Shown piece after piece: positions 1 to 64,000 of a stretch of DNA of 64,000 bases (position 1 is the first letter of the stretch; every line of letters begins with the position of its first letter). Source of the DNA: Natronosalvus vescus (lineage in GTDB: Archaea; Halobacteriota; Halobacteria; Halobacteriales; Natrialbaceae); the NCBI RefSeq assembly GCF_023973145.1, contig NZ_CP099546.1:1116001-1180000 (forward strand), in the 5' to 3' direction. The notes under the pieces were generated by a model, which worked only from the letters and a program-made list of their open reading frames with translations, ran no database searches and was not told the DNA's origin. The translations under genes were made by a program, and so were the position numbers.

Positions 1-573
1 GGCGGCGATGAACCGCGACCCCTCCGGTGTGCGGACATCGAAGAGGTCGTCGCCGGCCGCGAATTCGAACACCCAGTTGATCTTCGTCCGATCGGCCGTG
101 GGGGCCTCGTTCAGGGGCACGGGTCGAACCGCCCCGTCCTCGACGAGCGGGTATCGAACTCGCTCCGGGTGGTCGAACTGCGACCGCTGGCGTTCCGACA
201 GCAGGTAGGTGTACAGAATTGGGGCAGCGCCGTAGGCAGAGAGAAGGTTGCTCATGATTCCGGCCTGTCCGCCCAGTTGCTGTGTGTCGGGCGTCAGCGT
301 TGCCTCGAGCGTGGCCGCGAACTCGTCGGTCAACGTCAGTTCGTCGCCCCGACCAGTCGCCATCGCGTGGGTCATCGCCAACGCGAGGTCGCTAAGCGTG
401 TCCAGACGACCTTGTGGCCGGTTCTCACCCGGTGCTTCCGGGCGGTCGAGGGCTGCCTCGAGGTAGTCGTCGACCCGGACGATGGCGTCGACGTTGGCGT
501 TGTACGCGACGAACACTGGCAGATTCTCGAGGGCCTCGAGTGCGGTCTCGAGGTGGGCGTGGCCCCACTCCAT
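1..573 (-). CDS. ADP-dependent sugar kinase (ADPGK/ADP-PFK family), C-terminus cut by window edge
   Basis: The first 191 codons are present; the rest lies left of the window. The ribokinase-like ADP-dependent kinase family uses ADP to phosphorylate glucose or fructose 6-phosphate in the cytoplasm. Visible hallmarks are a YNANVDAI strand near residue 24, which is the N-terminal sugar-binding region, and GGQAGIMSN near residue 105. The ATG at 573 is preceded by an open stretch with one in-frame GTG (codon beginning at 630), so a slightly longer protein is possible. Glucokinase versus phosphofructokinase specificity cannot be decided from this half. The gene reads leftward, as do the next two genes. 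Confidence 0.78.
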   Translation of the reverse strand, partial: MEWGHAHLETALEALENLPVFVAYNANVDAIVRVDDYLEAALDRPEAPGENRPQGRLDTLSDLALAMTHAMATGRGDELTLTDEFAATLEATLTPDTQQLGGQAGIMSNLLSAYGAAPILYTYLLSERQRSQFDHPERVRYPLVEDGAVRPVPLNEAPTADRTKINWVFEFAAGDDLFDVRTPEGSRFIAA

Positions 574-747
574 TACCTGTTGGTCTTCGACGACCAGGGA
601 GTTAATCCGCCAGGGTGCCTCGGGAATTGGCACCCGGCATTATGGGAGGACGGCCTCGAGGAGTCGAACTGGAGCGAATATTGTCTCGAGGGTGCGTGTA
701 GAACAGCTCTCGTCTGACTCTCTCCGCAGGATGGGGGTGCTGAGAAC

Positions 748-1254
748 CTAGAGATATCGTTCCATCTCGTAGTCGCCGCGGTTACGTGCCGTCGTCTCGA
801 AACCGGTCGACCGGTAGAGATTCATCGCGATGCGGTTGGTTCGAGAGACGGTTAGCCAGACGTGAGTCACCCCGTTCGCTCGTCCCTGACCGAGCAAGCC
901 CCGGATGAGTCGAGTTCCGATTCCCGCCGACTGATACGCGGGCTTGACGAAAATGGCCAGTTCGGCCTGCTCGTCGTACGGGACGAGGACGGCGTGGCCG
1001 ATCACGTCATCCCGGTGGCGTGCGACGGTGTGGAGGCCATCCTCGAGGAGCCCACTGATCCACTGACGTATGCGGGAGTCCCCTCGTGGTGGCAACCCCT
1101 GTGATCGCGAGTCATCGCCGAAATGGGTGTACATGTCCACCAGCGGGTGGGAGTCACCGGCGTACGTACTGACCGTGATCGTTCTTCCATCCCGATCGGT
1201 GAACGTCGTCGGCGGGAGTGGAAATCGTGATCGCTGGTCGGCTGAGGTGGCCAT
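748..1254 (-). CDS. GNAT family N-acetyltransferase
   Basis: A 168-residue cytoplasmic protein with the GCN5-related acetyltransferase fold. The acetyl-CoA pyrophosphate loop is seen as Q108-S-A-G-I-G113 after the beta strand ELAIFV. It is followed by the characteristic C-terminal segment ending N-L-Y-R-S-T-G-F (about 145-152), which closes the fold. The acceptor substrate cannot be deduced. The first 65 residues are less family-like and may form a substrate-specific lid. It is on the same strand as, and 208 bp beyond, the SPFH gene, so it probably has its own promoter. Confidence 0.85.
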   Translation of the reverse strand: MATSADQRSRFPLPPTTFTDRDGRTITVSTYAGDSHPLVDMYTHFGDDSRSQGLPPRGDSRIRQWISGLLEDGLHTVARHRDDVIGHAVLVPYDEQAELAIFVKPAYQSAGIGTRLIRGLLGQGRANGVTHVWLTVSRTNRIAMNLYRSTGFETTARNRGDYEMERYL

Positions 1255-1462
1255 ACGTGAGTTTCGGGACGTATCGTCCTAAGCCTGTCTCGCATTCCCA
1301 GTCGCTGGGAGTGGCCCAGACTCGGGGAAGTGTTCATCTGCGCTCTTCCAGAACTGGGTGGGGTTCGGTTGGCTTCAGGCGTTCAGCCACCTCGAGGTCG
1401 GCCGGTACGTCATCCGGTACGGATCGTCAGGGAAAAGCCTCGTGCTTTACGGGAAGATGATG

Positions 1463-2563
1463 TCAACGCTCGCCTGGATTCTGAGACGCTGAAGTGGACG
1501 TCACATCGTCCCCTTCCTGGATCGCTTTGGCTTGCTGTTCCATCTCCTCGAGATCTACGTCGACCTCTGCTTCGATTTCGCCGATGATCTCGGCGATGTC
1601 GTCCAGGCCGATGAGTTCACGGGTCTCCTCGTCGAACGCGAGGCTCTCGAGTTCCGTACCGTCTTCTTTCACGTCACTGCCCTGGAGGTGTTTGCCGTAG
1701 CGCCCGATCATTGAGGACAGCTCCTGTGGCAGGACGAACGTCGTCGACTCGCTCTGGCCGATCTCGGAGAGGGTGTCCATCCCGCGGTCGATGATGGCGC
1801 GCTCGCCCATCGATTCGGCCGAGCGGGCTCGCAACACGGTCGAGATGGAATCACCTTGTGCCTCGAGGATCTGACTCTGTTTCTCACCCTGGGCGCGGAT
1901 GATCTGGCTCTGCTTTTCCCCCTCCGCACGCTCAACGGCACTGCGGCGTTCACCCTGGGCCTCGAGAATCATGGCACGACGTTTCCGCTCGGCGGAGGTC
2001 TGTTGCTCCATCGCGCCTTTGACGTCGCGGGAGGGCGTCACTTCGCGCACCTCGACCGCCTCGATGCGGATTCCCCACTCGTCGGTGGGCTCGTCGAGTT
2101 CGGTGCGGATCCGGGCGTTGATCTGTTCACGCCTGCTCAGCGTGTCGTCGAGTTCCATGTCGCCGATCACGGCACGGAGGGTGGTTTGAGCGAGGTTGGA
2201 AACGGCTCGCGAATAGTCGTCGACCTCGAGGAACGCCTTCTTGGCGTCCATCACGCGGATGTAGATGACGGCGTCGGCGGTCACCGGCGAGTTGTCCCGC
2301 GTGATCGCTTCCTGCCGAGGAACGTCGAGCGTCTGGGTTCGCATGTCGAAGCGGTGTACCTGGGAGACGAACGGCGGAACGATGTTCAGCCCTGGTTCGA
2401 GGATTTTACGATACTCGCCGAAGATGGTCAGTGCTCCCCGATCGTAGGCATCGATAAAGATGACCATCTGCCAGACGGTAACGGCTGCGACGAACACGAC
2501 GAGGAGGCCAATCCCGAGTGTCAGTTCGGCTGCCTGCAATGGTGCGTATACGAACTCGTTCAT
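1463..2563 (-). CDS. SPFH/band 7 (stomatin-prohibitin) membrane protein
   Basis: A 366-residue membrane-anchored scaffold protein. One transmembrane helix spans about residues 13-37. The band 7 domain (about 38-190) contains the typical EPGLNIVPPF and RFDMRTQTLDVP strands. An alanine/glutamate-rich helical segment (about 185-260) carries near-repeats of the type AQGEKQSQI, expected to oligomerise as a coiled coil. The C-terminal 100 residues are acidic. Archaeal stomatin homologues are often paired with a NfeD/ClpP-like protease; no such partner is adjacent here. It is divergently transcribed from the TFB gene. Confidence 0.9.
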   Translation of the reverse strand: MNEFVYAPLQAAELTLGIGLLVVFVAAVTVWQMVIFIDAYDRGALTIFGEYRKILEPGLNIVPPFVSQVHRFDMRTQTLDVPRQEAITRDNSPVTADAVIYIRVMDAKKAFLEVDDYSRAVSNLAQTTLRAVIGDMELDDTLSRREQINARIRTELDEPTDEWGIRIEAVEVREVTPSRDVKGAMEQQTSAERKRRAMILEAQGERRSAVERAEGEKQSQIIRAQGEKQSQILEAQGDSISTVLRARSAESMGERAIIDRGMDTLSEIGQSESTTFVLPQELSSMIGRYGKHLQGSDVKEDGTELESLAFDEETRELIGLDDIAEIIGEIEAEVDVDLEEMEQQAKAIQEGDDVTSTSASQNPGER

Positions 2564-2813
2564 TATCTATACTCGGTGCGGAGGGTCAATAACTCTTGGC
2601 CTGCTGTCGTGTCAACTAGTCGTCTCTCGGCCGTATACGAACCGACGGAGATCGCACAGATGCTCGGGCTATCGGTGTCTCCCTCCCCGGAACTGGCTCG
2701 AGCGGCGGGATCTGGCGGTCTCAACGCGAAACAGCACCCAGGTCAGGATCAAAAAGTGTCTCCATTCCGGACAGAGCGCTTAACCTTGCCCGTCACTTTC
2801 AGGGAAATGAGCG

Positions 2814-3782
2814 ATGATACGCCCCAGCCGCGAACGAGAGCGATCCAGTCAGACGGCATCAGAAAAGACGTCCTCGAGCGAAGAGGGTGTGAGACGTTGT
2901 CCGGAGTGTGACTCGGATGCACTCTTGACCGAGGACGGCAGCGGCGAACTCAGTTGTGAGGACTGTGGTCTCATCATCGAGGAGTCCCGGATCGACCGCG
3001 GCCCGGAGTGGCGAGCGTTCAACCACTCCGAGCGACAGAGCAAGTCACGCGTGGGCGCGCCGACGACCCAGACGATGCACGACAAGGGGTTGACGACGGC
3101 GATCGACTGGAAGGACAAGGACGCCTACGGCCGCTCGCTCTCCTCCGAAAAGCGCAGTCAAATGCACCGACTGCGCAAGTGGCAAGAGCGCATCCGAACC
3201 AAGGACGCGGGCGAACGAAACCTGCAGTTCGCGCTCTCCGAGATCGATCGGATGTCCTCGGCGATGGGGATCCCACGATCGGTACGCGAGGTGGCGTGTA
3301 TGCTGTATCGGCGTGCGCTCGAGGAAGATCTTATTCGCGGCCGATCGATCGAGGGCGTCGCGACCTCGGCACTGTACGCCGCCTGTCGGATCGAGGGCAT
3401 CCCACGAAGTCTCGAGGAAGTCGCAGCCGTTTCTCGGGTCGATCGCAAGGAAATCGGACGCACCTACCGGTACGTCGCCCAGGAACTCGGCCTCGGGATG
3501 GAGCCGGTCGATCCGAAGAAGTACGTCCCCCGATTCTGTTCGGAACTCGAACTCTCCGAGGAAGTGCAGGCGAAGGCGAACGAGATCATCGACGTCACGA
3601 CCGAAAAGGGTCTGCTGTCGGGAAAATCGCCGACCGGGTACGCCGCCGCCGCGATCTACGCGGCCTCGTTGCTCTGTAACGAGAAGAAGACGCAGCGGGA
3701 GGTCGCCAACGTCGCGCAGGTGACAGAAGTGACGATCCGCAACCGGTACCAGGAGCAGATCGAGGCGGTCGGCCTGTACTGA
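2814..3782 (+). CDS. tfb: Transcription initiation factor IIB (TFB)
   Basis: A 322-residue archaeal TFIIB homologue that bridges TBP-TATA complexes and RNA polymerase. The N-terminal zinc ribbon has ligands C29, C32, C48 and C51. It is followed by the B-reader region around GPEWRAF and by two cyclin-fold repeats (about 125-210 and 220-315), the second ending in a helix-turn-helix with TEVTIRNRY. Haloarchaea encode several TFBs with overlapping promoter specificities, and which one this is cannot be read from sequence alone. The start at 2814 is in frame. An ATG at 2807 lies in another frame and is blocked by a stop. Confidence 0.96.
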
Positions 3783-3803
3783 TCGGGGTTCACTGCTCGA
3801 GCG

Positions 3804-3839
3804 GTTTTCTCATTTCTCAATTTTCATTTCTCATTTTTC
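3804..3839 (+). terminator. T-rich termination tract after tfb
   Basis: Starting 22 bases after the tfb stop there are four T-runs of three to five residues interspersed with C and A. This is the usual form of archaeal intrinsic termination signals, which need oligo-T but no hairpin. Position and strand fit termination of tfb. Confidence 0.6.
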
Positions 3840-3952
3840 GGTTCGTCGACGCCTGCAATGTTCCACGGGAGACGGAGGCTCGCCAACTAGCGGGACACCT
3901 CCCAGAGACGCGTTCGACACCTATCAGAAAAGATGTGTGTGTCTGACGTACG

Positions 3953-3960
3953 TTTAAGTA
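3953..3960 (+). promoter_or_regulatory. TATA box for the coiled-coil gene upstream of smc
   Basis: TTTAAGTA is centred 26 bases before the ATG at 3983, the spacing expected for a leaderless haloarchaeal transcript. This suggests that the coiled-coil gene, and perhaps smc-scpA, are expressed from here. Confidence 0.55.
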
Positions 3961-3982
3961 TCGAGAACAGTCCCTAGTATGT

Positions 3983-4300
3983 ATGCCGAAAAACCGCGTC
4001 GAGCGACTCGAGGCGACCGTCAAGGAGCTCGAGTCCACTGTCGAAGGACTAACCGAGGAACTCGTGGAATCGAAAGAGCGCATCCGGGTGCTCGAGGCCG
4101 AACTCGACACCGAGATACCGACTCGGGTGCCCGAACGGCGGGCCAGCGCCGCGAAACCGGGCGAGGACGGCGAAACGCCCGAAGCCGCTCAGAACGACGT
4201 CGACGAGGCCGCAGCGGAAGCCGAGAATGACGTCGAGGGCGAAGCCGAACTCGAGGAGGAACCAGAAGACTCAGGTACCGACGACATTATTGTCGCATAA
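3983..4300 (+). CDS. Small coiled-coil acidic protein
   Basis: A 105-residue protein of unknown function. Residues 4-42 show heptad spacing of leucine and valine (RLEATVKELESTV and following), a short parallel coiled coil. The remaining two thirds are an unstructured tail rich in Glu, Asp and Ala. It precedes smc by 60 bp on the same strand. A role linked to chromosome condensation is only suggested by position. Start chosen because a TATA box sits 26 nt upstream. Confidence 0.75.
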   Translation: MPKNRVERLEATVKELESTVEGLTEELVESKERIRVLEAELDTEIPTRVPERRASAAKPGEDGETPEAAQNDVDEAAAEAENDVEGEAELEEEPEDSGTDDIIVA

Positions 4301-4360
4301 CCTGTCGACTGACCCGTTACGGACGGGGTCGTCGACGCTCGCTGGCTACGGAGGGCTCGA

Positions 4361-7300
4361 ATGCATATCAAGGCGCTCGTCTTAGACAATTTCAAGAGTT
4401 TCGGCCGGAAGACGAAGATCCCGTTTTACGAGGACTTCACCGTCGTTACGGGACCGAACGGCTCCGGGAAGTCGAACATCATCGACGCCGTGTTGTTCGC
4501 CCTCGGGTTGGCCCGAACGCGGGGGATCAGAGCGGAGAAACTGACGGATCTCATCTACAACCCCGGTCACGACGGCGATGGAGAGATCGTCGGCCCGCGG
4601 GAGGCGATCGTCGAGGTCATTCTGGACAACAGCGACGAGACCCTCACGCGTTCACAGGTCGTCAACGCCGCCGGCAGCGACGACGTCGGCGACTGCGAGG
4701 AAGTTCGCATTCGGCGACGGATCAAACGCACCGAGGACAACTACTACTCTTACTACTATCTCAACGATCGCTCGGTCAACCTCTCCGACATCCAGGATTT
4801 ACTCGCCCAGGCCGGGGTCACCCCCGAGGGGTACAACGTCGTCATGCAGGGTGACGTCACCGAGATCATCAACATGACGCCGTACAACCGGCGACAGATC
4901 ATCGACGAGATCGCCGGTGTCGCCGAGTTCGATGCGAAAAAAGAGGACGCGTTTGGTGAACTCGAGATCGTCCAGGAACGCATCGACGAGGCCCAGCTTC
5001 GGATTCGGGAAAAACGCACCCGCCTCGGCCAACTCGAGGACGAACGCCAGACTGCGATGCGATATCGCCGACTTCGGCGCGAAAAAGAGGAGTACGAAGG
5101 CTACCTCAAGGCGAGCGAACTCGAGGACAAACGCGAGGCACTCGAGGGGGTCGAGACGAAGGTCGACGGCCTCGAGGAGGATCTCGAAGATCTCCAGCGT
5201 GAACTGGACGAGCGCGAAGGAAAGGTACTTCGCCTCGAGGAAGATCTCGAGGATCTGAACGCCGAAATCGAGCGCAAAGGCGAGGACGAACAGCTGCGGA
5301 TCAAGAGCGAGATCGAGTCGGTCAAAGGCGACATCTCCCGGCTCGAGGATCGGATCGAGGCGACGACCGAGCGGATCGAGGAGGCCGAATCGACCCGCCG
5401 TGGAGCGTTTGTCAAGATCGACCGCAAACAGGAACAGGTCGCCGACCTCGAGAGCGAGATGCGCGAGTACAAACTCGAGAAAGCCTCGCTCAAAGGCGAG
5501 ATCCAGGAGCGCGAAACCGAACGCGAGGGTCTCGAGAAGGAGATCGACGAGGTCGACACCGAGTACGACGAGGTGAAAGCCGACCTTCGGGAGCGAAAGG
5601 ACGCCCTCGAGGCGGCCAAAACCGAGAAGAACGACCTCCAGCGCGAACAGGATCGCCTGCTCGACGAAGCGCGACGGCGCTCGAACGAGGTGAGCGAGAC
5701 GGAAACCGAAATCGAGGAGATCGAAGCGTCGATCCCCGAGATCGAAACACAGCGCAAGGATCTCGAGCGCGAACTCGAGAAGGCCGAGACCAACCGCGAG
5801 AACATCACCGTCGTCGTCGACGATCTGCGCGACGAAAAACGTGACTTGCAGTCGAAGCTCGACGACATCGACGACGACCTTCAGGCCAAACAGGCCGAGT
5901 ACGCCGAACTCGAGGCGAACGCCGGCGAGAGCGGCGACTCGTCGTTCGGCAGGGCGGTGACGACGATCCAGAACGCGGCCATCGACGGCGTCCACGGCCC
6001 CGTCGCGGAGCTGGGCAGCGTCGCCGGCGAGTACGCGGTCGCCTGTGAGACTGCCGCCGGCGGACGGCTGGCGAACGTCGTCGTGAAGGACGACGTGATC
6101 GGCCAGCAGTGTATCGAGTACCTGAAATCCCGAAACGCGGGGCGGGCGACGTTCCTCCCGATCAGCAAGATGCGCTCGAGAGGCCTTCCGAACGCACCGT
6201 CCGATCCCGGCGTCGTCGACTTCGCCTACAACCTCGTCGACTTCGACGACCGCTATTCGGGTATCTTCTCGTACGTGCTCGGCGACACCCTCGTCGTCGA
6301 GGACATCGAGACCGCCCGGGCGTACATGGGCGACTATCGGATGGTCACCCTCGACGGCGACCTCGTCGAAAAGAGCGGGGCGATGACCGGTGGCTCGCGA
6401 AAGGGATCCCGGTACTCCTTCTCCAGCGGCGGGAAGGGACAACTCGAGCGCGTCGCGACCCAGATCACGAAGCTACAGGACGAAAAGCAGTCCATCCGAA
6501 CCGATCTTCGGGGCGTCGAAGAGCGTCTCGACGACGCTCGCGACCGCCAGACGGAGGCGGCAGACGAGGTGCGATCGATCGAGAACGAACTCGAGAAACT
6601 CGCGGAGAAACGCGACGGCCTCGAAACCGAGATCGATGAGCTCGAGACGAAACTCGAGGAACTCGAGGACGAACGCGAGTCAGTCGACGAGCGGATGACC
6701 GAAATCGCCGACGACATCGAGGCGAAAACGGAGACGATCGACGAGATACAGGCCGACATCGACGAGCTCGAGACCGAGTTAGCCGACTCGAAGATTCCGG
6801 AGCTGACCGCTCAGATCGAGGAACTCGATGCCGAAATCGACGAGCGCGAGGAGCGGATGGACGCCCTCGATACGAAGCTGAACGAACTCGGCCTCGAAAA
6901 GCAGTACGCCGAGGACGCGATCGAAGACCTCCACGACGAGATCGAAACGGCACAGAACCGCAAGGCCGAGTACGAGGACACGATCGCCGACTGCGAGGAT
7001 GCGATCGCGGAGAAACACGAGGTACTCGAGGCAAAACGCGAGGCCGTCGAGGAACTCGAGGACGAACTCGCCGAGCTCAAAGCCGAACGCACCGAGTGCA
7101 AGGAGGCCGTTACGGAGGCCCGAACGGCCCGCGACCAGCAACAGAACCGCGTCCAGACCGTCGAGAGCAAACTCGAGTCCGCCCGCGAACGGGCCGGGGC
7201 TCTCGAGTGGGAGATCGAGGCGCTCGAGGAGGAAGTCGGGGAGTACGACCCCGAGGACGTGCCCGACCACGACACGGTGGTCGAGATGGTCGAATTGCTC

Positions 7301-7945
7301 GAGGCCGATATGGAGGCGCTCGAGCCCGTCAACATGCTCGCGATCGACGAGTACGACGAGGTGCGCTCGGAGCTCGACGACCTGGAGGAGGGGAAGGCGA
7401 CGCTGGTCGAGGAAGCCGACGGCATTCGCGAGCGGATCGAGCAGTACGAGACGCAGAAGAAGCGGACGTTCATGGACTCTTACGAGGCGATTGCGGAGCA
7501 CTTCACGGAGATCTTCGAGAAGCTCTCGGAGGGAACCGGCTCGCTCCACCTCGAGGACGAGGACGATCCGTTCGAGGGCGGGTTGACGATGAAAGCCCAG
7601 CCGGGTGATAAGCCGATCCAGCGCCTGGATGCGATGTCCGGCGGCGAGAAATCCTTGACCGCCCTGGCGTTCATCTTCGCCATCCAGCGCCACAACCCCG
7701 CGCCGTTTTACGCCCTGGACGAGGTCGACGCGTTCCTCGACGCCGTCAACGCCGAGCGCGTCGGCCAGATGGTCGACGAACTCGCCGGCCGGGCTCAGTT
7801 CGTGGTGGTCTCACACCGGTCTGCGATGCTCGATCGATCCGAGCGGGCCATCGGTGTCACCATGCAACAGGACAACGTCTCGGCGGTGACCGGTATCGAC
7901 CTCAGCGGCGACCGCGACGGCGAGGAGGTACCGGCCGATGACTGA
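4361..7945 (+). CDS. smc: Chromosome segregation protein SMC
   Basis: A 1194-residue ATPase that dimerises and entraps DNA to condense and segregate chromosomes. The N-terminal head carries Walker A in GPNGSGKSN (about 31-39). Long coiled-coil arms (about 165-500 and 690-1010) flank a hinge at about 520-680, including the VVVKDDVIGQQCIEYLK segment. The C-terminal head has the ABC signature LDAMSGGEKS (about 1087-1096) and Walker B ALDEVDAFLD (about 1116). All catalytic motifs are intact and the length is typical. A Shine-Dalgarno-like GGAGGG at 4350-4355 supports the start. The stop overlaps scpA by 8 bp, implying translational coupling. Confidence 0.97.
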   Translation: MHIKALVLDNFKSFGRKTKIPFYEDFTVVTGPNGSGKSNIIDAVLFALGLARTRGIRAEKLTDLIYNPGHDGDGEIVGPREAIVEVILDNSDETLTRSQVVNAAGSDDVGDCEEVRIRRRIKRTEDNYYSYYYLNDRSVNLSDIQDLLAQAGVTPEGYNVVMQGDVTEIINMTPYNRRQIIDEIAGVAEFDAKKEDAFGELEIVQERIDEAQLRIREKRTRLGQLEDERQTAMRYRRLRREKEEYEGYLKASELEDKREALEGVETKVDGLEEDLEDLQRELDEREGKVLRLEEDLEDLNAEIERKGEDEQLRIKSEIESVKGDISRLEDRIEATTERIEEAESTRRGAFVKIDRKQEQVADLESEMREYKLEKASLKGEIQERETEREGLEKEIDEVDTEYDEVKADLRERKDALEAAKTEKNDLQREQDRLLDEARRRSNEVSETETEIEEIEASIPEIETQRKDLERELEKAETNRENITVVVDDLRDEKRDLQSKLDDIDDDLQAKQAEYAELEANAGESGDSSFGRAVTTIQNAAIDGVHGPVAELGSVAGEYAVACETAAGGRLANVVVKDDVIGQQCIEYLKSRNAGRATFLPISKMRSRGLPNAPSDPGVVDFAYNLVDFDDRYSGIFSYVLGDTLVVEDIETARAYMGDYRMVTLDGDLVEKSGAMTGGSRKGSRYSFSSGGKGQLERVATQITKLQDEKQSIRTDLRGVEERLDDARDRQTEAADEVRSIENELEKLAEKRDGLETEIDELETKLEELEDERESVDERMTEIADDIEAKTETIDEIQADIDELETELADSKIPELTAQIEELDAEIDEREERMDALDTKLNELGLEKQYAEDAIEDLHDEIETAQNRKAEYEDTIADCEDAIAEKHEVLEAKREAVEELEDELAELKAERTECKEAVTEARTARDQQQNRVQTVESKLESARERAGALEWEIEALEEEVGEYDPEDVPDHDTVVEMVELLEADMEALEPVNMLAIDEYDEVRSELDDLEEGKATLVEEADGIRERIEQYETQKKRTFMDSYEAIAEHFTEIFEKLSEGTGSLHLEDEDDPFEGGLTMKAQPGDKPIQRLDAMSGGEKSLTALAFIFAIQRHNPAPFYALDEVDAFLDAVNAERVGQMVDELAGRAQFVVVSHRSAMLDRSERAIGVTMQQDNVSAVTGIDLSGDRDGEEVPADD

Positions 7946-8903
7946 CGACGAGATCCCCTTACAGATCGCCGGTCACGAGGATCGCGAACGGCCGGGATCA
8001 GACGAGAACGGAGATTCACCGTCGGCGGACTCCGTCCTCGCGTTCGACGAGACGGCGGTTTCCGGGACGGCGGGTGACGTGGACGCCGGAATCGACAGCG
8101 ACCAGGATGACGACGTCGAACCCGTCGAACTCCTCGTCCAGCTCGCCAAAGAAGGCGAGATCGACCCCTGGGACATCGACATCGTCGCCGTCACCGACAA
8201 GTTCCTCGAGGCGCTCGACGACGCCGACCTTCGAACGTCCGGCCGAGCGCTGTTTTACGCGAGCGTCCTGCTCCGGATGAAGAGCGACGAGTTGTTCGCC
8301 CCCGACGAACCCGAAGAGGAAGAACTCCCACCCTGGGAGGCTCCTTTCGCGGACGACGGAGCCATGGACGGCGACGGCGTGCCCGGGTTCGATCCAATCG
8401 AAGGCCTCGAGGCCGAGATGGAACGGCGCCTCGAGCGCAAACACGCTCGCGGCAAACCCGAGACGCTGGACGAACTGGTGCGCGAGCTTCGGGACGCCGA
8501 ACGGGGCACCTGGTGGAAGTCCTCGCGCAGCTACGACACGAGCGAGTCGCCCTCGGGATTCAACCGTGGGATGCAGGAACTCAGCTATCACTCCGGGGAC
8601 GACTTTCGGGTCGACGACGAGCCGACGGCTAACGACGTGACCCACACCGCCCACGAGGAGGACATCGAAACGGTCATCGACGACGTCGATGAAACGCTCA
8701 CTGAGCAGTACGACCGCGGGCGCGAGGAGGTGCTGTACGCCGAAATCGATCACGTCGGTGGGACGCGTGTCATGACCTACCTGGCGTTGCTCTTTCTGGC
8801 CCACCGGGGTCGCCTCGTGCTCGAGCAGGACGAACTGTTCGGCGACCTCTGGATCAAGGAGGCGAGCCTCGAGGCCGAGGCGACGGAAGCGATCGCTGAC
8901 TGA
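7938..8903 (+). CDS. scpA: Segregation and condensation protein A (ScpA kleisin)
   Basis: A 321-residue kleisin expected to close the SMC ring by joining the two heads. After an acidic, Gly-rich leader of about 55 residues comes the conserved N-terminal kleisin helix region (VELLVQLAKEGEIDPWDIDI, about 58-77). The C-terminal winged helix occupies about 250-315. The middle contains a haloarchaeal acidic linker. It overlaps smc by 8 bp. No ScpB gene follows directly. Confidence 0.93.
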   Translation: MTDDEIPLQIAGHEDRERPGSDENGDSPSADSVLAFDETAVSGTAGDVDAGIDSDQDDDVEPVELLVQLAKEGEIDPWDIDIVAVTDKFLEALDDADLRTSGRALFYASVLLRMKSDELFAPDEPEEEELPPWEAPFADDGAMDGDGVPGFDPIEGLEAEMERRLERKHARGKPETLDELVRELRDAERGTWWKSSRSYDTSESPSGFNRGMQELSYHSGDDFRVDDEPTANDVTHTAHEEDIETVIDDVDETLTEQYDRGREEVLYAEIDHVGGTRVMTYLALLFLAHRGRLVLEQDELFGDLWIKEASLEAEATEAIAD

Positions 8904-9147
8904 GTCGTGACCGTTGTCAAGGAGGTAGAATTCGAACTGGTGTAGGTTCCCGTAGCGTCGAGTGGGTCGAATCGATCGATACGTTGTCTAGATTATACTA
9001 CGGATATTATGGTGTATGGGTTCGATTTTCAAAGCTAGTGGCAGCCGAACTGTAGGTGTTACCAACTGAGAGGGGTGACGAAAGCGATAGACTATCGCGA
9101 GACCGACGAACCGTCGTCATTTTGTCCCTGGCAGTCAGGAACCGAGT

Positions 9148-9354
9148 ATGGAACGCGTACAAGCGGCACTCGGGGGCCTGGCCGTGGTCGTCCTGCTCTA
9201 CGGGGGATACATCGTGATTCGGACGCTGACTCGAGCCCTGTATGCGCTGATCTGGTTCACCGAAACGGTCGCGATGTTCGTCTTCGCCCTCCTCATCGGC
9301 TACGTGGCGTATCGCGTGCTCTGGGGCGTGAGCGACGATCCGAGGCGGCACTGA
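9148..9354 (+). CDS. Small two-helix membrane protein
   Basis: A 68-residue protein with two predicted transmembrane helices (about 7-27 and 38-58) separated by a short loop, and a basic/acidic C-terminal tail. No family is recognised. It is separated from scpA by 244 bp, in which no other gene is seen, and from the following zinc-ribbon pair by 192 bp, so it is probably a single-gene unit. Confidence 0.65.
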   Translation: MERVQAALGGLAVVVLLYGGYIVIRTLTRALYALIWFTETVAMFVFALLIGYVAYRVLWGVSDDPRRH

Positions 9355-9546
9355 CGACCACGTGTTGACGGATTCGCGTGTGAGAGACGGGACGGGCCGT
9401 TCGCCGTGGACGATGGCCGCTCGTTCGATGTCGCTCCCTTCTTCTCGAGTCGCCGATGGCTGGTGCTCTCTTGATTCCGAGTCGCAGACGGTGGCCGCTC
9501 GAGTCGATCACAACGATTTAGGTGTTAACCGGACAACACAAACCAG

Positions 9547-10053
9547 ATGTCGAGACCTGACGACGTCCTCTACCGTGCCCGCCTCGGGTTCTTTGCCCTC
9601 CTCCGGAAGTTCCTGCCAGTCGTCCTCCTCATTTTCATGTTCGTCTGGCCGATCCTCCTCCTGCCGACGCCATGGAATGCCCTGCTGGCGTGGGTGAGCC
9701 TCCTGGTTGGCCTCTTCACCATCTGGGTCGCCCGCGGCATTCCCCTGTACCCGGCACACACCTTCGGGGTCGAACACCGCGTCGACGAGGACACCTTCGA
9801 CGGCCCGCGAAAGCACTGTGCCGACTGTGGAACGACCTGTACGCAGGGGCTCCGTCGTCGGTACACCCGCCAGTACGTCCTCTTTGGAATCCCGATCCAC
9901 ACCCTCGAGTGGGGAATCAACGACTACTGTCTCGAGTGTGCCCGACCGGGCGGCGGCCCTGGCGTCGACGAGCGGTCTTCCATCGGCAGAGTGCACCGGA
10001 ACCACGAGAGCGCCGACCGCGAACTCGAGCGGGCGTTCGAGGGCGAGCGATGA
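9547..10053 (+). CDS. Membrane protein with C-terminal zinc ribbon (first of tandem pair)
   Basis: A 168-residue protein with two membrane helices (about 20-40 and 44-63) followed by a soluble domain with two Cys pairs, C91/C94 and C128/C131. These frame a RRYTRQYVLFGIPI segment and an EWGINDYC motif. The four Cys residues probably bind zinc. An extra Cys lies at 98. The downstream gene has the same architecture with its four Cys at identical residue numbers, so the two are paralogues. Function unknown. The start codon of the second gene overlaps this stop (ATGA), so they are co-translated. Confidence 0.78.
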   Translation: MSRPDDVLYRARLGFFALLRKFLPVVLLIFMFVWPILLLPTPWNALLAWVSLLVGLFTIWVARGIPLYPAHTFGVEHRVDEDTFDGPRKHCADCGTTCTQGLRRRYTRQYVLFGIPIHTLEWGINDYCLECARPGGGPGVDERSSIGRVHRNHESADRELERAFEGER

Positions 10054-10523
10054 CCGGGTCGGAGCGTCCACGGAGCCTCGACCAGCGGGTGCGACGGCTG
10101 GCCGACACCCTCGGGTTTACGCTGTTGTGGGGGTGGCTGCTCGTCTCGGTGCTGTTCGTGCCGGCGTGGTTCGGTTACTGGTGGCTTGGGGTGGGTTTGT
10201 TTCTCGGGACGCTCGTCCTGTGCTGGCAGGCCGCCGAAGCGTCGACACACCCGGTGTCCACCATCGGGCGTCGAAAGGAGGTCACCCGGACGCGCGTGAC
10301 GGCCGACGATGAGGAGCTCTGTGACGAGTGCGGCACCGATGCGGCGGGTGGCGAACGCCGACGGTATGCGACCCGCCACGTCCTGTTCGGAACGACGGTC
10401 GCCGTCCCCGAGTGGGGCGAGAACGTCTACTGCCAGGACTGTCTCGAGCGGGAAAGCAAGGGTCTGGATCTCCAATCGTCGGTGGACGACGACGCCAGAT
10501 CTCGGTCGCTCGAGGTGAATTGA
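10050..10523 (+). CDS. Membrane protein with C-terminal zinc ribbon (second of tandem pair)
   Basis: A 157-residue paralogue of the preceding gene. It has two membrane helices (about 21-40 and 43-60) and Cys pairs at C91/C94 and C128/C131, with the matching RRRYATRHVLFG and EWGENVYC segments between them. The start is fixed by an ATGA overlap with the previous stop. The shared core suggests recent duplication or a conserved heteromeric pair. The cytoplasmic-side zinc ribbon could be a protein- or nucleic acid-binding module, but no function is assigned. Confidence 0.76.
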   Translation: MTGSERPRSLDQRVRRLADTLGFTLLWGWLLVSVLFVPAWFGYWWLGVGLFLGTLVLCWQAAEASTHPVSTIGRRKEVTRTRVTADDEELCDECGTDAAGGERRRYATRHVLFGTTVAVPEWGENVYCQDCLERESKGLDLQSSVDDDARSRSLEVN

Positions 10524-10999
10524 CGTCCAGGCGAGATACTGCCCCTGAGCCAGCAATGCGGCAATAGTGGGTAGCGAAGTGATTCGCGGTACTGTTGAAA
10601 TCCCAGATCGGGGATCAGTGTCTGTGGCCACTGCTGAATGCACCACGCATATCTTCCACGGCGCTACGATCCTCATCTGATAGTGGGACGATTCCCAGCG
10701 GTGAACAACCCCGACCACAAGGGTCGGGGTTCTCGCCCTGTTCCGCCTATAGATCCGCAATTTCCATCGGCATGCGATAGTACCAACTGAATCGATTCAC
10801 ACACCGATCGCCGATCTGTCTGGCGAACGGGTGTGCATTGACTGTCAGTGGCTATTTTAATTCAAGTGAAACATCTCTGAATAATAGCGTTTCAACAGGG
10901 AGTGTTTCCTGTCTCGCTGTGAATCTGCTTATCTTGCTCCAGTATTCGGCCCTCCGGTCGTGCAGGGCTCCCGGATTGACTCGTTATTGGAGATACCTC
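10524..10999. other. AT-richer gene-free stretch with a solitary transposon-type hairpin
   Basis: 476 bases without a convincing reading frame; base composition shifts away from the GC-rich codon pattern of the neighbours. The only clear structure is the hairpin at 10707-10731. The stretch may be a decayed insertion sequence: the sequence around 10790-10860 reads like degenerate mobile-element DNA, but no transposase fragment can be recognised. Confidence 0.4.
10707..10731. repeat. Perfect 10-bp inverted repeat (IS200/IS605-like end hairpin)
   Basis: AACCCCGACC, a five-base ACAAG loop, then GGTCGGGGTT: a perfect 10-bp stem. Subterminal hairpins of this size are what TnpA (Y1 transposase) recognises at the ends of IS200/IS605 elements. 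No tnpA or tnpB is nearby, so if the reading is correct this is a solo end. A factor-independent RNA hairpin is the alternative. Confidence 0.5.
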
Positions 11000-11554
11000 C
11001 TAGTCACAGTTCGTCTTGGTTTCCGCTTTCGCCTCCTCCTTTCGCTTCTCTTTCTTGGATTTCTCCTCATCCGAATGCTCATCGTCGTCACCGTTCTCCG
11101 GCGGCTCGTCGTCACCGTTTTCTGGTGGTTCCTCGTCTTCGTCTTTACACTCCCCATCGCTGATAGTGAGGTTCACGTTGTCACCACCTCCATTGAAGTG
11201 TGCCGTGGCGCTATTGACGGTTCCACCCCCCGACTTCGTAACAGCAAAATGAACGGCTCCGCCCCCTTCACCGGGACGGTATCCCTGAGCCGTTTCGGTT
11301 GATTCGTCATCAAATTCGACGACGAGTTCGGCGTCCGTCTCGATCGTGGTTGACCCTCCTGGAGTTAAGATCCAGTGCCAATATCCATTCCCGCCGGGGC
11401 ACTCCTGCGTCGCGTGTTCTGAGCCTTGACCATCCCAGTCGACTGTACCCTCGAAGTCGTTCTCTTCTTGCGCGGCCACGGCATAAACGGTCAGTCCGCC
11501 AACGGTCGCGCCTCCTAGCGCAAGCAACTGTCTTCGAGTTGGTGTACTCGCCAT
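11000..11554 (-). CDS. Exported acidic protein with Tat-like signal
   Basis: A 184-residue secreted or surface protein. Its N-terminus, MASTPTRRQLLALGGAT, has twin arginines and a hydrophobic run to about residue 28. A beta-rich middle contains two Cys (about 53 and 137) and many Gly/Thr residues. The C-terminal 45 residues are low complexity, first PPENGDDE repeats and then a Lys/Glu-rich helix ending in TNCD. No family is recognised. The start at 11554 is preferred over an upstream in-frame ATG because a TATA box lies 25 nt before it. It sits in an AT-rich patch. Confidence 0.7.
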   Translation of the reverse strand: MASTPTRRQLLALGGATVGGLTVYAVAAQEENDFEGTVDWDGQGSEHATQECPGGNGYWHWILTPGGSTTIETDAELVVEFDDESTETAQGYRPGEGGGAVHFAVTKSGGGTVNSATAHFNGGGDNVNLTISDGECKDEDEEPPENGDDEPPENGDDDEHSDEEKSKKEKRKEEAKAETKTNCD

Positions 11555-11572
11555 GCTAAACAGGTAAAGAAT

Positions 11573-11584
11573 CTTATTTTTAGT
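11573..11584 (-). promoter_or_regulatory. TATA box for the exported protein gene
   Basis: Read on the minus strand this is ACTAAAAATAAG, centred 25 nt before the ATG at 11554. The spacing indicates a leaderless transcript and fixes the start. Confidence 0.6.
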
Positions 11585-11926
11585 TATGCGTACGCTGGCC
11601 ATCTGTACGCCTGATCTGGAAGAGGGTGGCGAGTTCCTACCATTCACCAGCGGAGTCCTGCTGCCAGTAGTTGTGAATTACACATCCGCACATATCGGTT
11701 GATTCACCCGCGAAATTTTAATATGGTCAACTTCAACGTACAGTGTCCCATCCTCTGTATTCAGTAGGCCGTTCGTATCACTAAATATTCAATCTGTAGG
11801 ATCGAGAATACATAGTATCTCGAGTGCTGCGGTGTGGTTCAGAACTCGATGGTTTGGGTCAGCCGTTATCTGAAGTCCGCTGGTTCGGTGTGAGCAACCC
11901 GCATCAATCCATTCGGAATCGCGGAA
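11585..11926. other. AT-rich stretch without genes
   Basis: 342 bases between the exported-protein promoter and the small gene at 11927. It contains AT-rich segments (for example around 11700-11780) and no frame with haloarchaeal codon use. Nothing further is seen. Confidence 0.5.
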
Positions 11927-12064
11927 TCAACGGAACAGCTTGCTGATGGCCAGTTCGACGTATCTCGTGAACGAAACGGTCGGCGTACCCGGCAGGTAGA
12001 GTTCGGGTTCGGACTGTTCGACCGGCACGTTGGTGATGGGATCTCGCGGCTCGTTCGTTTCCAT
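11927..12064 (-). CDS. Small 45-residue protein, unrecognised
   Basis: An open frame of 45 codons starting METNEPRDPITNVPVEQ and ending ISKLFR. Although the surrounding DNA is AT-rich, nearly every codon ends in G or C except for the GAA codons, as in real genes of this genome. A TATA-like TATTTACGTATTT (12086-12098) lies about 28 nt upstream. The sequence reads as an acidic, proline-rich N-terminus and an amphipathic C-terminal helix (SFTRYVELAISKLF). No family is recognised. Confidence 0.6.
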   Translation of the reverse strand: METNEPRDPITNVPVEQSEPELYLPGTPTVSFTRYVELAISKLFR

Positions 12065-12085
12065 ATCTCGGTTATGGGCCAGCGC

Positions 12086-12098
12086 TATTTACGTATTT
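12086..12098 (-). promoter_or_regulatory. Putative TATA element for the 45-codon gene
   Basis: The AT-only core AAATACGTAAATA on the minus strand is centred about 28 nt before the ATG at 12064, compatible with a leaderless mRNA. Confidence 0.4.
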
Positions 12099-12321
12099 CC
12101 AAATAATGTTTCGGAGCCGGAAACAATCGATCATCATTGAGAAACAGTGGTTTGGTTGCTAGTGACACGGGTCGTCTATGATCGACGTACCGTCGACGAC
12201 CAACCGATTTGTGCGCTCCGTCCAAACGACGATGTTCCCCGCCTATCGGTGGACGACCGATGGCGCACTGATCCGATCGTGCGAGTGTGGTTTCGGCGGA
12301 CGGTGTACGATCGCGAACCCG

Positions 12322-13185
12322 TTACTCGAGATACTGCCCGGCCAGCAGTTCCACGCGGTCACGGGTCTCCGCCGGAATCGATTCAGTGGGGGTGTTGATC
12401 GTCCCCTCGAGGGCCGACCAGGCGTCGCTTTCGAAGTCTTCGGGCATGGTGCGAATGGCGTGTTCGATGACGGCGTTGATCGACTCCTGGTTCGCGGCGG
12501 CGTTCTCGAGCACCTCCTCGAGGGTGACCTCGCTGTCTTCCTTCCAGACGTCGTAGTCGGTGACGCCGGTGACGGTCGCGTAGCTCAACTCGGCTTCGCG
12601 GGCGAGTTTCGCCTCGGGGATGGTCGTCATGCCGACGACGTCCCAGCCCTGCTCGCGGTAGAACTCACTCTCGGCTTTCGTCGAGTACTGTGGCCCCTCG
12701 ATGCAGACGTAGGTGCCGCCCTCCTGGACGGTAGCGTCAGTGGCGTCAGTCGCCGCTCGAGCGGATTCCGCGAGGTGGTCGACCATCGCCGGACAGTAGG
12801 GGTCAGCAAAGCCCATGTGGACGACCATCCCGTCGCCGAAGAAGGTGGGTGTCCGGTGTTTCGTCCGATCGAAGATCTGATCGGGGACGACGAGCGATTG
12901 CGGTGGCAACTCCTCGCGCAGACTGCCGACGGCGTTCGTCGAGATGACGCGGTCGACGCCTGCGTCCTTGAGCGCGTAGATGTTCGCCCGGTAGCTTGCC
13001 TGCGTCGGCGTGTGCTGGTGATCCTCGCCGTGGCGCGGGAGGAAGACGACCGCCTCGCCGCCGAGTTCACCGATCGTCAGGTCGTCGCTGGGGTCGCCGT
13101 ACGGCGTGCTCACCGATTCGGTCGTCACGTTCTCGAGTGGCAGTGCCTCGTAGATGCCGCTTCCGCCGATTACACCGATCGTCAT
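12322..13185 (-). CDS. mtnP: S-methyl-5'-thioadenosine phosphorylase
   Basis: A 287-residue purine nucleoside phosphorylase family-2 enzyme that cleaves methylthioadenosine with phosphate to adenine and methylthioribose 1-phosphate in methionine salvage. Family features are the phosphate-binding GGSGIY (7-12), PRHGEDH (about 50-56), the STNAVGSL strand, EGPQYSTKAESEFYR, and the substrate-binding GMTTIPEAKLAREAE with the following TDYDVW. Length and motif order match archaeal MTAP. Possible broader specificity, for example for inosine/guanosine, cannot be excluded. A TTTAGG element about 27 nt upstream supports a leaderless start. Confidence 0.94.
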   Translation of the reverse strand: MTIGVIGGSGIYEALPLENVTTESVSTPYGDPSDDLTIGELGGEAVVFLPRHGEDHQHTPTQASYRANIYALKDAGVDRVISTNAVGSLREELPPQSLVVPDQIFDRTKHRTPTFFGDGMVVHMGFADPYCPAMVDHLAESARAATDATDATVQEGGTYVCIEGPQYSTKAESEFYREQGWDVVGMTTIPEAKLAREAELSYATVTGVTDYDVWKEDSEVTLEEVLENAAANQESINAVIEHAIRTMPEDFESDAWSALEGTINTPTESIPAETRDRVELLAGQYLE

Positions 13186-13399
13186 ACCACGACCTCGTCA
13201 CGGAACGCCCTAAACGGTACGGATTCACGTCTCAAAACCAGCACTCGGAGCCACGAACCGGCGCATTGGGGGTGTGTTGAGGGACGAACCGGCAACATGT
13301 GAGTGTGTCGAGCGACGAACGGTTAACTCGAGGACGCCATGTGATGCGATATCATCTCCTACGAGTGTTCAAGTAGGTGGAACGCTATTTCGGTTCGTA

Positions 13400-15040
13400 A
13401 TGACTTCCGAGGACGATTCTCGTCGCTCTCCCGCCGGGGAGTCGACGGACTCGGGAGCGTCGGGTTCCTCGAGTGATGAGTCGTTCACGGACACTGGTAC
13501 GAATGCGGGTACGGACTCGAACGCGGACACGGACTTCGGCACGGACTCGAAGGTGAACACCGCCTCGAGCACCGAAGGCAACCTCACGGAAGGATCGCTC
13601 ATTCGGCCGATGTTCCACCTCGCGTGGCCACTCGTCGTCATCCAGCTGTTGCAAGTCGCCTACAACGTCGGCGACACGTTCTGGCTGGGGGCGCTCTCCC
13701 CAGAATCGGTTGGGGCGTTGAGCCTCGCGTTTCCCCTCATTTTCTTCCTGATATCGATTGGAGGCGGGTTCACCGCCGCTGGTGCAATCCTCATCGCCCA
13801 GCACACGGGTGCCAAAAGCGGCGAAGGCGGCCTCATCGCCGGCCAGACGCTCTCGTTCATCTCGATCGTCGCGATCGTTCTCGGCGTTCTCGGCTACTTC
13901 GTCACGGATCCGATGCTCGCGCTCTTGCCGGCCGATCCGGAGACGCAGGCAACGGTCATTCCCCTGGCGGCCGACTACATGCGCATCTTCTTCCTCGGGA
14001 TGCCGTTCCTGTTCGGCTTCTTCATCTTCGTCTCGCTAATGCGGGGGTACGGAAACACCCGCGCACCAATGCGGGTGATGGCCGTCAGCGTCGTCATCAA
14101 CCTCGTGATCGACCCGTTGCTCATCTTCGGCGTCGGTCCGTTCCCCCGCTTCGAGATCCAGGGCGCTGCAATCGCGACGGTATTCTCCCGCGGCGTAGCA
14201 ACTGCGATCGGGTTCTACATCCTGTTCTACACGGACGTCGGCCCCGAAATCGAACCAGATCACCTCGTTCCCCGTCTCGAGTACGTCTCGAAGATTACCC
14301 GATTGGGCGTGCCGACGGCGCTCGAGCAGTCGATGAGTTCCCTTGCCATGATCACGATGACGGCGATGGTGGCGACGTTCCCGCCGGCGGTCGTCGCGGC
14401 CTACGGGTTGGGCAATCGCCTCATCTCGCTGGCGTTCCTCCCTGCGATGGGAATGGGCCAGGCAACAGACACGATTGTCGGCCAGAACCTCGGTGCCGGC
14501 AAGGCGGATCGGGCGGAGAGAGCGACCTGGGTCGCGTCGGGCGTGGTTGCGGTGATCATGCTCGGTGCCGGGATGATCGCGTTCCTGTTTCCCGAACCGA
14601 TCGTCGGCGTGTTCATGACGTCAGGACAGGAGGGCACCGCCGAGACGATTCACTACGGCAGTATCTACCTGCAGATCGCCGCCGCCATGTTCGTGTTTAT
14701 GGGCGTGTTGCAGGTTTTCCTCGGGGCGTTCCGCGGCGCGGGCAACACGAAGACGGCGCTCGTGTTCTCGGTGGTCACGCTCTGGATCGCTCGCGTGCCC
14801 GTGAGCTACTACCTGATCTTCGTCGCCGGCTGGGGCACCACGGGCATCTGGATCGGCGTCGTCGTTGGCGACGTCGTCGGTGCCATTGCGGCGCTGGCGT
14901 ACTTCACGCGGGGGACGTGGAAGGAGTCGATTCTTGAGGACGACGCGGACGGAGAAGACGGCGAACGCGACGAAGACGGCGAATCGGTTCCTGAAGTCGA
15001 AGACGACCTCGAGACGCCAGCACCACCCTCGACCGACTGA
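13400..15040 (+). CDS. MATE family multidrug/metabolite efflux transporter
   Basis: A 546-residue inner-membrane antiporter. The first 65 residues form a hydrophilic Ser/Thr/Asp-rich leader with repeated TDSN/TDFG-like units. Twelve membrane helices follow (about 75-510), carrying the MatE hallmarks AWPLVVIQLLQVAYN in helix 1 and YGLGNRLISLAFLPAMGMG in helix 7. The tail is acidic (GEDGERDEDGES). The ATG at 13400 is used rather than an upstream in-frame start because the sequence before it is not MATE-like. The cargo is unknown; such proteins exchange Na+ or H+ for organic cations. Confidence 0.92.
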   Translation: MTSEDDSRRSPAGESTDSGASGSSSDESFTDTGTNAGTDSNADTDFGTDSKVNTASSTEGNLTEGSLIRPMFHLAWPLVVIQLLQVAYNVGDTFWLGALSPESVGALSLAFPLIFFLISIGGGFTAAGAILIAQHTGAKSGEGGLIAGQTLSFISIVAIVLGVLGYFVTDPMLALLPADPETQATVIPLAADYMRIFFLGMPFLFGFFIFVSLMRGYGNTRAPMRVMAVSVVINLVIDPLLIFGVGPFPRFEIQGAAIATVFSRGVATAIGFYILFYTDVGPEIEPDHLVPRLEYVSKITRLGVPTALEQSMSSLAMITMTAMVATFPPAVVAAYGLGNRLISLAFLPAMGMGQATDTIVGQNLGAGKADRAERATWVASGVVAVIMLGAGMIAFLFPEPIVGVFMTSGQEGTAETIHYGSIYLQIAAAMFVFMGVLQVFLGAFRGAGNTKTALVFSVVTLWIARVPVSYYLIFVAGWGTTGIWIGVVVGDVVGAIAALAYFTRGTWKESILEDDADGEDGERDEDGESVPEVEDDLETPAPPSTD

Positions 15041-15261
15041 CGATGGGGTTCTGATGGTCGGGTGTCCCACCTGGTGATCGCTGATCGTCGGTGATGTCGT
15101 CCCATCACGCCAATTGCCGCATTCAAATCCCGAGTTTCCGAGACTCGTGAACGGATGAGTTCACCCTGTCTCCGAACAGGTGAACGAACCAAAGGCTAAA
15201 GAGTGAATCAACCCAATATCCGTGTAATGACTAGCATTCGTTTACTGCGGAGGGATCTATC

Positions 15262-15936
15262 GTGGGTGTCGAGATAACCGAAACGACGGTCACTGACGAG
15301 GAGTTCGAGGCGATGCAGGAGTTCGTCTTCGAGTACCTCTCGGCGAGCGTCGAGAAGGAAAGCGAAGGTGGCCGGATGCGGTGGTACCCCTGGCACTCCG
15401 CCGAGTACCGCCACAACCACATCCTCAACGTCGTTTCCCTCGCGGTCGAAATCGCCGAGAACGAGGGTGCCGACCCCGACGTCACGCGCGTCGCCGCGCT
15501 GTTCCACGACGTCGCCAAACTCGAGGCCGACCAGGAGCTCCACGCAGAGGCCGGCGCGCGCGTCGCCCGCAAGTACCTCGAGACCCAGGGTGACTTCCCA
15601 GAGTCGTTCATCGCGCAGGTGACCCGTGCGATCGAGTACCACTCCTACCAGGGTGACCTCACCGATCTCTCGCTCGAGACCCAGTGCGTGATCGAAGCCG
15701 ACCTGCTCGATAAGATCGGGGCGAACGGCACGGCCCTGATGCTGCTGCGGATGGGCTACGAAGCCCGCACGCACATGGACGCCGACGAGATGGTCGAGCG
15801 CGTCCTCGAGCGCGGGCTGGACGCCGCCTCGAGGGTGCGGAGCGACACCGCCGACGGGATCGCTCATCGTCGGCTCAAGCGCGTGAAGTGGTTCAGCGAG
15901 TGGCTCGAGGACGAGATTGCCGCGATGGGCGAGTAG
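15262..15936 (+). CDS. HD-domain phosphohydrolase
   Basis: A 224-residue cytoplasmic metal-dependent hydrolase. The HD signature is visible as H51/H53 in YRHNHILNV, H82-D83 in LFHDVAKLEAD, H127 and the late D147/D150 around IEADLLDKIG. These are the ligands of a divalent metal centre typical of nucleotide or cyclic-nucleotide phosphohydrolases. The GTG start is supported by a GGAGGG Shine-Dalgarno at 15249-15254, 7 nt upstream. The natural substrate cannot be inferred. Confidence 0.88.
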   Translation: MGVEITETTVTDEEFEAMQEFVFEYLSASVEKESEGGRMRWYPWHSAEYRHNHILNVVSLAVEIAENEGADPDVTRVAALFHDVAKLEADQELHAEAGARVARKYLETQGDFPESFIAQVTRAIEYHSYQGDLTDLSLETQCVIEADLLDKIGANGTALMLLRMGYEARTHMDADEMVERVLERGLDAASRVRSDTADGIAHRRLKRVKWFSEWLEDEIAAMGE

Positions 15937-16117
15937 TCTGCGCGTGCGATTCGGGCGTTTCGTCGTTTCCTCGAGTTTACGGCCACGACCACGACCATGA
16001 CCACGGTTTCGAACGAAACTGGAGAGGCGATCAAGAGTGAGAACGCTGGTTCGAACCGGATCGTTACTCGGCGACGCAAACGCCACCGATTTCACCCATG
16101 ACTACGGAGACTGTGCC

Positions 16118-16681
16118 ATGAGATACGTGTCTCGAGAGCGGGTGCCCGTCCTGACGGGCGTGTTATCGGTGCTGTCGCTCGCAGTGGTCTTCAGTGCCGC
16201 GGGTGGCGTGATTCCCCAGTCGGCGGTACCGACGCCGCCCGAGTGGGTACTCGAGGTGATCCCGACCGTGAACGTCCTCATCAGCCTCACGGCCATCGTG
16301 ACGATAACTGCCGGGTGGCGAGCGATTCGGAATGGGGACATCGACCGGCATCGCGTTCTGATGGTCGCCTCTGTTGCCCTCTTCGGGGCGTTTCTGGTTC
16401 TCTACCTGTACCGCCTCGTGGCGCTCGGGGGCTCCCAGCCGTTCCCCGGCCCGGAGACGATCGAACGGTTCGTCTACCTCCCGGTGCTCGCGATTCACAT
16501 CCTGCTGGCGGTGATCTGTATCCCGTTGCTCTACTACGTCTTGTTGCTGGCACTGAGTCATCCGGTGAGCGAACTGAGCCGGACGCGCCACCCGACGATT
16601 GGTCGGATCGCCGCCTCGCTCTGGCTCGTCTCGTTCGCCCTCGGCGTCGTCGTCTACGTGCTGTTGCACGTGCTGTACTGA
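16118..16681 (+). CDS. DUF420 membrane protein
   Basis: A 187-residue integral membrane protein with five predicted helices. It carries the DUF420 pattern of His-containing helices: DRHRVLM, then LYLYRLV, then VLAIHILLAVICIPLL. DUF420 proteins are often encoded near terminal oxidases and are thought to aid haem or copper centres, but no oxidase gene is adjacent. The ATG at 16118 (MRYVSRERVP) is preferred to a GTG 81 bases upstream, because the membrane protein proper begins there. A second DUF420 gene is at 48177. Confidence 0.85.
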   Translation: MRYVSRERVPVLTGVLSVLSLAVVFSAAGGVIPQSAVPTPPEWVLEVIPTVNVLISLTAIVTITAGWRAIRNGDIDRHRVLMVASVALFGAFLVLYLYRLVALGGSQPFPGPETIERFVYLPVLAIHILLAVICIPLLYYVLLLALSHPVSELSRTRHPTIGRIAASLWLVSFALGVVVYVLLHVLY

Positions 16682-16750
16682 TCGTGTGTGAGTGCGTGAA
16701 TCGTCCCTACTGGGACTGTCTATTAGCTGATTCGTACCGTTCTGTTCTGT

Positions 16751-17294
16751 ATGGAAACCGGTCAGGTCACCCTTTATATCGCGACGAGCGTCGACGGATA
16801 CGTCGCTGACGAGGAGGGAGGTGTCGACTGGCTCGAGGAGTTTCACTCGGGGTCGAGCAGTGCCGAGGATGATGCCGGATTTGACGCATTCTTCGAGACT
16901 GTCGATTGTCTCGTGATGGGAGCGACGACGTACGAGCAAGTTCTCGGCTTCGATGCGTGGCCGTATAGGGACAAACCGACGTACGTGTTCACTCATCGGA
17001 CGCTCCAGCCGGCTACCGAAGCGGTCGAGTTCGTCGACGGTGCCGTGACCGCTCTCTCCACCGAACTTAAACGACGGTACGAGCACGTTTGGTTGGTAGG
17101 TGGTGCACAGCTCGCCCAGGCGTTTTTGCGGGGGGCGAGAAATCGACGTTCTTCGACTGTTCCTCGTCCCGGTTCTCCTCAGGGAGGGGATCTCGCTCTT
17201 TGCCGGCGAGTACGACCGACAACGACTGCGATTACTCGAAACCGAGTCTCACGACACTGGAATCGTCGAACACCGCTACGAGGTTCTCGAGTAA
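16751..17294 (+). pseudogene. DHFR/RibD-type reductase with a frameshift
   Basis: The reading frame starts METGQVTLYIATSVDGYVAD, typical of the RibD C-terminal/dihydrofolate reductase-like family of NADPH-dependent reductases. It continues to the conserved WLVGGAQLAQAFL. The frame is then lost at a run of six G (17130-17135). The family C-terminus (REIDVLRLFLVPVLLREGI to YEVLE) continues in the frame reached by deleting one G and ends at 17294. The gene is therefore either recently inactivated, a phase-variable homopolymer, or a sequencing error. If intact it would encode about 180 residues. Confidence 0.82.
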
Positions 17295-17312
17295 GCGATG
17301 TGAACTGACGTT

Positions 17313-17576
17313 TTATGACTCGAATGGGTCACGGAGGGTTCCTGACTCACCGTCGTCTGCGTCTTCCCCCTCGTGTTCGGGATGCAGCCTCGCGTACACC
17401 GGCCAGAACGGTACCAGCAGCACGGCTCCCACCACGAGAAAGACGACGACAGTCAGGTTCGTCGGCACCACGAGCCACCACAGACCAACAGTGGCCGCGA
17501 GCGTGAGGACGACGTGGACGAACACGGCGGCCTGTACACCGAGGTAGCCGTGCATTCCGGCATCGACTGGGTACAT
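17313..17576 (-). CDS. Small membrane protein (two helices)
   Basis: An 87-residue protein with two hydrophobic helices (about 12-33 and 38-60) and an acidic tail EHEGEDADDGESG. No known family. The start is supported by a TATA element AAACTTATAC (17601-17610) centred about 30 nt upstream. It converges with the frameshifted reductase gene, whose end is 18 bp away. Confidence 0.7.
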   Translation of the reverse strand: MYPVDAGMHGYLGVQAAVFVHVVLTLAATVGLWWLVVPTNLTVVVFLVVGAVLLVPFWPVYARLHPEHEGEDADDGESGTLRDPFES

Positions 17577-17600
17577 TGTTTCGTCTCTCCTGACGGAGCT

Positions 17601-17610
17601 GTATAAGTTT
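17601..17610 (-). promoter_or_regulatory. TATA box for the 87-residue membrane protein
   Basis: AAACTTATAC on the minus strand, about 30 nt before the ATG at 17576; a CAGGAGAG purine stretch between them could serve as ribosome binding site. Confidence 0.5.
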
Positions 17611-17700
17611 TATCAGAACGGTCAGCTAGCGAGGGCCTGCTGTATACGGCGATGTCGAGCCTGTAAAACCATCCTTGCTACCCCGCTCGAACGTCAGTCC

Positions 17701-19212
17701 TCAGTCGTCAGCTTCGAGCGCCGCCCCACCGATACTTGGCCGGGTCACGTCGCGGTCTGTCGGCTCCCCGTCGATGTCGTAGGGGTACTCGCCGGTGACA
17801 CAGCCCATACAGAGGTCGCTGCGGTCGGTCTCGAGGACGTCGGCGACGGCGTCGGGGGAGAGGTACTCGAGGCTGTCGGCGTCGATGGCCTCGCCGATTT
17901 CGGGAATCGACTTGTCGGCGGCGATCAGCTCCTCGCGGGTGGCCATGTCGATCCCCATGTAGCAGGGGGCGACGATCGGCGGGGCACCGATGCGCATGTG
18001 CACCTCTTCGGCCCCGCAGTCTTTGAGCAGGCTGACGAGCTGTGTCGAGGTCGTGCCGCGAACGATCGAGTCGTCGATGAGGGTGACGGTCTTGCCCTCG
18101 ACTGTCGAGGTGATGGGGTTGAGTTTCAGCCGGACGGCCCGCTCGCGTTCGTTCTGGGTCGGCATGATGAACGTCCGCCCGACGTAGCGGTTCTTCATTA
18201 GCCCCTCAGCGAACTCCACGCCCTCGTCGTCTTCGGCGCGGGGCTCGCCGTCGGCGGTCGTCTCGTCGGCGGCGTCGGCGTACCCCGAGGCGAACGCCCG
18301 CCCGGAGTCGGGGACGGGCATCACGACGTCGGTTTCGACGCCGCTTTCTTCCCAGAGTGCGCGCCCGAGTTTCCGTCGTGATTCGTAGACGAGCGTCCCG
18401 TCGATCTGGGAGTCCGGGCGAGCGAAGTAGACGTGTTCGAAAAAGCAGTGGGCGGTCTGGTCGGCGTCGATCAACTGGTAGGAGTCGAAACCGGATCCGT
18501 CCGCCTCGAGGACGACGAGTTCGCCAGGACGGACGTCCCGGACGAGTTCCCCGTCGAGGGTGTCGATCGCCGCGGACTCGGAGGCGATGATGTAGCCGTC
18601 CTCGAGTTTGCCGATACAGAGTGGCCGATTCCCCTGTGGATCACGGACACCCATCACGGTCTCGTCGTGCATGATCGTCAGCGAGTACGAACCGTGAAGC
18701 CGCTGCATCGTACGTTTGACCGCGCGGATGAGGTCTTCGTTGAGGAGGTTGCGTGCGAGGTCGTGGGCGATCACTTCGGTGTCGCCGTCGGAGGTGAACG
18801 CGTGGCCCAGGCCCGCCAGTTCGTCCCGAATCTCGTCGGCGTTGACGAGGTTGCCGTTGTGGCTCAGGCCGAGCGAGCCGGATTTGAACGAGACCGAAAA
18901 CGGCTGTGCACAGGAGGAGTCGAGGCTCCCTGCCGTCGGGTAGCGAACGTGGCCGATCCCGGCCGAGCCGTTGAGCGATTCGAGGTCGCCCTCGTCGAAG
19001 GCGTCCCCGACCAGTCCCATCTCGACGTGGCTGTGTTGTTGAAACCCGTCGTGGGTGACGATTCCCGCCGACTCCTGGCCGCGGTGCTGGAGGGCGTAGA
19101 GTCCGTAGTACAGCGGCCGTGCCGCATCGCGCTCGTCGAAAGCGATGCCGACGACGCCGCACTTCTCGGTCATTCCTGTTCGCCGGGGTGTCTCGCCCCG
19201 CCCATCAGTCAT
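17701..19212 (-). CDS. purF: Amidophosphoribosyltransferase
   Basis: Catalyses the first committed step of purine synthesis, glutamine plus PRPP to 5-phosphoribosylamine. From the ATG at 19212 there is a 17-residue propeptide, then C18 of TEKCGVVGI, the N-terminal nucleophile exposed by processing. The glutaminase domain (GQESAGI, GHVRYPTAGS, LSHNGNLVN) precedes the phosphoribosyltransferase domain with its PRPP loop TLIDDSIVRGTTS. Late Cys residues in CMGC suggest an iron-sulfur cluster of the Bacillus-type enzyme. A further in-frame ATG at 19173 is an alternative start. It is the first of three purine genes in the window (purK and purE at 60-62 kb). Confidence 0.95.
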   Translation of the reverse strand: MTDGRGETPRRTGMTEKCGVVGIAFDERDAARPLYYGLYALQHRGQESAGIVTHDGFQQHSHVEMGLVGDAFDEGDLESLNGSAGIGHVRYPTAGSLDSSCAQPFSVSFKSGSLGLSHNGNLVNADEIRDELAGLGHAFTSDGDTEVIAHDLARNLLNEDLIRAVKRTMQRLHGSYSLTIMHDETVMGVRDPQGNRPLCIGKLEDGYIIASESAAIDTLDGELVRDVRPGELVVLEADGSGFDSYQLIDADQTAHCFFEHVYFARPDSQIDGTLVYESRRKLGRALWEESGVETDVVMPVPDSGRAFASGYADAADETTADGEPRAEDDEGVEFAEGLMKNRYVGRTFIMPTQNERERAVRLKLNPITSTVEGKTVTLIDDSIVRGTTSTQLVSLLKDCGAEEVHMRIGAPPIVAPCYMGIDMATREELIAADKSIPEIGEAIDADSLEYLSPDAVADVLETDRSDLCMGCVTGEYPYDIDGEPTDRDVTRPSIGGAALEADD

Positions 19213-19646
19213 GGTGAGAGCTAGTGGCGGCAGCCGATAAAAATCCCCCGTGTTTGTGCTCGTATCGCTTTTCTCAACGAATGATGTATGCATGGTGGTG
19301 TATACCTAGGCGATATTTGACCGGCACGGCGCCCGGAGCCCGCGGATTCTCAAAGTCCGTTTTTGTTGTGGTGGTCACCACCTCGAGCGTGTTCGCCACT
19401 AGTGTTCACTCGGTGAGACACAGCACAGTCACAGCATGCTCGAGGACGACGATTTCGTCCGACCGTGAAACGAGGCGAGGAGTGGGTGGTGTGGCTCGTC
19501 CCCGGGAACGAGCCGTGGCGGGCCGGGACGACGCGCAGTGCCGGTCGTGACGTGAAAAGCGTCTGTAACCGGCAATGCATAGGTCGGTGGTAGACGAATA
19601 AAAAGTCAGTGGTCGCGGCCAGCCGGGGTTGGTCAGGCTCGGGGTC
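19213..19646. other. Intergenic region upstream of purF
   Basis: 434 bases between purF and the nitrilase gene, both leftward. It must contain the purF promoter; GTGTATACC around 19300 and an AT-rich stretch near 19365 are candidates, but none is convincing. Several GC-rich inverted segments (for example around 19495-19515, GGCTCGTCCC with GGGAACGAGCC) could fold, so a leader RNA or small RNA is possible but unsupported. No coding frame is seen. Confidence 0.4.
19597..19605 (-). terminator. Oligo-T terminator after the nitrilase-family gene
   Basis: On the minus strand this reads CTTTTTATT, 42 bases past the stop of the nitrilase gene and immediately after a GC-rich stretch. It fits an archaeal oligo-T stop signal. 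Confidence 0.5.
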
Positions 19647-20534
19647 TCAGAACCGCCGATCCCGAAGTGCCGGGAACCGCTCGCGAACCGCTGCCACCGA
19701 GTCGGGATCGATCTCAGCCATCACGAGCGTGGGGTCGTCGCCACTCGAGGCGAGGACGGTTCCCCAGGGATCGTACACCGTCGAGCGCCCGAGGAGCGTG
19801 GCGTCCTCGAACGTCCCGGAGCCGTTGATGGTGGCGACGTAACACTGATTTTCGATCGCTCGAGCACGCGAGAGCGTCTGCCAGTGCTCGAGTCGGGGAT
19901 AGGGCCACGCGCTCGGAACCAGCAGAAGGTCGGCCCCCTGATCGATCAGTTGGCGGTAGAGTTCGGGAAAGCGCAGGTCGTAACAGGTGCTCACGCCGAC
20001 GGTGATCCCACAGACGGTCGCGGTGTCGATTCGTTCACCGGGAACGAGCAGTTCCGTCTCCGCGGAGTCGTAGCCGAAGAGGTGGTGTTTTCGGTAGACG
20101 AGTTCGCGCGTGCCGTCCGCCGAAAACAGCACACTGGTGTTCGCGTACCCCTCGTTCGCCGGCGTCTCGTCGGCCTCCGTTGCGGCGAGATCCTCGACGA
20201 AACTGCCTGCCAACAGGGCGACGTCGTGTTCGATGGCTGCTTCGCGCAGGCGGGACATCGTGTCACCCTCGAGGGGCTCTGCGGAGGCTGCGTACCGATC
20301 GAACGCGAAGTAGCCCACGGTGAAGAGTTCGGGGAGGGCGACGAGGTCGGCTCCGCGTTCGCTCGCGCGTTCGATCGCCTCGAGAGCACGTTCGAGGTTG
20401 CCCGTGCGGTCGCCTGATTCGACGGCGAGCTGGGCAAGCCCGACGGTGATCGTACCGGGGATGGCGTTGGCGTGAGCGTGGGTGTTCGTCCGCCGTTCCG
20501 CCGTCCCGCCCCGATTCGTCTCCTGTCTGGTCAT
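19647..20534 (-). CDS. Carbon-nitrogen hydrolase (nitrilase superfamily)
   Basis: A 295-residue amidase-type enzyme. The catalytic Glu-Lys-Cys triad is clear: E69 in ALPELFTVGY, K149 in YRKHHLFGYD and C184 in STCYDLRFPELYR. The RFPELYR context resembles the Nit/omega-amidase branch, which deaminates alpha-ketoglutaramate or deaminated glutathione, although archaeal members are poorly characterised. The first 25 residues are a variable extension. The start overlaps the stop of the upstream SRPBCC gene by 4 bp, so the two are translated together. Confidence 0.9.
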   Translation of the reverse strand: MTRQETNRGGTAERRTNTHAHANAIPGTITVGLAQLAVESGDRTGNLERALEAIERASERGADLVALPELFTVGYFAFDRYAASAEPLEGDTMSRLREAAIEHDVALLAGSFVEDLAATEADETPANEGYANTSVLFSADGTRELVYRKHHLFGYDSAETELLVPGERIDTATVCGITVGVSTCYDLRFPELYRQLIDQGADLLLVPSAWPYPRLEHWQTLSRARAIENQCYVATINGSGTFEDATLLGRSTVYDPWGTVLASSGDDPTLVMAEIDPDSVAAVRERFPALRDRRF

Positions 20535-20965
20535 GTGCTTTCCTCGAGATCACGCTCGAGCGCCCGCTTGAGATTGTCGAGTTCACTGTCGAGGTTTCGC
20601 TTGAAGAAGCGTTCGACGCCCGGCAGGTGGCCATCGACGACGAAGGTGTTCTCGAGGCGTGTTCCGCCGTCGATTTCGACGATCTCGTGTTCGCCGGTCA
20701 CGTCGAGCAGCGACGAGCGCCCGACGAATTTGACGTACTCCGGTGGCCGCCGCGTGACGTCTTCGGTGGAGACGTCGACGGTTCGGGTGACGAGCGGCAG
20801 GGGCACCTTCAGGTGCCAGGTGGCTTTTCGTCCCTCCGGGTCGATAGCCGTGTAGTCGGTGACGACACTAATCGCCCGTGCGCGTTTTTCCGGATCGGCG
20901 ATGAACGCCCAGACGCGCTCCGGTGGGGCCTGCAACTCGAACGAACGGTCGACCCGGACTGTCAT
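20531..20965 (-). CDS. SRPBCC (START-like/CoxG-type) ligand-binding protein
   Basis: A 144-residue helix-grip fold protein. Recognisable features are the N-terminal strand VDRSFELQAPPERVWAFI, the ADPEKRARAIS loop, and a long C-terminal helix FFKRNLDSELDNLKRALERDLE that caps the hydrophobic cavity. Members bind small hydrophobic ligands or assist cofactor insertion; the ligand here is unknown. The ATG at 20965 begins the domain. Overlap (TCAT) with the nitrilase gene suggests a functional pair. Confidence 0.85.
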   Translation of the reverse strand: MTVRVDRSFELQAPPERVWAFIADPEKRARAISVVTDYTAIDPEGRKATWHLKVPLPLVTRTVDVSTEDVTRRPPEYVKFVGRSSLLDVTGEHEIVEIDGGTRLENTFVVDGHLPGVERFFKRNLDSELDNLKRALERDLEEST

Positions 20966-21045
20966 ATCTCTCTCTGGGTGACTCAAACGGTAAAAAGCCG
21001 GTGGATTGGTGCCTAATGGCAGGACTCGATAGCGTAATGGGTTCG

Positions 21046-21270
21046 TTAGCTCAAGGTGACCTTCCAGGTCGTCGAGCGCGCTCGGCCCCATTTTTCGATG
21101 TCGATGTCGTCCGTTTTCTCCGCGAGGTGGGGAAGGCGAACGCCGACCTGTTTCGACGAGAGGCCGATCGCATTGGCGATGTTTTTTGCGCGGAAGTATT
21201 GCTCGCCGCGAGCGGCGCTCTCACGAAGGTACGAGATGATCCGCTGTTCTTCCTCGGAGTAGTCGGTCAT
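21046..21270 (-). CDS. Small winged-helix-like protein
   Basis: A 74-residue protein. MTDYSEEEQRIISYLRESA is followed by a helix-turn-helix-like segment, AKNIANAIGLSSKQVGVRLPHL, and a short beta wing. This resembles a minimal winged-helix DNA-binding domain conserved among haloarchaea, of unknown target. It reads toward the SRPBCC-nitrilase pair with an 80-bp gap, so it could share their transcript. Confidence 0.75.
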   Translation of the reverse strand: MTDYSEEEQRIISYLRESAARGEQYFRAKNIANAIGLSSKQVGVRLPHLAEKTDDIDIEKWGRARSTTWKVTLS

Positions 21271-21337
21271 CGTCCGTATCTACAGTAGGGTGTCTGTAGC
21301 CTTAACTCTTGAGTGCTGCCCTCGTGAACGGCTGGAC

Positions 21338-21523
21338 TCAGTTCCAGTTGACGTGCATCCCGACGATCGCGAGCGCGCCGAAAACTATCGCTGCGGCAAA
21401 GCCCCAGGCCGCTTCGATCTGTGGAGCGGTCGTGAGCATGACGATGGCACCGAGTACCGCGAGAAGGCCGAACACCAGTCCGAGTCCGAGCCCTTTGTCC
21501 GTCGTCTGTGTGTGGTCTGCCAT
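21338..21523 (-). CDS. Small two-helix membrane protein
   Basis: A 61-residue protein, MADHTQTTDKGLGLGLVFG onward, with two membrane helices (about 12-30 and 37-57). The ATG at 21523 is preferred over a start 96 bases upstream because the added residues are non-homogeneous and basic. No function is assigned. Confidence 0.68.
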   Translation of the reverse strand: MADHTQTTDKGLGLGLVFGLLAVLGAIVMLTTAPQIEAAWGFAAAIVFGALAIVGMHVNWN

Positions 21524-21736
21524 ACTGACGCGTTGTGACGGGACGCTCTTAATTGCACCCATTCGGGTCAGTCGGTTCCATTTGGTAGCCTTCGTGTTCG
21601 CGTTCCAGTCACTGCTCATCGCTCATCGCAATCCTTGCCTGAGAGCGTTCGTGCCGGAGAGCAGCACCAAAAAACGGCCTACACTGAACCTAGAGGTTTA
21701 CAAACTCGAGACCGAAATGGTGGTTCAGACGAACGT

Positions 21737-22957
21737 ATGGGTATCCAGACGATCAAATCGATCTTTTTCGGGAGTGTGTTTCGCATCCTCGGCACGTTCG
21801 TGTTGGCCCTCGTCGTCACTGTAGGCGGAGCGTTCGCCGCGGGTGTCATCGGCATTCCCGGACTCGAGTCAGTCGACAACGAGTTTGGCGAGGTTGACGA
21901 CGAACACACTGAGATCCTGACGGATATGACCATCCACAATCCGAACCCGGTCGGGGCTGGTTCGGCGGACGTCGACGCCGAGTTCGTTGTCTCGATGAAC
22001 GGCATCGAAATGGCTGACGGCGGCGGTGAGGACATTACGCTCGAGCCGGGAACCTCGACGGAATCGTTCCGGACGCAGATGCGAAACGACCGTATTCCCG
22101 AGTGGTGGGTAACCCACATCGAGAACGACGAACAGACGCACGTCGAAATCGACGCGACGGTTTCGAGTGGCGTTCTCGATCGATCGACGAGGATCACGGA
22201 CGAACAAACGGTCGAAACGGATCTCCTCTCGGCGTTCAACTCCGATGAGACGCGGCCGGTCAACGCTGAACGGCCGGTCGTCGACGATCCGTTCCTCTAC
22301 GTCAACCGCACACGGGGGCAGTGGGGAGGTGTCGACCAGCGTCACACCGAACTCGAACTCGAATTCGACATCTACAACCCACAGAGCTACGCGGTGCCGA
22401 TGACCGAACTCGGCTACGAGATCACGATGAACGACGTGGTCATCGGCGAGGGGGAGAGCAACCGGGAGTACGTCCTCCAGCCCGGCCGTGAGACGACGGT
22501 CGAGACGGTGACGCGCATCGAAAACGACAATCTCGACGACTGGTGGGTGACCCACGTCGAAAACGAGGAGGTCTCCGAACTGCGCATCGAGTTCGTCGCC
22601 ACGTTCGAACTGGCGTCGGGGACGACGATCACGATACCGCTCGAGTCGCTCACCTACGAGGAGACGGTGGAGACCGATATCTGGGGGAACGAGGAAGACG
22701 ACTCGGCCGACGATGAGACGTCGGCCTCGAGCGACGAGGATGGATCTGCTTCGAGCGATGACGAGACGCGTACGGACGACGGCACTGATCAGGAAGGAAA
22801 CGATACCGACGAAACGGGAGATGACGACACTGACGACGACGATTCCGACGACTCCGGAACCGGGGACGACGGCGGAGATGAAGACGACACTGGTGACGAC
22901 GATGGCGGGGACGAGGACGAGGACGAGGACGACGATGGGTTCCCACTGACGCTGTGA
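21737..22957 (+). CDS. Membrane-anchored protein with two WHy/LEA2-type domains and acidic tail
   Basis: 406 residues. An N-terminal membrane anchor (about 9-35) is followed by two homologous beta-sandwich units (about 55-165 and 195-320). Each ends in an almost identical pattern: PEWWVTHIENDEQTHVEI in the first, DDWWVTHVENEEVSELRI in the second, then a VETD strand. This internal repeat is characteristic of the water-stress/hypersensitive-response (WHy, LEA_2) fold. The last 85 residues are almost purely Asp, Glu, Ser, Thr and Gly. Such proteins are proposed to protect against desiccation or osmotic stress; this function is inferred, not shown. Confidence 0.8.
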   Translation: MGIQTIKSIFFGSVFRILGTFVLALVVTVGGAFAAGVIGIPGLESVDNEFGEVDDEHTEILTDMTIHNPNPVGAGSADVDAEFVVSMNGIEMADGGGEDITLEPGTSTESFRTQMRNDRIPEWWVTHIENDEQTHVEIDATVSSGVLDRSTRITDEQTVETDLLSAFNSDETRPVNAERPVVDDPFLYVNRTRGQWGGVDQRHTELELEFDIYNPQSYAVPMTELGYEITMNDVVIGEGESNREYVLQPGRETTVETVTRIENDNLDDWWVTHVENEEVSELRIEFVATFELASGTTITIPLESLTYEETVETDIWGNEEDDSADDETSASSDEDGSASSDDETRTDDGTDQEGNDTDETGDDDTDDDDSDDSGTGDDGGDEDDTGDDDGGDEDEDEDDDGFPLTL

Positions 22958-23148
22958 CCCACGTCCATTTTCCCCAGTCAGCGATAGGACTATGATGGCG
23001 CGCCCTGAACGCAGGGGTATGCCACGGAGTTCATCCGCTCCTGATCGGGTTCTTCTCGAGTAGTACCGCCAGCGACGAGGACGGCGATTCTTCGCCCGAT
23101 ACGCTCGAGGCTGTTACCGTTCGTTCTACCGACGGCGATGGCGTTCAG

Positions 23149-23520
23149 TTGCGTGTCGATGACACCAGCCGTGAACTCACCCGAGCCGAGGCGATTGCCT
23201 TGCAGTCGGCCATCGGCGAGGCGCTGACCACCAGCCGTGAGTACGTCTATACGACCGGTACCCACCGCGAGGACGGCTCGTACGTCGTCTCACGACGTGG
23301 TGCCGAGTCTGCGGGCAATCGGAAAGTGTTCGATTCGTTCGGCGACCTCGAGTCGTTGTACCGGGAGGTACCCGCCCGTATCGACGCCGAGGCGATCGGC
23401 CAACACGGGATCACCGGCTCGAGGCGACACCTCGTCGTTCGTCACTTCGCCGAACACCCCGCGTTCAACTGCCGCGTGATGAGTCGTCGGCCGCTGATCG
23501 CTCGAAAGAACGAGAGGTAG
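23149..23520 (+). CDS. Conserved haloarchaeal protein, start uncertain
   Basis: The supported part covers 123 residues from a TTG at 23149: a helix ELTRAEAIALQSAIGEAL, a strand-rich middle with DGSYVVSRRGAESAG, and a C-terminus GSRRHLVVRHFAEHPAF. The frame stays open upstream to a TGA near 22991 but offers no ATG or GTG. A separate frame beginning at the ATG at 22993 (or 23020) reads into the same area and stops at TAG 23062-23064. Either the TTG is the start or a frameshift near 23055 has split the N-terminus from the rest. No function is recognised. Confidence 0.65.
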   Translation: MRVDDTSRELTRAEAIALQSAIGEALTTSREYVYTTGTHREDGSYVVSRRGAESAGNRKVFDSFGDLESLYREVPARIDAEAIGQHGITGSRRHLVVRHFAEHPAFNCRVMSRRPLIARKNER

Positions 23521-23555
23521 TTGTCCAAAAGTACGCGGGGGATCGCCGGATCAGA

Positions 23556-24587
23556 TCACTTGATGGTCGTGTGCTCGGACTCCTCGTTCAGCGCCAGATT
23601 CGCCGCGATTTCGGCGTTTCGCATGGCGTACTGGGCTGTCTGCTGGAGGCTGACGAGCACCTCCCTGACCTGCAGGAGATCCTCGTTTTGCATCTCCGGG
23701 AGACCGGCGAGGATCTCGCGTTCCCGGTCGGAGATGTCGTGGAACAGTTTTCGCGCCTCGATCGTCTTGTCGTAGCTGCGCTCGACCGCCGACTCGACGG
23801 CGAGGGCCGTGATCTCGTCGACCTCCTCGGTCAGTTCGCGAATCTCGCGCATCACCGAGCTATCGACGTTCAGGGTGTGGCCCTCGGCTTCCATCACGAT
23901 GTCGGCGATGTCCTCGGCGTTGTCGGCAGTCAGCTCGAGGTTCTTCGCGATCGATCGGTAGCCGATCAGCGGGAAGCCCGATTTGAGGCCGACTGCGCGG
24001 GCGAGCGACGGATTCTGGTAGGCTGTAAAGATCAGTCGAAGCAGGAGGACGAAGATCTTGTTCGCCTGACGCTCCCGGTTGAGTGCGCGCTGAGCGAGGT
24101 CGGGATTCCCGTGGGCGAGGGCCTTGATCGCCTCCCCACGCATCGTCCGCCCGGTTCGCTCGAGGCGCTCGAGCAGGTTGTCGAGGGTGAAGTCCTCGGG
24201 GTCGACCGAACACCGGATCGAGATGCTCTCGGGGGTCTCCTCGATGACGCCGAGCCCCATGAGCTGCGTTTCGGCGCGGTAAACGGCGTTGATGTGGGCC
24301 GACTCGAGGGCCCCGTCGGTACACTCGATGCGAATGACTCGCCGCCCGAGGACGTACTGGGCGACGATCGCGCGTTCGACGGCGTCCGCGTCCAGGTTGT
24401 CCGTTCGGATGATCGCCTCCGTCTCTTCGAAGCTCGCCGATTCGGGCATGACCGTCAGCGTGCCTTTCCCGCCCATGCGCAGCGAGACCTCGTCGCCTTT
24501 CTCGACGCCGTGTTCGCTAGCCCACTCCGCCGGGAGGGTCATCGCCAGCGTTGACGGCCCGAGCCGTTGCACTTTCCGCGTTTCCAT
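23556..24587 (-). CDS. AbrB-PhoU domain regulator
   Basis: A 343-residue cytoplasmic protein. The N-terminal SpoVT/AbrB-like segment (KVQRLGPSTLAMTLPAEWA and following, about 4-45) probably binds DNA. A PhoU-type helical domain occupies about 120-335 (ALAHGNPDLAQRALNRERQANKIF; NAEDIADIVMEAEGHTL). This architecture is common in archaea, where it is taken to regulate phosphate uptake genes, but no Pst transporter is near this copy. The ATG at 24587 begins the AbrB motif and is preferred to a more distal in-frame start. Confidence 0.88.
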   Translation of the reverse strand: METRKVQRLGPSTLAMTLPAEWASEHGVEKGDEVSLRMGGKGTLTVMPESASFEETEAIIRTDNLDADAVERAIVAQYVLGRRVIRIECTDGALESAHINAVYRAETQLMGLGVIEETPESISIRCSVDPEDFTLDNLLERLERTGRTMRGEAIKALAHGNPDLAQRALNRERQANKIFVLLLRLIFTAYQNPSLARAVGLKSGFPLIGYRSIAKNLELTADNAEDIADIVMEAEGHTLNVDSSVMREIRELTEEVDEITALAVESAVERSYDKTIEARKLFHDISDREREILAGLPEMQNEDLLQVREVLVSLQQTAQYAMRNAEIAANLALNEESEHTTIK

Positions 24588-24847
24588 GAACCGCTGTAGG
24601 CGACGTCGAACCTTAGTCCTGACTATACACACAGTATTCGTTAAACGCTGTTTGTGTGGCCTAGTGTGTCGTGGTTGACTCAAGGCCGACCTTATACGCG
24701 ACCGAACGGTGTGCGTTCTCCTGGCTGCGGTGCAGCATCTGACGGTGGCGTTCTCGACCTCGAGAAGGGACGGCGTGCTGTCCGTTCGAAGACGAAAAAT
24801 CACTACCAGTGAGCGTTACTCTGGCTTCGAGTTTCTGCCTCGAGCGA

Positions 24848-25990
24848 TCATACGACTTTCAACAGCCGCGTCGTGAATCGCCCCGTCCGCACCTGCGTCC
24901 AACCGCGCAACTCCTCGTCCAGTTCCTCGTCGTCGGTATCGACCCGCAAGGTGCCGAGAGCGTCGAGTTTCTCCGTCGAGGCGACGATCTCGATGTCGGC
25001 CGCCCGATCGATTACCGCGGGTGAAATCTGGTGGTTGCCCCGCCCGAAGACGAACCCCTGGCCGCCGATGGGGGAGACCACGATCACGACCGGTTCCTCG
25101 AGCACCTCGAGGATCTCGGATTCGCTGGCGTCCCGCGCGAGCACCTCGTCGTCGCGCCAGACGTCGACACCAAGCGGCGAGGGATCGATCCCGAGCGCGG
25201 ATTCGATCGCACCGACGGTGCTGCCGGGGCCGAAGACGTACGTCGTCTCGCGGTCGATATCGCGGGCGAATCCCTCGGCGAGGGTTTCGACGCTGCCGCC
25301 CGAGAGCTGTTTGCTCGACTGGACGCCGCTGGCGACGGGGACGGGGACGACGGCTCTGAGTTCAGCGCGCACCTCGCCCTCGCGATAGGCGTCCTCGTCG
25401 ATGTCGTTGACCTCACGATCCTCGACCCGGTCGAACTCCGCGGCGATCCGTCCGGCGTCGGCGGGCGTCACGCCGAACACCGACGAGTAGATTTTGACGC
25501 CCGCGGGGACGCCGAGCATTGGGGTTCGGTCGTCCGCGTCTGCCGTTGTCGCATCCTCGTCGTTCGACACCTCGCGTTTCTCGCCAGCCGTCTCCTCGAG
25601 AACCGACGCCACGTCCACGGCCGTCCCGTCGCCGCCGACGAACAGAACGAGGTCGACGCCTTCCTCGAGGAACGCCCGAACGGCGGCTTTCGTATCGTCG
25701 GCAGTGGTGTCGTGTGGGTCGCCGTCACCATCACCGGCCGATTGGTAGACGACGCGTGGCTCGTATCCGGCCGCCCGAACCGCGTCTTCGCCCATCTCGC
25801 CGGCGGCGGTGTAGACAGTAAGCTCCGGCCGTCGACGAGCGAGCGCCTTGAGGGCCTTGCGTGCGCGGTCGGGGGCGCGCGCTTCGGCCCCGCGGCGGCG
25901 CGCCTCGTCGACCTTCCCGTCGGTACCCTTGAGCCCGACGCGTCCACCCATGCCAGCGATCGGATTGACGACGACCCCGAGTGTCTCCAT
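24848..25990 (-). CDS. ATP-NAD kinase-like protein
   Basis: A 380-residue protein of the PpnK/ATP-NAD kinase (AcoX-like) family. It has VVVNPIAGMGG near the N-terminus (N9-P10-I11-A12-G13) and the nucleotide-binding GGDGT at 119-123, followed by GVPAGVKIYSSVFG. A haloarchaeal acidic insertion lies at about 130-155. NAD kinases make NADP; this larger branch is biochemically less certain and may phosphorylate other substrates. The ATG at 25990 immediately precedes the domain. Confidence 0.87.
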   Translation of the reverse strand: METLGVVVNPIAGMGGRVGLKGTDGKVDEARRRGAEARAPDRARKALKALARRRPELTVYTAAGEMGEDAVRAAGYEPRVVYQSAGDGDGDPHDTTADDTKAAVRAFLEEGVDLVLFVGGDGTAVDVASVLEETAGEKREVSNDEDATTADADDRTPMLGVPAGVKIYSSVFGVTPADAGRIAAEFDRVEDREVNDIDEDAYREGEVRAELRAVVPVPVASGVQSSKQLSGGSVETLAEGFARDIDRETTYVFGPGSTVGAIESALGIDPSPLGVDVWRDDEVLARDASESEILEVLEEPVVIVVSPIGGQGFVFGRGNHQISPAVIDRAADIEIVASTEKLDALGTLRVDTDDEELDEELRGWTQVRTGRFTTRLLKVV

Positions 25991-26119
25991 GCGCGGTGCT
26001 TCGGGGGCCGGCAAAAAAGCCGTGTGGCTTTGTCGCTCGAGATTGGGCCTGATCGAACTCGCAGAGATACGGACGGAAGCCACGACTGCAGTCGTCGGTT
26101 ACTGACGCTGTTTTCTGAA

Positions 26120-26128
26120 CAATTAAGA
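26120..26128 (+). promoter_or_regulatory. TATA box for the 39-codon gene
   Basis: CAATTAAGA lies about 28 nt before the ATG at 26152, compatible with a leaderless transcript. Confidence 0.45.
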
Positions 26129-26151
26129 GGGGCCCCAACACAGGCTCACGT

Positions 26152-26271
26152 ATGATAGAACTCACGTACGCGGTTCTCGAGACCGACTTCCCGATGGTGA
26201 TCGCTGGCTGGGGCGTCCTCCTCATCAGCCTCCTGATTACGGCGTTCTGGATGCTGTATCTGTACCGCTAA
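26152..26271 (+). CDS. 39-residue single-helix membrane protein
   Basis: A complete small reading frame: MIELTYAVLETDFPMVIAGW, then a hydrophobic helix (about 15-36) ending in YLYR. Codons are almost all G/C-ending and a TATA-like element sits 28 nt upstream. The protein would insert in the membrane with a short acidic N-terminus and a basic C-terminus. It lies in the gap between two leftward genes (NAD kinase-like and CinA-like). No family name can be given. Confidence 0.7.
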   Translation: MIELTYAVLETDFPMVIAGWGVLLISLLITAFWMLYLYR

Positions 26272-26283
26272 CGGTCGCCGGCG

Positions 26284-26985
26284 TTATCCCTCGAGGTCGT
26301 CGACGACGTCGACGCGCTCGCGAAGCCACTGTGTCGCTTCCTCGACAGCACCTTTCTCCCGACTCTGGACGACGATTCGAACCGAGCCACCCGGATAGCT
26401 CCCGACGGTGACGTCGAATCGTTCCTGTACCGTCTCGAGCCGGTCGAGCAACGCGCTTTCTGGCTCGTCGACGACGACGATCTCTCGGTAGCGAGGGGCG
26501 CCGTTGAACGCGTCACTGACCCGGTTGAACATCACCTTCATCTCTGCCGGGACGCCCGGCAGGACGTACACCGAACCGATGACACACCCAGGCGCGACCC
26601 CTTCGTCGTTGTGGAGCGGGCGCGCGCCTCGGGGTATCTCTGCCGTCCCCTCCGTCAGGTCATCACGGATGTAGCCGCCTTCGGCCTCGAGCCACGCCAT
26701 GGCGTCCTCGTTGAACTCGAGAGACCGGCCGAACGCGGCGGCGACGCCCTGCATCGTCACGTCGTCGTGCGTCGGGCCGAGGCCGCCGGTGACGATGACG
26801 GCGTCGTACTCGGCGTGGTACTCGTTGACGACGCGGGCGATCGTACCGACGTCGTCGGGGACGGTGGTCACGCGCTCGACGTCGACGCCGCGCTCGTCGA
26901 GTCGTCCGCAGAGCCAGGTGGCGTTCGTGTTCGTTGTGCGTCCCGCGAGGAGTTCGTCCCCGACGGTGACGATGGCGACGTGCAT
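26284..26985 (-). CDS. CinA N-terminal domain (MoaB/MogA-like) protein
   Basis: A 233-residue protein with the molybdopterin-binding fold. The hallmark loops are VGDELLAGRTTNTNA (8-22), VTGGLGPTHDDVT (65-77) and LPGVPAEMKVMF. The family is the stand-alone N-terminal part of CinA, which in other organisms has ADP-ribose pyrophosphatase activity. The C-terminal NMN deamidase domain is absent. The start at 26985 is the first residue of the domain. It is divergent from the winged-helix gene at 27090. Confidence 0.9.
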   Translation of the reverse strand: MHVAIVTVGDELLAGRTTNTNATWLCGRLDERGVDVERVTTVPDDVGTIARVVNEYHAEYDAVIVTGGLGPTHDDVTMQGVAAAFGRSLEFNEDAMAWLEAEGGYIRDDLTEGTAEIPRGARPLHNDEGVAPGCVIGSVYVLPGVPAEMKVMFNRVSDAFNGAPRYREIVVVDEPESALLDRLETVQERFDVTVGSYPGGSVRIVVQSREKGAVEEATQWLRERVDVVDDLEG

Positions 26986-27089
26986 ACACGCCAGTTGGGG
27001 CTGGTGGAAGAAAGGTATCTCGTCGCAAAACGAAATGGTATATAAAGAGACCGTCGTTTGGGCCACAAGATTCAATTCTGATAATTAGA

Positions 27090-27461
27090 ATGGCAGTGAT
27101 ACGGATGTCACGTGGTGGCTGGACAACTCAACGCGATGGTGAATCGGATGCGCTCCTCTCGGCACTCGGGAGCAAGTACAGCGCAGAGATACTCTGTGCA
27201 GCGGGAACCCCGAAATCGGCACAGGCACTGAGCGAGGACATCGAGATCCCGATTGCGACGTGCTACCGGCGGATCGAAGAACTCGTCGCCGCGGGCTTGC
27301 TCGAGTGTGAGGGGCGACAGCTCTCGAACGAGGGGCGACGGACGAACATCTACCGGCGGACGCTGGACGAGATCGAGGTCGATTTCTCCGCGGAGGAGCC
27401 GCAGTTCTCTCAGAAACGACGAACGGAGGCGAAAAATCAGTTGCAAGACCAGCGCGGGTAG
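27090..27461 (+). CDS. Winged-helix transcriptional regulator (ArsR-like)
   Basis: A 123-residue DNA-binding protein. Helices LLSALGSKYSAEILCAAG and AQALSEDIEIPIATCYRRIEELVAAGLL make a classic winged helix, followed by a wing around RRTNIYRR and an acidic C-terminus. There are no clear metal-sensing Cys pairs. An in-frame ATG at 27105 is an alternative start. The gene is divergent from cinA-like 26284, so autoregulation of the shared 104-bp region is possible. Confidence 0.85.
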   Translation: MAVIRMSRGGWTTQRDGESDALLSALGSKYSAEILCAAGTPKSAQALSEDIEIPIATCYRRIEELVAAGLLECEGRQLSNEGRRTNIYRRTLDEIEVDFSAEEPQFSQKRRTEAKNQLQDQRG

Positions 27462-27536
27462 ACTGGTTTCGGGGGTGCGTTTTCGGGGACGGGTGGGTAC
27501 GACTGCGGAGTGGCAACTGAAACGAGTTACACGCGA

Positions 27537-28202
27537 TCACTCGAACGGTCGCGGCGGCAATCTGAGTTCGTCGAGTTCCGGGAGGTGCTTGACGTTGTAC
27601 ACGACCGATGCGTTTTGGGTCGTCGGCGTGCCGACACAGGAGAGCCGAATCCCGCGCTCGAGCATCTCCTCGGGGAGGATGTGATCGACGGGCGTCGACA
27701 GATCGCCGTCGGCCATCGCCACGGCGCAGTTCGCACACGCGCCGCCGCGACACGCGAAGGGCCACTTGAACCCCTCGTCCTCCGCGGCCTCGAGCAGCGT
27801 CTCGTTCGGGTCGACGCGAAACTGGCCGTAGTCCGGTGCTTCGAGACCGGCCTCGTCGGCCTTCTCGAATACGTCGTCGTCCTCGAGCGTCCAGCCGTAG
27901 TCGGCGAGGACGTCGTAGTTGAGGTAGCGGACGCTGGAGGCGGTCGCTCCTGGCGGGGATTCCGCGGTCGCCGCCGGATCAGCGTCGGGATCGAGGCGAT
28001 CGGCGTCGATTGGCGTCGAATCGCCCTCGAGCAGCTGTTCACGGGCGGCGTGAACCGTTCTGAACTCGCGTACTGACCCGCCGTGGTCGGGGTGGGTTTC
28101 TTTGACCCGCCGTCTGAATGCGCGCTCGATTTCCGCCTCGTCGGCGTCGGGATCGATCCGCAGCACCTCGAACGGGGACTCCACATCTCCTGCTAGCGGC
28201 AT
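27537..28202 (-). CDS. J-domain-like plus [2Fe-2S] ferredoxin fusion
   Basis: 221 residues. The N-terminus (about 8-60) resembles a J-domain: PFEVLRIDPDADEAEIERAF, then H38-P39-D40, the Hsp70-stimulating HPD motif. The C-terminal domain is a plant-type ferredoxin with cluster ligands C151, C156, C159 and C189 in CRGGACANC and LSC, preceded by the haloarchaeal acidic segment YGWTLEDDDVFEKADEAG. It probably carries electrons in the cytoplasm. The HPD region may recruit a chaperone for cluster assembly (inference). The gene is divergent from the MutS-like gene with a 121-bp intergenic region. Confidence 0.9.
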   Translation of the reverse strand: MPLAGDVESPFEVLRIDPDADEAEIERAFRRRVKETHPDHGGSVREFRTVHAAREQLLEGDSTPIDADRLDPDADPAATAESPPGATASSVRYLNYDVLADYGWTLEDDDVFEKADEAGLEAPDYGQFRVDPNETLLEAAEDEGFKWPFACRGGACANCAVAMADGDLSTPVDHILPEEMLERGIRLSCVGTPTTQNASVVYNVKHLPELDELRLPPRPFE

Positions 28203-28323
28203 CGGCGTTGAATACCTTTTCCAAACGGTCGAACCCGCCGGTTGTCCCGACGCCTGTGGGTGAAATCTTCGCCATCGGCGGTCGAGCGCAGTCTTCAAGA
28301 CGCTCGCTTCGAACCTGTGTGAC

Positions 28324-30147
28324 ATGCAACTCGAGGAGTACTGGGGCGTCGGGCCGAAAACCCGGGAGACGCTCGCCGAGCAGTTGGGAACCGAACGGGC
28401 GATCAGAGCGATCGAGAGCGGCGACGTACGAGCGCTCACCGACGCCGGACTTCCTCGCGGTCGAGCGACGCGCATCCTCCGGCGGGCGACTGGCGGGGCC
28501 GGGATGGACACGCTGGCGACGAGCGACGCCCGGTCGGCGTACAAGGAGGTGCTCGACCTCGCGGTCGATCACGCGGTCACCGATCGGGCTGCCGACCGAA
28601 TTCGGGTTCTGACGCCACTGACGAGCGGTGACGAGATGGAGGCCCGACTCGACGACGTCCTCGCCGCTCGAGACGCCTGGGCCACCTTCGACGAGAACGA
28701 CCGCGAGACCGTCCTCGCGGCCTACCAGCGCTACGACGACCGCGACGGCAGCGAACACGCCGCCGTCGAAGCCGCCCTCGCGTTGCTCGAGGCCGACGTC
28801 GAGACCGGGCCGTTCGGTGCCATCGCCGACCTCGAGAAGACGACGCTCGAGGAGGCGGCGATGGCCCTCGCTGGCCTTGACGCGGGGCGGGTGCGGGAGG
28901 GCGCTGACGAGGAACTCGACCGACTGCGTGAGGCCCTGGGTGCCGTCGAGGATATGAACGCGAACGCCCTGGAGGTGATCGAGGACTTGCGCTCGGAGGG
29001 CGTTGGCGACGTAGCGGGCTTTCGCGACGCGTTCGAGGATCGCCTGCTCTCGGAGACTCAGGTGACGATTGATCAGGTTCGGGAGGCGATGCCGACGGAC
29101 GCAGCGGACGCGACCGACTTCGTCGGCGGGACGCTCAGAGGGCTTCGATCCGACCTCACGAGCGCCGTCGACGAGCGGGAGGAGACCGTTCGTACCGACC
29201 TCGAGGCCACGCTCTCGACCGATCGGGAGGCGATCGACCAGGCGATATCGGCGGTCGACGACATCGCGTTTCACCTCTCGCTCGCCCGCTTTGCCCTCGC
29301 CTACGACTGCACCCGCCCGCAGTTTCGAACGGGTGGCGACGCGGCGGTCTCCGTCGTCGGCGCGAGAAACCTCACGGTCGCTGCGCGAGAGGACGCCACC
29401 GTCCAGCCGATCACGTACACGCTGGGCGAACACGGCGTCTCGGCGGAGACGCTCGAGCGGGACGTCGGTCTCGACCGTGGCTCGAAAGCTGGCACTGAAA
29501 CCGGGGCCGACGACGGCCCCACCGGCGAGGAACGGGTGTCGGTGCTCACCGGGGCCAACAGCGGCGGGAAAACGACCCTGCTCGAGACGCTCTGTCAGGT
29601 GACGCTGCTCGCGACGATGGGACTGCCCGTGCCGGCCGAGCGCGCCGAGGTGACGCCCGTCGACGCGCTCGTCTTCCACCGACGCCACGCGAGTTTCAAT
29701 GCGGGCGTGCTCGAGTCCACGTTGCGCTCGATCGTTCCGCCACTGACGGGTGGCGGGCGCACCCTCATGCTGGTCGACGAGTTCGAGGCGATCACCGAAC
29801 CCGGCAGCGCGGCGAACCTGCTGCACGGCCTCGTTCGCCTCACCGTCGACCGCGATGCGCTCGGCGTGTTCGTCACCCACCTGGCTGACGACCTCGAGCC
29901 GCTGCCCCCAGAAGCCAGGGTGGACGGTATCTTCGCCGAGGGATTGAATCCGGATCTAGAGTTGCTGGTCGACTATCAGCCCCGGTACGGGACGGTCGGC
30001 CGGTCGACGCCGGAGTTCATCGTCTCGCGACTGGTGGCAAACGCGACCGATCGGAGCGAGCGGGTCGGCTTCGAGACGCTGGGCGAGGCGGTGGGCAACG
30101 ACGTCGTGCAGCGGACGCTCGCGGATGCGCGCTGGAGCGAGTCGTAG
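28324..30147 (+). CDS. MutS-related ATPase with N-terminal helix-hairpin-helix
   Basis: A 607-residue protein. An N-terminal HhH DNA-binding motif (LEEYWGVGPKTRETLAEQLG, about 3-22) is followed by a long helical lever region (about 95-320) and the MutS ABC-type ATPase with Walker A TGANSGGKTTLL (about 407-418) and Walker B LMLVDEFEAIT (about 479-489). The mismatch-recognition domain of true MutS is missing. This resembles archaeal MutS paralogues with unresolved roles in recombination or repair. The catalytic motifs look intact. Confidence 0.87.
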   Translation: MQLEEYWGVGPKTRETLAEQLGTERAIRAIESGDVRALTDAGLPRGRATRILRRATGGAGMDTLATSDARSAYKEVLDLAVDHAVTDRAADRIRVLTPLTSGDEMEARLDDVLAARDAWATFDENDRETVLAAYQRYDDRDGSEHAAVEAALALLEADVETGPFGAIADLEKTTLEEAAMALAGLDAGRVREGADEELDRLREALGAVEDMNANALEVIEDLRSEGVGDVAGFRDAFEDRLLSETQVTIDQVREAMPTDAADATDFVGGTLRGLRSDLTSAVDEREETVRTDLEATLSTDREAIDQAISAVDDIAFHLSLARFALAYDCTRPQFRTGGDAAVSVVGARNLTVAAREDATVQPITYTLGEHGVSAETLERDVGLDRGSKAGTETGADDGPTGEERVSVLTGANSGGKTTLLETLCQVTLLATMGLPVPAERAEVTPVDALVFHRRHASFNAGVLESTLRSIVPPLTGGGRTLMLVDEFEAITEPGSAANLLHGLVRLTVDRDALGVFVTHLADDLEPLPPEARVDGIFAEGLNPDLELLVDYQPRYGTVGRSTPEFIVSRLVANATDRSERVGFETLGEAVGNDVVQRTLADARWSES

Positions 30148-30156
30148 GAGTCGTCG

Positions 30157-30597
30157 CTATTCACAGTCGAGATACGGTGCTCGCTCGACCTCGACGTCTC
30201 CCATGAACGGATGTCGATACCAGAAGTAAAGATAGAGACAGAACTCCTCGTCCGGAGCGTCTAGATCGTCGAACTCGAGCGTCGATTCCACGTCGTCGAC
30301 CACCCCGTAGAACCTGGCAGGAATTGAATCGGTAGGTGGCTCGATCGTTGCCGTGATGCTGTCGTTCGCCTCGACTGTTCGGGAGTCCCACTCCAGCGTA
30401 CCCTTCACGTCGTCATCGTCGTCATCGTCCTCGAGTGCGAGCGCGAAGGCGAACGTCCGTGGCTCGACGTCCCGATTGTCGAGGAGGACGTTCACCTCGC
30501 GAATGGTGGCGTCCGTCCTCGAGACGTCGAGACAACCGGCTAACGCGGGCAGGCAGATACCTGCGCTTGCGACGAGGAGTTCTCTTCGAGCGGGCAT
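30157..30597 (-). CDS. Lipoprotein, unknown function (first of pair)
   Basis: A 146-residue exported protein with twin Arg (R4, R5), a hydrophobic stretch and a lipobox LAGC with C22, as in haloarchaeal Tat lipoproteins. The mature part is a short beta-rich domain (VNVLLDNRDVEPRTFAFAL) with an aspartate run DDDDDDD at about 57-63 and a terminal CLYLYFWYRHPFMGD segment ending in Cys-Glu. It is separated by 9 bp from the next gene, a lipoprotein of the same size and plan, so the two probably form an operon. Confidence 0.78.
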   Translation of the reverse strand: MPARRELLVASAGICLPALAGCLDVSRTDATIREVNVLLDNRDVEPRTFAFALALEDDDDDDDVKGTLEWDSRTVEANDSITATIEPPTDSIPARFYGVVDDVESTLEFDDLDAPDEEFCLYLYFWYRHPFMGDVEVERAPYLDCE

Positions 30598-30606
30598 GGA
30601 ACGCTG

Positions 30607-31050
30607 TTATACGCCTCCGGTTTCGTCCTCCTCGAGACAGCCGTCATGAATGCGTATTCCGCCGTTCGATTCGAGCCGTCCAGTCCAGCCGTGGATCGCC
30701 CCTTCATCGCTGCAGTTCGCGACGACGCGCTCCGTTCGCGAGTCGCCGTCGACGACGTCAACGGTCATCCAGTACTCCTCGCCTGCAACGACGAGATCGT
30801 CCACGGTCAGTGCTGGTGAGTACGACTCGCCGTCGCGAGCGGCTTGGGTGGACGGGATCACTTCCAGGTGCTGGGTTAGAACAGTCTCGTCCCCGTCGGC
30901 GACCTCGAGAGCGACTGTGTGTGTTTCCGCTCTGTTGTTGATCACGCCGACCACGACGGGAACAGTTGTATCGGTGAGCCCCAGACACCCGATAAGACCG
31001 CACGTCGAGCCGACGGCGATTGCTCGAGCGAGGAGGCCACGTCGATTCAT
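30607..31050 (-). CDS. Lipoprotein, unknown function (second of pair)
   Basis: 147 residues. MNRRGLLARAIAVGS with an RR pair leads to a lipobox LIGC whose Cys is also residue 22. The mature domain (PVVVGVINNRAETHTVALEV) resembles the immunoglobulin-like folds of haloarchaeal surface lipoproteins. Similar size, lipobox position and the VNVLLDNR/VGVINNR-type strand make it a likely distant paralogue of the gene next to it. The ligand is unknown. Confidence 0.77.
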   Translation of the reverse strand: MNRRGLLARAIAVGSTCGLIGCLGLTDTTVPVVVGVINNRAETHTVALEVADGDETVLTQHLEVIPSTQAARDGESYSPALTVDDLVVAGEEYWMTVDVVDGDSRTERVVANCSDEGAIHGWTGRLESNGGIRIHDGCLEEDETGGV

Positions 31051-31311
31051 ACAGATACTGATTGGAAATTAACCATAAGTGTTCCGTCGACCGGTGGCCG
31101 CGAGATGTGACTGTCGGTATTGCGAACGTGCATCGACATTGACGGCCGTTTCACTTCTACTGCGTTGATGTTCCCGTCCACTCGAGCGATACGTCCGAGC
31201 CACGACCGTCACGACCCAACTGGGGCCGGGGTGATTCGTCACGACAGGCGTGACGGAGTACCAGTCACCCGAAACACACGCTATTTGGCTCCCCCGCGCT
31301 TTTCGAAAGCC

Positions 31312-31725
31312 ATGAGCCAGCACGCCATTACCCTCGCCGTGATCGCCATGTTCGGCTGGGGGCTGTGGACAGTACTCGCGAACGAAGCGACCCAGACGAT
31401 CGATCCCGAACTCGCGATGATCCTCTCCTACGCCGCGAGCGTCGTGATCGCGCTCGGCTACGTCGCCGTCCAGAACGAGCCGGTCGTCCTCGAGCGAACC
31501 GGGGTCACCTACGCCCTGGGTGCCGGCATCTTCGCGGGAATCGGCGCGGTCGCGTTCTACTCCGGGTTGAGCGCCGGCCGAGTGGGCGTCGTCGCGACGA
31601 TCTCGGCGCTGTACTTCGTCGTCGCTGCCCTCATTGGCATCCTCGTTCTCGGCGAGTCGCTCACGCTGCAAAACGCGCTCGGGATCGCCTTCGCGGTGCT
31701 CGCGGTAGTTTTGCTCGCGCAGTAA
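31312..31725 (+). CDS. Half-size DMT/EamA-type transporter
   Basis: A 137-residue integral membrane protein with five predicted helices and a single EamA repeat: AVIAMFGWGLWTVLANEAT in helix 1, and the conserved terminal helices with GILVLGESLTLQNALGIAF. Full DMT transporters have two such repeats, so this one must dimerise. The ATG at 31312 is the natural N-terminus; the long upstream open stretch is unrelated sequence. Substrate unknown. Confidence 0.86.
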   Translation: MSQHAITLAVIAMFGWGLWTVLANEATQTIDPELAMILSYAASVVIALGYVAVQNEPVVLERTGVTYALGAGIFAGIGAVAFYSGLSAGRVGVVATISALYFVVAALIGILVLGESLTLQNALGIAFAVLAVVLLAQ

Positions 31726-31749
31726 CGCGGTTGGTCAATTTGTGTCGAC

Positions 31750-32580
31750 TCAGTCCCCGGCCGCTTCCGGGGCGTCCGCCGGATCGACGACTTCGCCCGT
31801 CTCCGGATAGACGCCAACCTGGTCGCAGATGTCGGCCATCGGGCAGGCGTTGGGATCCTCGAGACACGCCGGCCTGCGCGCCGTACAGAAGTCCCGGCCG
31901 AACTGGATCGTGGCGGTGTGGCCGAAGCCGCACTTCTCGGCTGGCACGTCGCGCTCGAGCACCTCGCGAACCGCCTCGTGGTCGGCGTCGGGCGGGGCGA
32001 TACCGAGCCGGCGGTAGATGCGGTGGACGTGGGTGTCGACGGGAAAGACGCCGTCCCGGCCGCCGGCGAACAGGAGGACGCAGTCGGCCGTCTTCGGGCC
32101 GACGCCGGACACTTCGAGGAGGGTCGCCCGAACCTCGTGGGGGTCGCCCTCGCGGACGAACGCGTCGAAGCCAGCCGCCGATCCCCACCGTTCGAGGACC
32201 CACTCGGCGGCGTCCACGATGACGCCCGACTTCTGGTTGTAGAGGCCGGCGGCACTGATGGTTTCGGCGAGCGTCGACCGCTCGGCGGCGGCGAGTGCGG
32301 CCGCGAGGTCGATGTCGGGGCCGTCGTAGCGCTCGAGCAGGGCGTCGTGGGCGGGCTGGCTCGCGACGTCGCTCGTGTTCTGGCTGAGGATGGTTCGGAC
32401 GAGACAGGTGAAGGCGTCCTGTCCGCCGTAGGTCTTCTGCCAGTAGCGAGCCCCGAGGCGGTCGACGATGCGCTCCGCTCGTGTGTCGGCGGTCGCCGGG
32501 TCGAATGTCGCGGGTGCGCCGCCGCCGGCTTCCCCGCCGCTGATGTTGACCTCGGGTTCGGGATCCGACTCGTGTGGCAT
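31750..32580 (-). CDS. nth: Endonuclease III-like DNA glycosylase/AP lyase
   Basis: A 276-residue base-excision repair enzyme acting on oxidised pyrimidines. It has the ILSQNTSD segment, the HhH motif LLEVSGVGPKTADCVLLF whose Lys is the catalytic lysine, and the catalytic Asp in FPVDTHVHRI. The C-terminal iron-sulfur cluster ligands are spaced C-x6-C-x6-C-x5-C, whereas the classic E. coli pattern is C-x6-C-x2-C-x5-C, so the middle loop is four residues longer. An unusual acidic N-terminal extension of about 40 residues precedes the fold. Confidence 0.92.
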   Translation of the reverse strand: MPHESDPEPEVNISGGEAGGGAPATFDPATADTRAERIVDRLGARYWQKTYGGQDAFTCLVRTILSQNTSDVASQPAHDALLERYDGPDIDLAAALAAAERSTLAETISAAGLYNQKSGVIVDAAEWVLERWGSAAGFDAFVREGDPHEVRATLLEVSGVGPKTADCVLLFAGGRDGVFPVDTHVHRIYRRLGIAPPDADHEAVREVLERDVPAEKCGFGHTATIQFGRDFCTARRPACLEDPNACPMADICDQVGVYPETGEVVDPADAPEAAGD

Positions 32581-32789
32581 ACGCGAGCGAACGGGTGGGA
32601 GGGACAAAACGACGGCGAAGTCGGTGATCGATCCCCTGGATCACCCGTCTTTCGGAAACCGTTTCGGAAACGGCTGTATCTGACTGTCACCCTCCGAACG
32701 CGCCGATATCGACAGATCGACGAATAACGGAAATAACGGAAACACCCCTCCGTCACTTATCAGGATGTCCCTCGAGCCATCGAACGACG

Positions 32790-33536
32790 ATGACACTTCA
32801 CCTTCACCACGATTCGACGCTCGAGTCCGGACTGACGCTGCTTCGCGTGCCGTCGAGACGGTCGACGGCGGTACACCAACTCGTCTGTGATCACCTCACT
32901 GCTGGCGGGGACGGAACGGGCGACGGAACTGAGCCACAGAACGCGTACTGGATCGACGCCGGCAACACGGCGTCGACGCACGTCCTGTACGACGTCGCAC
33001 CTGGTTCGGGTCGGCAGGTGCTCGAGCCCCTGCGGATCGCTCGGGCGTTCACCGCCTACCAGCACCACTCGCTGGTCAGAGAGGTCACGGCTCGAGCCGA
33101 CCCCACTACGGCGCTGATCGTCGCCCCGAACGTAGGACTGCTCTACCGCGACGCCGATCTCGCGGGATGGGAGCGAGACGACCTCCTCGAGTCGACCGTG
33201 ACGATTCTGGCCGAACTCGGACGTTCGCTCGAGTGTCCCGTCCTGATCACCGCCGCCGAGCGCGCGCCGACGAGTACGCTCGAGCACCTCGAGACGGCCG
33301 CTGACTCGATGATCGAGTGCACCCAGACCCGTGAGGGACTCCGATTCGACGGCGACGGGCTCGAGACGATGGGCTACTGGCACGGCCGGTACTGGCAGAC
33401 GACGATCCCCTACTGGGTCGGGTGCTGCGGCCGACTCGACCCCGACGCGGTGCTGGCGGGGGTTCCCCATCGGTCCCATCAGTCGGTCGCCGACCCGCTC
33501 GAGAGGATGGAAATGGGGCCGGAGGTGCTCGCCTGA
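32790..33536 (+). CDS. Inactivated RadA/RecA-like protein of the PolB2 operon
   Basis: A 248-residue protein that matches the RadA core strand by strand: AYWIDAGNTASTHVLYD corresponds to RadA WIDTENTF, and RIARAFTAYQHHSLVREV to VARAFNSDHQ. The normal Walker A (GxxGxGKT) is replaced by a Ser/Arg-rich VPSRRSTAVHQL, and the Walker B position reads LIVAPNV without the acidic residue. It is therefore probably unable to hydrolyse ATP and may act as a DNA- or recombinase-binding subunit. It overlaps the next gene by one base. It is the first gene of a tight three-gene operon. Confidence 0.82.
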   Translation: MTLHLHHDSTLESGLTLLRVPSRRSTAVHQLVCDHLTAGGDGTGDGTEPQNAYWIDAGNTASTHVLYDVAPGSGRQVLEPLRIARAFTAYQHHSLVREVTARADPTTALIVAPNVGLLYRDADLAGWERDDLLESTVTILAELGRSLECPVLITAAERAPTSTLEHLETAADSMIECTQTREGLRFDGDGLETMGYWHGRYWQTTIPYWVGCCGRLDPDAVLAGVPHRSHQSVADPLERMEMGPEVLA

Positions 33537-33934
33537 TGGGCCGAACGAACCCAACGTATCGGGACGCCCTCCGCGGCCTCGAGCGCGAGTGGGCACCGAT
33601 GCGGCGGGCGCTGCGCCGGGAGCGCCAGGCCGATTTCGACCGTCTGTTCGATCGGGCGCGAACCGTCGCGGACGCGGCTGGCTACGCGAATACCGCCGAT
33701 CCCGAGCGGGCGCTGGTGCTGTCGCTGCTGGTGGCCCACGAGACGGCGCTTCGGGAACTCGAGGTTCGCGTGTCCGAACTGGAGGGAGCGGCTTCGATTC
33801 ACGAGGCCGAGGCCGACGCGGGCGACGGCGACGGTGGCAGTGACTGTGATGTCGACGGTGATAGTGGCAGTAACAGTAGCGGTGACGGCGATGTCGACGA
33901 TTCGGCGCAAACGGAGGGGACGACCGACCCGTGA
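33536..33934 (+). CDS. Small helical acidic-tailed protein of the PolB2 operon
   Basis: A 132-residue protein. The first 90 residues are predicted mostly helical and Arg-rich (REWAPMRRALRRERQADFDRL is cut here only for length), followed by a Gly/Asp/Ser tail with GDGDG repeats (about 92-130). Its start overlaps the stop of the RadA-like gene (TGATG), and its stop overlaps the GTG of polB2. Not recognised as a known family. Co-translation suggests it is a subunit or linker of the same complex. Confidence 0.75.
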   Translation: MGRTNPTYRDALRGLEREWAPMRRALRRERQADFDRLFDRARTVADAAGYANTADPERALVLSLLVAHETALRELEVRVSELEGAASIHEAEADAGDGDGGSDCDVDGDSGSNSSGDGDVDDSAQTEGTTDP

Positions 33935-36225
33935 CGTTCGCGTTCGAATTCGAGGACGGCCTCGTTCGGGAGTGGACGCTGCTCGAGTCGGGGTCGAACT
34001 CGAACGATGACGAGGGTTCCCCGGGCGCAACCTACACCGAACGAACCGACTACGTCCCGGCGCTGTTCGTCGGCGGCCCGCTCGAGGCGCTCGAAGCCCT
34101 GCGCACGCACCTCGAGGGCGATCCGAAGGTAGCCGAGATGGAATTCGAGGAACGATACCCCAGCCTTCACGCCCACCACGATGGCGAGCGTGCGACCGTG
34201 TTGCGCGTCGGCCTCGAGCGCGTCGGCGAGGTGGGAACGCTGGCACGAGAGATCCGGGGCGTCTACGCCCGCGAGCACCACGCGCCGGGGACGCTCCGGC
34301 TGTTCGACGTCGACTTCGCGCCCGGATTCCGGTACTGCCTCGACGAGGGGATCGACCCCACCTCGTCGCGCCCGTTGCGGACGCTCGAGATCGGGATCGC
34401 CGATCGAGCGCTCGCCGCGGGCGACGTCTCCCGCCTCGAGATCGACGGCGACCCCGTCACCGGCGAACCGGCGGACGTCCTCTGGTCGCTCGGACGCCGC
34501 CTCGAGCGCCACGACCCGGACGTGCTCGTGGTGAGCCACGGCGACCTGATTCCGACGCTCGAGCGGGCGGCGACCGACGCGGGTCTCGACGGGTTTCAGC
34601 TGGGCCGGCTCCCCGGCTGGACGCAGCTGGCGGGCGAGAGTACGTACACCAGCTACGGCCAGGTCGGTCACTCCCCAGCCCGCTACCGGGTGCCGGGACG
34701 GGCGATCGTCGACACGTCGAACAGCTTCCTCTGGCACCAGTCGGGGCTGGCGGGGCTCGAGTACCTCGTTGGACAGTCGAAGCAACCGCTTCAGGAGGCG
34801 GCCCGGGCCAGCATCGGGACGATCCTGACGGCGATTCAGATCGGCGTCGCCCGGGAGTGGGACGTGCTCGCACCGCTGAACAAGTGGGAGCCGGAGCGAT
34901 TTCAATCCGTGTCGACGCTGCACGCGGCCGACCGCGGCGGCTTCACGTTTTCGCCGGAGGTAGGCTATCACGAGGACGTCCACGAGATCGATTTCGCCTC
35001 GCTGTATCCGCGGATCATCTGCCAACACAACGTGAGTCCGGAGACGCTCGATTGTGGGTGTTCCGTTGACAGCGAGCGAGCCGGGCGAGCCGGTGAGTCG
35101 GCCGACGACGACGGCGAACGGGTTCCCGAACTCGAGTATTACCTCTGCGGGACGGACGGCTTTCTCCCGGCGGTGTTGCGGCCGCTGCTCGACCGACGCG
35201 CCGCCTGCAAGCGACGGCTCGAACGCGGCGTCGAGGACGAGGCCGAAGCCGCCCGATTGCGTGGCCACTCGGGGGCGATCAAGTGGGTACTCGTCTCCTG
35301 CTTCGGCTACCAGGGCTACCGAAACGCGAAGTTTGGGCGGATCGAGTGCCACGAGGCGATCAACGCCTACGCCCGCGACATCGCCCTCACGGCGAAGGCT
35401 CGCCTCGAGGACGCCGGCTGGCACATCGTCCACGGGATCGTCGACAGCCTCTGGGTGGCCCCGCGGGTCGACGACCCGGAACCCATCGCGGACGTGATCG
35501 CCGAGATAAGCTGCGACGTCGGCATCGACCTCGAGCACGACGGCCACTACGAGTGGGTGTGTTTCGTCCCCAGACAGGATGCCAGCGTCGGAGACGGCGT
35601 CACCGCCGGTGCCCTGACCAAGTACGCCGGCAAGCGAACCACCGGTGAGTTCAAGATCCGCGGCCTCGAGTGTCGACAGCGCCACACCCCGCCGTTCATC
35701 GCGGCGTGTCAGCGTGAGTGCCTCGAGGTGCTCGACGATACCCGCGATCCGGAGGCCGTCTGCGATCGCCTGGCGCGACGACTCGGTGACCTGCGCCGGG
35801 GTGACGTCGACGTCGCCGAGGTGGCGATTACCAAACGCGTCTCGAAACCGCTCGAGGCCTACCGACAGGAGACGCTCACGGTGGGTGCGTTGCGGCGGTA
35901 CGCCGCCCACGACGTTCCGCGCCGCCCCGGACAGGCCGTCGAGTACGTCGTCGTCGACGACGATGCTAGCCGAACGCGCGAACGGATTCGGTTGCCGTTC
36001 GAACTCGAGACGGACGTCGTACCTGGAACGGAAGCCAAACTCGAGACGGACGTCGAACTCGAGAACGGCCGCCCACAAGCGCCGCCCTACCACAGCGACT
36101 ACTACGAACGCGCGCTCCTTCGAGCAGGCGAAAGCGTCCTCGCTGCGTTCGGCTGGGACGAGCGGCGAATTCGGCACTATCTCAGTGACGGCCGAACGGT
36201 TCAACTATCGACATTCTCCAGCTAA
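33931..36225 (+). CDS. polB2: Family B DNA polymerase PolB2 with degenerate catalytic motifs
   Basis: A 764-residue family B polymerase homologue. Motif A is kept (D354 in DFASLYP). Motif B is altered (K451-WVLVSCFG in place of K-xxx-N-S-x-Y-G). In motif C the usual YGDTDS reads HGIVDS (501-506), with only the second aspartate (D505) present. The KxY-like segment (ALTKYAGK, about 561-568) remains. In the exonuclease domain the Exo I Asp is absent (RTLEIGIAD, about 150-158) and the Exo III pattern lacks its aspartate (GLEYLVGQ). Archaeal PolB2 proteins are described as probably inactivated; Sulfolobus Dpo2 has nevertheless been linked to damage responses. GTG start, overlapping the previous gene. 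Confidence 0.9.
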   Translation: MTFAFEFEDGLVREWTLLESGSNSNDDEGSPGATYTERTDYVPALFVGGPLEALEALRTHLEGDPKVAEMEFEERYPSLHAHHDGERATVLRVGLERVGEVGTLAREIRGVYAREHHAPGTLRLFDVDFAPGFRYCLDEGIDPTSSRPLRTLEIGIADRALAAGDVSRLEIDGDPVTGEPADVLWSLGRRLERHDPDVLVVSHGDLIPTLERAATDAGLDGFQLGRLPGWTQLAGESTYTSYGQVGHSPARYRVPGRAIVDTSNSFLWHQSGLAGLEYLVGQSKQPLQEAARASIGTILTAIQIGVAREWDVLAPLNKWEPERFQSVSTLHAADRGGFTFSPEVGYHEDVHEIDFASLYPRIICQHNVSPETLDCGCSVDSERAGRAGESADDDGERVPELEYYLCGTDGFLPAVLRPLLDRRAACKRRLERGVEDEAEAARLRGHSGAIKWVLVSCFGYQGYRNAKFGRIECHEAINAYARDIALTAKARLEDAGWHIVHGIVDSLWVAPRVDDPEPIADVIAEISCDVGIDLEHDGHYEWVCFVPRQDASVGDGVTAGALTKYAGKRTTGEFKIRGLECRQRHTPPFIAACQRECLEVLDDTRDPEAVCDRLARRLGDLRRGDVDVAEVAITKRVSKPLEAYRQETLTVGALRRYAAHDVPRRPGQAVEYVVVDDDASRTRERIRLPFELETDVVPGTEAKLETDVELENGRPQAPPYHSDYYERALLRAGESVLAAFGWDERRIRHYLSDGRTVQLSTFSS

Positions 36226-36290
36226 CCGACCGATACTGTTAGCTAACCGCCACATTTACCCTCGCTGCACCCATTCACTGTCACAGTACG

Positions 36291-36750
36291 ATGGCAACCA
36301 GGGATCGGTCACACGGCAACGGTTCTCTCCAGATTCGACAGCAAGAGGCCGTCGCCGAACTCGGCCAGCGCGCCCTCGAGAGCGACGATCTCGAGCAACT
36401 GCTGTCGAACGGGGCCGTCGCCGTCAGCGAGGCGCTTGAGGCCAGGTGCAGCGTGATCGCCGAACGGTTGCCCGACGACTCGTTTCGCCTGCGCCAGGGT
36501 GTCGGCTGGTCTATGGACGTTCTCGGCACCAAACTGCGTCACCGGGGCCAGCATCGCTGCTGGGGCGGACGCTCGAGGCTGATGGAGCACGGCCGCCTCT
36601 GGGTCGAAACTGTCCCAATGAGGGATCGACGTTCCGATTTCGCCCCCTGCCGTCGTAACGACGGACGCGATTGTCACGTCGGAAGAACGCGGACGAGACG
36701 CGTTCACGTCCGAGCGAACCGAATTCCGAATACCGATCGAATGGCGATAG
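36291..36750 (+). pseudogene. Decayed GAF-domain sensor gene
   Basis: Residues 1-65 are clearly the start of a GAF domain of haloarchaeal signalling proteins: QEAVAELGQRALESDDLEQLL, then AVSEALEARCSVIAE and LRQGVGWS. The rest of the reading frame is Arg/His-rich and non-homologous. In another frame the sequence IDVPISPPAVVTTDAIVTSE is readable to a TAG at 36748-36750. The pattern fits a deletion with frameshifts that removed most of the GAF and any kinase domain. It lies just upstream of a response regulator, the normal place for its partner sensor kinase. Confidence 0.65.
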
Positions 36751-36828
36751 TAACTAATGCCTACCCGTACAACGGTAGATACGGATACCGGAACACGAAC
36801 GCGACATTCATCACTTGACATCACAGCC

Positions 36829-37272
36829 ATGCACGTAACTGAGCCGATCGACATCCTGTTGGTCGAGGACAATCCGGGCGATGTTCGACTGACACAAGAA
36901 GCGTTCAAGGAGGGTCGCATCGACAATACGCTCCACATTACCCGCGATGGCGCCGAAGCCATCTCGTTTTTACGCCGCGAGAACGGGCACGAAGATGCCC
37001 CGAAACCGGATCTGATCTTGCTCGATCTGAACCTTCCTCGGAAAAGCGGCGCGGACGTCCTCGAAGTGCTGAAAAACGATCGGAATCTCAGGCGCATCCC
37101 GACGATCGTCCTCACGAGCTCGGAAGCCGAAGAGGACATCGTCTCCTCCTACGAGAACTACGCGAACGCCTACCTGACGAAACCGATCGATCCTGACGAG
37201 TTCATCGACGCACTGCGAACGTTCGAGACCTTCTGGTTGTCAGTCGTGCAACTTCCACCGAGCGAAGAGTAA
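36829..37272 (+). CDS. Single-domain response regulator
   Basis: A 147-residue CheY-like receiver. The acidic pair E13-D14 in LLVEDNPGD, the phosphoacceptor D66 in ILLDLNLP, and K118 in LTKPID are all present. There is no output domain, so it signals by protein-protein contact. The ATG at 36829 opens the domain. It overlaps the following regulator by one base (TAATG). The neighbouring sensor gene is decayed, so the input kinase must be elsewhere. Confidence 0.93.
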   Translation: MHVTEPIDILLVEDNPGDVRLTQEAFKEGRIDNTLHITRDGAEAISFLRRENGHEDAPKPDLILLDLNLPRKSGADVLEVLKNDRNLRRIPTIVLTSSEAEEDIVSSYENYANAYLTKPIDPDEFIDALRTFETFWLSVVQLPPSEE

Positions 37273-39029
37273 TGACAGGGGATACACGTCTCGAGATTCT
37301 CCTGATCGAGGACAATCCGGGCGATGCGCGCCTCATCGAGGAGATGCTTGGGGAAGCGGAGGAACTGATCGAGCGCATTGGAACGGAGCAGGCCGCAGGT
37401 GAGACGCCACACGTCCACCACGAGACCCGACTCGAGAACGGACTGGCCTATCTTATCGGAGCCGACAGCGACGAGGAAGCATCCGGTGACAGTGACGACG
37501 ATACGAATGGTGGCCACAGCATCGAACGCTCAGCGGAGAGCGAAGCCACGACCACCGACGTCGTGCTCCTCGATCTGAACCTCCCGGATAGCACCGGTCT
37601 CGAGACGTTGTCGTCGGTTCTCGAGGCCGCGCCGGAGGTGCCGGTCATCGTCCTCACGGGTCTCCAGGATAGCGATACTGGTATCGAAGCCATTTCGAGA
37701 GGTGCCCAGGAGTACCTCGTGAAAGACGAGGTGACGAGCCCGATGCTCGTGCGAACCCTCTCGCACGCAATCGAGCGCCACGAACAACTTCTCGAGCGCG
37801 AACGACGACGTCAGGAACTCGAGGCGTTGAACCGACTCAACCGGATCGGTCAGGAGATCACCCACGACGTCCTGACGACGTCGACGCGCGAGGAACTCGA
37901 ACAGGCGGTCTGTGACCGTCTCGCTGCGGACGACGCCTATCGATTCGCCTGGATGGGCGAAGTGAGCCCGGGCGGCGATCAACTCGTACCGCGGGCCGTT
38001 GCCGGGGTCGAGGACGGCTATCTCGACGAGGTGACGATCACCGTTGGGAACGATGCCACGGGACAGGGGCCTTCGGGCAAAGCGATTCAGACGGGGACGA
38101 TACAGGTGGTGCAGGACATCGTGACGGCGGACAACTACGGCCCCTGGCGGGAATCTGCCCACGAGCGAGGATACCGTTCCTCGGCGGCAATCCCGATCAG
38201 TTACGAGGGGCTTCGGTACGGCGTCCTCAACGTTTACTCGGCCCGAGCAGACGCATTTGCGGAGTACGAGCGGACGTTGCTCGGTCGCCTCGGCGACGTC
38301 GTTGCGCACGCGATCACGGCGCTCGAGCGAAAGGAGGCGTTATTGACCGACGCCACGCTCGAACTCGAGTTCGTTGCCGAGGAGACGCTTCCGGAGCTCG
38401 TCGCGGTGACACAGGACGACGGAAGCGAGGTTCGCTTCAACCAATTTATTCGCTCGAACGAGCGTGTACTGGCGTATGGCTCCGCCAGCGGCGTGGAACA
38501 GGAGACGCTGGAGGATGCAATCGAACGGATCGATGGGCTCAGCGACCTTCGGGTTCTGACCCCGGGTCAGGAAGAGTACGATTTCGAACTCACCAAAACG
38601 GATGGCATCGACCTGTTCGAGACGGTTGCGACCCACGGTGGCCGGGTCAACTCGGCTCGCATCGAAGACGACTCGCTCCGCTTTGTCATCGAACTCTCCC
38701 AGCAAAGTGAGACCGCACAGGTGATCGAAACGGTCGAGTCGGTTTGCCCCGGGGCGACGTTCGTCGCCCAGCGAACGGCCGAACGAAGCGATCCCTCGAT
38801 TCCTGGCTCGAGCGTCATCGAGACGAAACTCACCGATCGGCAACTCGACGCGCTCGAGACGGCCTACCGGTCCGGCTTCTTCGACTGGCCGCGTACCTCC
38901 ACGGGCGAGGAGGTCGCTGAACGGCTGGACATCTCGCCGGCCACGTTCACCCAGCACCTGCGGGCGGCCGAACTGAAGTTCTTCGATGCGGTGTTCGCCG
39001 GCGAGTCGGCGTCTCCTGGCGAGGAGTGA
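37272..39029 (+). CDS. Response regulator with GAF and Bat-type HTH output (REC-GAF-HTH)
   Basis: 585 residues. An N-terminal receiver has D101 as phosphoacceptor in VVLLDLNLPD. It contains a 30-residue acidic insertion (about 65-95), unusual within a receiver. Next come a linker helix, a GAF domain (about 190-345; WMGEVSPGGDQLVPRAVAG), the bacterio-opsin activator-associated domain (about 360-505), and a C-terminal HTH_10 (about 520-575, ATFTQHLRAAELKFFDAV). Such proteins activate transcription in response to light, redox or ligand cues. Start directly follows the upstream stop, so it is cotranscribed with the single-domain regulator. Confidence 0.92.
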   Translation: MTGDTRLEILLIEDNPGDARLIEEMLGEAEELIERIGTEQAAGETPHVHHETRLENGLAYLIGADSDEEASGDSDDDTNGGHSIERSAESEATTTDVVLLDLNLPDSTGLETLSSVLEAAPEVPVIVLTGLQDSDTGIEAISRGAQEYLVKDEVTSPMLVRTLSHAIERHEQLLERERRRQELEALNRLNRIGQEITHDVLTTSTREELEQAVCDRLAADDAYRFAWMGEVSPGGDQLVPRAVAGVEDGYLDEVTITVGNDATGQGPSGKAIQTGTIQVVQDIVTADNYGPWRESAHERGYRSSAAIPISYEGLRYGVLNVYSARADAFAEYERTLLGRLGDVVAHAITALERKEALLTDATLELEFVAEETLPELVAVTQDDGSEVRFNQFIRSNERVLAYGSASGVEQETLEDAIERIDGLSDLRVLTPGQEEYDFELTKTDGIDLFETVATHGGRVNSARIEDDSLRFVIELSQQSETAQVIETVESVCPGATFVAQRTAERSDPSIPGSSVIETKLTDRQLDALETAYRSGFFDWPRTSTGEEVAERLDISPATFTQHLRAAELKFFDAVFAGESASPGEE

Positions 39030-39170
39030 CTGCCGGGCCCATCGGTTCCGTCGCCGATTCTGTTGTCGGGCGTCCAACTGAGTCGTTTGGCCACGTCGTA
39101 CTCGAGCGACCCGTATCCGTTTGTTGGACACACTCCTCACTCGAGCGACCCGCGTCTGCGCGACCGACCC

Positions 39171-39213
39171 AGTCGCTCACTCACTCAGTCACTCAGTCGC
39201 TCACTCAGTCACA
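39171..39213. repeat. Low-complexity CTCACTCAGT repeat
   Basis: A 43-base run of CACTCAGT-type units (two nearly identical halves beginning CAGTCGCTCACTCA). It lies in the 293-bp gap between the regulator and the ABC transporter, where no gene is seen apart from the transporter promoter. Confidence 0.7.
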
Positions 39214-39322
39214 CGAGACTGCGTCGAGCATAACGGCACAACCTGGCTGCCAGCACGTCCGAGGGAAACTGCTGCCCGACCGAATCGAACCGCTTACCCC
39301 GGATCGGTGGCTACTCGGCCGT

Positions 39323-40330
39323 ATGGCAGGTGGCAGGGACGACGCCCGTGGCGGCACTGACCCGGTTGTCGACGCCGACGGCCTCGAGAAGACCTACGGC
39401 GACACCAGTGCGCTCTCGGGCGTGTCGCTGTCGGTCGGACGCGGCGAGGTGTTCGGCCTCATCGGCCCCAACGGTGCGGGGAAGACGACGCTCGTGCGGG
39501 CGCTAACGGGGACGACCGTCCCGGATGCGGGATCGGTGACCATCCTCGGCGAGACGCCGGAAGCCGTCGACCGAAACCGCATTGCCGTCCTCCCGCAGGC
39601 GTTTTCGCCACCGAATCGACTCACTGCTCGCGAACTCCTCACTTACTACGCGGGGCTGTACGACGACGCCAGCGATCCCGACGCGGTACTCGCTGACGTC
39701 GGGCTCGCCGACGACGGCGATACCTGGTACGAGAACCTCTCGGGGGGCCAGCAACGACGGGTCTGCGTCGGTGCCGCAATCGTCAACGACCCCGACCTCC
39801 TCTTTCTCGACGAGCCGACGACCGGAATCGATCCGGCCGGCCGACGAACGGTCTGGAACCTGCTCGAGGCGCTCGCGGCCGCCGGAACGACCATCGTACT
39901 TACGACCCACGACATGGCCGAAGCAGAGCGGCTGACCGATCGCGTCGGCCTCCTGGCGGATGGGGCGCTCGTCGCCCAGGAAACGCCGACCACGCTGGTC
40001 GCCGACCACGGCGGCTCGAGTCGGCTGACGATCGAGGCCGACGATGGAGCCGGATCGACCGGCGGTGCGGGAACAGCCGCGATCGAACGGGCACTCGCCG
40101 AACACGCCCTCGAGTACCCCGTCGACTCGTTCGAGCACGGCGTCGTCGTCAACGACATCGAACCGGCCGAAATCGGTCGCGTCGTCGACGCCCTCGAGGC
40201 GGCTGACGTCCACTACACCGGCCTCGAGTGGAGCGAACCGGGGCTCGAGGACGTGTATCTGTCGCTGGCGGGGGAAGTCGAACGGGCGGGAACCGATAAG
40301 GTCGTGGCCGCAGGCGGTGAGCGCCGATGA
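39323..40330 (+). CDS. ABC transporter ATP-binding protein (ABC-2 exporter)
   Basis: A 335-residue ATPase of the drug/lipid exporter branch. Walker A GPNGAGKT is at 48-55, the signature LSGGQQRR at about 139-146, and Walker B LLFLDEPTTGID about 15 residues later with the downstream TTHDMAEAERL H-loop. The C-terminal 90 residues form the DUF4162-like accessory domain. The ATG at 39323 is preferred because upstream sequence is Ser/Thr-rich and unlike the family. Its stop overlaps the start of the permease gene (ATGA). Confidence 0.93.
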   Translation: MAGGRDDARGGTDPVVDADGLEKTYGDTSALSGVSLSVGRGEVFGLIGPNGAGKTTLVRALTGTTVPDAGSVTILGETPEAVDRNRIAVLPQAFSPPNRLTARELLTYYAGLYDDASDPDAVLADVGLADDGDTWYENLSGGQQRRVCVGAAIVNDPDLLFLDEPTTGIDPAGRRTVWNLLEALAAAGTTIVLTTHDMAEAERLTDRVGLLADGALVAQETPTTLVADHGGSSRLTIEADDGAGSTGGAGTAAIERALAEHALEYPVDSFEHGVVVNDIEPAEIGRVVDALEAADVHYTGLEWSEPGLEDVYLSLAGEVERAGTDKVVAAGGERR

Positions 40331-41112
40331 GCCGCGTTACCCGACTCCGGGCCGCCGTCGGTGCGGACTGGCGTTCCTTTACTCGCCGGCGGACGGCAGT
40401 CTTCTTCACGTTCTTCTTCCCCGTGATCCTGATCGTCATCTTCGGTGCGCTCGTGCGAACCGATCCGACGGGTGGGGGCCTCTTTGCCGAGCCGCCGGCG
40501 TACTACGTGCCCGGCTACCTCGCCGTCGTCGTCCTCTTTACGCCCCTCTCGCGACTCGGCAGCGAGGTGGCCCGTCACCGGGAGGGGAATCGATTCGAGA
40601 AGCTGGCGACGACGCCACTGTCGCGAGGGGAGTGGCTGCTGGCCCAGACGCTCGTCAACGCGATCATCATCGGCCTGGCGAGTCTCCTGATCCTCGTCCT
40701 CGTGGTCGTCCTCACGGGGGCCGACATCGCCTACTCGCCGTGGCTCGTTCCGTACGTGCTCGTCGGCACCGTCTGTTTCTGTGGCATCGGTGCCCTCCTC
40801 GGCAGTTACACCGATTCGCAGGACGGTGCCGTCGCCGCGAGCAACGCAATCGGCCTCCCGTTGCTCTTTCTCTCCGAGACGTTCATCGCCCTCGAGCAGT
40901 TACCCGGCTGGTTCGGCCCGCTGGTGAACCTCTCGCCGCTGACGTACTTCGCTCGAGGGGTTCGCGCGGCCACGTATCCCGAATCGGCGACCGGGACCGC
41001 CGGGGTTGCGGGCACGGGGATCGACCCCGTCCTGGGGAACCTGCTCGTGCTCGCGGCGCTCGCCGTCGTAACGTTCGCCGTCGGGGCGTGGTCGATTCCG
41101 CGAACGGATTGA
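40327..41112 (+). CDS. ABC-2 type transporter permease
   Basis: A 261-residue permease with six membrane helices and the ABC-2 signature region RLGSEVARHREGNRFEKLATTPLSR, followed by a cluster of helices ending ALAVVTFAVGAWSIPRTD. Together with the ATPase it would form an exporter for drugs, lipids or polysaccharide. The overlapping start implies coupled translation with the ATPase gene. Confidence 0.92.
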   Translation: MSRVTRLRAAVGADWRSFTRRRTAVFFTFFFPVILIVIFGALVRTDPTGGGLFAEPPAYYVPGYLAVVVLFTPLSRLGSEVARHREGNRFEKLATTPLSRGEWLLAQTLVNAIIIGLASLLILVLVVVLTGADIAYSPWLVPYVLVGTVCFCGIGALLGSYTDSQDGAVAASNAIGLPLLFLSETFIALEQLPGWFGPLVNLSPLTYFARGVRAATYPESATGTAGVAGTGIDPVLGNLLVLAALAVVTFAVGAWSIPRTD

Positions 41113-41260
41113 GCGTCGACCAGTCCCCCGCTTAGCGGAACCGTTGTAGTCACGCATAGAACGGTTCGAATACCCTCTCTGTAACTACCCGAGGAACGAG
41201 ATGTACAGGGCAAGCAGTTACTGGAGCAGCTATTGATCTCCCCATCTACTGTTAAAAATC

Positions 41261-41319
41261 GTCTGCTGCATACAGAGGATGGATGCAGCACACTGATTCA
41301 CTTTATTTCGACCCACTGA
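41261..41319. repeat. Short dispersed repeat R1, copy 1
   Basis: Begins GTCTGCTGCATACAGAG. It contains 8-bp perfect inverted arms (TGCTGCAT and ATGCAGCA) around an 11-base spacer, then a conserved TTTATTTCGACCCA-like tail. A second copy is at 43332. It lies in a 262-bp gene-free gap after the ABC transporter. Confidence 0.65.
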
Positions 41320-41374
41320 TTCTGAACTACCCGGTATAGAAACCTGCGAATTGACCGCTGAAGAATTAGGTGCG

Positions 41375-41791
41375 CTACCTTACTCGCCTAAACGAGGTTT
41401 GCACTGCGTCGGTGTCTTTACATTGGGTGAACGGCGCGTTGAACTGATACGTTTCTTCGACGGTGAGAGGTTTTCGAGTAAGAACCCATAATTCGGTTCC
41501 GTCGTCGACGTACTCCGCATCATACTCGTATAATACCCGGTCGGCGGATTGCTCAGCCATACAACTCACAAATTCTTCGATGGGTTCGAGGGCATTCGTG
41601 ACGACCCACGGTTCCTTCCGCCGGAACGTCTCTTCGTCAGTTTCTGCGACACCGCCTTGGCCCTGTCCTTGCTGACCGGCTGCAGTTCCTCCAATAATCG
41701 CCGTAACGCCTACGACGACCGCTCCTGCAGCGCCTTTTCGTAGCACGGTGCGTCGCGAGACATTCGCACTCGGTTCGATATTTCGTTTCAT
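41375..41791 (-). CDS. Tat-exported small protein
   Basis: 138 residues from the ATG at 41791. The N-terminus SANVSRRTVLRKGAAGAVV has the twin-Arg motif, followed by a hydrophobic stretch to a likely cleavage around AAGQQ (about 39). A mature domain of about 95 residues has two Cys (about 77 and 124), probably a disulfide, and ends FRRVR. No family is recognised. A GAGGGG-like Shine-Dalgarno precedes the ATG. A TATA at 41841-41850 would also allow a leaderless start at an in-frame ATG at 41821. Confidence 0.72.
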   Translation of the reverse strand: MKRNIEPSANVSRRTVLRKGAAGAVVVGVTAIIGGTAAGQQGQGQGGVAETDEETFRRKEPWVVTNALEPIEEFVSCMAEQSADRVLYEYDAEYVDDGTELWVLTRKPLTVEETYQFNAPFTQCKDTDAVQTSFRRVR

Positions 41792-41840
41792 CGGTATTCC
41801 ACCCCTCGTCAAGAGGAGCATCACTTCTACCGAGAGAGTC

Positions 41841-41850
41841 CTATTTAAAC
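41841..41850 (-). promoter_or_regulatory. TATA box for the Tat-exported protein
   Basis: GTTTAAATAG on the minus strand, about 55 nt before the ATG at 41791 and 25 nt before an in-frame ATG at 41821. It supports expression of the gene but leaves the start open. Confidence 0.5.
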
Positions 41851-42065
41851 AAAGTCGATCGTTTTAGAAACACGGTGACAATATCTACGGGTTACTGGGA
41901 AAAGCCCCATCCCTTGACGGCCTTGAGCTTGCAAACCCTCCCTCTGTTCTACTGTCATAAAGCTCATCTATTCCGGTCGTACCTATGGCTTCTGAGTGGC
42001 CGGTAGTGGTATGTCCTTCCCCTGTACTGAGCGTTCGACCTTCCGCGTTGATCGCTCCTCAGTCC

Positions 42066-42094
42066 GTGCGAGATTCGCGCTGTGAGTTCAGCAC
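42066..42094. repeat. Dispersed repeat R2, copy 1
   Basis: GTGCGAGATTCGCGCTGTGA followed by GTTCAGCAC. It is related to copies at 45793, 45859 and 46305, which share the pattern GTGC-x-AGATxCGCG-x-TTCAGCA with substitutions. Confidence 0.55.
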
Positions 42095-42709
42095 GGTCGT
42101 TGAAACCTATCACCGTTTGAGGATCTCAACAACGCCTTCATACCCTACTCGCTCAGATTGCTCGCACGATGTCGTCTTCCTGGCCACAGAAACAAATTGC
42201 CGATCTAGAATTCGAAAAGGGATCGAGATGCCTCGTCTTTAACCGCGAAAGAGTGTCAACGGCGATGTTTGAGGCTATAGAACGGACATGATGGGCGTTT
42301 GTGTCGCCCTCCCCCTCAACGACGAGTGCGTATGATGATATCGCGCATATCGGTTCCGGGCTACTAACCCCATGCTCACCCCAACATGGAGTAAAGGTTG
42401 GACGTACCAGCTCTTGATTCCAGATTAACTGCTAAAGTGAAAGCGGAAGGTAGGGGTCTCAGTGAATATGCTCCCTAGACTGAAGGGATTCACAGAGGGA
42501 TGGGCGCTTCTATGATCGTATTGGCCAGACTACCTTGGTGATCATAACCACGACAACTGTCCGGAAGATGTGTGTAGAGGTGGCCTATGGATGAACCTAG
42601 GAAGAGCTCTTGGAGTAGGCGATTTTCGCTCGAGATGGCTTTCAGGCCAGAGGAAAGCGTGAGCAGGAGAACGAGAGTGACCCGAAAAGTGGGGCAAATC
42701 GCGCTCTCA

Positions 42710-42800
42710 AAAGTTCATAATCGGTTTCACTCTTGCGTTTTCCGGATTCGCGCTCATCAGGATAAGAATCGCTACGAAGCGAGCCTCGAACCGATTTCAC
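42710..42800. repeat. Inverted-motif cassette A
   Basis: Starts with AAAGTTCATAATCGGTT (42710-42726), identical over 17 bases to the start of cassette B, and ends with TCGAACCGATTTCAC, a partly decayed inverse of the left motif. The interior shows no gene. Confidence 0.5.
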
Positions 42801-42889
42801 AAAAATGAATTCACTGGTTTAGAGCCTTCTCTGCAGGGATCTCACTCATCCACTCGAGTCGAACGCGTAGCCGACCAGTACACGACTCG

Positions 42890-43015
42890 AAAGTTCATAA
42901 TCGGTTCCCTGCTATCGGTTTGGGGGTTCGATACTACACAGAGATCACCGAAGAGGGTGAGACCTCTTCCAAAAAAGAAACCTCACCATAGAGCGCGTCT
43001 CGAACCGGTTATGCA
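42890..43015. repeat. Inverted-motif cassette B
   Basis: Left motif AAAGTTCATAATCGGTT (42890-42906); right motif CTCGAACCGGTTATGCA ending at 43015, whose reverse complement pairs with the left motif over about nine positions. The 98-base interior is unlike cassette A. Confidence 0.5.
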
Positions 43016-43212
43016 CGTTTGACGCCTCGAGTCTTGCATCTGCTCAGCGAGTACCGATCACGAAACGAACCTCGCTCGCCCATCAGCCCCGGCAATCATC
43101 GAAACATACACGAACGCTCCCTAATCGCCTCGAGAAGCCTTCTACTCGACTATTGGGACACGAGCCTTGCTCTCGAGGAAGATCCTTATCGTGCAACCTT
43201 TCCTAGACTATC

Positions 43213-43275
43213 TTCATAATCGGCCCTCGAACAGAGACCAAACCTATTCTTCCGGACAGAGAACCCGGTTATGAG
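43213..43275. repeat. Inverted-motif cassette C
   Basis: TTCATAATCGG at 43213-43223 and CCGGTTATGAG at 43265-43275, inverse of each other apart from two mismatches. This is the clearest of the three inverted pairs. Confidence 0.5.
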
Positions 43276-43331
43276 GTATCTGATACGCGATTAGTCCGTT
43301 TTGTTGTAACCCTCAGTAGATTACAGGAGTT

Positions 43332-43390
43332 GTCTGCTGCATACAGAGAATCGGTGCAGCACGACAATCGTTTGTATTTCACCCAAGGGT
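43332..43390. repeat. Short dispersed repeat R1, copy 2
   Basis: GTCTGCTGCATACAGAG, arms TGCTGCAT and GTGCAGCA, and the TGTATTTCACCCA tail match the copy at 41261. The two copies flank the gene-poor stretch at a distance of about 2.1 kb, in direct orientation. Confidence 0.6.
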
Positions 43391-43419
43391 AGCGGAACTA
43401 TTCGGCATATGCGGATTTT

Positions 43420-43640
43420 GACACTGAACTTCGAGTAAACGACCACGGGTCGGGTGACCCGTGGCTTTTCTTGTTCCCTCAGCCTATGCCGATAGCACTC
43501 CACGCGACACGATGTCGCGGGATGAGGATGGGCGGTTTACAGAGCGCCCCGACCCAGACAGGCTCACCTTCCGAACAAACGGTTGGGTTTTGCGAGTCCG
43601 GTAATTAACTGATTCAACATCTACACCAGCATGTTTCGCC
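43420..43640 (-). ncRNA. Predicted TnpB guide RNA (omegaRNA/reRNA) region
   Basis: In characterised IS605/IS607 TnpB systems the guide RNA scaffold comes from the 3' end of tnpB and the element's right end, and the guide is the flanking sequence past the end. By analogy the RNA here would be transcribed leftward across the tnpB terminus and the end hairpin, with guide sequence left of about 43440. Boundaries are approximate; no RNA structure was computed. Confidence 0.3.
43443..43464. repeat. IS605-type end hairpin (tnpB side)
   Basis: CCACGGGTC, GGGT, GACCCGTGG: a perfect 9-bp stem. It differs from the hairpin beyond tnpA by a single loop base, as expected of TnpA recognition sites at both ends of one element. 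Confidence 0.8.
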
Positions 43641-44800
43641 CACGCTCGCCACGCCACATTCACACTCGCGTTCCGGTCAGCATGGTCTTGCTGAACCTCA
43701 CACGAATCATTCGTACACCGGAACCGCCGACCTTGACGGTAGCCACGGTGTCCACAACACGAACACGACTTCGAGTTGTACGGCGACTCAACCGTCTCAC
43801 ACGGAATCTGATTCCACGTCACCTTGTAGCGAACCTGCTTCTCGAACTTATGGAACGGGAGTTTGTGCAGACGCCGATTCATGTACGTACCGTACTTGAT
43901 GGCGTCTCGAATCCCACTCAGGTCCTCGAACACGATAACTGGGTTCGAGAACTGTTGGGCGAACTCCACCACAACCCGAGACAGCCGGTGAAGAACCCAC
44001 TCAGTGTAGCGTTCTTCTTTCTCCCCGAGTTGGTGATGGATGGAGTGTTGGCCGTGTTCTTGACAGCGTTTCGTGATGGTGTGGTAGCGTTGGCGTTCGG
44101 CTTTCACCGTACCGTAGTCAAGCACGAGTGTTCCGAGCGTGTCCATTGTCTCACGATTAAGAGCGGTGAGAGCGATGTTGCGCTCGTTAATATCGACGCC
44201 GACGAGAGTGTCAGCGTCTTCGGGTTCAGGCACCTCAACCTCTGTTTTAACCGTGACGTGTAGGTAGTACACGCCATCTCGGTACACAAGTTCAGCCTGT
44301 CCCAACGACCACTCATCCTCCGTCAAGGATTCCCCAATCAACGCAAGGTCTTCCGGTCGCCCTCGAAGGTGCCCTTTCACCTTCTTGTACGGCTTCGGAC
44401 TCACACGGAACTGAACCCGGTCATCCTCGTCGTTGTAGGTGAGGCGGTAGCCTTCGGTGTGCGCCATGACAAGTGGGTAGGCTCCTTTCTTGTCCGTGGC
44501 GGGTGGCGACGGTTTTCCGACGTGAGTGTCGTCTTGGTCGTGCCACCAGTTGAGGAGTTCTTTGTAGGAATCCCACGCTTGCAGGGCTTTCCCGACGACC
44601 GCGCACTTGTTGTTCCGAAGGAAGTCATCGCGGTCAACTTCCTTCTGAATCTCAGTACGGTTGTATCCGTCTTGTTTGAGTCGGAGTGTGTCGTTGGCGA
44701 TGTCTCGTGCGGTGAAGCGGGCATCTTTGAGCCACGACCGCTCACCAGACTCTATGCAGAGTCGAGTGCGTGCGGTCTTCGTGACTTCTTCGATACCCAT
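43484..44800 (-). CDS. tnpB: RNA-guided endonuclease TnpB
   Basis: A 438-residue TnpB with the RuvC triad intact: D203 in GVDINERNIAL, E292 in VFEDLSGIRD and D375 in DHADRNASVNVAW. The zinc finger uses C346, C349, C362 and C367 (SCSCCGHRG and RCTNDSC). The N-terminal helical region (about 20-140) binds the guide RNA in studied homologues. TnpB cleaves target DNA next to a transposon-adjacent motif, favouring retention of the element. The C-terminal 35 residues, Ser/Arg-rich, lie in the segment expected also to encode RNA scaffold. Full length, no frameshift. Confidence 0.94.
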   Translation of the reverse strand: MGIEEVTKTARTRLCIESGERSWLKDARFTARDIANDTLRLKQDGYNRTEIQKEVDRDDFLRNNKCAVVGKALQAWDSYKELLNWWHDQDDTHVGKPSPPATDKKGAYPLVMAHTEGYRLTYNDEDDRVQFRVSPKPYKKVKGHLRGRPEDLALIGESLTEDEWSLGQAELVYRDGVYYLHVTVKTEVEVPEPEDADTLVGVDINERNIALTALNRETMDTLGTLVLDYGTVKAERQRYHTITKRCQEHGQHSIHHQLGEKEERYTEWVLHRLSRVVVEFAQQFSNPVIVFEDLSGIRDAIKYGTYMNRRLHKLPFHKFEKQVRYKVTWNQIPCETVESPYNSKSCSCCGHRGYRQGRRFRCTNDSCEVQQDHADRNASVNVAWRAWAKHAGVDVESVNYRTRKTQPFVRKVSLSGSGRSVNRPSSSRDIVSRGVLSA

Positions 44801-44843
44801 ACCTTGACTATCGAATCAAATGATAATAAAAGTAGGGATTAGG

Positions 44844-45242
44844 ATGGGAGAATACAGGAGTCATGCACATTCGATTAGTCTGTGTAAGTATCATTTCGTG
44901 TGGTGCCCGAAGTACCGACACGGGTTGTTGGAGTTAGTTCGAGACGAACTTGCGGAATTGTTCCAAGGAACTGCCGAGCGATTCGGTCACGAGATTGTGT
45001 CGATGGAGATTGCCCCCGACCACGTTCACTTGTTCGTGAAGACCGGCCCGAAATGGAGTCCTGCCGAGATAGCGAAACAATTCAAAGGTTACTCGGGACG
45101 AACGGTTCTCAAGCGTCATCCTGAACTCAAACAGCGGTATTTCTGGGGAAGTGGCCTGTGGAAGGATGGCTACTACGTCGGAACAACGGGTGCAGTTTCC
45201 GAGGACGTGGTTCGTCGGTACATCGAGGATACTGAACATTAG
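44844..45242 (+). CDS. tnpA: Y1 transposase TnpA (IS200/IS605 family)
   Basis: 132 residues from the ATG at 44844. HUH motif H60-V-H62 in APDHVHLFVKTGP chelates the metal, and Y126 in DVVRRYIED is the expected nucleophilic tyrosine. FWGSGLWKDGYYVGTTG is the conserved core strand. It excises and integrates the element as single-stranded circles. An in-frame start 24 bases upstream would only add MIIKVGIR. An AT-rich segment with GATAATAAAAG at about 44822-44832 is the likely promoter, shared with tnpB on the other strand. Confidence 0.95.
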   Translation: MGEYRSHAHSISLCKYHFVWCPKYRHGLLELVRDELAELFQGTAERFGHEIVSMEIAPDHVHLFVKTGPKWSPAEIAKQFKGYSGRTVLKRHPELKQRYFWGSGLWKDGYYVGTTGAVSEDVVRRYIEDTEH

Positions 45243-45261
45243 GCGAGCGTACGCGATTCAC

Positions 45262-45283
45262 CCACGGGTCAGGTGACCCGTGG
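45262..45283. repeat. IS605-type end hairpin (tnpA side)
   Basis: CCACGGGTC, AGGT, GACCCGTGG: a perfect 9-bp stem matching the one at 43443. It ends 18 bases before the stop codon of the HTH gene at 45301. Confidence 0.8.
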
Positions 45284-45300
45284 AACTCTCGCTGTTATCT

Positions 45301-45636
45301 TTAGAACGGTTCCGCTGTTTCAGTAGCCATAGCTTCTCCCTCCTCTGCAGTATCGAGTAGAGACGTTCTCGTCTCAGAGGCGGTGAGTATTACATCTCCA
45401 CTTCTGTTATCGTACTCGATTATTCCGTGATCCTCTAACCGTGGTAGGTGGTTATGCACCAACCTGATTTTTGCATTTTCGAGGGCTTTGTCGGTTTCTA
45501 CGCGGGTCTCCGAGTGGATGACGAGTATTGTAGCGAGGTCAGAGATTGTGGTGAATCCGTCGTTTTCGGAAAGTTCGGTGAGGATGTGCCGTCGATCAGC
45601 ATTAGCCAGAATCTCGTGGGCATCCTGCGTGTTCAT
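45301..45636 (-). CDS. Winged-helix protein (DUF7344-like)
   Basis: A 111-residue haloarchaeal wHTH protein. HEILANADRRHILTELSEN opens the domain; an acidic linker follows, then RLVHNHLPRLEDHGIIEYDNRSGDVIL, which is the recognition helix and wing. Such small regulators are abundant in haloarchaeal accessory regions. The IS605 element ends a few bases beyond its stop, so insertion may have occurred at or just after the gene end. A TATA box at 45659-45668 is 28 nt upstream. Confidence 0.82.
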   Translation of the reverse strand: MNTQDAHEILANADRRHILTELSENDGFTTISDLATILVIHSETRVETDKALENAKIRLVHNHLPRLEDHGIIEYDNRSGDVILTASETRTSLLDTAEEGEAMATETAEPF

Positions 45637-45658
45637 GTCGAGTCAATGAATGTGGGTC

Positions 45659-45668
45659 GTACATAAAT
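45659..45668 (-). promoter_or_regulatory. TATA box for the wHTH gene
   Basis: ATTTATGTAC on the minus strand, centred about 28 nt before the ATG at 45636, indicating a leaderless transcript. Confidence 0.6.
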
Positions 45669-45792
45669 GGCGAAGCCCTATTCTATTAGGGATAGTTCCA
45701 CTACCCGCCAATATGATTAGATGTTCGAATACCTACGACAATTTTTCATCTGGACTGAGTGACCAACACCTTCGTAGGTGAATCCGCAATCT

Positions 45793-45820
45793 GTGCCACA
45801 TTCGCGGTGTGAGTTCAGCA
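45793..45820. repeat. Dispersed repeat R2, copy 2
   Basis: GTGCCACATTCGCGGTGTGA then GTTCAGCA; shares the GTGTGAGTTCAGCA block almost exactly with the copy at 42066. Confidence 0.55.
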
Positions 45821-45858
45821 GACGTTGGACGAGATACCGAAACGCTGACAAGAGGGTC

Positions 45859-45886
45859 GTGCAAGATACAGAGCATGAGTTTAGCA
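45859..45886. repeat. Dispersed repeat R2, degenerate copy 3
   Basis: GTGCAAGATACAGAGCATGA then GTTTAGCA. It mixes features of R1 (ATACAGAG) and R2 (GTGCAAGATAC), suggesting that the two repeat families are related. Confidence 0.45.
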
Positions 45887-45975
45887 AGAGAACTTTACTT
45901 GTTTCAAAACAGGTCAACGCCCATGAACCAGCCGCTTGTTGACCTTACGAACTGGAAGAAATGGGATTTGAACTA

Positions 45976-46191
45976 CTATTCGTAAGCGATCTGTTCGATA
46001 GCAAGTACCAGCCTGTAAAAGAGATAGAGGACGAACAATGAGACTCCGAGAGAGATCAGTGCCACAACTCCCCATATCCAAAGGAAGACCTGCGCGGCAA
46101 TCACGGCGTAGACAAAACTAATGAGTAAAATGGCGACGATTGCGATACTGTATCGAGCAAGGACTCGTTCCCGAATGTGAACGGAGGACAT
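45976..46191 (-). CDS. Small two-helix membrane protein
   Basis: 71 residues: basic N-terminus SSVHIRERVLARYS, two membrane helices (about 15-36 and 39-60), short acidic end QIAYE. No family is recognised. Codon usage is less GC-biased than in neighbouring core genes, consistent with the accessory nature of this patch. Confidence 0.6.
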   Translation of the reverse strand: MSSVHIRERVLARYSIAIVAILLISFVYAVIAAQVFLWIWGVVALISLGVSLFVLYLFYRLVLAIEQIAYE

Positions 46192-46304
46192 TGAAGTCTA
46201 TCGTTTCTAATCAAACAAAAACCCTTCTGATTAAGCAATTCACTAGCCATTATTTCTTATCTAAGTACTTACTGAATCAGCTACTCCAATCTGAAAACGA
46301 CCCT

Positions 46305-46333
46305 TTGCAAGATACGCGCTGTCTATTCAGCAC
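46305..46333. repeat. Dispersed repeat R2, copy 4
   Basis: TTGCAAGATACGCGCTGTCT then ATTCAGCAC, in the 275-bp gap between the small membrane gene and the flavin-binding protein gene, where nothing else is seen. It marks the right end of the repeat-containing patch. Confidence 0.5.
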
Positions 46334-46466
46334 ACCATCCAGAACATAGATCATCCCTGACAGAGAGGCCGGCGATCAATACTCCCATCTACGTATCGGC
46401 TGGTTCACGGAATCAGGCTGGAAAAGCCCCTGGAATCGTTCGATAACACCCTCACACCATTCCCTA

Positions 46467-46919
46467 TCACTCCGCGACGGCATCGGCCATCCGCCCACTG
46501 AAATCCCATCCGTAGACGACGGCGGGTTCGATGGTGATCGTCACCTCCGATCGCTCCTCGTCGAGCAGCGATTTCGCGAGCGAGGAGTCCGTCCCGCCGA
46601 GATACTCCTCGAGGAGTTCCCGAAGCAGCGTCTTGTCTGGATCCGGGCTAATCGTGGCCGTCCCTGCTCCGCGGACGCCGGCGTACGGTGGCTCGTTGCT
46701 CGAGACCTCGAACGCGACCTCCGGGTCGTGCTCGATGTACCGGACGACGTCGGCACTGGCGGCGGTCGCACAGCGGAGGGTTCCGTCCCGGTAGGTGAAC
46801 CACAGCGAGAGCATCCAGAGCCCACCTGACGGCGTTCGACAGGCGAGCCTGATGGGTATCGTCGCCTCCTCGAGGTAGGTGGTGATCGCCTCGCGGTGGA
46901 GCGAGCCGCGGATCTTCAT
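46467..46919 (-). CDS. Pyridoxamine 5'-phosphate oxidase-like FMN-binding protein
   Basis: A 150-residue split-barrel flavin-binding protein. It shows RLACRTPSGGLWMLSLWFTYRDGTLRC cut to its main strands (RLACRTPSG, WMLSLWFTY, LRCATAASADVVRYIEHD) and the later VRGAGTATI strand that lines the FMN or F420 site. These archaeal proteins are reductases or haem-binding proteins of undefined substrate. Restored high GC and codon bias mark the return to core genome. Confidence 0.8.
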   Translation of the reverse strand: MKIRGSLHREAITTYLEEATIPIRLACRTPSGGLWMLSLWFTYRDGTLRCATAASADVVRYIEHDPEVAFEVSSNEPPYAGVRGAGTATISPDPDKTLLRELLEEYLGGTDSSLAKSLLDEERSEVTITIEPAVVYGWDFSGRMADAVAE

Positions 46920-47022
46920 AGGTGACCTCTCACCGAGGGGCCGTAAAAAGACGGTACCAAACGAGCGGGCGACGGATCGACTCTGCAGGGGCGTCGGATC
47001 GACTCTTCGGGGACGACAGACG

Positions 47023-48021
47023 TCACCGCTCTCGGGGCGGCCAGTGCCAGGCGTCCGCCCTGACGACGCCGAGGAGCCGACGGCGACGGTCGGCGTGCTC
47101 CTCGAGCGCGTCCTCGAAGGCGTCGTCGGAGACGGTGTCGATGCCAGCGTCGCGAAGCGCCTCGAGGTTGGGCGGGGGCGGTGCCTCGTCGGCCGGCTCG
47201 ATGAACGCCGATTCGAGGGTCTCGAGGTAGCTGTCCGCGCTCGAGCGGGCGAGGAGAAGGTGTGTCGGGTCGGGGCGCTCGTGATCGCTGACGCCGTGGA
47301 GATAGAGCGTGAGCGCCTCGTCGAGGACGGGAACGGCCATCGCGGAGGCCCGATCTGCCTGTTCGCTGTGGTAGTAGTGGAGAATGGGGTAGGCCTCGTG
47401 CTGTTCGGCGAGGTGACTTAGCTGGGTCGCCATTGACTCGAGCGGGCGCTCGATGCCTTCGAAGGACTGGCCGTCCCAGCCAGATCGGACGAACGCTTCG
47501 CTGTTCGTCCCCAGGCCAGTGACGTCGCTCGCGAACGACCGCTTCTCCGAGACCGCGCCGAGCACCGTCAGCACGTAGGAGATGCCGAGGGTGACGAACG
47601 CCATACCGGTCGCCGTCGTGAGCGAACTGGCGATCTCCCAGGCGCTCGATGTTGGGGTGTAATCGCCGTTGCCGTTGGTGAACATCGTGTAGGCGACGTA
47701 GTAGAGCCGCCCGACCCAGTCGGCCGGTTCGCCGGTGTGGGTGCCCACGAGCGCGCCCTGGCTGCTGGCAAAGAGGACGGTCCAGCCGAGCCACAGCAGC
47801 GCGATCCACATGGCGAGGGTGAGGGTGAGGATGAGCGGCCCGGCGATACCAAGGGTGCGAGAGCCACGCCTGCCGACAGCGCGGAGGATTCGCCAGACAC
47901 CCGTCGTCAGCCGTCCGGAGAGGGGGCCGGAGCCGCCGTCGACCCAGAGCGTCGTCCAGAGGATGTCGATTACGACGATCGCGAGAATGCCGATTCCGAG
48001 GACGAGGTATAGCCACCGCAT
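47023..48021 (-). CDS. Potassium-channel-like membrane protein with atypical filter
   Basis: 332 residues. Four hydrophobic helices lie in the first 160 residues (about 3-24, 60-85, 104-114 as pore helix, 130-155). The pore loop reads YYVAYTMFTNGNGDYTP (residues 107-123), where K+ channels normally have T-x-G-[YF]-G-D. Here it is T115-N-G-N-G-D120, with Asn in place of the aromatic residue. The C-terminal 170 residues are cytoplasmic, helical and without a RCK/TrkA domain. Probably a two-TM-type cation channel of uncertain selectivity. Confidence 0.75.
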   Translation of the reverse strand: MRWLYLVLGIGILAIVVIDILWTTLWVDGGSGPLSGRLTTGVWRILRAVGRRGSRTLGIAGPLILTLTLAMWIALLWLGWTVLFASSQGALVGTHTGEPADWVGRLYYVAYTMFTNGNGDYTPTSSAWEIASSLTTATGMAFVTLGISYVLTVLGAVSEKRSFASDVTGLGTNSEAFVRSGWDGQSFEGIERPLESMATQLSHLAEQHEAYPILHYYHSEQADRASAMAVPVLDEALTLYLHGVSDHERPDPTHLLLARSSADSYLETLESAFIEPADEAPPPPNLEALRDAGIDTVSDDAFEDALEEHADRRRRLLGVVRADAWHWPPRER

Positions 48022-48176
48022 AGCTCATTGACACCGTCATCGACTGTCAATGGGTGGGGTCGGTATCGACCGTTGATGGGGTCGAGGTGGGTGGTGGGGG
48101 AAGTCTCGAGATCGGTGCCCGAAAGGTGTGATCTCGAGAGTCTCGTTGCCGGCCGACGGCTCGAGGAACCTCGAGG

Positions 48177-48773
48177 CTACCCCAAGGCGAGCCAGGCGAA
48201 CTCGTAGCTGTAGACGTGATCGAGCAGCAGGTAGGTGACGACGCCCAGGATCAGACTCAGGAGCCACGACCCGGCCGCAAGTCGGCCCACGCGGGCGTGG
48301 GCGGTCTGGCGGAGTTCCGCAGGCGTGTGTGTCAGTCCGAGCAACAGCGCGTAGAGCACGAGCGGGACGGCGACGATCGACAGCAGGATGTGGATCGCCA
48401 GCATCAGCAGGTAGCCGTAGGTGACCAGGTCGGGGCCGACGAACATTTTCGTGCCGCCGCCACCGACGCGGATCAGGTAGACGACGAGGAACATCAGGAT
48501 CAGCGCGAAGGCAGTCACCATCGCGAATCGGTGTTTTCCGACCTCGCCGGCGCGGATGAAGTACCAGCCGGCAGCGAGACACACCGTCGTCATCGTGTTG
48601 ATGAGTGCGATGGCGTGGGAGAAGACGTTCACCTGCTCGTTGGTCAACTCGGGGTAGATGGGCAGATCGAGCAGGAACGTGCCGACGACGAGTCCGTAAC
48701 CGACGATTGTCAGGACGATCGCCGTCTCGAGCGGGTTGTTCCTGACCCGTCGCTTCGCAGTCGCTGTGGCCAT
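48177..48773 (-). CDS. DUF420 membrane protein (second copy)
   Basis: A 198-residue protein with five membrane helices. It follows the same pattern as the gene at 16118: KHRFAMV, FLVVYLIRVG, LLMLAIHILLSIVAVPLVLY and the RVGRLAAGSWLLSLILGVVTYLLL helix. The ATG at 48773 begins MATATAKRRVRNNP; the long open frame upstream is a tandem heptamer repeat and not protein-like. The DUF420 family is linked by gene context elsewhere to haem-copper oxidase maturation. Confidence 0.87.
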   Translation of the reverse strand: MATATAKRRVRNNPLETAIVLTIVGYGLVVGTFLLDLPIYPELTNEQVNVFSHAIALINTMTTVCLAAGWYFIRAGEVGKHRFAMVTAFALILMFLVVYLIRVGGGGTKMFVGPDLVTYGYLLMLAIHILLSIVAVPLVLYALLLGLTHTPAELRQTAHARVGRLAAGSWLLSLILGVVTYLLLDHVYSYEFAWLALG

Positions 48774-49150
48774 TGGCCGACAGTTGGGAGCAGGGTTGTA
48801 TCTGTCTTGCCCTTCCGTGCTCGTCGACCGCTGTCGAGGAGACGATGTCGACGGACTCGGGGGAACGATATCGACGGCCTCGAGGATCGGCCATCTGACG
48901 TCGGCGGATGAGTTCCGGAGTGGGAATGGCCGACCGAACCCGTGGCACGACAGCCAACAGCCAATAGCCAATAGTCGACAGCCGACAGCCGGCAACCGCC
49001 AGCCACACTCCACGCTATCGTTGCGTCGAACGCCACCTTTTTCCCCGTCTGTCGCTCAGATGGAGCTACATGGTCGCACAGACGATGGATCGAGTTCCGA
49101 GTCGGATCGTATAGTTCTCACTGGCGGTACCTTGCGTGTGGTGAACGACG
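48774..49150. other. Divergent intergenic region with a heptamer tandem repeat
   Basis: 377 bases between two divergent genes. Apart from their promoters it contains the tandem heptamer at 48950-49005. No other gene is seen. Confidence 0.6.
48950..49005. repeat. Tandem heptamer, eight units
   Basis: Eight consecutive 7-base units: ACAGCCA, ACAGCCA, ATAGCCA, ATAGTCG, ACAGCCG, ACAGCCG, GCAACCG, CCAGCCA. Units keep strict 7-base phase, so this is a decaying minisatellite. Confidence 0.8.
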
Positions 49151-49942
49151 ATGACAATGGTGCGGAGCACCGCGGCCGCCGTCACGCGGGCCGGCCTCGA
49201 CGGAATCGCCGTCAAACCCGCTGAGTGTGACGTGCTGGACGCCCGAACCGTCCCCGTCGGGACGATCGCCATCGACTACGAGGGACGAGAGCACCTCCCG
49301 AGTACCGAGGCGCTCGAGACGCTCTCGAGGAACGCCGACGTCAGGCTCACGACGCCGGTCAGAGCCGACGGCTTCGACCCCCTCGGCGACGACTCCCTGC
49401 TCGAGGTGGTTCCCGAGAACGTCGGCCGCGTGCTCGTCGCTGGCCACCCGGCGTACCTGAGCGAGGGCGAGCGGGAGCGAGCGGTCGCCCCCCGCCTCGG
49501 GGCTGCCCTCGAGACGGCACCTGAGTCCTGGGTCGGCACCGAGAGCGTCGAACGGATCGCGATGGCGACCGGGGCCACCCAGTACGACCTGCTCTCGCGG
49601 ACGACCGAACGCGAGCTACGGGCGCTTCGGGCGGCAGGATTCGAGGGCGATATCGCCGTCTACGCGCCGACGGTGTTGACCGACGACGAGGGAACCGTCC
49701 TCGACGCCGTCGGCACGTACGTCGCCCGCCGTCGGCCGGTCGCTCGAGCACTCCCCGAGGGGGCGAACGCGGATTCGACGGCGAGCGGCCGTGCGCGCGA
49801 GGTGTTGTTATCGGCTGCCGACGACTACGCCCTCGTCGGTACCGAGGGCGACGTCCGCGCCCAGACCGACGCGCTCCGGAATGCCGGTGCGACGACCGTC
49901 GTCGGCTATCCGGCCGCCGGTCTCGAGTCGGTTCTCGAGTAG
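49151..49942 (+). CDS. Conserved haloarchaeal protein, unknown function
   Basis: A 263-residue soluble protein with alternating strands and helices suggestive of a TIM-barrel-like fold: AGLDGIAVKPAE, VGTIAIDYEGREHLP, VRLTTPVRADGFDPLGDDSL, then a C-terminal half with GDIAVYAPTVLTDDEGTVLD, which faintly recalls luciferase-like/F420 enzymes. No catalytic motif can be named. It lies 89 bp upstream of the creatininase-family gene and may be its cistron-mate. Starts at 49151 or 49157 are equally possible. Confidence 0.72.
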   Translation: MTMVRSTAAAVTRAGLDGIAVKPAECDVLDARTVPVGTIAIDYEGREHLPSTEALETLSRNADVRLTTPVRADGFDPLGDDSLLEVVPENVGRVLVAGHPAYLSEGERERAVAPRLGAALETAPESWVGTESVERIAMATGATQYDLLSRTTERELRALRAAGFEGDIAVYAPTVLTDDEGTVLDAVGTYVARRRPVARALPEGANADSTASGRAREVLLSAADDYALVGTEGDVRAQTDALRNAGATTVVGYPAAGLESVLE

Positions 49943-50031
49943 CCGAGGACGGTGGCTTCGCACGATCTATCGTTCCCCGCACGCCGCGAAAACCACATAC
50001 ACGTAAGTGCCCCGGATGCACATCGTGGCAC

Positions 50032-50796
50032 ATGCCACTGCTTGCCGAGCAGACGACGACGGACGCGGCCGACGCGCTCGAAAACGTCGAGGTCGCCGTC
50101 CTCCCGACCGGAAGCACCGAACAACACGGCCCGGCGCTGCCGCTGGGCATGGATCACATGGCGGCCCGGGCGTTCGCCCACACCGCCGCCGAGCGAGACG
50201 ATGCCGTCGTTCTTCCGACCGTTCCAGTCGGCGTCTCGGTCCATCACCGTCAGTTCGACGGGACGCTCTACGTCGAGGCAGCAACGTTCGAGCGCTACGT
50301 CAGAGAGACGCTCTCGAGTCTGGCCGAACACGGCGTGAAGAAGGCGGTCGTGGTCAACGGTCACGGCGGCAACTCCGGTGCGCTTCGTCGGGCCGCACGC
50401 ACGTTGCGGGACGAGCGGACGATGTTCGCACCCCCGTGGAACTGGTGGGACAGCGTTTCCGACCTCTCGGCGGAGCTGTTCGACGAAGCGGGCGGCCACG
50501 CCGACGCCATGGAGTCGAGCGTCCTCTGGCACGTCCGCGAGGATCTGATCCACCCGGAACGGCTCGAGGCGGCCGAGGCCGGCGCGAGCGAGGGCTGGGG
50601 CGAGACCGTCCACGGAGCCACGCTCGGCTTCGATACGATCGACTTCTCGGACACTGGCGCGGTCGGGAAGCCGACCCAGGCCGTCCCCGAGAAGGGCGAA
50701 CGGCTGTTCGAAGCCGCCAGCGAGGAACTGTCGGCGCTCGTCGACTGGCTCGCCGACCGGCCGCTCGAGGCCTGCTGGCCGGCCGATCACGTATGA
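50032..50796 (+). CDS. Creatininase-family metalloamidohydrolase
   Basis: 254 residues. Metal ligands are apparent in LPTGSTEQHGPALPLGMD (E30, H32, D41) and in VVVNGHGGNSG (about 105-115), with a later ESSVLWH supplying a Glu. The archaeal family includes creatininase and ArfB, the formylaminopyrimidine deformylase of F420/riboflavin synthesis; residues that would separate these cannot be judged by eye. The stop overlaps the next start (ATGA), so it is coupled to an FAD-dependent oxidoreductase. Confidence 0.85.
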   Translation: MPLLAEQTTTDAADALENVEVAVLPTGSTEQHGPALPLGMDHMAARAFAHTAAERDDAVVLPTVPVGVSVHHRQFDGTLYVEAATFERYVRETLSSLAEHGVKKAVVVNGHGGNSGALRRAARTLRDERTMFAPPWNWWDSVSDLSAELFDEAGGHADAMESSVLWHVREDLIHPERLEAAEAGASEGWGETVHGATLGFDTIDFSDTGAVGKPTQAVPEKGERLFEAASEELSALVDWLADRPLEACWPADHV

Positions 50797-52022
50797 GCGG
50801 GGATGCCAGACCAGGGGATCGCGATCCGTCCTCGCCCGACGTAGACGTGGACGTAGCCGTCGGAACCGACGCATTCGTCGACCGCGGTGCCGGCTTCGAG
50901 GTCGCGGTCGTCGGTGGGGGAGCCGTCGGCGCGACGGCGGCCTACGATCTCGCCCGCGAGGGGGCCGACGTCACGCTGTACGAGAAAGGCGGGATTGCGA
51001 GCGGCTCGAGCGGTCGCGCGGCGGGGGTCTGCTACAATGCGTTCGCCGACAGGCTCGACGCCGATATCGGCACCGAGGCGATCGAACGGTTCCGCGCGCT
51101 GTCGGGTGAGGATACCTTCCCGTTCACGGAGTGCCCGTACGTCTGGCTCGCACGCGAGGGGGACGACCAGCGAGTCGAGATCGTTCGAGATGGGATCCGG
51201 GCCATGCAGGACAACGGAATCGTCGCCCTCGAGCTCGACGGGGACGAACTCGACGACCGGTTCCCCCACCTGCGAACCGACGACGTCGCGGTCGCCGGGA
51301 TCGCCGGGGCGGCAGGATACACCGATCCGGCCCGCTACACCGCCTGTCTGGCGGCCGCCGCGAGCGGAGCGGGGGCGACCATCGAAACCGACGCGCCAGT
51401 AGCGGTATCCATCGATCCACCGTGCGTCCGCCACTGCGAGACGGGGGCGATACACGAGTTCGACGCCGTTCTTGTCGCTGCGGGTGGGCATACCAAGTCG
51501 GTGCTCGCCGATGCTGGCCTCGCCATTGCGATGAAACCCTACCGTGTACAGGCACTGACGGCGTCGGCGTCGCTCCCGGAACCGATGTGTTACGACGCGA
51601 CGAGTGGCTTCTACGTCCGTCCACATCCCGAAGGGTTGCTCGCCGGGAACGGCACCGAGGAGGTCGAGACCGATCCGGACGAGTACGACCGGGCGGCAAA
51701 TCCCGGCTTCGCCGCGTCGCTGGGCGAGCGGGTCGCTCATCGCTTTCCCGAGATCGATCCGGGTGCGATCGAGGTGACCCGCGCCTGGGCCGGCGTCTGT
51801 ACGGCGACGCCCGATCGGGATCCGCTCGTCGGCGAACTCGAGGAAGGCCTCTACGTGGCGACGGGATTCCAGGGCCACGGGTTCATGCGCGCGCCGGCGA
51901 TCGGGCGACAAATCGCGAACGAGATCCTCGGTGGGGACGGCATCGACGCGTTCGACCCGACGCGATTCGACGGGGACGAATCGTTCGAGATCGTCGAGGG
52001 GATGGCGATCGAAGAGGAGTGA
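50793..52022 (+). CDS. FAD-dependent oxidoreductase (D-amino acid oxidase family)
   Basis: 409 residues. After a 33-residue acidic leader comes the Rossmann FAD site VAVVGGGAVGATAAYDLA (G41-G46), then the DAO fold with GGIASGSSGRAAG, and a C-terminal FAD-contact segment ATGFQGHGFMRAPAIGRQIA. Members oxidise amino groups (sarcosine, glycine, D-amino acids, hydroxyproline). Coupling to a creatininase-type hydrolase suggests that the two enzymes act in sequence on an amidated or N-methylated compound, by analogy with creatine-sarcosine catabolism (inference). Confidence 0.88.
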   Translation: MSGDARPGDRDPSSPDVDVDVAVGTDAFVDRGAGFEVAVVGGGAVGATAAYDLAREGADVTLYEKGGIASGSSGRAAGVCYNAFADRLDADIGTEAIERFRALSGEDTFPFTECPYVWLAREGDDQRVEIVRDGIRAMQDNGIVALELDGDELDDRFPHLRTDDVAVAGIAGAAGYTDPARYTACLAAAASGAGATIETDAPVAVSIDPPCVRHCETGAIHEFDAVLVAAGGHTKSVLADAGLAIAMKPYRVQALTASASLPEPMCYDATSGFYVRPHPEGLLAGNGTEEVETDPDEYDRAANPGFAASLGERVAHRFPEIDPGAIEVTRAWAGVCTATPDRDPLVGELEEGLYVATGFQGHGFMRAPAIGRQIANEILGGDGIDAFDPTRFDGDESFEIVEGMAIEEE

Positions 52023-52078
52023 CAGCCACGTCGCTCACGAGGGTGGACTGATACAGACTGTCTGAACCCGTTGGCAGT

Positions 52079-52567
52079 CTAGTCGTCGTGCGTCAGCGGC
52101 TCCGGTTCGTCGACGTGAGTGTCGTCCGAGTTCGCGTCGGATTTGGCCGTCTGTTCTTCGGAGGCGTCGTCACCGTTGTCATCGTCGTCGGAATCCGCCT
52201 TCGGAATCGAAATCTCGAGCGTGCCGACGTCGGTCAGCGTCGCTGTTCCATCGTCCGGGTTGACGAGCGCGTCGTCCGGCAGCTCCGCCTCCCCGTCGAG
52301 GGCCATGCCACGGCCGGGAAAGCGCATGTCGAAGCCGTCGTGATACGATCGGAAGCGATCGATACGGATCTTGACGCGTCCCTCGAGATACCGAACCTGG
52401 AGGTCGGCTGGCTCGGTGCCGGGGGCGTCGAAGACGACGAGATACGACGTCTCGTTCTCGAGGACGTCGACGGGAATCGAACGGTGCTCCTGGACGTGGC
52501 TACTTGCGCGACCAACCTGTCGGTAGACGGCGTCACCGACGGTTTCGCGGAACGATCTGAGACTCAC
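52079..52567 (-). CDS. Small heat shock protein (Hsp20/alpha-crystallin)
   Basis: 162 residues. The alpha-crystallin domain is at about 28-120 (HRSIPVDVLENETSYLVVFD, cut at DAPG, followed by LQVRYLEGRVKIRI and TLTDVGTLEISIP) and has a long acidic tail of alternating Asp/Glu. ATP-independent holdase chaperone. The GTG start is supported by the strong Shine-Dalgarno AGGTGAT (plus-strand 52573-52579) 5 nt upstream. The 230-bp leader region is AT-rich with several candidate TATA boxes. Confidence 0.9.
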   Translation of the reverse strand: MSLRSFRETVGDAVYRQVGRASSHVQEHRSIPVDVLENETSYLVVFDAPGTEPADLQVRYLEGRVKIRIDRFRSYHDGFDMRFPGRGMALDGEAELPDDALVNPDDGTATLTDVGTLEISIPKADSDDDDNGDDASEEQTAKSDANSDDTHVDEPEPLTHDD

Positions 52568-52797
52568 TTGCTATCACCTCTGGGAGGGCTGTCAGGGCGG
52601 CGTCTGGCGTCGGGAACCGTCACTACGTGACAGTCGAGTACCCCCTGTCAATTAAGGGTACGACGGCCCCCTTGTTATTCTTTTTGGGTTTTCTAAATAA
52701 ACGTCAGACGCAACGTCTCATCTCGAGAGGTCAATGGCTCGTTGACCCCGGTCGCGCCTGCACGGGGGCTCGTCCAGAGTCCAGTCACCGCCGCCGG

Positions 52798-52956
52798 TCA
52801 GAGTTTGATTTCCTCGAGACAATCGACGCCACCACAGACGGGACACGCCAGATCCGCGACACCGTGATCGTCGGGGACGTCGTAGGTGTAGTGGTTTTCG
52901 AACATGTCGAGGAAGCACGCGTCGTCGGTACACTTGATCTCCTTGGTCGGTGGCAT
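52798..52956 (-). CDS. Small zinc-binding protein
   Basis: 52 residues: MPPTKEIKCTDDACFLDMFE, ending in CPVCGGVDCLEEIKL. Cys residues at about 9, 14, 41, 44 and 49 form two pairs typical of a small treble-clef or ribbon. Widely conserved small haloarchaeal proteins of this kind exist without known function. The start at 52956 opens the Cys motif; upstream in-frame sequence is unrelated. It is divergent from the radical SAM gene. Confidence 0.75.
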   Translation of the reverse strand: MPPTKEIKCTDDACFLDMFENHYTYDVPDDHGVADLACPVCGGVDCLEEIKL

Positions 52957-53082
52957 GGGTACAGATAGCCAGACCAGCGGTATCAAAGCACGGGTCGCGG
53001 TACTTCGCGATGGCTGCGCTTTCACGGCCGCGACGGGAATCAGACAGTCACGGTTTTACGGATCGGGGCGCTAGCTCGAGCC

Positions 53083-54855
53083 ATGACCACCCCCGAACCG
53101 GAATCACTCTCGGTGACCATCGTCGACGGCTACGTCGACGAGCCGGCACACTTCGGGGTTCCGCCGTACGTCTCGACCTATCCGCGGTACACGGCGGGTG
53201 CGCTCGTGGACGCGGGCGTCCCGCCCGAGCGAATCACCTACCACACGATCGACGGCCTGCGGGACGTTCCCGACCGGTGGCGCGACGTCGACGAGGCCGA
53301 CCTCCTCATCTATCTCGGCGGGATGACCGTCCCGGGCAAGTACGTCGGCGGCACGCCAGCCGAACCCGACGAGGTACGGAAACTCGCCTGGACGGCGAGC
53401 GGGACGAGCCTGATGGGCGGCCCTGTAAAGTTCGGTATCGGCGACGCCAACGAGGGGGCGACCGAGACCGAACGCCAGGATCTCGACTTCGACTTCGTCG
53501 CAAAAGGCGACGTCGAAGCCGCCGTTTACGACTTCCTCGAGAGCGGCCTCGAGGGATTCAACAACCGGATGCGCGACGTGGGGGAGGTGACTCGCTGGGC
53601 GCGACAGGGCGCGTTCATCGTCGAACAGCACCCGAACCACCCGGAGTACCTCATCTGCGAACTCGAGACTTCGCGGGGCTGTGCGTACCGATGTTCGTTC
53701 TGCACCGAACCGCTGTACGGCAATCTGTCGTTCCGTCCGCCCGAATCCGTGATCGACGAGGTCGATGCGCTCTCCGCTCACGGCGTGAAACACTTCCGAC
53801 TCGGCCGGCAGGCGGACATTCTCGCCTACGGCGGCGACGGCGAAGCCCCGAACCCGGACGCGCTCCGGGAGCTCTACGGGGGGATCCGCGAGGTCGCGCC
53901 CGACCTCGAGACGCTCCACCTCGACAACATGAACCCGATCACCATCGCGAACTGGCCCGAAGCCTCCCGCGAGGGGATCAGGATCATCGCGAAACACAAC
54001 ACACCCGGTGACACGGCCGCGTTCGGCCTCGAGTCCGCCGACCCGGTCGTCCAGGAGGCGAACAACCTGAACGTCACCGCCGAGGAGTGTCTCGAGGCCG
54101 TTCGGATCGTCAACGAGGAAGGCGGGTGGCGACCGGGCGAGGAACCGGGAACTGGGCCGTCGACTGACCCCGATCCCGATCCCGGTACCGGCACCGACAC
54201 CGGTTCGGAACCCGTAGGGCTGCCGAAACTCCTCCCCGGAATCAACCTGCTCCACGGGCTCATGGACGAACGCGAGGAAACCTACGAACGCAACCTCGCG
54301 TTCCTCGAGCGGGTGTACGACGACGGGCTCATGCTTCGCCGGGTTAACATCAGGCAGGTAATGGCATTCGCCGGCACGGAGATGTCCGAAACCGGGGCGT
54401 CGATCGCGAAGGCACACAAAAAGCAGTTCAAACGGTACAAACGAACGGTTCGCGAGACCATCGACAACCCGATGCTCGAGCGCGTCGCCCCGCCGGGAAC
54501 GGTGCTTCCGAACGTCCACCTCGAGTATCACCAGGACGGGCGAACGTTCGGCCGCCAGCTGGGTACGTATCCCCTGCTCGTTGGCATCCCGGGCGAGCGC
54601 CCGCTCGGGACGGCCATCGATGTCGCAGTGGTCGATCACGGCTACCGCTCGGTAACGGGCGTGCCGTACCCACTCGACCTCAATACAGCGTCGATGGACG
54701 AACTGACGGCGATTCCCGGTGTCGGGAAACGTCGTGCGGGCGACGTGGTCGTCAACCGACCGTACGAGTCGATGCCGGAACTGGCGAGAGGCCTCGAGTC
54801 GGGCGTCGACGTCTCGTCGTTCGTGACGGTGGGGCAACCGCCGCTGAGTGACTGA
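53083..54855 (+). CDS. Radical SAM protein with C-terminal helix-hairpin-helix
   Basis: 590 residues. The radical SAM cluster motif C200-x3-C204-x2-C207 (RGCAYRCSFC) lies in the middle. The N-terminal 190 residues have a Rossmann-like portion resembling the cobalamin-like domain of the COG1032 group. The C-terminal LDLNTASMDELTAIPGVGKR segment (about 532-551) is an HhH nucleic-acid-binding motif. A 30-residue Pro/Asp/Gly/Thr linker (GTGPSTDPDPDPG and on, about 358-385) interrupts the barrel. The HhH suggests action on DNA or RNA; the substrate is unknown. Confidence 0.85.
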   Translation: MTTPEPESLSVTIVDGYVDEPAHFGVPPYVSTYPRYTAGALVDAGVPPERITYHTIDGLRDVPDRWRDVDEADLLIYLGGMTVPGKYVGGTPAEPDEVRKLAWTASGTSLMGGPVKFGIGDANEGATETERQDLDFDFVAKGDVEAAVYDFLESGLEGFNNRMRDVGEVTRWARQGAFIVEQHPNHPEYLICELETSRGCAYRCSFCTEPLYGNLSFRPPESVIDEVDALSAHGVKHFRLGRQADILAYGGDGEAPNPDALRELYGGIREVAPDLETLHLDNMNPITIANWPEASREGIRIIAKHNTPGDTAAFGLESADPVVQEANNLNVTAEECLEAVRIVNEEGGWRPGEEPGTGPSTDPDPDPGTGTDTGSEPVGLPKLLPGINLLHGLMDEREETYERNLAFLERVYDDGLMLRRVNIRQVMAFAGTEMSETGASIAKAHKKQFKRYKRTVRETIDNPMLERVAPPGTVLPNVHLEYHQDGRTFGRQLGTYPLLVGIPGERPLGTAIDVAVVDHGYRSVTGVPYPLDLNTASMDELTAIPGVGKRRAGDVVVNRPYESMPELARGLESGVDVSSFVTVGQPPLSD

Positions 54856-54965
54856 CTACACGGCACCGAGTGGCGATACTCGCCGCGAGTATTGCGCAAT
54901 CCGAGCGTCAACGGTCGGTAGTTCTATTACACCTGAGATTCAGACTGAAACCTGAGGGTCTACCT

Positions 54966-55409
54966 GTGGAAATATCTGAAAAACTCCTGTGTCTTTTCAG
55001 CACAGAAGTCTCGGAGGAAGACGACCGTTTCGTCATTGAAATACCACGACAAGAAATCGAGACGGGGGATGTCGAGCCCGGTGACGTGTATCGCGTCGCG
55101 CTCATCTCTCGTGAACGAACTACCTCGACTGCGGATACGGGGACGGATGGTTCCGGAACGACGACGAAACCGTCCCAATCGCCATCTCAGCCGACGGCAC
55201 CGTCGGAGCCCAAACCCCCGGTCGACGTGGGGGAAACGCGCTACGTCGAAATCGAAGACATCGGCAAACAGGGCGACGGTATCGCGCGCGTCGAGCGTGG
55301 CTACGTCATCATCGTTCCCGGTGCGGACGTCGGTGATCGCGTCAAAATCGAAGTGACCGAAGTCAAATCGAACTTCGCCGTCGGCGAAATCATCGAAGAA
55401 ACCTTCTAA
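54966..55409 (+). CDS. TRAM-domain RNA-binding protein
   Basis: 147 residues from the GTG at 54966. An N-terminal segment EISEKLLCLFSTEVSEEDD, a Ser/Thr/Pro-rich linker (about 55-88), and a C-terminal TRAM domain (YVEIEDIGKQGDGIARVE to KIEVTEVKSNFAVGEII, about 90-147). In archaea TRAM-only proteins act as RNA chaperones with cold-shock-like roles. The GTG is chosen because the conserved N-terminus begins there; an earlier ATG adds unrelated residues. Confidence 0.88.
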   Translation: MEISEKLLCLFSTEVSEEDDRFVIEIPRQEIETGDVEPGDVYRVALISRERTTSTADTGTDGSGTTTKPSQSPSQPTAPSEPKPPVDVGETRYVEIEDIGKQGDGIARVERGYVIIVPGADVGDRVKIEVTEVKSNFAVGEIIEETF

Positions 55410-55520
55410 GCACCGGTCACCGATTGGGTACCGACTAGTCACCGACTAGGTACCGGTCTGTCGCCGTCACTGCCGAACGTGACGCTACTGGTATCGAGTG
55501 ACGAGTGACCGGACTGTTCG

Positions 55521-55576
55521 TCGCCTCGAGCACGGTACGTCCCCGAATTCGCCTCGAGCACGGTACGTCCCCGAAT
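55521..55576. repeat. Perfect tandem duplication of 28 bp
   Basis: Two exact consecutive copies of a unit beginning TCGCCTCGAGCACGGTACGT and ending CCCCGAAT, in the 289-bp non-coding gap between the TRAM gene and the YkgJ-type gene. Just upstream (55415-55460) a second imperfect direct repeat of about 22 bp (TCACCGA-x-GGTACCG) is seen. Confidence 0.85.
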
Positions 55577-55698
55577 CGTTCTCACGTGAGCGCAAAGAGA
55601 CCCCTTGCAGGGGTGAAACCCGACACGAAAGGCAGGAGAAAGCCCACGACTCGATGTGTTTCAGGGTGAATACGTCGAGACGCGACGGATTCCGCCCC

Positions 55699-56418
55699 CT
55701 ATCGGTTCCACTCGCTCCCGTCGGGTCGTTTCGCCCCTTCGGAATCGTGAACGACGACCGCCCCGTCCGCGTCGACGGGTTCGTACGCCTCGAGCAGGGC
55801 GATCGCTTCCTCGAGTTCCCGGATGGCACGCTGCTTGAGCGTCCGGGCAAGTTCCTCGGCGTCCTCGCGGGAGATGTCACGGCCGAGTCCCTCACACTCG
55901 TGCGCACGAACGATGCCAGCCTCGTCGACGGGCTCGCCCATCGGCTGGCTCGTTCCCGAAAGCGCGACGCTGAACGGGTAGGTTCGACAGATCAGTGGTC
56001 GGTTCTCGTGGACGGTGCACGCACCGATGCCGTCGTCCTCGGTGTAGAACGTACAGTCACCGCAGCCGTCGGTCTGGAGGGCCCACTCGAACGTCTCGCC
56101 CTCGAGACCGTTCTCGCCATCCTGAAGACCGTAGGGCATCGGTCGGGCGACGTCGCGCCAGTCGTATTCGTCGGGGTCGGGGTCGGGAGTGCCGTCACCC
56201 GACCGCGAGGCTGGTTCGTCCTGGCCAGCGAGCGCTCGCACTTCGTCCGGGAAGGCGGTCGCCGTGTGCTCGTCGTCGCCGTGGCCGCGACAGCACGCCC
56301 CACAGCGAGTACACTCGAAACCGATCGACTCGATGGCGGCCGCGATATCGTCGATGGAGAGATCCCTGGCGCGCTCGAGGTCGGCCTCGAGTTCGGAACC
56401 AGGTGGGTCTGCGCTCAC
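55699..56418 (-). CDS. YkgJ-family metal/iron-sulfur cluster-binding protein
   Basis: 239 residues. The YkgJ signature is at C36-x2-C39-G-x-C42-C43 (ECTRCGACCRGHG), followed by a second Cys set in CGDCTFY and CTVHENRPLICRTYPF. Together these form a CxxCxxCC-type cluster site, variously annotated as zinc or Fe-S. The haloarchaeal linker between them is acidic. The C-terminus is helical (EDAEELARTLKQRAIRELEEA). Function unknown; no operon partner except the neighbouring MBL-fold gene 30 bp upstream. Confidence 0.87.
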   Translation of the reverse strand: MSADPPGSELEADLERARDLSIDDIAAAIESIGFECTRCGACCRGHGDDEHTATAFPDEVRALAGQDEPASRSGDGTPDPDPDEYDWRDVARPMPYGLQDGENGLEGETFEWALQTDGCGDCTFYTEDDGIGACTVHENRPLICRTYPFSVALSGTSQPMGEPVDEAGIVRAHECEGLGRDISREDAEELARTLKQRAIRELEEAIALLEAYEPVDADGAVVVHDSEGAKRPDGSEWNR

Positions 56419-56448
56419 GGGTGCGGGGACGGTCTGGAGGGGGAAAAG

Positions 56449-57258
56449 TCAGTCGTCCGCCGCCGAAGGGAGAACCGACCGGATGCGGTCGCCGTCCCAC
56501 GCCAGTTCCACTGCCCCTTCGACCGCGAGTTTCTCGAGGTGGGCGACGACGGTCGCACGGGCGAGGTCGCGCACGCCCGTGAGGTCGACGTCGTAGGCGG
56601 CTTCGAGGATCGCATCAGGGGTTCGCGCCCCGTTCTGGACGGCTGTGCGGACTCGTCGCTCTCGCTGGAGACGGTGATCGATCAGGCGCTCGAGCGTCAC
56701 CCGCGGCTCGTCGATCACTAGGCCGTGTCCGGGGTACAGTCGCGAGGGTGCCATCGCACGAAGCCGTCGGAGTGACGTCAGGTACGCTCGCATGTCGCCG
56801 TCGGGGGCACCGACGACGACGCTTCCCTCCGCGACGGCACAGTCGCCGACGACGATGCTTCCGCCGGGTTGGAGGCGAAACGAGACGTGATCGGTGGCGT
56901 GACCGGGCGTATCCAGCATCTCGAGTAGCTCGTCCCCGAGGGCAATCGTCGACCCCGGGGTGAACGTCGCGTCGGGATCGATGCCGGTCGCCTCCGTGAA
57001 TCGATGGTCGTGACCGTGACGTGCCCAGACGGTTGCGTCGAGCTCGTCGGCGTACGTGGCGACCGCGCCGACGTGATCGGGATGCGTATGCGTGACCAGC
57101 ACGTGTTCGACGTCGCGCTCGTCGACGGTGCGGTCGAGTGCGGCCGTTCGGCCGGCGGGGTCGATCAGGGCAGCGGGTCGGTCGCCAACGACGTAGGCGT
57201 TCGTCTCGCCGCCGGGGGCTCGAGTCGAGACTGGAACCGGGTGCCGCGTGACCGTCAT
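56449..57258 (-). CDS. Metallo-beta-lactamase-fold hydrolase with C-terminal HTH-like domain
   Basis: 269 residues from the ATG at 57258. Di-metal site H-T-H-P-D-H in LVTHTHPDHVGA, with further ligands in LDTPGHATDH, VVGDCAV and LYPGHG. The last 70 residues (RVRTAVQNGARTPDAILEAAY) form a winged-helix-like cap seen in the LACTB2/ribonuclease branch. A 30-bp imperfect duplication at the 5' end creates a second in-frame ATG at 57288 and a longer frame to 57357, so the true start is uncertain. Confidence 0.85.
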   Translation of the reverse strand: MTVTRHPVPVSTRAPGGETNAYVVGDRPAALIDPAGRTAALDRTVDERDVEHVLVTHTHPDHVGAVATYADELDATVWARHGHDHRFTEATGIDPDATFTPGSTIALGDELLEMLDTPGHATDHVSFRLQPGGSIVVGDCAVAEGSVVVGAPDGDMRAYLTSLRRLRAMAPSRLYPGHGLVIDEPRVTLERLIDHRLQRERRVRTAVQNGARTPDAILEAAYDVDLTGVRDLARATVVAHLEKLAVEGAVELAWDGDRIRSVLPSAADD

Positions 57259-57442
57259 CGAGCTATCGTCGTCACCAGTAACCGTCATCAGGCTATCGTT
57301 GTCACCAGCGGCCGTGAAAATGACGGTGTCGAAATCCGACACCGGTATGGCAGCCACACGGTGCGTCGTGTGGGTGGGTGCAATGTGTTCGGTGCGGAGT
57401 GCGTCAGGGCGTACTCCGGATCAGTACACAGGATCTCGAGGG

Positions 57443-57724
57443 TCAGTGGTTCAGGTAGTAAACCTGCTTGCGCGCGTCGCGGAAGCTGTAGCGAGAGCCG
57501 ATCAGGTCGACGTCCTCGAGGCGGTTGAGGGCGTAGCGAACGGTTCGATCCGGCAGTAGCGACTCCTCGGCGAGTTGCCCCTGGGAGAGCGGCGAGTCTG
57601 ATTCGAGTACCTTCGCGACGAGTTTGGCACTCGGTGGGAGGTCACGAAGGCGATCGCGGTATTCGGCCTCGGAGAGGATCTCCTCGGCGGCGACGGCATG
57701 GTCGTCAGCGGTACTCATGCTCAT
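57443..57724 (-). CDS. Winged-helix transcriptional regulator
   Basis: A 93-residue protein. LPPSAKLVAKVLESDSPLS precedes a helix-turn-helix, GQLAEESLLPDRTVRYALNRL, and a wing (GSRYSFRDARKQVYYL). This small MarR/TrmB-like family is frequent in haloarchaea; its target genes are unknown. Starts at 57724 or 57718 differ by two residues. It is divergent from the FMN-binding gene at 57860. Confidence 0.84.
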   Translation of the reverse strand: MSMSTADDHAVAAEEILSEAEYRDRLRDLPPSAKLVAKVLESDSPLSQGQLAEESLLPDRTVRYALNRLEDVDLIGSRYSFRDARKQVYYLNH

Positions 57725-57859
57725 ATCCCTCACGATCCGATCGGTGATGGTAAACCTTCCCTATATGTAGATACGAACAATTGAAGTTATAATAGGTGTT
57801 TAAGGCACATACCTATCCGCGTTCCGAGTAGCTATCCCGCGGCAACTCGAGGGCGGGAT

Positions 57860-58264
57860 ATGGAGGAAATTCCAGCGGCGTTCATGGATCTGTTCGAACG
57901 GAAGACGGTCGCCCACGTGTCGACGATCATGCCGGATGGGACGCCACAGGTGACGCCGGTCTGGATCGACGTTGACGACGAGGGCTACGTGCTGGTAAAC
58001 ACCGCCCGCACCCGCCGCAAGGAGAAAAACGTCCGACAGAATCCGAACATTGGCGTCTCGATCCCGGATCCCGACGATCCCTACCGGTATCTCTCGATCC
58101 GGGGGCAAGTCGAGGAGGTGACGACCGAGGGAGCGATCGACCACATCGACAGCCTCACCCAGCGGTACTTCGAGGAGGACGAATACCCGCACCACGGCGA
58201 CGAGGTCGGCGAGCGAGTTATTTTACGAATCCGGCCGGATCGAGTGATCTCGAGCGGAAACTAG
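57860..58264 (+). CDS. PPOX-class F420/FMN-dependent enzyme
   Basis: A 134-residue split beta-barrel protein: MDLFERKTVAHVSTIMPDG, PQVTPVWIDVDDEGYVLVNT, RRKEKNVRQNPNIGVSIPD and ILRIRPDRVI are the family strands. The KN-x-NP-x-V motif contacts the flavin phosphate. In actinobacteria and archaea such proteins bind F420 or haem and reduce small molecules. Unlike the other PPOX-like gene in the window (46467), this one is of the F420-type length. Confidence 0.87.
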   Translation: MEEIPAAFMDLFERKTVAHVSTIMPDGTPQVTPVWIDVDDEGYVLVNTARTRRKEKNVRQNPNIGVSIPDPDDPYRYLSIRGQVEEVTTEGAIDHIDSLTQRYFEEDEYPHHGDEVGERVILRIRPDRVISSGN

Positions 58265-58291
58265 CTGGTTCGTCTCGAGCGCAGGGCCTTC

Positions 58292-58429
58292 TCAGAACCG
58301 CCCCGGTTCGCGGTAGGTGCCGAGGATGCCGTGACAGTCCGGACAGTGGACGATCAGGAGGTCGCCACGCTGGTGTCGGACGAGTGATTCCGTCTCGGGT
58401 GCGTGATTACAGTACGGGCAGGTCGGCAT
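58292..58429 (-). CDS. Very small zinc-ribbon protein
   Basis: 45 residues: MPTCPYCNHAPETESLVRHQ, then IVHCPDCHGILGTYREPGRF. Two CxxC pairs (C4/C7 and C29/C32) form a classic zinc ribbon of about 35 residues. Many haloarchaea have such micro-proteins; they may regulate transcription or be metal stores. A TATA-like ATGTTTAT (plus-strand 58449-58456) is about 24 nt before the start. Confidence 0.78.
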   Translation of the reverse strand: MPTCPYCNHAPETESLVRHQRGDLLIVHCPDCHGILGTYREPGRF

Positions 58430-58448
58430 ATGGTGGTGTATGCTACCG

Positions 58449-58456
58449 ATAAACAT
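58449..58456 (-). promoter_or_regulatory. TATA box for the 45-residue zinc-ribbon gene
   Basis: ATGTTTAT on the minus strand, centred 24 nt upstream of the ATG at 58429; leaderless spacing. Confidence 0.5.
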
Positions 58457-58518
58457 AGCTGTTCCACTATCTGACTCCAGTATTGTTTTATCCTCCCGGG
58501 AGAGTAGATTCGCCCAGT

Positions 58519-59223
58519 GTGAAAGGACAGGAATGGTACCAGGCCGACGACGTCGCACAGGAGTACGACGACAAGCGGTTCTCTCGCGGCGGACAACTCA
58601 TCGACCGGCGCGAGAAAATCGCCGTCCTCGAGGCACTCGGGCCGCTCGAGGATCGTGACGTGCTCGAGATCGCCTGTGGTACCGGGCGGTTTACGGTCAT
58701 GCTCGCCCAGCAGGGGGCGAACGTCGTCGGACTCGATATCTCTGCAGCGATGTTACAACAGGGACGCCGGAAAGCACAGGCAGCGGGTGTCACTGGGACG
58801 CTCGAGTTCCTGCGCGGTGACGCAGGACGACTCCCGTTTCCGGACGACCACTTCGATACGGTGGTCGCCATGCGATTTTTCCACCTCGCTGACGACCCGG
58901 CGGCGTTCCTGAGCGAGATGAAACGCGTCGCTCGTGAACAGATCGTCTTCGATACGTTCAACCGCTATAGCTCCCGGAGCGTCTACAACTGGGCCTTGCC
59001 GATGGGGTCGCGACTGTACTCGAAGAGCGAAGTGAGCGTTCTACTGGCGAAAAACGGTCTCGAGCTCGTCGATGTCGAGGACGACTTTCTCGTCCCGTAC
59101 GGGTTGTATCGTGCAATTCCCAACGTCCTCGCAAGTCCGATTCGGACGGTCGACCGGGCAATTGGCCGTGTTCCAGGCTCCGACCATCTGATGTCGGTCT
59201 CGTACTGGAACGTCAGACTCTGA
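58519..59223 (+). CDS. SAM-dependent methyltransferase (UbiE/Methyltransf_11 type)
   Basis: 234 residues from a GTG at 58519. Motif I DVLEIACGTGRFTVML binds SAM, acidic loop LDIS follows, then LRGDAGRLPFPDDHFDTVVAMRFFHLADD. The C-terminal half contains a hydrophobic stretch with DHLMSVSYWNV, suggesting a lipid-like acceptor. The neighbouring glycosyltransferase could act on the same product, but the acceptor cannot be deduced. The GTG is chosen because the conserved WYQADDVAQEYDD starts close to it. Confidence 0.87.
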   Translation: MKGQEWYQADDVAQEYDDKRFSRGGQLIDRREKIAVLEALGPLEDRDVLEIACGTGRFTVMLAQQGANVVGLDISAAMLQQGRRKAQAAGVTGTLEFLRGDAGRLPFPDDHFDTVVAMRFFHLADDPAAFLSEMKRVAREQIVFDTFNRYSSRSVYNWALPMGSRLYSKSEVSVLLAKNGLELVDVEDDFLVPYGLYRAIPNVLASPIRTVDRAIGRVPGSDHLMSVSYWNVRL

Positions 59224-59270
59224 CAGTAATGTCTCATTTATCCTGACTCTCTCGCGAGAAACCCGGTTTC

Positions 59271-59278
59271 TTTTAAGT
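59271..59278 (+). promoter_or_regulatory. TATA box of the glycosyltransferase gene
   Basis: TTTTAAGT, centred 27 nt before the ATG at 59302; leaderless spacing. Confidence 0.6.
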
Positions 59279-59301
59279 GTCGGAGTCATCTACAGTCTAC
59301 T

Positions 59302-60228
59302 ATGGAGCCGACGCTCTCGGTAGTCGTGTCGACGCTGAACGACCGAGAGCACTTACTCTCCTGTCTCGACGGCCTCGAGGATCAGCTTCCAGCCTCGAGT
59401 GAAGTGATCGTCGTCAACGGCCCATCGTCGGATGGAACGACTGGTGCCGTCCGCGACCGCGACGATGTCGACGTACTGGTCGAAATCTCGGATCGGGCGG
59501 CGAGCGTCTCCCGGAATGCTGGCTTCGAGGTGGCTACCGGCGACGTGGTGGCGTTTCTCGGTGACGAGTACGTCATCGAACCTGGCTGGTACGAGGCGGT
59601 CGTCGGTGCCATCGAGCGCCAGGCCGACGTCGTCACTGGGCCAGTTCGTGGCCGGCTCTCAGGCGAGCAGCGCGGCACTGAACCGACGACGATACTCGGC
59701 CGCTGTGTCACGCCGTTCGAGGGATCGAACGTCGCGGTCGACCGCGCGGTTCTCGAGGCCCTCGACGGGTTCGACGAGTACCTGTCGGTCGCCGAAGCGA
59801 CCGACTGTGCGCATCGCCTCGCTGGTCTCGAGTACGACGTCACCTGGCGTCCCGAGATGGCCGTTCGTAGCGAAGTGGGAACCGACGGAGGAACGCCGGA
59901 TCGCGACTGGTTCTGCCGGTTTCAGTCGCTCACGTATCGACTGAGCAAGAACTACGGCCCTCGTCCGTCAGTCGTTGGTCGCGTCGCCTGCCGGGCGGTC
60001 GGTGACGGAGCAGGCGGAGCGAGAGGAGTGCTGGCCGGCGAGGGAACGCCAACGGACTGGCTCGGAAACGGCGTCGATGTCCTCCAGGGAAGTGTTCGTG
60101 GGTTCGTCGATGGCCTCCGTGCCCGATACGCAGACCGCACAGACCGTCGAAACCCCCACGGTGTTTCCGGCCGCCACGACCGGGCGGTTCGCGTCTACGA
60201 CCGTCGATCGGACGCTGACGGGGTGTAG
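59302..60228 (+). CDS. Glycosyltransferase family 2
   Basis: A 308-residue GT-A-fold enzyme. The nucleotide-sugar-binding start is TLSVVVSTLNDREHLLSCLD with VIVVNGPSSDGT. The metal-binding region reads FLGDEYVI in place of a canonical DxD, so metal use is uncertain. A short hydrophilic C-terminal part is rich in Arg and Gly. It likely transfers a sugar to a lipid or protein acceptor in envelope biosynthesis. No membrane helix is obvious, so it acts at the cytoplasmic face. Confidence 0.85.
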   Translation: MEPTLSVVVSTLNDREHLLSCLDGLEDQLPASSEVIVVNGPSSDGTTGAVRDRDDVDVLVEISDRAASVSRNAGFEVATGDVVAFLGDEYVIEPGWYEAVVGAIERQADVVTGPVRGRLSGEQRGTEPTTILGRCVTPFEGSNVAVDRAVLEALDGFDEYLSVAEATDCAHRLAGLEYDVTWRPEMAVRSEVGTDGGTPDRDWFCRFQSLTYRLSKNYGPRPSVVGRVACRAVGDGAGGARGVLAGEGTPTDWLGNGVDVLQGSVRGFVDGLRARYADRTDRRNPHGVSGRHDRAVRVYDRRSDADGV

Positions 60229-60260
60229 CCGATTGTCGGTAGTCGTCGAGAGTGATAATC

Positions 60261-60268
60261 CTTATACA
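60261..60268 (+). promoter_or_regulatory. TATA box of purK-purE
   Basis: CTTATACA centred about 26 nt upstream of the purK ATG at 60291; leaderless spacing. Confidence 0.6.
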
Positions 60269-60290
60269 CAGCCGATGAGAATCGCCGCCT

Positions 60291-61454
60291 ATGACAACGC
60301 TGCGGTCACCAGGGCCGACGATCGGCGTCGTCGGTGGGGGGCAACTTGGCCGGATGCTCGCCGAGGCCGCCTCACCGCTCGGCGTCGACGTCATCGTGCT
60401 CGATCCGACACCCGATTGCCCAGCGGCGGGTGTGAGTCGCGATCATCTCGTCGGCGACTTCGACGACGAAGACGGGATTCGCGAACTCGCCAAACGTGCC
60501 GACGTCCTCACATTCGAGATCGAACTTGCCGATCAGGACGTCCTCGAGCACGTTCGCGAGGAGACCGGCGTCCCGGTACACCCCGATCCGACGACGCTGC
60601 GAACCATCCACGACAAACTGGTTCAGAAACGAGACCTTGCGGATGCGGGCGTTCCCGTACCGCCGTTTCGGGTCGTCGACGACGTCGAGGATGTTCGCGC
60701 TGCCATCGACGACTACGGCGCACCAGTGATGTTGAAAGCCCGAACGGGCGGGTACGACGGTCGTGGCAACGTTCCCGTCGAGTCGAAAGCCGACGCCGAG
60801 GCCGCCCTCGAGTCGGTCGCCGGGCCAGCGATGGTCGAGGCGTTCGTCGATTTCGAACGCGAGATTTCGGTTATCGCCGCGGCGGGCTACGGGGAGACGG
60901 CAACCTTCCCCGTCGGCGAGAACGTTCACGAGGATGAGATCCTTCGGGAAACGGTCGTTCCCGCGCGCTCGAGCGACGCCGTCCTCGACCGGGCTCGTGA
61001 CGTCGCCGAAGACGTCCTCGAGGTGATGAACGGCCGGGGGATCTACGGGATCGAACTGTTCGAGACGACCGACGGCGAGATTCTGCTCAACGAAATCGCT
61101 CCTCGCCCGCACAACTCCGGTCACTGGACGATCGAAGGGGCCCAGACTTCGCAGTTCGAACAACACGTTCGCGCCGTGCTTGGCTGGCCACTTGGCTCGA
61201 CGGCACTTCGCGCACCGACGGTGTCGACGAACCTCCTCGGTGATGTCGATCAGTCCCAGCCAGCCCAGCTTACGAACGTCGAACGGATCCTCGAGTCGCC
61301 GACGGCCAGCCTCCATTGGTACGGCAAGCGGGAGGTACGGCCGCTCCGGAAGATGGGGCACGTGACGGTCACCGCCGGGGAGGGAGACTCCCGTGGTGAC
61401 CTGCTCGAGCGCGCTCGGCGGTTGCGCGAGGCCGTGACGTTCGAGTCGAACTGA
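60291..61454 (+). CDS. purK: 5-(carboxyamino)imidazole ribonucleotide synthase
   Basis: 387 residues, the ATP-dependent carboxylation of AIR in purine synthesis. N-terminal GPTIGVVGGGQLGRMLAEAA is the PurK Rossmann part. The ATP-grasp domain follows with RDLADAGVPVPPFRVV, VMLKARTGGYDGRGN, VEAFVDFEREISVI and LLNEIAPRPHNSGHWTIEG. All signature elements are intact. It is followed 68 bp later by purE, so the two consecutive steps are encoded together. A typical leaderless start with TATA at 60261. Confidence 0.96.
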   Translation: MTTLRSPGPTIGVVGGGQLGRMLAEAASPLGVDVIVLDPTPDCPAAGVSRDHLVGDFDDEDGIRELAKRADVLTFEIELADQDVLEHVREETGVPVHPDPTTLRTIHDKLVQKRDLADAGVPVPPFRVVDDVEDVRAAIDDYGAPVMLKARTGGYDGRGNVPVESKADAEAALESVAGPAMVEAFVDFEREISVIAAAGYGETATFPVGENVHEDEILRETVVPARSSDAVLDRARDVAEDVLEVMNGRGIYGIELFETTDGEILLNEIAPRPHNSGHWTIEGAQTSQFEQHVRAVLGWPLGSTALRAPTVSTNLLGDVDQSQPAQLTNVERILESPTASLHWYGKREVRPLRKMGHVTVTAGEGDSRGDLLERARRLREAVTFESN

Positions 61455-61522
61455 ATCGACCGGAGAACGGAACACCGACTATCCAGGGACGCCAACCGTC
61501 GACCACCACCTTTCCATCATCC

Positions 61523-62155
61523 ATGCCAGCCAGCGTCACAGACCTCATCGATAGATTGCACCGCGAAGCCGAACAAGACCGCCCAACGGAGGCGACGCCT
61601 GACGTCGGAATCGTCATGGGCAGTGACTCCGACCTCGAGGTGATGATGACCGGTGGCTCCCGTCCCGGTGCATACGACGCCTTCGTCGAGGAACTCGGCT
61701 TCGGCGAGCAGACCGACTACGAGAACCCACCCGACGAGCGTTTTACGTTCGAAACGTACGTCACCTCGGCCCACCGAACTCCGGATCTGATGACGGCCTA
61801 CGCGGAGACGGCCGAAGATCGTGGGATCGAGGTGCTCATCGCCGGGGCCGGCGGGAAGTCGGCCGACCTCCCGAACATGACGGCGTCGATCGCGTACCCA
61901 CTGCCCGTCATTGGTGTCCCGGTTCAGGAGAAGTCCGTCGATAGCGTGATCGGAATGCCCGCGGGTGCACCACTCGTCGCCGTCGACGCAGGCAAGTCAT
62001 TCAACGCGGCACTTTCTGCGGCACAGATCCTCGCTCGTCAACACGAAACCGTTCACGAGCGGTTACTCGACTACCACGAGCGATTACGCAGCGATGTCGG
62101 GGACGTCTCCCGACGACTCCACGACGGCGGCGTCGAGGCCTACCACGATCGGTGA
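61523..62155 (+). CDS. purE: N5-carboxyaminoimidazole ribonucleotide mutase
   Basis: 210 residues, converting N5-CAIR to CAIR. The catalytic core GIVMGSDSDLEVM, TSAHRTPDLM and AGAGGKSADLPNMTASI is complete. A 25-residue N-terminal extension and an insertion around SRPGAYDAFVEELGFGEQ make it longer than bacterial PurE (about 165 residues). Follows purK. Confidence 0.95.
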   Translation: MPASVTDLIDRLHREAEQDRPTEATPDVGIVMGSDSDLEVMMTGGSRPGAYDAFVEELGFGEQTDYENPPDERFTFETYVTSAHRTPDLMTAYAETAEDRGIEVLIAGAGGKSADLPNMTASIAYPLPVIGVPVQEKSVDSVIGMPAGAPLVAVDAGKSFNAALSAAQILARQHETVHERLLDYHERLRSDVGDVSRRLHDGGVEAYHDR

Positions 62156-62315
62156 ACACATGGTTACTCGAGGGGGGTGCTTCGGGGCTCTCGCTCTCCG
62201 CTTTTTTTGATGGCCATCAAACACGGGACTATCATGTTCGGAGACTTTCGCTCGAGCGATCAGGTTACAGGACGGCGCTGGATGGCGAAATCGGGTGAAA
62301 AACAAAGAATCAACC

Positions 62316-62323
62316 CTTATATG
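62316..62323 (+). promoter_or_regulatory. TATA box of the nuo operon
   Basis: CTTATATG about 36 nt before the nuoA ATG at 62355; a GGAG just before the ATG could serve as ribosome binding site on a short leader. Confidence 0.5.
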
Positions 62324-62354
62324 GGTGCGTTTCCAACGGCCGAACGTTACGGAG

Positions 62355-62768
62355 ATGAATGATTGGATAGCCATCGGGGCGCTGGCGCTCGTGGGGCTAC
62401 TGATTCCGCTCGGCATGATGGCGGTATCGTATCTCCTCCGACCGAGTGTACCCGAGACGAGCAAACGTGCCACCTACGAGAGTGGCGAGGTGCCGACCGG
62501 CGGGACGCGCATCCGGTTTAACATCCAGTACTACATGGTTGCGCTTCTTTTCCTGGTCTTCGACATCGAAACCGTCCTGTTGTTCCCGTGGGCGGTCACG
62601 TACACCGATGCGCTGGCAGCCGAGGAGTACGGACTCCTCCACGCGCTCGGGCCGATGCTGCTCTTCGTCGCCATCCTCGTCGTCGGACTCGCGTGGGCCT
62701 GGCGCAACGGAGCCGTACAGTGGGCGAAGACGCCCGGACAGGTCGAACCTGAGGTCGATCGACCATGA
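62355..62768 (+). CDS. nuoA: NADH dehydrogenase-like complex subunit A
   Basis: A 137-residue membrane subunit with three helices. It shows the conserved loop TYESGEVPTGGTRIRFNIQYY and FLVFDIETVLLFPWA, which forms part of the quinone channel in complex I. Haloarchaeal complexes lack the NADH-oxidising NuoEFG module and probably take electrons from a different donor. First gene of the operon; the stop overlaps the nuoB start. Confidence 0.94.
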   Translation: MNDWIAIGALALVGLLIPLGMMAVSYLLRPSVPETSKRATYESGEVPTGGTRIRFNIQYYMVALLFLVFDIETVLLFPWAVTYTDALAAEEYGLLHALGPMLLFVAILVVGLAWAWRNGAVQWAKTPGQVEPEVDRP

Positions 62769-63469
62769 GTAACGAACCAACCCAACAAATCTACGATAGT
62801 ACCGCTCCCTCGACGGACGACCGTGACGCCCGGATGGGAGCCGGCGTCGACGCCCGGATGAACTCGAAACTTCGGGAGGCGTTCGGATCGTCGCCGTTCA
62901 TCCTCACCAAGTTCGATCAGTTCATGAACTGGGTGCGCGGATCGTCGATGTTCATGCTGCAGTTCGGGATCGCCTGTTGCAGCATCGAAATGATTCACAC
63001 GTACGCGATCAAACACGACCTCGACCGGTTCGGGGCCGGTGTCCCGCGTGCATCACCGCGACAGGCCGACGTGATTATCGTCCCCGGGACGATCGTCTCG
63101 AAGTTCGGCCCGCGGATGAAACGCGTCTACGACCAGATGCCCGAACCGAAGTTCGTCATCGGCATGGGGTCGTGTACGATCTCGGGCGGCCCGTTCCAGG
63201 AGGGATACAACGTCGTCAAGGGGGCAGAGGAGATCATCCCGGTCGACATCCACGTTCCCGGTTGCCCGCCACGACCGGAGGCGCTCATCTACGGCGTCGC
63301 CAAACTCCAGGAGCGAATCGCCAACGGCGAGTCCTCGCCGGTCGTCGTCAAGCCGTACGAACTCGAGCAGTTCGGCGACCTACCACGGGACGAGTTAGTG
63401 CAAAAGTTGGCCGACCAGATCGACGAGGACGACCTCGTCATGCGCTACAACTGGGCTGATTCACCATGA
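62765..63469 (+). CDS. nuoB: NADH dehydrogenase-like complex subunit B
   Basis: 234 residues, carrying cluster N2 next to the quinone site. Ligands are C71-C72 (GIACCSIEMI), C137 (GMGSCTISGG) and C167 (PGCPPRP). The N-terminal 40 residues are a variable haloarchaeal extension. Overlaps both nuoA and nuoCD by 4 bp (ATGA), implying coupled translation of the peripheral-arm subunits. Confidence 0.95.
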   Translation: MSNEPTQQIYDSTAPSTDDRDARMGAGVDARMNSKLREAFGSSPFILTKFDQFMNWVRGSSMFMLQFGIACCSIEMIHTYAIKHDLDRFGAGVPRASPRQADVIIVPGTIVSKFGPRMKRVYDQMPEPKFVIGMGSCTISGGPFQEGYNVVKGAEEIIPVDIHVPGCPPRPEALIYGVAKLQERIANGESSPVVVKPYELEQFGDLPRDELVQKLADQIDEDDLVMRYNWADSP

Positions 63470-64000
63470 GCACGGGACTCGAACCCACGCCGGCAGATCT
63501 CGAAGTCACCGAGAGCGAACTCGAGGCGCTGATCGGCGATCGTGCGCTCGCGCGTGACGATCACAAGAACGCCCCTGGATTCGTGATCCGTCCGGACGAC
63601 GTTCAGGACGTGCTGTTCGACCTGCGCGATCAGGCTGGCTTCGATTACCTCTCCTGTGTCACCGCACAGCAGTACGAGGATCGCTACGAGTCGATCTACC
63701 ACCTGAAGAAGTACGCCGACCCGACCCAGGAAGTCAGCGTCGTCGTGCCGACGTCGACCGATAACCCGGTCAGCCAGACGGCCGAACCCGTCTACCGGGC
63801 GGCCGACTGGGCAGAACGGGAGAACTTCGACCTCGTCGGAATCGACTACGAGGGACACCCCGATCCACGGCGCATCCTCCTTCCTGAGACCTGGCAGGGT
63901 CATCCGCTCTCGCACGATTACAACCAGGAGAAACCACAGATCGTCACGCTGGCAGAACACGCGAACCCGCTCCAGGCCGACCAGCGCGATTCGGAGACGG
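63466..64000 (+). CDS. nuoCD: Complex I-like subunit C/D fusion, cut by window edge
   Basis: 178 codons are present: the NuoC (30-kDa) part. It includes DDVQDVLFDLRDQAGFDYLS, followed by YHLKKYADPTQEVSVVVPT and the conserved segment EGHPDPRRILLPETWQGHPL. The fused NuoD (49-kDa) part expected in haloarchaea would lie to the right; this is inferred, since the window stops first. Its start overlaps the nuoB stop (ATGA). Confidence 0.9.
   Translation, partial: MSTGLEPTPADLEVTESELEALIGDRALARDDHKNAPGFVIRPDDVQDVLFDLRDQAGFDYLSCVTAQQYEDRYESIYHLKKYADPTQEVSVVVPTSTDNPVSQTAEPVYRAADWAERENFDLVGIDYEGHPDPRRILLPETWQGHPLSHDYNQEKPQIVTLAEHANPLQADQRDSET

Follow-up and report, generated by a model that had tools for sequence, protein, structure and literature searches.

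The three-gene operon at the centre of this study is most probably a chromosomal haloarchaeal iRadA-PPB2-PolB2 mutasome, a damage-tolerance polymerase complex whose PolB2 keeps a two-metal site and whose expression is likely switched on by damage. The analysed window comprises 64,000 nucleotides (positions 1116001-1180000 of Natronosalvus vescus contig NZ_CP099546.1). As it lies on a single 3.84 Mb contig, the operon is chromosomal. The first gene, iRadA (32790..33536, + strand), has an ATG start and encodes a 248 aa protein with a RadA/RAD51 fold, lacking the ATPase site and the N-terminal domain. It is followed by PPB2 (arCOG07300; 33536..33934, + strand), also with an ATG start, whose 132 aa product begins with MGRT and ends in an acidic low-complexity tail. 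The third gene (33931..36225, + strand) starts with GTG and encodes the 764 aa family-B DNA polymerase PolB2. The open reading frames confirmed the coordinates and the overlaps of these same-strand genes given in a preliminary description of the locus: iRadA and PPB2 share 1 nt (TGATG), PPB2 and PolB2 share 4 nt (GTGA).

In 37 of 40 haloarchaeal loci, iRadA, PPB2 and PolB2 were found on one strand and always in that order. The same order was observed in 62 of 81 further loci, a partly redundant set in which some species of the first set are repeated and several loci are incomplete at contig or flank ends. Since the order recurs in both sets, the arrangement is not a matter of chance; a joint function of the three proteins is very probable. 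The gene overlaps were found again across the Natrialbaceae. The flanking genes are common to the genus, where synteny and overlaps are kept, and a response-regulator/HTH pair downstream of the operon is common to most of the Natrialbaceae. No second copy of iRadA or PPB2 was detected in the genome, which contains one copy of each as well as two other Rad51-family genes. One further family-B polymerase, PolB3, is encoded by a separate gene and ends in QTGLDSFM. Scans for sigma-70 promoters and terminators gave nothing useful in this archaeal sequence. A search of the viral reservoir with the window protein gave no match, and a search with the alignment retrieved a single distant relative (L188).

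PolB2 has a patchy distribution, being present in 190 of 292 Halobacteria genomes, and many of its relatives are plasmid-borne. Furthermore, polB2 is dispensable in Haloferax (PMC7776575) and in Halobacterium NRC-1 (PMC1906834), and neither study reported a damage phenotype. Such features would be expected of a decaying remnant under weak selection, but it is extremely unlikely that the operon is one. All three frames are intact, and dN/dS within the genus is well below 1 (0.22-0.26 for PolB2, 0.28-0.32 for PPB2 and 0.35-0.41 for iRadA). The catalytic residues do not vary, both the overlaps and the synteny persist in the genus, and the window PolB2 falls inside a well-supported Natrialbaceae clade (17 rows, SH-aLRT 100).

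The RadA-like core of iRadA, previously called clear, was not apparent from the single sequence, which had no Pfam match and hit only TIGR02237 at E=0.15. It did emerge from profile and fold: a 35-sequence iRadA profile matched RadA/RAD51 in the PDB (E=7e-11), and the AF2 model (pLDDT 86.6) matched DMC1/RAD51 in Foldseek (E=8e-11). The P-loop position reads VPSRRSTAVHQL, modelled as a strand (14-20), a loop and a helix (27-40), and the alignment contains no conserved Gly, Lys or Thr there. In Walker B, VDS has become APN, and the Pro that replaces the Asp is conserved in 34 of 35 sequences. Thus, the reported change of Walker A and loss of the Walker B Asp were both borne out, and the catalytic Glu is replaced too (WIDTEN to WIDA(R/G)N). 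All features of active RadA/RAD51 (Walker A Lys/Thr, catalytic Glu, Walker B Asp) are absent, and the fold is retained. iRadA has only 248 aa and its core fold begins at residue 14, which leaves no space for an N-terminal oligomerisation domain. Judged by alignment and model, iRadA is a homologue of RadA/RAD51 and is predicted not to be a recombinase. The half of the earlier claim that concerns a dead ATPase is correct and already in print for arCOG07763, whose severely deteriorated P-loop was noted by Makarova et al. 2014 (PMC4104785). A RAD51 core unable to bind or hydrolyse ATP would serve as a scaffold or recruitment subunit.

The role of the middle gene had been described as not known. 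The gene is arCOG07300/PPB2, for which a structural proposal has already been published: in the models of PMC11791011, the PPB2 N-terminal arm contacts iRadA, the D(K/R) motif of PolB2 and DNA. The window protein starts with MGRTNPTYR and thus carries the MGRT N-terminus and the conserved Arg3 and Arg9 of the published signature. All 38 sequences compared have M1, G2, R3 and R9, and seven of the 38 are non-haloarchaeal, from other classes of the phylum. Comparison of PPB2 with PDB sequences gave no credible match. In the window PolB2, the D(K/R) motif lies upstream of motif A as D334-R335 (codons 34930..34935, + strand), with D in 147 of 152 homologues and R or K in 152 of 152; its contact with the PPB2 arm is taken from PMC11791011. 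PPB2 could act as a small helical adaptor that oligomerises and inserts its invariant MGR(T) N-terminus into the iRadA/PolB2 cleft, likewise as a scaffold or recruitment subunit.

Only one curated model was passed by PolB2, NF004418 of NCBIfam (809.6 bits, cut-off 692). The protein groups with PolB2-type polymerases and not with replicative PolB3, and its relatives include annotated haloarchaeal plasmid copies. Its AF2 model (pLDDT 84) matches the KOD and 9N polymerases over the full length. Alignment to KOD-type polymerases places motif C, HGIVDS as previously read, opposite YSDTDG; Ile503 takes the place of the first Asp, and D505 corresponds to the second. D354 is retained in motif A (DFASLYP). 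Motif B is altered as had been stated, with V455 and F458 in place of the usual Asn and Tyr, but its Lys is retained (K451). No acids are found opposite Exo I and Exo II, in line with the reported loss of exonuclease acids, and the candidate exonuclease positions are variable.

To evaluate conservation, 152 PolB2 homologues were compared, taken from haloarchaea and from further classes of the same phylum. D354, D505, K427 and K451 are invariant (152/152), R423 is found in 151 and H501 in 150. Strict invariance is limited to 28 of the 764 positions. Among the 129 acidic residues of the window PolB2, just two are in this set, the metal ligands D354 in motif A (codon 34990..34992, + strand) and D505, the second Asp of motif C (codon 35443..35445, + strand). 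TACK and bacterial PolB2 are outside the comparison set; one search of genome contigs for PolB2 returned haloarchaea only.

These data bear on the view of the preliminary description that both enzymes have lost catalysis and that the operon encodes a replication or repair complex of structural or regulatory function. Motif C has indeed lost its first Asp, motif B is changed, iRadA has no ATPase site, and up to 2014 the literature regarded PolB2 as inactivated (PMC4104785). However, a dead polymerase should have lost the carboxylates that bind metal in motifs A and C, and in PolB2 both are kept and are its sole invariant acids. R423, K427 and K451 are retained as well, and Sulfolobus Dpo2, which has lost the same Asp, is active (PMC8764526). 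Hence the claim of two dead enzymes is borne out for iRadA and is not supported for PolB2, and we consider it unlikely that both are dead. An alignment restoring the P-loop Lys and both motif C Asp residues had been named as the observation that would remove the dead-enzyme interpretation. Neither the Lys nor the first Asp was restored, while the second Asp is present. Asking for both motif C Asp residues is misplaced, since the metal pair of family-B polymerases consists of the motif A Asp and the second motif C Asp, both of which PolB2 has. The strongest argument against a dead polymerase is the invariance of D354 and D505 next to a freely varying exonuclease region in one and the same protein. 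In principle, a structural or DNA-binding role could also account for invariant metal ligands. Nevertheless, the conservation pattern suggests that PolB2 is probably alive rather than dead. The cited literature has no haloarchaeal PolB2 activity on record. Sulfolobus Dpo2, with motif C HxxxD, is reported to match Dpo1 in nucleotide incorporation activity and uses the second Asp as metal ligand (PMC8764526); it also extends mismatched primer ends (PMC8764526, PMC11791011).

PolB2 no longer has proofreading or the first Asp of motif C, but its two-metal site, formed by D354 and D505, and its basic dNTP-binding residues R423, K427 and K451 remain. Such an enzyme would most likely carry synthesis past lesions by extending primer ends that are distorted or mismatched. 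Contact with the clamp may run through the C-terminal LSxF tail of PolB2, where a putative PIP-like clamp-binding sequence, LSTF, is encoded at 36205..36216 (+ strand). The pattern [LI][STAGQDPE]x[FYW] occurs in the last 20 aa of 107 of 122 PolB2 proteins, compared to 11% in shuffles, and the canonical Gln/second-aromatic spacing is absent. Among published mutasomes, only some members have a clamp-binding motif in PolB2 or iRadA (PMC11791011). A complex serving mainly replication restart or alternative initiation instead of lesion bypass would accord with the RAD51-like iRadA and with the orc1/cdc6 genes that adjoin polB2 on haloarchaeal plasmids, an association also found in the literature (PMC1906834, PMC4104785). 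This alternative appears quite improbable: the ORFs inspected near the window operon included no recognisable orc1/cdc6, and Sulfolobus genetics favour mutagenic tolerance (PMC8764526, PMC11791011), although sequence data cannot tell restart from bypass.

Upstream of the operon, three elements were identified on the + strand. A distal tandem TTTCGGAAA repeat (32650..32670) has conserved counterparts ahead of iRadA in the Natrialbaceae, and a proximal tandem element, CGGAA-N4-CGGAA (32728..32741), is enriched upstream of relatives. The putative TATA-like CTTATC (32756..32761) precedes the first ATG by about 30 nt, at a place where [CG]TTAT[CG] is conserved in relatives. Upstream of iRadA in the Natrialbaceae, the tandem CGGAA is followed by this TATA-like element, in the window 14 nt further on. 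The composite (32728-32761) occurs once in the genome. A genome-wide CGGAA regulon was considered and rejected, as the composite is present at the operon only and other TCGGAA tandems are unlike the operon promoter. In other haloarchaea, TTTCACTTTCA occupies the same upstream place. This is the UV motif published from Halobacterium NRC-1, where it lies upstream of radA1, which is UV-induced, and of other genes (PMC2556686). The genome's own radA carries it about 60 nt before its ATG; it is absent from the promoter of the window operon. Among 92 non-redundant upstream regions, 36 contained the tandem CGGAA, 16 the UV motif (one mismatch allowed) and none both (hypergeometric probability of zero overlap 1e-4, a value inflated by shared ancestry). 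Of random 280-nt stretches drawn from these loci, 0.15% contained the UV motif and 1% the tandem CGGAA, the latter being about its frequency in random or shuffled DNA. Drawn mostly from relatives, these patterns suggest two mutually exclusive promoter signatures, TTTCACTTTCA and tandem CGGAA, as a new lead. Because of this upstream pattern, we infer that the haloarchaeal operon is damage-regulated; in the window, damage would probably turn on expression via the tandem-CGGAA promoter.

In a plasmid-rich lineage of relatives, a gene of about 215 aa encoding an RNase H-like protein (Pfam RNase_H_2) is located between PPB2 and PolB2 on the same strand, starting at or just after the PPB2 stop. Its DEDD residues look intact (FDIET, GGFD, HNxAD). 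Among the 30 closest copies in a sample of 292 genomes, 29 had iRadA and PPB2 directly upstream. The gene is absent from the genus of the window, and neither the main text of PMC11791011 nor the neighbourhood section of PMC4104785 was found to mention it. This candidate DEDD-type exonuclease next to PPB2 is a new lead, and its partnership with PolB2 is conjectural. We tentatively put forward, as a doubtful but possible scheme, that an active translesion PolB2 complex belongs to an archaeal damage regulon in which lineages switch between the TTTCACTTTCA UV box, shared with radA, and the tandem CGGAA, and that the dedicated exonuclease supplies proofreading in trans in the plasmid lineage. In the exonuclease-bearing operons, an error-prone polymerase would then have recovered proofreading in the form of a separate subunit. 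The promoter signatures and the exonuclease allow tests of inducibility and of proofreading in trans. What seemed a puzzle of dead enzymes becomes a damage-tolerance polymerase that can be tested in genetically tractable organisms (Haloferax, Halobacterium). An active and induced haloarchaeal PolB2 would be an inducible mutagenic family-B polymerase in archaea beyond Sulfolobus, built like bacterial Pol V.

That PolB2 operon linkage is known in archaea, as had been noted, is evident from the iRadA-PPB2-PolB2 mutasome operon published by Timinskas et al. 2025 (PMC11791011), where a PolB2:iRadA:PPB2(3) heteropentamer was modelled for 40 other complexes. The window operon belongs to this kind; new are the promoter signatures and the plasmid-lineage exonuclease. 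Gene order, orientation, an inactive RadA core lacking the N-terminal domain, the MGRT start of PPB2, the dead exonuclease of PolB2, the lost first Asp of motif C and the D(K/R) motif are the same. The window operon differs in its chromosomal location, 1- and 4-nt overlaps, longer acidic PPB2 tail, LSxF tail and tandem-CGGAA promoter. With Sulfolobus Dpo2 (PMC8764526, PMC7390963), it shares motif C HxxxD, the lack of proofreading and an operon with a radA-like gene and arCOG07300. Biochemistry and genetics are available for Sulfolobus only, whereas the window PolB2 is known from its sequence, and this comparison rests on the published papers. The haloarchaeal arCOG07763/arCOG07300/PolB2 genes of PMC4104785, H. 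volcanii HVO_A0065 and NRC-1 polB2 belong to the same gene families; there, the authors predicted inactivation. NRC-1 polB2 is plasmid-borne, in contrast to the chromosomal window copy. By the analogy drawn in PMC11791011, the complex resembles the Pol V mutasome (UmuC-UmuD'2-RecA) in combining a polymerase, a RecA-fold partner and a small oligomer with an N-terminal arm. It is unlike Pol V in that the polymerase is of another family, the RecA of Pol V is an active ATPase and the small subunits have no known kinship.

Plasmid-type PolB2 operons carry, directly adjoining PPB2 and downstream of it, a gene for a stand-alone DEDD-type (RNase_H_2) exonuclease (L067:8157-8807, L070:11951-12595 and L076:11128-11772, all on the minus strand; L219:6001-6648); this arrangement was seen in 29 of the 30 loci with the closest copies of the exonuclease. 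Possibly, this putative proofreading enzyme acts in trans for PolB2, whose own exonuclease is dead. On the plasmids, variable cargo separates the exonuclease from PolB2 (L070:8149-12595, L076:8005-11772, L219:6777-7948). The L070 interval contains a TnpB-like ORF, and HTH/DUF7342, DUF6516-annotated and transcriptional-regulator genes are further cargo among these three loci.

PolB2 ends in an LSxF tail (window 36195-36222), which was present in 107 of 122 PolB2 proteins versus 11% in shuffles. The tail resembles the end of a PIP box, the clamp-binding motif. The C-terminus of PPB2 is an acidic low-complexity tail (window 33800-33931); its length varies within the genus, and in L043 it shows a stretch in which D and T alternate.

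Directly 3' of the operon lies a response regulator and HTH regulator pair (window 36757-39029). The pair keeps this position in most Natrialbaceae loci, and a regulatory link to the PolB2 operon is possible. Neither iRadA nor PPB2 was detectable within several kb of the PolB2 genes L057:7866-9968(-) and L065:5983-8142(+). A PolB2 relative with 32% identity (L188:2-1546) is located at the end of its contig, which IMG/VR lists as viral.

Upstream of the operon, tandem TTTCGGAAA / CGGAA repeats (window 32650-32670 and 32728-32761) are kept across Natrialbaceae. Among the upstream regions of PolB2 operons compared, these repeats and the UV motif never occurred together. The published Halobacterium UV motif, TTTCACTTTCA (PMC2556686), is found 5' of iRadA as an exact match in six loci (L054, L055, L058, L061, L062 and L116) and with one mismatch in 11 additional loci, mostly 45-64 nt from iRadA. 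The radA gene of this genome also has the motif upstream (L245, G000:C1:1857341). These shared upstream sequences suggest that, in lineages with TTTCACTTTCA upstream of iRadA, the PolB2 operon would belong to the radA UV regulon.
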